From: Sulfurimonas sp.
Lineage (GTDB): Bacteria > Campylobacterota > Campylobacteria > Campylobacterales > Sulfurimonadaceae
DNA: 12,799 nt
Assembly (NCBI GenBank): GCA_027044845.1
Contig: JALUBM010000298.1
Span: 1-12,799, forward strand
Direction of reading: 5' to 3'
The position numbers were made by a program, and so were the translations under genes. Shown here piece after piece: positions 1 through 12,799 of the stretch (the first letter of the stretch is position 1; the number at the start of each line of letters is the position of its first letter). The notes beneath the pieces were generated by a model, which saw only the letters and a list, made by a program, of their open reading frames with translations, did not search any database and was not told where the DNA came from.

Positions 1-96
1 CACATACCTGAGCATCTTTATCCTGTAAATATGCCATCTTTAAATAAAAGAGAAAAAAAAAAAAAAAAAAATGAAAGAATGGATAGAACTTATTAA
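1..96 (+). CDS. 3' end of an unidentified protein (partial)
   Basis: Frame 1 is open from the window edge to a TAA at 94-96, while the other two forward frames hit stops within the first 30 bases. The visible tail begins HIPEHLYPVNMPSLNKRE, then a lysine run encoded by a 19-A tract, then NERMDRTY. I do not recognise the family from these 31 residues. If the tract had 18 A, the protein would instead end K5-MKEWIELIKK with a stop at 100-102. That looks like a more natural C-terminus, so this copy may be frameshifted or slipped at the tract. The next gene starts about 50 bases downstream with its own ribosome site, so co-transcription is possible but not shown. Confidence 0.5.
   Translation, partial: HIPEHLYPVNMPSLNKREKKKKKNERMDRTY
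53..71 (+). repeat. 19-base poly-A homopolymer tract
   Basis: There are 19 consecutive A residues inside the end of the upstream reading frame. Tract length sets the C-terminus: 19 A gives K5-NERMDRTY, 18 A gives K5-MKEWIELIKK, and 20 A gives K6 then an immediate TGA stop. Runs of this length slip easily in replication and transcription and are also a common place for sequencing error. Several Campylobacterota use homopolymers for phase variation. Confidence 0.9.
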
Positions 97-146
97 AAAG
101 TAATATAAATTTGAGTATCATTTGGTAAATATTTAAAAGGAAAATT

Positions 147-434
147 ATGGATATAGCAGCTTTTTCAAATCAAGTAACAATTAAAGGTAATATTAAATCG
201 ATACAAGACTATCAAAAGATAAAAGAGCTTATAGACGATATAGTACAAACAAATAAGCAGATAACTCTTAATATTATAGATTCTATCTCTGTGACATCTT
301 CAGTTATTGGGTATTTTAATAAACTTATACTCAAAGATAGTGTTAATTTACAAATCAATGTCGGAGATGCACAGCTTATGGAACTTTTTGAGGATTTAAA
401 TCTTATTGCATTATTTAAAGTGAAAAAGATATAA
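147..434 (+). CDS. Small STAS-like anti-sigma-factor-antagonist-type protein
   Basis: A 95-residue soluble protein with the size and pattern of a single STAS domain: an opening beta strand (QVTIKGNI), a helix around 20-36, a strand LNIIDSISV (41-49), then [11 protein letters not shown] (50-60), a second strand VNLQINV and a C-terminal helix [17 protein letters not shown] at 50-52 lies where SpoIIAA-type proteins carry the DSSG motif with the phosphorylated serine, so Ser51 is the best phospho-site candidate. In known partner switches such a protein is phosphorylated by a GHKL kinase and dephosphorylated by a PP2C phosphatase, and both domains are encoded two genes downstream. The start has a good ribosome site (AGGA at 138-141). 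The stop is one base before the next ATG, so coupling with the chemoreceptor gene is very likely. The fold is inferred from pattern and context, and the target is unknown. Confidence 0.65.
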
Positions 435-435
435 A

Positions 436-2412
436 ATGACAATCAAAGGTAAACTCAATCTTATTACGGCAATTGTTATCTCTTTTGCTCTGGTAATTAT
501 AGCCTTGACTATCAACTCTGCATTAAAAGAAAAAGTAGTGGTACAACAGTCAAAAGAACTTAATGTAATATCGCAAAAATTAAGTCTTTTAATTCATGAA
601 ACTCAAAAAGAACGAGGAGCGAGTGCTGGTTATTTAGGCTCAAAAGGAAAGAAATTTGCCAATATTTTGCCTAAGCAAAGAAAACTAACAGATAAAAGGA
701 ATAAACAACTCAAAGCCTACTTATCTACATTGGATTTACAAACTTTTTCAAAAGAACTTAGAAGTGAAATTCAGAGCCTTGGGCAGGATATGCGTAAAAT
801 CAATCAAATCCGAAGCCATGTTGATAATTTTACGATTAGTATAAAAGAAGAAGTTTTTTATTATACAAAGATGAATAAAAAGATTCTTAATATTATTGCA
901 CTAAGTGCAAAATTAGCAAATACTCCAGAGTTAGTAAAGGCACTTGATTCTTATACAAACTTTTTGAAATCAAAAGAGAGAGCGGGGATAGAACGTGCTG
1001 TACTCAGTGCAACATTTGCCGCGGATAAGTTTACTCCAGGTATGTATGCAAAATTTATTACACTTACAGCGGAACAAGATGCATATACGGATGCATTTTT
1101 AAGTATGGCTACAGATAAAGCAAAAGAGCTTTATAAAACGACAATGAACTCTCCTATCGTGGATGAAGTCAATAAAATGCGAGAAATTGCAAAATCAAAA
1201 GCTAATCAAGGTGGCTTTGGTGTTGACAGTATTGTATGGTTTCAAACAATTACAAAAAAAATCAATCTATTGAAAAAAGTAGATGATAGCCTTGCTAGAA
1301 ATAATGATGCAATTTTAGCAAAAATAGAGTCAGGTTATGAGACGCGTACGGCAATTACGCTTGTAGGTTATATTGCTTTTGCAATTATTATTTTCATTAT
1401 TATTACGTTTATTAGTAAAGGTGTTAACAATAGCGTAAGAAGCTCTTTAGAAAAAATAGAGTGTGTTTCTAATGATTTAGATCTTACATACAACATAGTT
1501 GTTGAAGGAAATGATGAGATTTCTCAAATATCCAGAGCTTTACATACCATGATTATAGCATTTAAAGAAACGGTATATAATATAAGAGATGTATCTACTC
1601 GTACACAAAAAGAGTCTGAAAATCTTAATGATGTCGTGAAAGTATTAAAAGACAACAGTGAAGCAGAAGAGGAAAAAATTTCATCTGTGAATGAATTAAT
1701 TGCAGATGTTGGAAATCGTTCAAATTCTGTAGAAGAGGCAACGGTGAGTGTAACGGAAGATTTAAATAGTACTTTCAATGTTCTTGGCAGCTTTATAGAA
1801 AAACTTGATGCCGTAGTAAATTCTATTGAAAATGGCTCACAGCAACAACAAGAACTAGCCCAGAAAGTTGTATCATTATCAGAACAAACGGAAAATATTA
1901 AAGATGTTCTCGAAATTATTTCAGATATCGCAGACCAAACGAATCTGCTTGCACTTAATGCTGCTATTGAGGCAGCACGTGCTGGTGAACATGGACGTGG
2001 TTTTGCTGTTGTTGCGGATGAGGTAAGAAAATTGGCGGAGAGAACACAAAAATCATTAAGTGAAATCAGTGCAAATGTTAATTTGATTACGCAAAGTGTT
2101 GTTGAAATTGCCGAAGAGACAGATGTCACATCAAAAAATATTGGAGATATTTCCCAATCTGCTCAAGAACTTATAGCTTCATCAAGTGGAACAAAAGACC
2201 AACTTCTTCAAACAAAAGAGAGATCGAAAGAAGTTATGCATCAAAGTATTTATATAGCAACTAAAACGAAAGATTTAGTGAATGTAATGAATGAAATTAT
2301 AGATATTTCAACTACAAATAATGAACTGAGGACATCTGTTGATATGGTTGTTGTTAGTTTATCTCAAGATTCAGATATTTTGCAGACTGAACTTAGTAAA
2401 TTTAAAATATAG
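436..2412 (+). CDS. Methyl-accepting chemotaxis protein with NIT (nitrate/nitrite-sensing) domain
   Basis: A 658-residue inner-membrane chemoreceptor. In order it has a transmembrane helix at about 8-28, a periplasmic region at 30-303, a second transmembrane helix at about 305-327, a HAMP-like segment at about 332-385 and a long cytoplasmic coiled coil. The periplasmic part has the two hallmarks of the NIT domain: [18 protein letters not shown] (54-71) and a second half with [14 protein letters not shown] (181-194) and [12 protein letters not shown] (210-221). The highly conserved signalling tip is at 497-540 ([18 protein letters not shown], then [18 protein letters not shown]). No C-terminal CheR/CheB-tethering pentapeptide is visible. 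NIT domains are proposed to bind nitrate or nitrite, but the ligand here is unproven. The gene starts one base after the STAS gene ends and stops 14 bases before the phosphatase/kinase gene, so it is probably part of one operon and may signal to those partners as well as, or instead of, CheA. Confidence 0.93.
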
Positions 2413-2426
2413 CGAGATATTTTAGC

Positions 2427-3662
2427 GTGCAAAATTTCTCTAAAATAAAGACACCAGAAGAAAAAGAAGAATATACTATCTATCAAGAAAATTTGGCTTT
2501 TCAAAAAGAGCTGAATATTTTAAGAAATGATTTCTATTATAAAATGATAGATTCAAAAGATGTATCTTTGGTAGATTTTTTTTATCAACCTTTGGATATA
2601 CTTAGTGGTGATGCGTACACGGCAAGAATTATTGATGAACATAGAACATTTTATCTTTTAGTTGATGGCATGGGAAAAGGTCTTTCTGCCTCGTTAACGG
2701 CAATGTCTGTGACTATTTTTATCAATCATATTATAGATAAAATGATTGAGCATGAAAGTTTTAGCCTTGACATACTTGTAAAAGAAGCAATGGATTTTAT
2801 GAAACCTATATTGTTAGATGAAGAAGCTTTATCTATTGACTTTATTTTATTTGACACTTATTTTTCACAGTTAGATTATGCAAAATTTTCTATGCCTCCT
2901 TTTTTGTTTGCAGATAGTAGTAATAATATTACGAAAATTAAATCAAACAATCCTCCGATGAGTAAATGGACGCAGACTTACAATATAAACACTTATGCCG
3001 TGCAAAATATACATAAATTCCTTTTTTATACTGATGGCATTGTTGAAAATAGCACCAAAGATGGTCTGCCGTATAATAATTTTATTGAAAATGATTTTCG
3101 TACCTCGTTTACAAGAGAAGAGATGAAAGAAATAATTTTAGGTAAACTTACAGCACAAGAAGATGATTTAACATTCATATTCATTAACAAATTAGAATTA
3201 AATGAAAAGACTTTTATGTGTGAAAAAATCTTTGAGACAAATTTAGAAGCTGTGGAAGAAGCAAATGAGTGGCATATGGACTTTTGTAAAGATAAGCGTA
3301 GTAATATGGCCTTTAATGAACTTTTTACAAATGCGTATGAACATGGAAATCTGGGGATAGATGCTCAGACAAAACATAATCTTCTTGAAAAAGATGTTTA
3401 TTTTGAGACATTGAAACAATTTGAACAAAACTGCAATAAAAAAATTACAGTGAAAATATATAAAGTCAATAATGAAATTTCTGAATATATGGTGACACAA
3501 ATTATAGATGAAGGTAACGGCTTTGATACAAATATTTTAAGTACTATTTTTAGAAATTCTAAAAAATTCAATGGTCGGGGTGTTTTTGTATCAAGAAAAA
3601 ATTCTCTGGGGATATACTACAATTCAAAAGGTAACAGTGTACTCTTTTTAAATAAAATATGA
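2427..3662 (+). CDS. SpoIIE/PP2C phosphatase fused to a GHKL (RsbW-like) kinase domain
   Basis: A 411-residue soluble protein. A short helical lead (1-45) is followed by a SpoIIE-type serine phosphatase domain (about 46-258) with all the metal-binding motifs: SGD (60-62), DGMGKG (80-85), YTDG (201-204) and EDD (245-247). After it comes an HATPase_c/anti-sigma-factor-kinase domain (about 262-411) with an N box (NELFTNAYEHGN, 297-308), a G1 box DEGNGFD (361-367) and a GRG motif (383-385). Both halves look catalytically intact, so the protein could phosphorylate and dephosphorylate the same partner, most simply the STAS-like protein two genes upstream. This resembles HsbR-type switches, but the receiver domain they carry at the N-terminus is absent, leaving the NIT chemoreceptor as the obvious input. 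The start is GTG with only a weak ribosome site; the next in-frame ATG (Met40) lies too near the phosphatase domain to be preferred. Confidence 0.88.
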   Translation: MQNFSKIKTPEEKEEYTIYQENLAFQKELNILRNDFYYKMIDSKDVSLVDFFYQPLDILSGDAYTARIIDEHRTFYLLVDGMGKGLSASLTAMSVTIFINHIIDKMIEHESFSLDILVKEAMDFMKPILLDEEALSIDFILFDTYFSQLDYAKFSMPPFLFADSSNNITKIKSNNPPMSKWTQTYNINTYAVQNIHKFLFYTDGIVENSTKDGLPYNNFIENDFRTSFTREEMKEIILGKLTAQEDDLTFIFINKLELNEKTFMCEKIFETNLEAVEEANEWHMDFCKDKRSNMAFNELFTNAYEHGNLGIDAQTKHNLLEKDVYFETLKQFEQNCNKKITVKIYKVNNEISEYMVTQIIDEGNGFDTNILSTIFRNSKKFNGRGVFVSRKNSLGIYYNSKGNSVLFLNKI

Positions 3663-3693
3663 AGTTATTTAGCTTGTATTAATATTTAAATTA

Positions 3694-3722
3694 TATACTT
3701 TTATTATACTAAGAATTAAGGA
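3694..3722 (+). promoter_or_regulatory. Putative promoter and ribosome site for the malic enzyme gene
   Basis: The 69-base gap before the malic enzyme holds two TATACT boxes (3694-3699 and 3705-3710) in AT-rich DNA. They are followed by a clear ribosome site AAGGA (3718-3722), nine bases before the ATG. No convincing -35 box is seen. The gap and the change of function suggest separate transcription from the signalling operon. Confidence 0.4.
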
Positions 3723-3731
3723 TATACAATT

Positions 3732-5036
3732 ATGTCAGATAAATTATCATTTGAAGAAGAATCATTACAATATCATAAAGCCAAAGGTGAATTTGATACA
3801 AACGGGAAAACAGCAACTCTTCTAACAAAACCATGTACAACAGAAGAAGAACTTTCAATGGCATACAGCCCTGGTGTTGCATATCCTTGTTTGGAAATAG
3901 AAAAGGATACAGACCTTGCTTATGAATATACAAATAAAGGCAATCTAGTTGCCGTTGTGAGTGACGGTACTGCAGTTTTAGGTCTTGGTGATATTGGTCC
4001 TTTAGCAGGAAAGCCTGTTATGGAAGGTAAAGGGGTTTTATTTAAATCTTTTGCAAATGTAGATGCGATAGATATTGAACTTAATACAAAAGATACAGAA
4101 GAAATTATTAAAATTGTAGCTGCTATGGCAGATAGTTTTGGTGGTGTCAACTTAGAAGATATCTCTGCTCCGAGATGTTTTGAAATTGAAAGACGCTTAA
4201 AAGAGATTTGTAATGTTCCTGTTTTTCACGATGACCAACATGGAACAGCGGTGATTACAACTGCTGGACTTATTAATGTTATAGAAATGAGTGGTAAAAA
4301 CGTTGCAGATTTGAAGGTGGTTGTTATTGGAGCTGGTGCTGCAGGTATTGCTTGTGCTAATATGTATAAAGAGCTTGGTGTGAAACATATAACAATGCTA
4401 GACTCAAAAGGGGTTATCCATAATGGACGAGATGACTTAAATCAATATAAACAAGCATTTGCATTTGAAACAGAAGATAGAACTTTAGAAGATGCGATGA
4501 AAGATGCTGATATGGTGCTAGGTCTTTCTCAAGCTGACTTGATTAGTCCTGATATGGTAAAAAGCATGTCTGATACAGATCCTATCATCTTTGCATGTGC
4601 AAATCCAAATCCTGAGATTAAGCCACCATTAGCGAAAGAAGTAAGAGCAGATGTTATCATTGGTACAGGAAGAAGTGATTATGCAAATCAAGTAAATAAT
4701 GTTCTTGGTTTCCCTCAAATTTTCCGTGGTGCTTTAGATGTTCGTGCGACAAAAATTACTGAAAACATGAAAATGGCAGCATCACGTGCCTTAGCCTCAT
4801 TGGCAAAAGAGGAAGTTCCAGATAATGTTAAAGCAGCACATAAAAGAGAAGACATGAGTTTTGGACCTGAATATATCATTCCTTCACCATTTGATAGACG
4901 TGTACTTGTTTATGTGGCATCTGCTGTGGCACAAGCGGCTATCGAAGATGGTGTTGCACGTGTGAAAGATTTTGACATGGACGCATACAAAGAAAAACTT
5001 CAAAGATTAGCTGATCATTTAGATGGTAAAATCTAA
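3732..5036 (+). CDS. maeB: Malic enzyme (malate dehydrogenase, oxaloacetate-decarboxylating)
   Basis: Malate is oxidatively decarboxylated to pyruvate and CO2 with reduction of NAD(P)+. At 434 residues this is the short bacterial form; it lacks the phosphotransacetylase-like C-terminal domain of the longer E. coli MaeB. Visible motifs are AYSPGVAYP (44-52) with the likely catalytic Tyr45, SDGTAVLGLGDIGPLAGK (77-94) with the likely catalytic Lys94, the metal-binding acidic pair in LEDISAP (141-147), VFHDDQHGTA (164-173) and the dinucleotide fold VVVIGAGAAGIA (196-207), followed by ACANPNPEI (288-296). Whether NAD or NADP is used cannot be read with confidence. In a Campylobacterota host it would feed pyruvate and reducing power from the TCA cycle, which in Sulfurimonas-like autotrophs often runs in reverse. 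It is probably monocistronic: it has its own promoter-like region and a hairpin just after its stop. Confidence 0.95.
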   Translation: MSDKLSFEEESLQYHKAKGEFDTNGKTATLLTKPCTTEEELSMAYSPGVAYPCLEIEKDTDLAYEYTNKGNLVAVVSDGTAVLGLGDIGPLAGKPVMEGKGVLFKSFANVDAIDIELNTKDTEEIIKIVAAMADSFGGVNLEDISAPRCFEIERRLKEICNVPVFHDDQHGTAVITTAGLINVIEMSGKNVADLKVVVIGAGAAGIACANMYKELGVKHITMLDSKGVIHNGRDDLNQYKQAFAFETEDRTLEDAMKDADMVLGLSQADLISPDMVKSMSDTDPIIFACANPNPEIKPPLAKEVRADVIIGTGRSDYANQVNNVLGFPQIFRGALDVRATKITENMKMAASRALASLAKEEVPDNVKAAHKREDMSFGPEYIIPSPFDRRVLVYVASAVAQAAIEDGVARVKDFDMDAYKEKLQRLADHLDGKI

Positions 5037-5046
5037 AAATTTCAAG

Positions 5047-5080
5047 AGAAGAGAAAGAGGTTTAAGCCTTTTGCTCTTCT
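5047..5080. terminator. Hairpin between convergent genes, probable bidirectional terminator
   Basis: AGAAGAG (5047-5053) pairs with CTCTTCT (5074-5080). Inside it AAA/TTT and AGG/CCT pairs, with single-base bulges, close on a six-base loop (5061-5066). On the minus strand the hairpin is followed by a T-rich run (TTTTTAGATTTT), a reasonable intrinsic terminator for the mqnA-like gene. On the plus strand the downstream T content is weaker (AAAATTTCTTT). The right arm and part of the loop are coding sequence for the last residues of the minus-strand gene, whose stop is at 5062-5064. Confidence 0.5.
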
Positions 5081-5712
5081 GTATAAAATTTCTTTAAACC
5101 TTTTTTTGCTTTAGCATCAAGCTTATATGATATGAAAGTAAGATATTTAAGAATGTCTTGTGGTGTAATATTTGTCTTCTTAGCTGCATATTGTAAAAGA
5201 TATTGTGGAATTTTTACCTTCTTTTTCAAAAATTCTTTTTCTATTTTTTTATATAATTTTTTGTCTTTGTGGTAGCAAAGGAGTGCAAAAACAAAAGGGA
5301 GATTATACTTTTTATGCCAGAGTTGTGCCAAATCTATATAATTATCATGGACAAGAGCATAACGCAGTGCTTTGTCCCCAATAAGAATTTCCCCCTTTAC
5401 ATGTAATACGTTTGCTAAAATATTGGATGAAGCAGATTCACTATCTTTTTTGTGTTGTTGAGAAGGGATAATGATGACACTTTGCACTTCTTTTTTTGCA
5501 ATAATTCCTAGGTTTACATGGTGCTTCTTTTTTGCCGCAATACTAGAGATAAATGCTGCATCCACGCGTCTGTTTACAAAAGCATTATTTATCTTTGCAG
5601 GAACATTTTTTTTGTACTGCATAGTTAATTTTTGCTGATTGTTCCTTGTGAAATGTTTCATAAAAACATGAAAGGGTAAAAGGTTGAGATATTCTATTTT
5701 TCCAAAAATCAT
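5062..5712 (-). CDS. mqnA: MqnA-like chorismate dehydratase (futalosine menaquinone pathway)
   Basis: A 216-residue protein of the MqnA/MqnD periplasmic-binding-protein-like fold. MqnA removes water from chorismate to give 3-[(1-carboxyvinyl)oxy]benzoate, the first step of menaquinone synthesis by the futalosine route that Campylobacterota use. Family features seen are the N-terminal YLNLLPF (8-14), RRVDAAFISS (48-57), LGIIAKKEVQSVII (68-81), ILIGDKALRYAL (109-120), DLAQLWHKKYNLPFVFALL (127-145) and a lysine-rich helical C-terminus. It is shorter than many MqnA proteins, and MqnD or an unassigned relative is possible. An in-frame TAA lies three codons upstream of the ATG, so this is the longest possible frame and the YLNLLPF motif sits at the expected distance. 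No ribosome site is visible, and a -10 box ends only five bases before the ATG. The gene is convergent with the malic enzyme and divergent from moaD. Confidence 0.77.
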   Translation of the reverse strand: MIFGKIEYLNLLPFHVFMKHFTRNNQQKLTMQYKKNVPAKINNAFVNRRVDAAFISSIAAKKKHHVNLGIIAKKEVQSVIIIPSQQHKKDSESASSNILANVLHVKGEILIGDKALRYALVHDNYIDLAQLWHKKYNLPFVFALLCYHKDKKLYKKIEKEFLKKKVKIPQYLLQYAAKKTNITPQDILKYLTFISYKLDAKAKKGLKKFYTEEQKA

Positions 5713-5717
5713 GCGTA

Positions 5718-5723
5718 ATTATA
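5718..5723 (-). promoter_or_regulatory. Consensus -10 box for the mqnA-like gene
   Basis: Reading the minus strand, TATAAT is followed by TACGC and then the ATG at 5712. A start site six or seven bases after the box would fall at or within the first codon, predicting a leaderless mRNA. No recognisable -35 box is present. Confidence 0.5.
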
Positions 5724-5744
5724 CAGCACTTAACTTATCTTAGA

Positions 5745-5750
5745 TATAAT
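5745..5750 (+). promoter_or_regulatory. Consensus -10 box for the molybdopterin operon
   Basis: A perfect TATAAT lies 27 bases before the moaD TTG. The predicted start near 5757 leaves a leader of about 20 bases that contains the ribosome site GAGGA (5766-5770). No good -35 is seen. The box lies in the 65-base gap shared with the divergent mqnA-like gene, so the two promoters face away from each other with -10 boxes about 21 bases apart. Confidence 0.55.
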
Positions 5751-5777
5751 TGCCTAATTAAAGATGAGGATATTGTT

Positions 5778-5999
5778 TTGGTAAGAGTAGAATTTTTAGG
5801 ACCGATACAAAAAGAGGCATTGGAACTTGACATAATAAACCTTAGCGAATTAGCAACAATTTTACAAAAAGATGAAGAGCTAAAAGAGTGGCTTGAGAAT
5901 TGTGCGGTGGCAGTCAATGATACTCTTATGAACTCTTTAGAATGTGAGTTGAAAAATGGAGACAAAATATCTTTGCTTCCTCCAGTTTGCGGAGGTTGA
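5778..5999 (+). CDS. moaD: Molybdopterin synthase small (sulfur-carrier) subunit MoaD
   Basis: A 73-residue ubiquitin-fold sulfur carrier. Its C-terminal glycine is thiocarboxylated and delivers sulfur to cyclic pyranopterin monophosphate in a complex with MoaE. The length is slightly below the usual 80 or so. The N-terminal strand VRVEFLGPI and the end GDKISLLPPVCGG, with the required Gly-Gly, are typical. The TTG start has a good ribosome site (GAGGA) seven bases upstream; the nearby ATG at 5764 is in another frame and soon stops. It is the first gene of a run with moaE and moeA. moaA, moaC, mogA and mobA are not in the window and must lie elsewhere. Confidence 0.9.
   Translation: MVRVEFLGPIQKEALELDIINLSELATILQKDEELKEWLENCAVAVNDTLMNSLECELKNGDKISLLPPVCGG
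5991..5995 (+). promoter_or_regulatory. Strong Shine-Dalgarno for moaE inside the moaD Gly-Gly codons
   Basis: GGAGG spans the last two moaD codons (GGA GGT, the essential Gly-Gly) and sits seven bases before the moaE TTG at 6003. It decides that start, because the ATGs near 6016 and 6019 are out of frame. Confidence 0.8.
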
Positions 6000-6002
6000 G
6001 TT

Positions 6003-6446
6003 TTGTTAAACTTATATGATGGTGCACTTGATGTGCCGAAAATCTTAAAAGAGTGGTATGAAGAAGAGGTGCAGAGTAACTATGGTGCATATATTCCATT
6101 TGTGGGAACTGTCCGCAGTGAAGGCGGCATTGACGGGCTGAGTTTTGATATTTATGAACCTATCTTAAAGTCATGGTTCGCATCATGGCAAAAAAGAGCA
6201 AAAGAAAAAGGTGCTGTTATAAAGATGGCTCATTCTTTCGGTGACGTGATGTTGCATGAATCTTCATATATTGCGGCAGTTTTTTCACCAAAGCGAAGGG
6301 TTGCACTAGAATTTATAGATGAGTTTGTAGAAGATTTCAAAGCTTCTGCTCCTATTTGGAAATATGATTTGATAGATGGACAAAGAATTTATGCAAAAGA
6401 GCGTTCTACTGCTATAAAAGGCAGTGGAATTTTAGGAGAAAAATAA
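6003..6446 (+). CDS. moaE: Molybdopterin synthase catalytic (large) subunit MoaE
   Basis: A 147-residue, normal-length MoaE. With MoaD it converts cyclic pyranopterin monophosphate to molybdopterin by inserting two sulfurs as a dithiolene. Family motifs are AYIPFVGTVRSE (29-40), IYEPIL (50-55), MAHSFGDVMLHESSYIAAVF (75-94) and SAPIWKYDLIDGQRIYA (115-131), with Lys113 and Lys120 in the region of the catalytic lysines of E. coli MoaE. The start is TTG, three bases after the moaD stop, driven by the GGAGG site in moaD. The stop overlaps the moeA start by one base (TAATG). The order moaD-moaE-moeA supports a coupled operon. Confidence 0.95.
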   Translation: MLNLYDGALDVPKILKEWYEEEVQSNYGAYIPFVGTVRSEGGIDGLSFDIYEPILKSWFASWQKRAKEKGAVIKMAHSFGDVMLHESSYIAAVFSPKRRVALEFIDEFVEDFKASAPIWKYDLIDGQRIYAKERSTAIKGSGILGEK

Positions 6447-7672
6447 TGAGTATAACAGGGACTGATTTTATCTCTTTTGAGACAAGTCAAAATATGCTGG
6501 ATCTTTTACAGGTGAATAACCACCGATACGAAAGAGTACCACTAAGTAATGCAATCGATAGAGTCTTGGCACAAGACATTGTAGCTAAATTCAACGATCC
6601 GCAGTTTCCTACAGCATCAATGGATGGGTATGCAGTATGTCATGAGGATTTACAAAAAGGTGAGTTTATTGTTCTCGGTGATAATCCTGCAGGGCATGAT
6701 GAGACACGTGTTTTATCTGAGGGTGAATCTATTAAAACTTTTACAGGTTCTATGATGCCAGAGGGAAGTGATACTTTGATTCAGATAGAAAATGTGACTT
6801 ACGAGAACGGCAAAATTACTATTAATGAAACAGTAGAATTTGGTAATGCCGTGCGTCCTGTGGGTGAAGGTTATGGTGCGGGTGATGTCCTGATTAAAAA
6901 AGGAACAAAAATTGGTTTTGCAGAGATTGGCGTGATGGCAGGGCTGAATCAAGTTATGGTACAAGTAGCACTTCGTCCTCGTGTAGCAGTCATTGCAACG
7001 GGAAGTGAGATACTTGATCTGGGAGAAAATTCCGAGAATCCCGCACAAATAAGGAGTTCAAACAATTATACGCTTGCCGCACTTTTTGAACAGGCGGGTG
7101 CAGAGGTGTTGCAGCTTGGAACCGCACTCGATGACAGAGAAGCCATTATGAAAACATTTGAAAATGCTTTAGAATCTGCTGATATTCTGGTCAGCACTGG
7201 TGGTGTGAGTGTCGGCGATTATGATTTTGTTAAAGATATTATTCCTCATTTGGGTGCAAAAGTTATTTATAAGGGCGTGGGTATTAAACCAGGACGTCAT
7301 ATTTTAGTAGCACAGCGTGGACATAAGTTTATTTTGGCACTACCAGGATTTGCTTATTCTTCTACCGTTACTGCAATTTTATACGCATTGCCACTTATTG
7401 CAAAAATGCAGGGGAAAGAGTATTCCTATAAAACCGTTGCAGCAAAATTGCAAGAAGATTTTACAAAGCGTAGTAGATTTACAGAGTTTACCGCTTGTAA
7501 TGTTGTTGTAGAAGACGGAGAGTATTTTGTAAATTTTACAGGTAAAAAAGTTGGAAGTTCAGCAATTTTGACAAATATGCTTGATAATTCTGCTTTAATG
7601 GTTGCTGGTGAAGATGATAAATTTTTAGAAGCGGGTACTTATGTGAATATTATACTTTTGGAGTCATTTTAA
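6446..7672 (+). CDS. moeA: Molybdopterin molybdenumtransferase MoeA, divergent type
   Basis: A 408-residue protein that inserts molybdate into adenylylated molybdopterin to form active cofactor. Order of motifs: SMDGYAV (58-64), TGSMMPEGSDTLIQIENV (100-117), RPVGEGYGAGDVLIKKGTKI (137-156), ATGSEILDLG (184-193), RSSNNYTL (203-210), STGGVSVGDYDFVKD (250-264), GIKPGRH (279-285) and LPGFAYSSTVT (299-309). The domain plan is complete, but two usual signatures differ. GED, whose Asp142 in E. coli is conserved, reads GEG here, and LPGNPVS reads LPGFAYS. Such proteins may be a lineage-specific MoeA subtype or a paralogue with altered metal handling, and many genomes carry two moeA copies. It overlaps moaE by one base at its start and the next gene by one base at its end. 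Confidence 0.9.
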   Translation: MSITGTDFISFETSQNMLDLLQVNNHRYERVPLSNAIDRVLAQDIVAKFNDPQFPTASMDGYAVCHEDLQKGEFIVLGDNPAGHDETRVLSEGESIKTFTGSMMPEGSDTLIQIENVTYENGKITINETVEFGNAVRPVGEGYGAGDVLIKKGTKIGFAEIGVMAGLNQVMVQVALRPRVAVIATGSEILDLGENSENPAQIRSSNNYTLAALFEQAGAEVLQLGTALDDREAIMKTFENALESADILVSTGGVSVGDYDFVKDIIPHLGAKVIYKGVGIKPGRHILVAQRGHKFILALPGFAYSSTVTAILYALPLIAKMQGKEYSYKTVAAKLQEDFTKRSRFTEFTACNVVVEDGEYFVNFTGKKVGSSAILTNMLDNSALMVAGEDDKFLEAGTYVNIILLESF

Positions 7673-8217
7673 TGAAAGCACTTAGCATAGACAACCAGAC
7701 ATTAACGGTCAAAGAACTCGACATTACAATGGCAGCGAATACCGTTTATACTTTTTTTAGTTCTATTTTAATAGATGAACTTTCAAGTTTGAAAGAGCAT
7801 ATTATATATACGGACGCTAATGCTTTAAGTGAGAGAAAAACGCCTTATTTTATAGGAGAACAACTTATCTTAGGTGATGCTTTGGTCTTAGGTAGAGAAG
7901 ATTTTAATGATGTGGATATACAGATTACAAAAGAAGAATTTACTTCATTGATAAACAGAGATGTAAATGAATTTTATAAAGAAGTTTTGGATTTGCTTGC
8001 TGATACGGATGTAAATTTATACAGAACATTTACGGTAGAAAAAAATGGCGAAAAGATTCCTTTGAATATAGAATGGACACTTTATACATTTAATATAGCA
8101 GATGAAAGAACCAAAATTTATTTTATAAATGAGTTGAAAAAAACATTGCAAGTTAAAGAAGATGTTACAGTATATATACAAAAAATGGCACAACTTGCCA
8201 TGAACGTGGCAAGCTAA
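7672..8217 (+). CDS. Uncharacterised 181-residue soluble protein coupled to moeA
   Basis: I do not recognise this protein with confidence. It has no signal peptide, membrane segment or cysteine. The first 100 residues look like mixed alpha/beta, with an opening strand MKALSIDNQTLTVKELDI and a central stretch YFIGEQLILGDALVLGRED. This recalls the layout of the DUF3846-type proteins found in phages and plasmids (MKA-like start, then a 'G.a.v.G' strand), but only weakly. The C-terminal half is acidic and helical. The ATG overlaps the moeA stop (TAATG), so it is almost certainly translated with moeA. The galE ATG follows after four bases, making it a bridge between the cofactor genes and the polysaccharide genes. 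A role in molybdenum cofactor handling is suggested only by position. Confidence 0.8.
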   Translation: MKALSIDNQTLTVKELDITMAANTVYTFFSSILIDELSSLKEHIIYTDANALSERKTPYFIGEQLILGDALVLGREDFNDVDIQITKEEFTSLINRDVNEFYKEVLDLLADTDVNLYRTFTVEKNGEKIPLNIEWTLYTFNIADERTKIYFINELKKTLQVKEDVTVYIQKMAQLAMNVAS

Positions 8218-8221
8218 AATA

Positions 8222-9235
8222 ATGGTACTTGTTACAGGTGGAGCAGGCTATATTGGCTCACATACATGTATAGAACTCAGTAAAGCAGGGTATGACTTTG
8301 TGGTATATGATAATCTTTGTAATGCTTCACTTGAAGCTTTACTACGTGTTGAAAAGATAACGGCTAAAAAGATTCCTTTTATTAAGGGGGATATCCGTGA
8401 TAAAGTTGCACTACAAAAAGTTTTTGATAATTATGATATTGATTCTGTAATACATTTTGCAGGGCTTAAAGCAGTTGGTGAATCGGTGCAAAAACCGTTA
8501 GAATATTACGATAACAATGTGTATGGAACGGTGGCTTTATGTGAAGTGATGCAAAAAAATGAGTGTAAAAATATAATTTTCAGCTCTTCAGCAACTGTTT
8601 ATGGTGACCCAAAAATTACTCCTATAAAAGAAGATTTCCCACTCAGTGCAACTAATCCATACGGCAGAAGTAAACTTTTTATAGAAGAGATACTACGGGA
8701 TATTTTTGTATCTAGTACCTCTTGGAAAATTATTTTACTGCGTTATTTTAATCCTGTAGGGGCACATGAATCAGGATTTATCGGTGAAGACCCAAATGGT
8801 GTGCCAAATAATTTGATGCCTTACATTGCACAAACAGCAGTCGGTACAAGAGAATATCTTAATATTTTTGGAAATGATTATGATACAAAAGACGGTACAG
8901 GAGTCAGAGATTATATCCATGTAGTCGATTTGGCAAAAGGGCATATTAAAGCATTGGAAAAACTTTTTGATATAAATGAAGTATTAACAGTGAACTTAGG
9001 AACGGGAAAAGGGTATTCTGTCTTAGATATGGTACATGCTTTTGAAAGAGCTTCAGGTAAAAAAATTCCCTATAAATTTATTTCAAGACGCTCGGGGGAT
9101 ATAGCAAAATGCTATGCAGACCCATCTTATGCAAAAAAAGTTTTGGACTGGAAATCTAAATATACTCTAGATGACATGTGCAAAGACAGCTGGCGTTGGC
9201 AGAGAAATAATCCTGATGGCTATAAAAAAGCTTAA
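8222..9235 (+). CDS. galE: UDP-glucose/UDP-N-acetylglucosamine 4-epimerase (GalE type)
   Basis: A 337-residue extended short-chain dehydrogenase, near the length of E. coli GalE. It interconverts UDP-hexose C4 epimers using tightly bound NAD. Motifs are the NAD-binding GGAGYIGS (6-13), GDIRD (56-60), HFAGLKAVGES (78-88), SSSATVYG (121-128), the catalytic NPYGRSK with Tyr147 and Lys151, RYFNPVGAH (174-182) and GVRDYIHVVDLAKGH (227-241). At the gate position matching E. coli Tyr299 the protein has Cys297 (in GDIAKCYAD), as human GALE has Cys307, so activity on UDP-GlcNAc/UDP-GalNAc is predicted as well as UDP-Glc/UDP-Gal. It lies four bases after the upstream gene, with no strong ribosome site, and is followed by a SPOR-TolC exporter and a PelF-like transferase. 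A role in GalNAc supply for a Pel-like polymer is inferred. Confidence 0.93.
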   Translation: MVLVTGGAGYIGSHTCIELSKAGYDFVVYDNLCNASLEALLRVEKITAKKIPFIKGDIRDKVALQKVFDNYDIDSVIHFAGLKAVGESVQKPLEYYDNNVYGTVALCEVMQKNECKNIIFSSSATVYGDPKITPIKEDFPLSATNPYGRSKLFIEEILRDIFVSSTSWKIILLRYFNPVGAHESGFIGEDPNGVPNNLMPYIAQTAVGTREYLNIFGNDYDTKDGTGVRDYIHVVDLAKGHIKALEKLFDINEVLTVNLGTGKGYSVLDMVHAFERASGKKIPYKFISRRSGDIAKCYADPSYAKKVLDWKSKYTLDDMCKDSWRWQRNNPDGYKKA

Positions 9236-9237
9236 CA

Positions 9238-9246
9238 TGTTATAAT
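9238..9246 (+). promoter_or_regulatory. Extended -10 promoter before the SPOR-TolC gene
   Basis: TGT followed by a perfect TATAAT forms an extended -10 (TGnTATAAT) just after the galE stop. The predicted start near 9253 gives a leader of about 36 bases to the ATG at 9289. That favours the 9289 start over the ATG at 9259, which would have only about six bases of leader and no ribosome site. It suggests the exporter and PelF-like genes can be expressed apart from galE. Confidence 0.5.
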
Positions 9247-9288
9247 AATTGAAAAAATATGAAGAAATGTCAAAAGAAAGGAAAAAGT

Positions 9289-11253
9289 ATGTTAAAAATT
9301 TATATACTGCTTTTTGCCTCTACGATATTATTTTCAAATACATTTAAACTTGGACATACGGTACAATATTTTACGTTTAGTAAAAGTAAGTTTAACGCCA
9401 AAAGATATGTCGAAGCAATACCAAAAAGTTTACGACAAAAGACGCATTTATGTAAAGAAGGTAGTTATATAGTTGCTTTTTATGGAAGTGCTTCTTCTTA
9501 CAATGAACTCTCTAATGAATTAAAAAAAGTTCGTAATTTTGGCTTTAATCAAGCATTTTTAACAAGAAGAACAAAGTGTCAAGAATATGCTAAAATAGTA
9601 AAAAAAATCAAAAATAGAAGGAGTGTAAAGCTGGATTATACGGTTCAGTATTTTACTTTTAGTAGAAATAAATTTAGTGACAAAAGGTATGTTCAAGCGA
9701 TACCAAAGCGTTTAATACAACAGACGCATTTATGCAAAGAAGGCAAATATATAGTAGCATTTTATGGGTCGGCTTCGTCCTATCAAGAGCTTGAAGATGC
9801 ACTAAAAAAAGTGCATGATACTGGCTTTAAACAGGCATTCTTAACAAAAAGAACAAAGTGTCAGGAGTATAAAGTATATAAAAAAATCACGATTACAAAA
9901 AAAGTTACGCCTAAGCCAGTCTTGAACGAACCAGTATTATTAAAAGGGTACCAGATTCCGAGATATGGACAAAAAAAAGAAGCGAATAATTATGGTACTT
10001 TGAATTTTCATAATTACCTTGATACTTTGTTTGAATATAATGAAAATGCACAAGAAATTTTTTATCAAAAGAAGATAGATTATCTTTTGAATGCAATTAA
10101 AAAAGATAAGTATGGATTTGATATTTTTCTCAATGCTTATGCAAGAACAGGTTCGTATATCTCTGCACAACAAACTAATCTGCCGACTACGCAGACTGGA
10201 AATAGTGTTGAATCTAGTGTAGGAACTTCAATAAATGCAAATAAAGTATTGTATGATGGAGAATATGCGTTAATAAATAAAAATTATGATATTTTAAATA
10301 AAAGACTTGCAGATATTAAGGTACTTAATTCCAAAGAGAAATTATTACTTTTTGGTGTAAACATATATTCAAATCTTTTTACCTCGCAAGAAAAGTTAAA
10401 ACTTTTTAAACAAATGTATGACAAACAAGATGAAATGCAAAAAAGCATTGAAAAAGCGTATAATCTTGGTGCGACATCTACATTAAATTATATAGATTCC
10501 AAAAATGATTTGCGAGATTTGAAAAAAGCTGTTTTGTTGTTAAAATATGCCCATTTGCATAATGAATATATTTTAAGGCATAGTATAAAAGCCAAAAAAG
10601 AAAAAAAATATAAACTCATGCCACAGAAAATAGCTTTTTACTATAATTCTTTAAGTGATTTACAAAAGCAAGCAATACAAAACAGTAGTGATATAGCGTT
10701 GGAATCAAACAAGTTAAAGATGAATCAAACAGATTTTCTTGCACAAAAGAGGCGATATTATCCAAGTGTCACTTTTAATTCACATTTGGGATATGGTGCT
10801 TCAAATGATGCACTCTTTTTTAAAAATTTTAACAATACAGGATTCTCGTCATATTGGGAGTTGGGTTTAAATGTTAATATTCCTTTGTATAATAGAGGTG
10901 ATATAGTCTTAAATAAAGAAAAAGAACTGCATTCTATTTTACTGCAAAAAAATGTTCTTTCTCTTAAAACAAGAGAAGTCTTAATAGAAGTAGAACGTTC
11001 CTATCACTCTTTGCAAATGATACGCGAGCAGCAGGATATACTCCAAGAACAGGTGGCACTATTACGTAAAAAAATAAAAATTACAACAAAGTTGTATCAT
11101 GCTGGAGCTATACAGTATCGTGATTACTCGGATGCCGTAAAAAATTATTTAGCATACAAAAGTCAAGAAATTGATTTAAACCAAAGATATATAAAAGAAA
11201 CATTTTTATTGGCAACACTGATAGGAAAAAGAGAGTTGTATGGGGAGAATTAA
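9289..11253 (+). CDS. Two SPOR-like repeats fused to a TolC-type outer-membrane channel
   Basis: A 654-residue exported protein. A signal peptide at about 1-17 (MLKIYILLFASTILFS) leads into two similar 80-residue repeats (21-100 and 115-194). Each has VQYFTFS, KRYV, AIPK, THLCKEG, YIVAFYGSASSY, GF.QAFLT and TKCQEY. The pattern fits SPOR domains, which bind bare glycan strands of peptidoglycan. Each repeat has two conserved cysteines that could form a disulfide in the periplasm. After a linker, about 235-650 resembles an outer-membrane efflux protein: long helices with EKAYNLGATSTLNYIDSKNDL and TTKLYHAGAIQYRDYSDAVKNY, and strands such as YYPSVTFNSHLGYG and GLNVNIPLYNRGD. I chose the ATG at 9289 because it has a ribosome site (AGGA, 9279-9282) and starts directly at the signal peptide; an upstream in-frame ATG at 9259 would add ten charged residues. 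The 3' end overlaps the PelF-like gene by 14 bases. It may export the polymer or another substrate. Confidence 0.82.
   Translation: MLKIYILLFASTILFSNTFKLGHTVQYFTFSKSKFNAKRYVEAIPKSLRQKTHLCKEGSYIVAFYGSASSYNELSNELKKVRNFGFNQAFLTRRTKCQEYAKIVKKIKNRRSVKLDYTVQYFTFSRNKFSDKRYVQAIPKRLIQQTHLCKEGKYIVAFYGSASSYQELEDALKKVHDTGFKQAFLTKRTKCQEYKVYKKITITKKVTPKPVLNEPVLLKGYQIPRYGQKKEANNYGTLNFHNYLDTLFEYNENAQEIFYQKKIDYLLNAIKKDKYGFDIFLNAYARTGSYISAQQTNLPTTQTGNSVESSVGTSINANKVLYDGEYALINKNYDILNKRLADIKVLNSKEKLLLFGVNIYSNLFTSQEKLKLFKQMYDKQDEMQKSIEKAYNLGATSTLNYIDSKNDLRDLKKAVLLLKYAHLHNEYILRHSIKAKKEKKYKLMPQKIAFYYNSLSDLQKQAIQNSSDIALESNKLKMNQTDFLAQKRRYYPSVTFNSHLGYGASNDALFFKNFNNTGFSSYWELGLNVNIPLYNRGDIVLNKEKELHSILLQKNVLSLKTREVLIEVERSYHSLQMIREQQDILQEQVALLRKKIKITTKLYHAGAIQYRDYSDAVKNYLAYKSQEIDLNQRYIKETFLLATLIGKRELYGEN
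9349..9588 (+). repeat. SPOR-like repeat unit 1 (80 codons)
   Basis: First copy of a tandem domain duplication within the exporter gene. It aligns with the unit at 9631-9870 without gaps at protein level, including both cysteines. The DNA differs at many third positions, so the duplication is old and both copies are kept by selection on the protein. Confidence 0.85.
9631..9870 (+). repeat. SPOR-like repeat unit 2 (80 codons)
   Basis: Second copy of the duplicated domain, separated from the first by a short basic linker of 14 residues (AKIVKKIKNRRSVK). It shares the THLCKEG, YIVAFYGSASSY and TKCQEY segments with unit 1. Confidence 0.85.
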
Positions 11254-12730
11254 AATAGTTTGGACAGGTGAGGGTACCTATCCTTACACTACGGGAGGGG
11301 TAAGCACTTGGGCTGATATTTTAATGCATGAACTCAAAAATATAGATTTTGTTCTTATCCCTATACAGATGCATCCTTATGTTAAATTAAAATTTGACAT
11401 TCCTCCTAATGTAGTAGATATTTTAAATGTACCGCTTTGGGGGACGGAAGAGCCTATAGAATACATACGAAAAATAGAATTTTCTAAGATATATGAAGCA
11501 AAAATTAAAACGCAGGTCGATAATCATATTGGAGTTTTAGAACCTATTATAATACTTGTACTAGAACATATATTTCGTCATAAAAATGATTTGGAAGCTT
11601 TAGGCAATGCTCTGTATGAGTTTTATGAGTATTTTCAAATATATGATTATTATGAAACATTTCGTAGTGAAAGATTGTGGAATATTTATAAAGATTATAT
11701 ACTTAAACATTATGAAAAAGTAGAAGAAGATGTGCCTACTGTTTTTGATATGATAGAGGGATTGCGTTATTTATATAGATTCTTTATATCTTTGTTGCCT
11801 ACACTACCAAAAGCAGATATATATCATTCGTCTGCCGCTGCTTTTTGTGGACTCTCTTGTGTAATAGCTAAAAAAAAGTTTGGAAGTAAGTTTTTATTGA
11901 CAGAGCATGGTGTTTACATACGAGAACAATATTTAGCAGCATCGAGAAATCAAATGCCGCTTCGTACAAAAGAATTTCTTATGGGACTTATAACTCTGGT
12001 TTCAAAATTGAATTTTCATTTTGCAGATATTGTCTCTCCTGTATGTGATTATAACTCAAGATGGGAAAAAAAATGGGGTGTGGATGAGAAAAAGATTTAT
12101 ACAATTTATAATGGCATAGATACAAATGTTTTCAAACAATTTAAAGTACAAAAAGAAGAAGAGAGACCGACAGTTGTGATGGTTGCAAGAATTGACCCGC
12201 TCAAAGATATAGAAACATTTATAAAGACTGCACAACTTGTCACAAAAGAGATACCTGATGTGCTTTTTAAACTTTATGGTCCTATAGTAGATGAAAAATA
12301 TTATCATCTTTGTCAAAAATTGGTAAAAGAACTTGAAGTGGAGAAGAATTTTGTATTTTCAGGATTGACCAATAGTCCACAGAGTGCTTATAATGAGGGT
12401 GATGTTGTTATGCTGACAAGTATTTCAGAAGCTTTCCCTTTTGTTGTAATTGAGGCAATGGCTTGTGAAAAGGTCGTTATTTCATCGGATGTCGGGGGAA
12501 CAAAAGAGGTGCTTGAAGGATTTGGGTTTGTTGTGAGACCAAAGGCATATGCCGAGTTTGCCGAAAAAGTAATTTATATATTAAAAAATCCTGATATAGC
12601 TTTGGAAATGGGACACGATGCAAGAGAAGCAATTCTCAATGGGTTTACTATAGAAGATATGGTCGAGAACTATGGACGCTTATATAAAAATTTGTATAAT
12701 GAATTTAAAGAGCAAAAAGGGCGACTATGA
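11240..12730 (+). CDS. pelF: PelF-like GT4 glycosyltransferase
   Basis: A 496-residue soluble glycosyltransferase of the GT4 (GT-B) family, with the features of PelF, the cytosolic enzyme that polymerises the Pel polysaccharide from UDP-activated sugars. The N-terminal domain opens with KIVWTGEGTYPYTTGGVSTW (5-24), where PelF proteins have an EGTYPY..GGVS.W motif. It also has DIYHSSAAAFCGL (193-205) and TEHGVYIREQY (221-231). The C-terminal nucleotide-sugar domain has YNGIDTNVF (290-298), VARIDPLKD (315-323), LYGP (345-348) and the EX7E motif SEAFPFVVIEAM (396-407; Glu397 and Glu405). The start overlaps the exporter gene by 14 bases, and the stop overlaps the next start as ATGA, so the three genes are translationally coupled. 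PelG, PelD, PelE and PelA are not visible here, so assignment to a complete Pel system depends on what lies beyond the window edge. Confidence 0.85.
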   Translation: MGRIKIVWTGEGTYPYTTGGVSTWADILMHELKNIDFVLIPIQMHPYVKLKFDIPPNVVDILNVPLWGTEEPIEYIRKIEFSKIYEAKIKTQVDNHIGVLEPIIILVLEHIFRHKNDLEALGNALYEFYEYFQIYDYYETFRSERLWNIYKDYILKHYEKVEEDVPTVFDMIEGLRYLYRFFISLLPTLPKADIYHSSAAAFCGLSCVIAKKKFGSKFLLTEHGVYIREQYLAASRNQMPLRTKEFLMGLITLVSKLNFHFADIVSPVCDYNSRWEKKWGVDEKKIYTIYNGIDTNVFKQFKVQKEEERPTVVMVARIDPLKDIETFIKTAQLVTKEIPDVLFKLYGPIVDEKYYHLCQKLVKELEVEKNFVFSGLTNSPQSAYNEGDVVMLTSISEAFPFVVIEAMACEKVVISSDVGGTKEVLEGFGFVVRPKAYAEFAEKVIYILKNPDIALEMGHDAREAILNGFTIEDMVENYGRLYKNLYNEFKEQKGRL

Positions 12731-12799
12731 GTCAAAAAAATGATGAAGATTTAAGTGCTTTATATAATGCCATCACCAAAGAGCGGGGCAAACCGTTGG
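12727..12799 (+). CDS. 5' end of an unidentified protein (partial)
   Basis: An ATG overlaps the PelF-like stop (ATGA) and the frame stays open to the window edge. The 24 visible residues (MSQKNDEDLSALYNAITKER, then GKPL) show no signal peptide and are hydrophilic. They do not match the start I would expect for PelG. The coupling predicts a partner of the PelF-like enzyme, for example a PelD/PelE-type protein or an accessory factor. Confidence 0.7.
   Translation, partial: MSQKNDEDLSALYNAITKERGKPL

Follow-up and report, generated by a model that had tools for sequence, protein, structure and literature searches.

The locus described here raises the question of how a polymer made by a Pel-type synthase leaves the cell when the gene directly upstream of pelF encodes a TolC-type channel. 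In Gram-negative synthase-dependent exopolysaccharide systems, the available excerpt of PMC9601211 describes a beta-barrel and a TPR scaffold. The window, i.e. the whole stretch of DNA that was analysed, is a complete contig of 12,799 bases of Sulfurimonas type, which ends with galE, a TolC-type gene, pelF and the first 73 bases of pelG (Table 1). The likeliest reading of these sequences and their relatives is that a dedicated TolC-type channel exports the PelF/PelG polymer. A dedicated machine for polysaccharide assembly and export, from which the polymer leaves through this channel, is the best explanation and, in our judgement, a probable one.

Table 1. Features at the 3′ end of the window (positions in bases of the forward strand).
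Feature	Position	Strand	Evidence
galE, UDP-glucose 4-epimerase family	8222..9235	+	NCBIfam galE 466.7 bits, cut-off 262.3
TolC-type outer-membrane channel with N-terminal repeats	9289..11253	+	signal-peptide-like start, Pfam OEP
First SPOR-like repeat of the channel protein	9343..9606	+	hhalign
Second SPOR-like repeat of the channel protein	9625..9888	+	hhalign
Best-scoring stretch of the OEP (outer membrane efflux protein) domain	10651..11226	+	residues 465-656 of the ORF from 9259
pelF, GT4 glycosyltransferase with DUF3492	11240..12730	+	NCBIfam PelF, Pfam DUF3492
Divergent pelG, 5′ end, cut by the contig end	12727..12799	+	profile match, E 4.8e-4

The window PelF scored 162.1 bits with the NCBIfam PelF model (cut-off 100) and 134.4 bits with Pfam DUF3492 (cut-off 23.3), and the divergent PelF group matched canonical PelF over its full length in hhalign (probability 100, E 1.9e-45, 26% identity). 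The longest open reading frame of the channel gene spans 9259-11253, with the signal-peptide-like start at 9289, and its product scored 91.6 bits with Pfam OEP (cut-off 22). These domain scores and the coordinates of the reading frames confirmed the earlier note, according to which a TolC-type gene overlaps a PelF-type gene and lies behind galE. The tolC and pelF frames share 14 bases in the window, and those of pelF and pelG share 4; bases 12727-12798, which are just the first 24 codons of the last gene, resemble the start of divergent PelG. Among the loci fetched, galE adjoins the system only in the window and in L044 and L045 and is therefore not a fixed part of it. GalE is a possible supplier of UDP-sugar.

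A scan with one genome per species yielded 43 loci, and the direct order tolC-pelF-pelG was found in 29 of them (27 from Campylobacterota and 2 from Nitrospirota). The other 14 comprised four loci from Kryptonia, four from Bacteroidota, four archaeal or actinobacterial contigs, one from Bacillota and one contig edge with a tolC gene and just the first codons of pelF. When the pelF start was taken as the methionine nearest the conserved EGTYP motif, tolC and pelF overlapped by 8 or 14 bases in all 27 Campylobacterota loci and by 4 and 1 bases in the two Nitrospirota loci. This recurrence indicates that the overlap is conserved and not due to chance. In a tree of 53 PelF rows, which contains several long branches according to a tool warning, all 30 TolC-linked rows, including the window, form one clade with a support of 100/100, and eight canonical Campylobacterota rows fall in another group. 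The nearest outgroups are from Kryptonia and Bacteroidota, and no recognised TolC gene lies directly upstream of pelF there. A Kryptonia outgroup locus (L073) contains a GH114 gene near pelF-pelG (60.5 bits), and a Bacteroidota outgroup locus (L078) ends in a GH114 piece at the contig edge (24.0 bits, under the cut-off of 27). As the GH114 domain is also present in canonical PelA (loci L038 and L037), these sequences hint at Pel-like chemistry in the wider PelF family, outside the TolC clade itself; in the Campylobacterota loci of the TolC-linked system no GH114 was seen.

The PelG proteins of the system are highly divergent. In the nearest relative of the window (G033, PelF 93% identical), the PelG ortholog scored 21.4 bits with Pfam PelG (PF16933), under the cut-off of 29. 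The same model matched 10 of 19 divergent members at E <= 0.1 (best 2e-9), and a Pfam search of the outgroup PelG proteins of L073 and L078 returned no match. An hhalign comparison of divergent (19 sequences) with canonical PelG gave a probability of 2.4% with an alignment colinear over 402 columns, and was also weak with 3 sequences. Judged by these profile comparisons, the kinship of the window's own group to canonical PelG appears weak. Among the best 120 of 186 divergent PelG clusters, those with names are called 'hypothetical protein', except for one MFS permease; among the clusters listed, current annotation thus misses the system. Members from Nitratiruptor sp. YY09-18 and Caminibacter pacificus, which are cultivated, also appear there.

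Three orthologous loci, from G033, G016 (PelF 74% identical to the window) and G053 (68%), extend beyond the point at which the window ends. They show pelF followed by pelG and a lipoprotein gene, then by the gene of a ~720-residue membrane protein and that of an HD-GYP protein, also of the membrane. The gene for the ~720-residue protein is split in G053 into two pieces, arranged twice in tandem. The earlier note had asked for PelG, PelD, PelE and PelA homologues in this region. A pelG gene does follow pelF, but the locus yielded no sign of PelD, PelE or PelA: the GH114 hydrolase PelA is not encoded in the TolC-linked locus, and a phmmer search of the fetched loci with two canonical PelE proteins returned no best match. 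The downstream protein of 722 residues has a GT-C fold and an acidic residue in its first external loop. In G033, the next genes encode a PpgS-like GT2 (210.5 bits against the polyprenyl-phospho-GalNAc synthase PpgS, under the cut-off of 370), a small membrane protein, a FemAB-like protein, a polysaccharide deacetylase and a membrane protein of the LPG-synthase type. The lipoprotein gene follows pelG in 23 of the 27 Campylobacterota loci (the other four end inside pelG), the GT-C gene follows the lipoprotein gene in 21 (two more loci end before reaching it), and the HD-GYP gene is seen in 15 of the 27. Both lipoprotein and GT-C genes are displaced or divergent in Nitrospirota. The HDIGM and HHExxDGxGYP patterns are both present in 14 of 16 HD-GYP proteins of TolC-linked loci; the exceptions are L052, without the second pattern, and L065, which has HDSGN at the first HD match.

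This gene content bears on the nature of the product, which in canonical Gram-negative Pel systems is a partly deacetylated alpha-1,4-GalNAc polymer. PelF and the GT-C enzyme could build a different glycan, e.g. a wall- or lipid-linked heteropolymer, in which case the TolC-type channel would export a product that is not Pel-like. We regard this as a tentative alternative that deserves weight, though we do not expect it to be correct. It would account for the GT-C, PpgS-like GT2 and FemAB-like genes, which are absent from the Pel descriptions compared, and for the far divergence of PelG. It also agrees with the occurrence of GH114 in only 7 of the 23 carrier genomes (the 22 genomes from the survey described below and G033), each time on a different contig or at a large distance from the locus. 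However, PelF is clearly homologous to canonical PelF over the full length, and the outgroup pelF-pelG pair of Kryptonia is accompanied by GH114, the family of the hydrolase part of PelA.

The assignment of the channel was addressed with 398 genomes sampled evenly from the order, which partly overlap those behind the 29 loci. At thresholds of our own choice (E <= 1e-10 for divergent PelG and E <= 1e-30 for the TolC subfamily, with two to three candidates scored per genome and weaker paralogues untallied), divergent PelG was found in 20 genomes and the TolC subfamily in 22, with all 20 in common. The distance from the channel gene to pelG is 1452-1506 bases in 20/20 genomes, which is the size of pelF, and the two extra matches of the TolC subfamily come from the window's own contig and from a contig edge (G106). 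The hypergeometric P for this one-to-one co-occurrence in the sampled genomes is 9e-32; it was computed ignoring the kinship of the genomes and, since these are related, says no more than that the two genes are very tightly associated in the five families involved. The link of the subfamily to the pelF/pelG pair makes a stray efflux channel less plausible and favours an alternative route of export.

The channel itself has a conventional core. The OEP domain (PF02321) is present in 25/25 members of the subfamily, the nearest solved structures are those of TolC, SilC and CusC (TolC structures at E 2.3e-17), and the window channel scored 43.1 bits with the TolC model of type I secretion, TIGR01844, under the curated cut-off of 225.15. 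TolC proteins are multi-purpose, with drug pumps as their most familiar setting, and their usual partner is a periplasmic adaptor. The ordinary OEP core would therefore also suit a channel for efflux or type I secretion that is only a chance operon-mate of the glycan genes, with the polymer leaving through another, unrecognised porin. We consider this unlikely, as the subfamily was found only with divergent pelF/pelG among the 398 genomes, the frame overlap of tolC and pelF is conserved, and the neighbours of the channel gene scanned in G033 include no recognisable pump or adaptor gene. The residues of the TolC aspartate ring were also inspected; both candidate positions are Asp in the window, yet these vary among relatives, and nothing was concluded from them.

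The canonical export and regulatory parts were searched for in the carriers, ten of which have a completeness of 98% or more. The PelB outer-membrane barrel (PF24604) was found in 0/23 carriers and in none of the loci fetched, and the same searches detected it in 18 of 60 relatives and in 38 of the 398 genomes sampled from the order. PelD, the c-di-GMP receptor (PF16963), was found in 0/23 carriers versus 5/5 canonical controls in the same run, and among the 60 relatives the 18 genomes with PelB are the 18 with PelD. An ordinary pel system with its PelB, PelC and PelD genes elsewhere in the genome is thus very improbable: the window genome is only 64% complete and seven carriers have GH114 genes elsewhere, but PelB and PelD were not found in the nearly complete carriers either, and the PelF proteins fall in a different clade from canonical ones. 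The pairing of pelF with a TolC-type gene in place of PelB, described in the earlier note, recurs in other genomes (29 of the 43 loci), and the linkage and the lack of PelB matches support well, at the level of sequence, its proposal of a different secretion route for a Pel-type synthase. Its suggestion that this arrangement is typical of Campylobacterota did not hold, as divergent PelG occurs in fewer genomes of the order than PelB. Ordinary pel loci with PelD, PelF, PelG, a GH114 protein and PelB were found in a genome of the same genus (L038, where the GH114 protein is PelA) and in a second genome from the order (L037), which shows that PelB is in use within the phylum. The two systems did not overlap between the 20 carriers and the 38 PelB genomes, but mutual exclusion is not claimed, since the chance P is 0.13.

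The channel and the lipoprotein carry putative peptidoglycan-binding modules. The window channel has two tandem repeats of 88 residues with 64 of 87 aligned positions identical. The description of the channel as 'SPOR-TolC' in the earlier note was borne out in part: Pfam did not call the repeats SPOR and both HMMER profiles missed them, but hhalign matched them to a combined profile of orthologous SPOR-type domains (probability 77%, pairwise E 2e-5). By this profile comparison, the double repeat is a diverged SPOR-type form. Among 25 channels, Pfam detected SPOR in 7 and AMIN in 1; among 24 lipoproteins, it detected OmpA in 11 and SPOR in 2. A profile of 17 channel N-termini also matched the lipoprotein C-termini of L063, L065, L067 and L068 (best E 1e-11, weakest 0.01), and the reverse profile, built from those lipoproteins, matched 18 of 31 channels at E <= 1, including 14 with E below 0.01; E values of these SPOR-type HMMER searches were computed for 1000 sequences. 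The L068 lipoprotein has four copies of the SPOR-type domain. In L065, L067 and L068 this domain is located on the lipoprotein and none was detected on the channel, L044 and L045 have OmpA on the lipoprotein and no module detected on the channel, and the lipoproteins of ~300 residues (Nitratiruptor type) have neither module, with SPOR present on their channels. The module thus seems to have switched between channel and lipoprotein, depending on the lineage. Our reading of this distribution is that wall anchoring matters and that either partner may supply it. Neither the GT-C enzyme nor the lineage-dependent placement of wall-binding SPOR/OmpA modules had been foreseen by the earlier note. For the N-terminal domain of the lipoprotein, a whole-protein fold search was dominated by the OmpA part, and a profile of the forms lacking OmpA found nothing credible in the PDB. 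The idea of a relict of the PelA alpha/beta (ThuA-like) domain gained no support from profile comparison (probability 0.2% against canonical PelA and 3.5% against a DUF2194 protein).

In the dedicated export machine that we favour, PelF would use a UDP-sugar in the cytoplasm to build the polymer, probably one of N-acetylhexosamine, and divergent PelG would carry it across the inner membrane. In the periplasm, the GT-C-fold membrane enzyme may add a sugar from a polyprenyl-phosphate carrier, and the PpgS-like GT2, FemAB-like protein and polysaccharide deacetylase may modify the polymer further. The polymer would then leave through the TolC-type channel, which would replace the PelB barrel and its TPR scaffold and might contact PelG directly. 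SPOR, AMIN or OmpA domains would tether the channel, its partner lipoprotein or both to peptidoglycan, and the HD-GYP protein would replace PelD as the link to c-di-GMP.

Comparison with known systems indicates which features are shared. As in PelABCDEFG of Pseudomonas aeruginosa, DUF3492-containing PelF and a PelG-type protein are encoded side by side and the operon includes a c-di-GMP-related protein; here, however, a TolC-type channel takes the place of PelB/PelC, PelD was not found, PelG is very divergent, and a GT-C enzyme and a lipoprotein are added. The Bacillus cereus pelDEADAFG operon, in the accessible text of PMC13254593, similarly has a PelF-PelG core without PelB and a separate deacetylase gene, but it contains PelD and PelE, and its single-membrane cells need no outer-membrane channel. 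The Pel-like operon of syntrophic sulfate reducers shares PelF/PelG and another membrane protein in the place of PelD, whereas the available part of PMC10553843 reports PelA and PelE homologues and mentions no TolC-type gene. A precedent for TolC in polymer export is provided by Sinorhizobium meliloti, in which TolC is stated to be required for exopolysaccharide secretion; that TolC also serves protein secretion (both from the excerpt of PMC2912261), whereas the channel described here belongs to the synthase operon and was encountered only together with it. Three outer-membrane polysaccharide export systems are distinguished in the excerpt of PMC9601211 (OPX, beta-barrel with TPR, and composite OPX/beta-barrel); they share the outer-membrane step with the present system, and none of those described there is a TolC-type alpha-barrel channel. 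The word TolC is absent from the main texts of PMC7112194, PMC13254593 and PMC12141448, and among the matches listed from the open-licence literature, no paper combines PelF/PelG and a TolC-type exporter in its title or abstract.

We take the system to be a novel form of synthase-dependent export; it would merit a class of its own if the channel docks directly to PelG, with no adaptor in between. If the proposed route is correct, the one-to-one pairing of a synthase and a TolC-type channel would extend the known cargo of TolC, and carrier Campylobacterota would possess a distinct matrix pathway. Since carriers and relatives with canonical pel occur within one genus, a direct comparison of the two export solutions is possible. 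The carriers include some sulfur-oxidising and hot-vent bacteria.

Each of three Kryptonia pelF loci (L071, L072 and L073) contains two adjoining PelF-type genes, one encoding a protein of ∼400 amino acids that lies on the canonical side of the PelF-type tree and the other a protein of ∼515 amino acids that lies on the divergent side. In L073, the pair is surrounded by GH114, SpoIIE phosphatase and DUF2194 genes.

The gene for the GT-C-fold membrane enzyme is split, as read, into parts of 496 and 170 residues in G053, a relative with an orthologous locus, and this two-part unit is present twice, in tandem. GT-C genes in tandem are also found in locus L069, where the conserved Asp is replaced by Gln in one of them. 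The lipoprotein of locus L068 carries four consecutive SPOR-type repeats.

In the GalE of the window, Cys occupies the position of Tyr299 of E. coli GalE; a residue of this kind at this position is associated with the use of N-acetylated UDP-sugars. The window also contains a run of three consecutive genes, which are listed with the other features below.

Coordinates of the features and Pfam results for the three-gene run
Location	Feature	Pfam
window 147-3662, first gene	95-residue protein	no match
window 147-3662, second gene	chemoreceptor with NIT domain	
window 147-3662, third gene	SpoIIE-type phosphatase	HATPase match weak
window 8222-9235	GalE	
L032:14920-19510	G053 split GT-C genes	
L068:7755-10064	lipoprotein	
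L069:9014-13394	tandem GT-C genes
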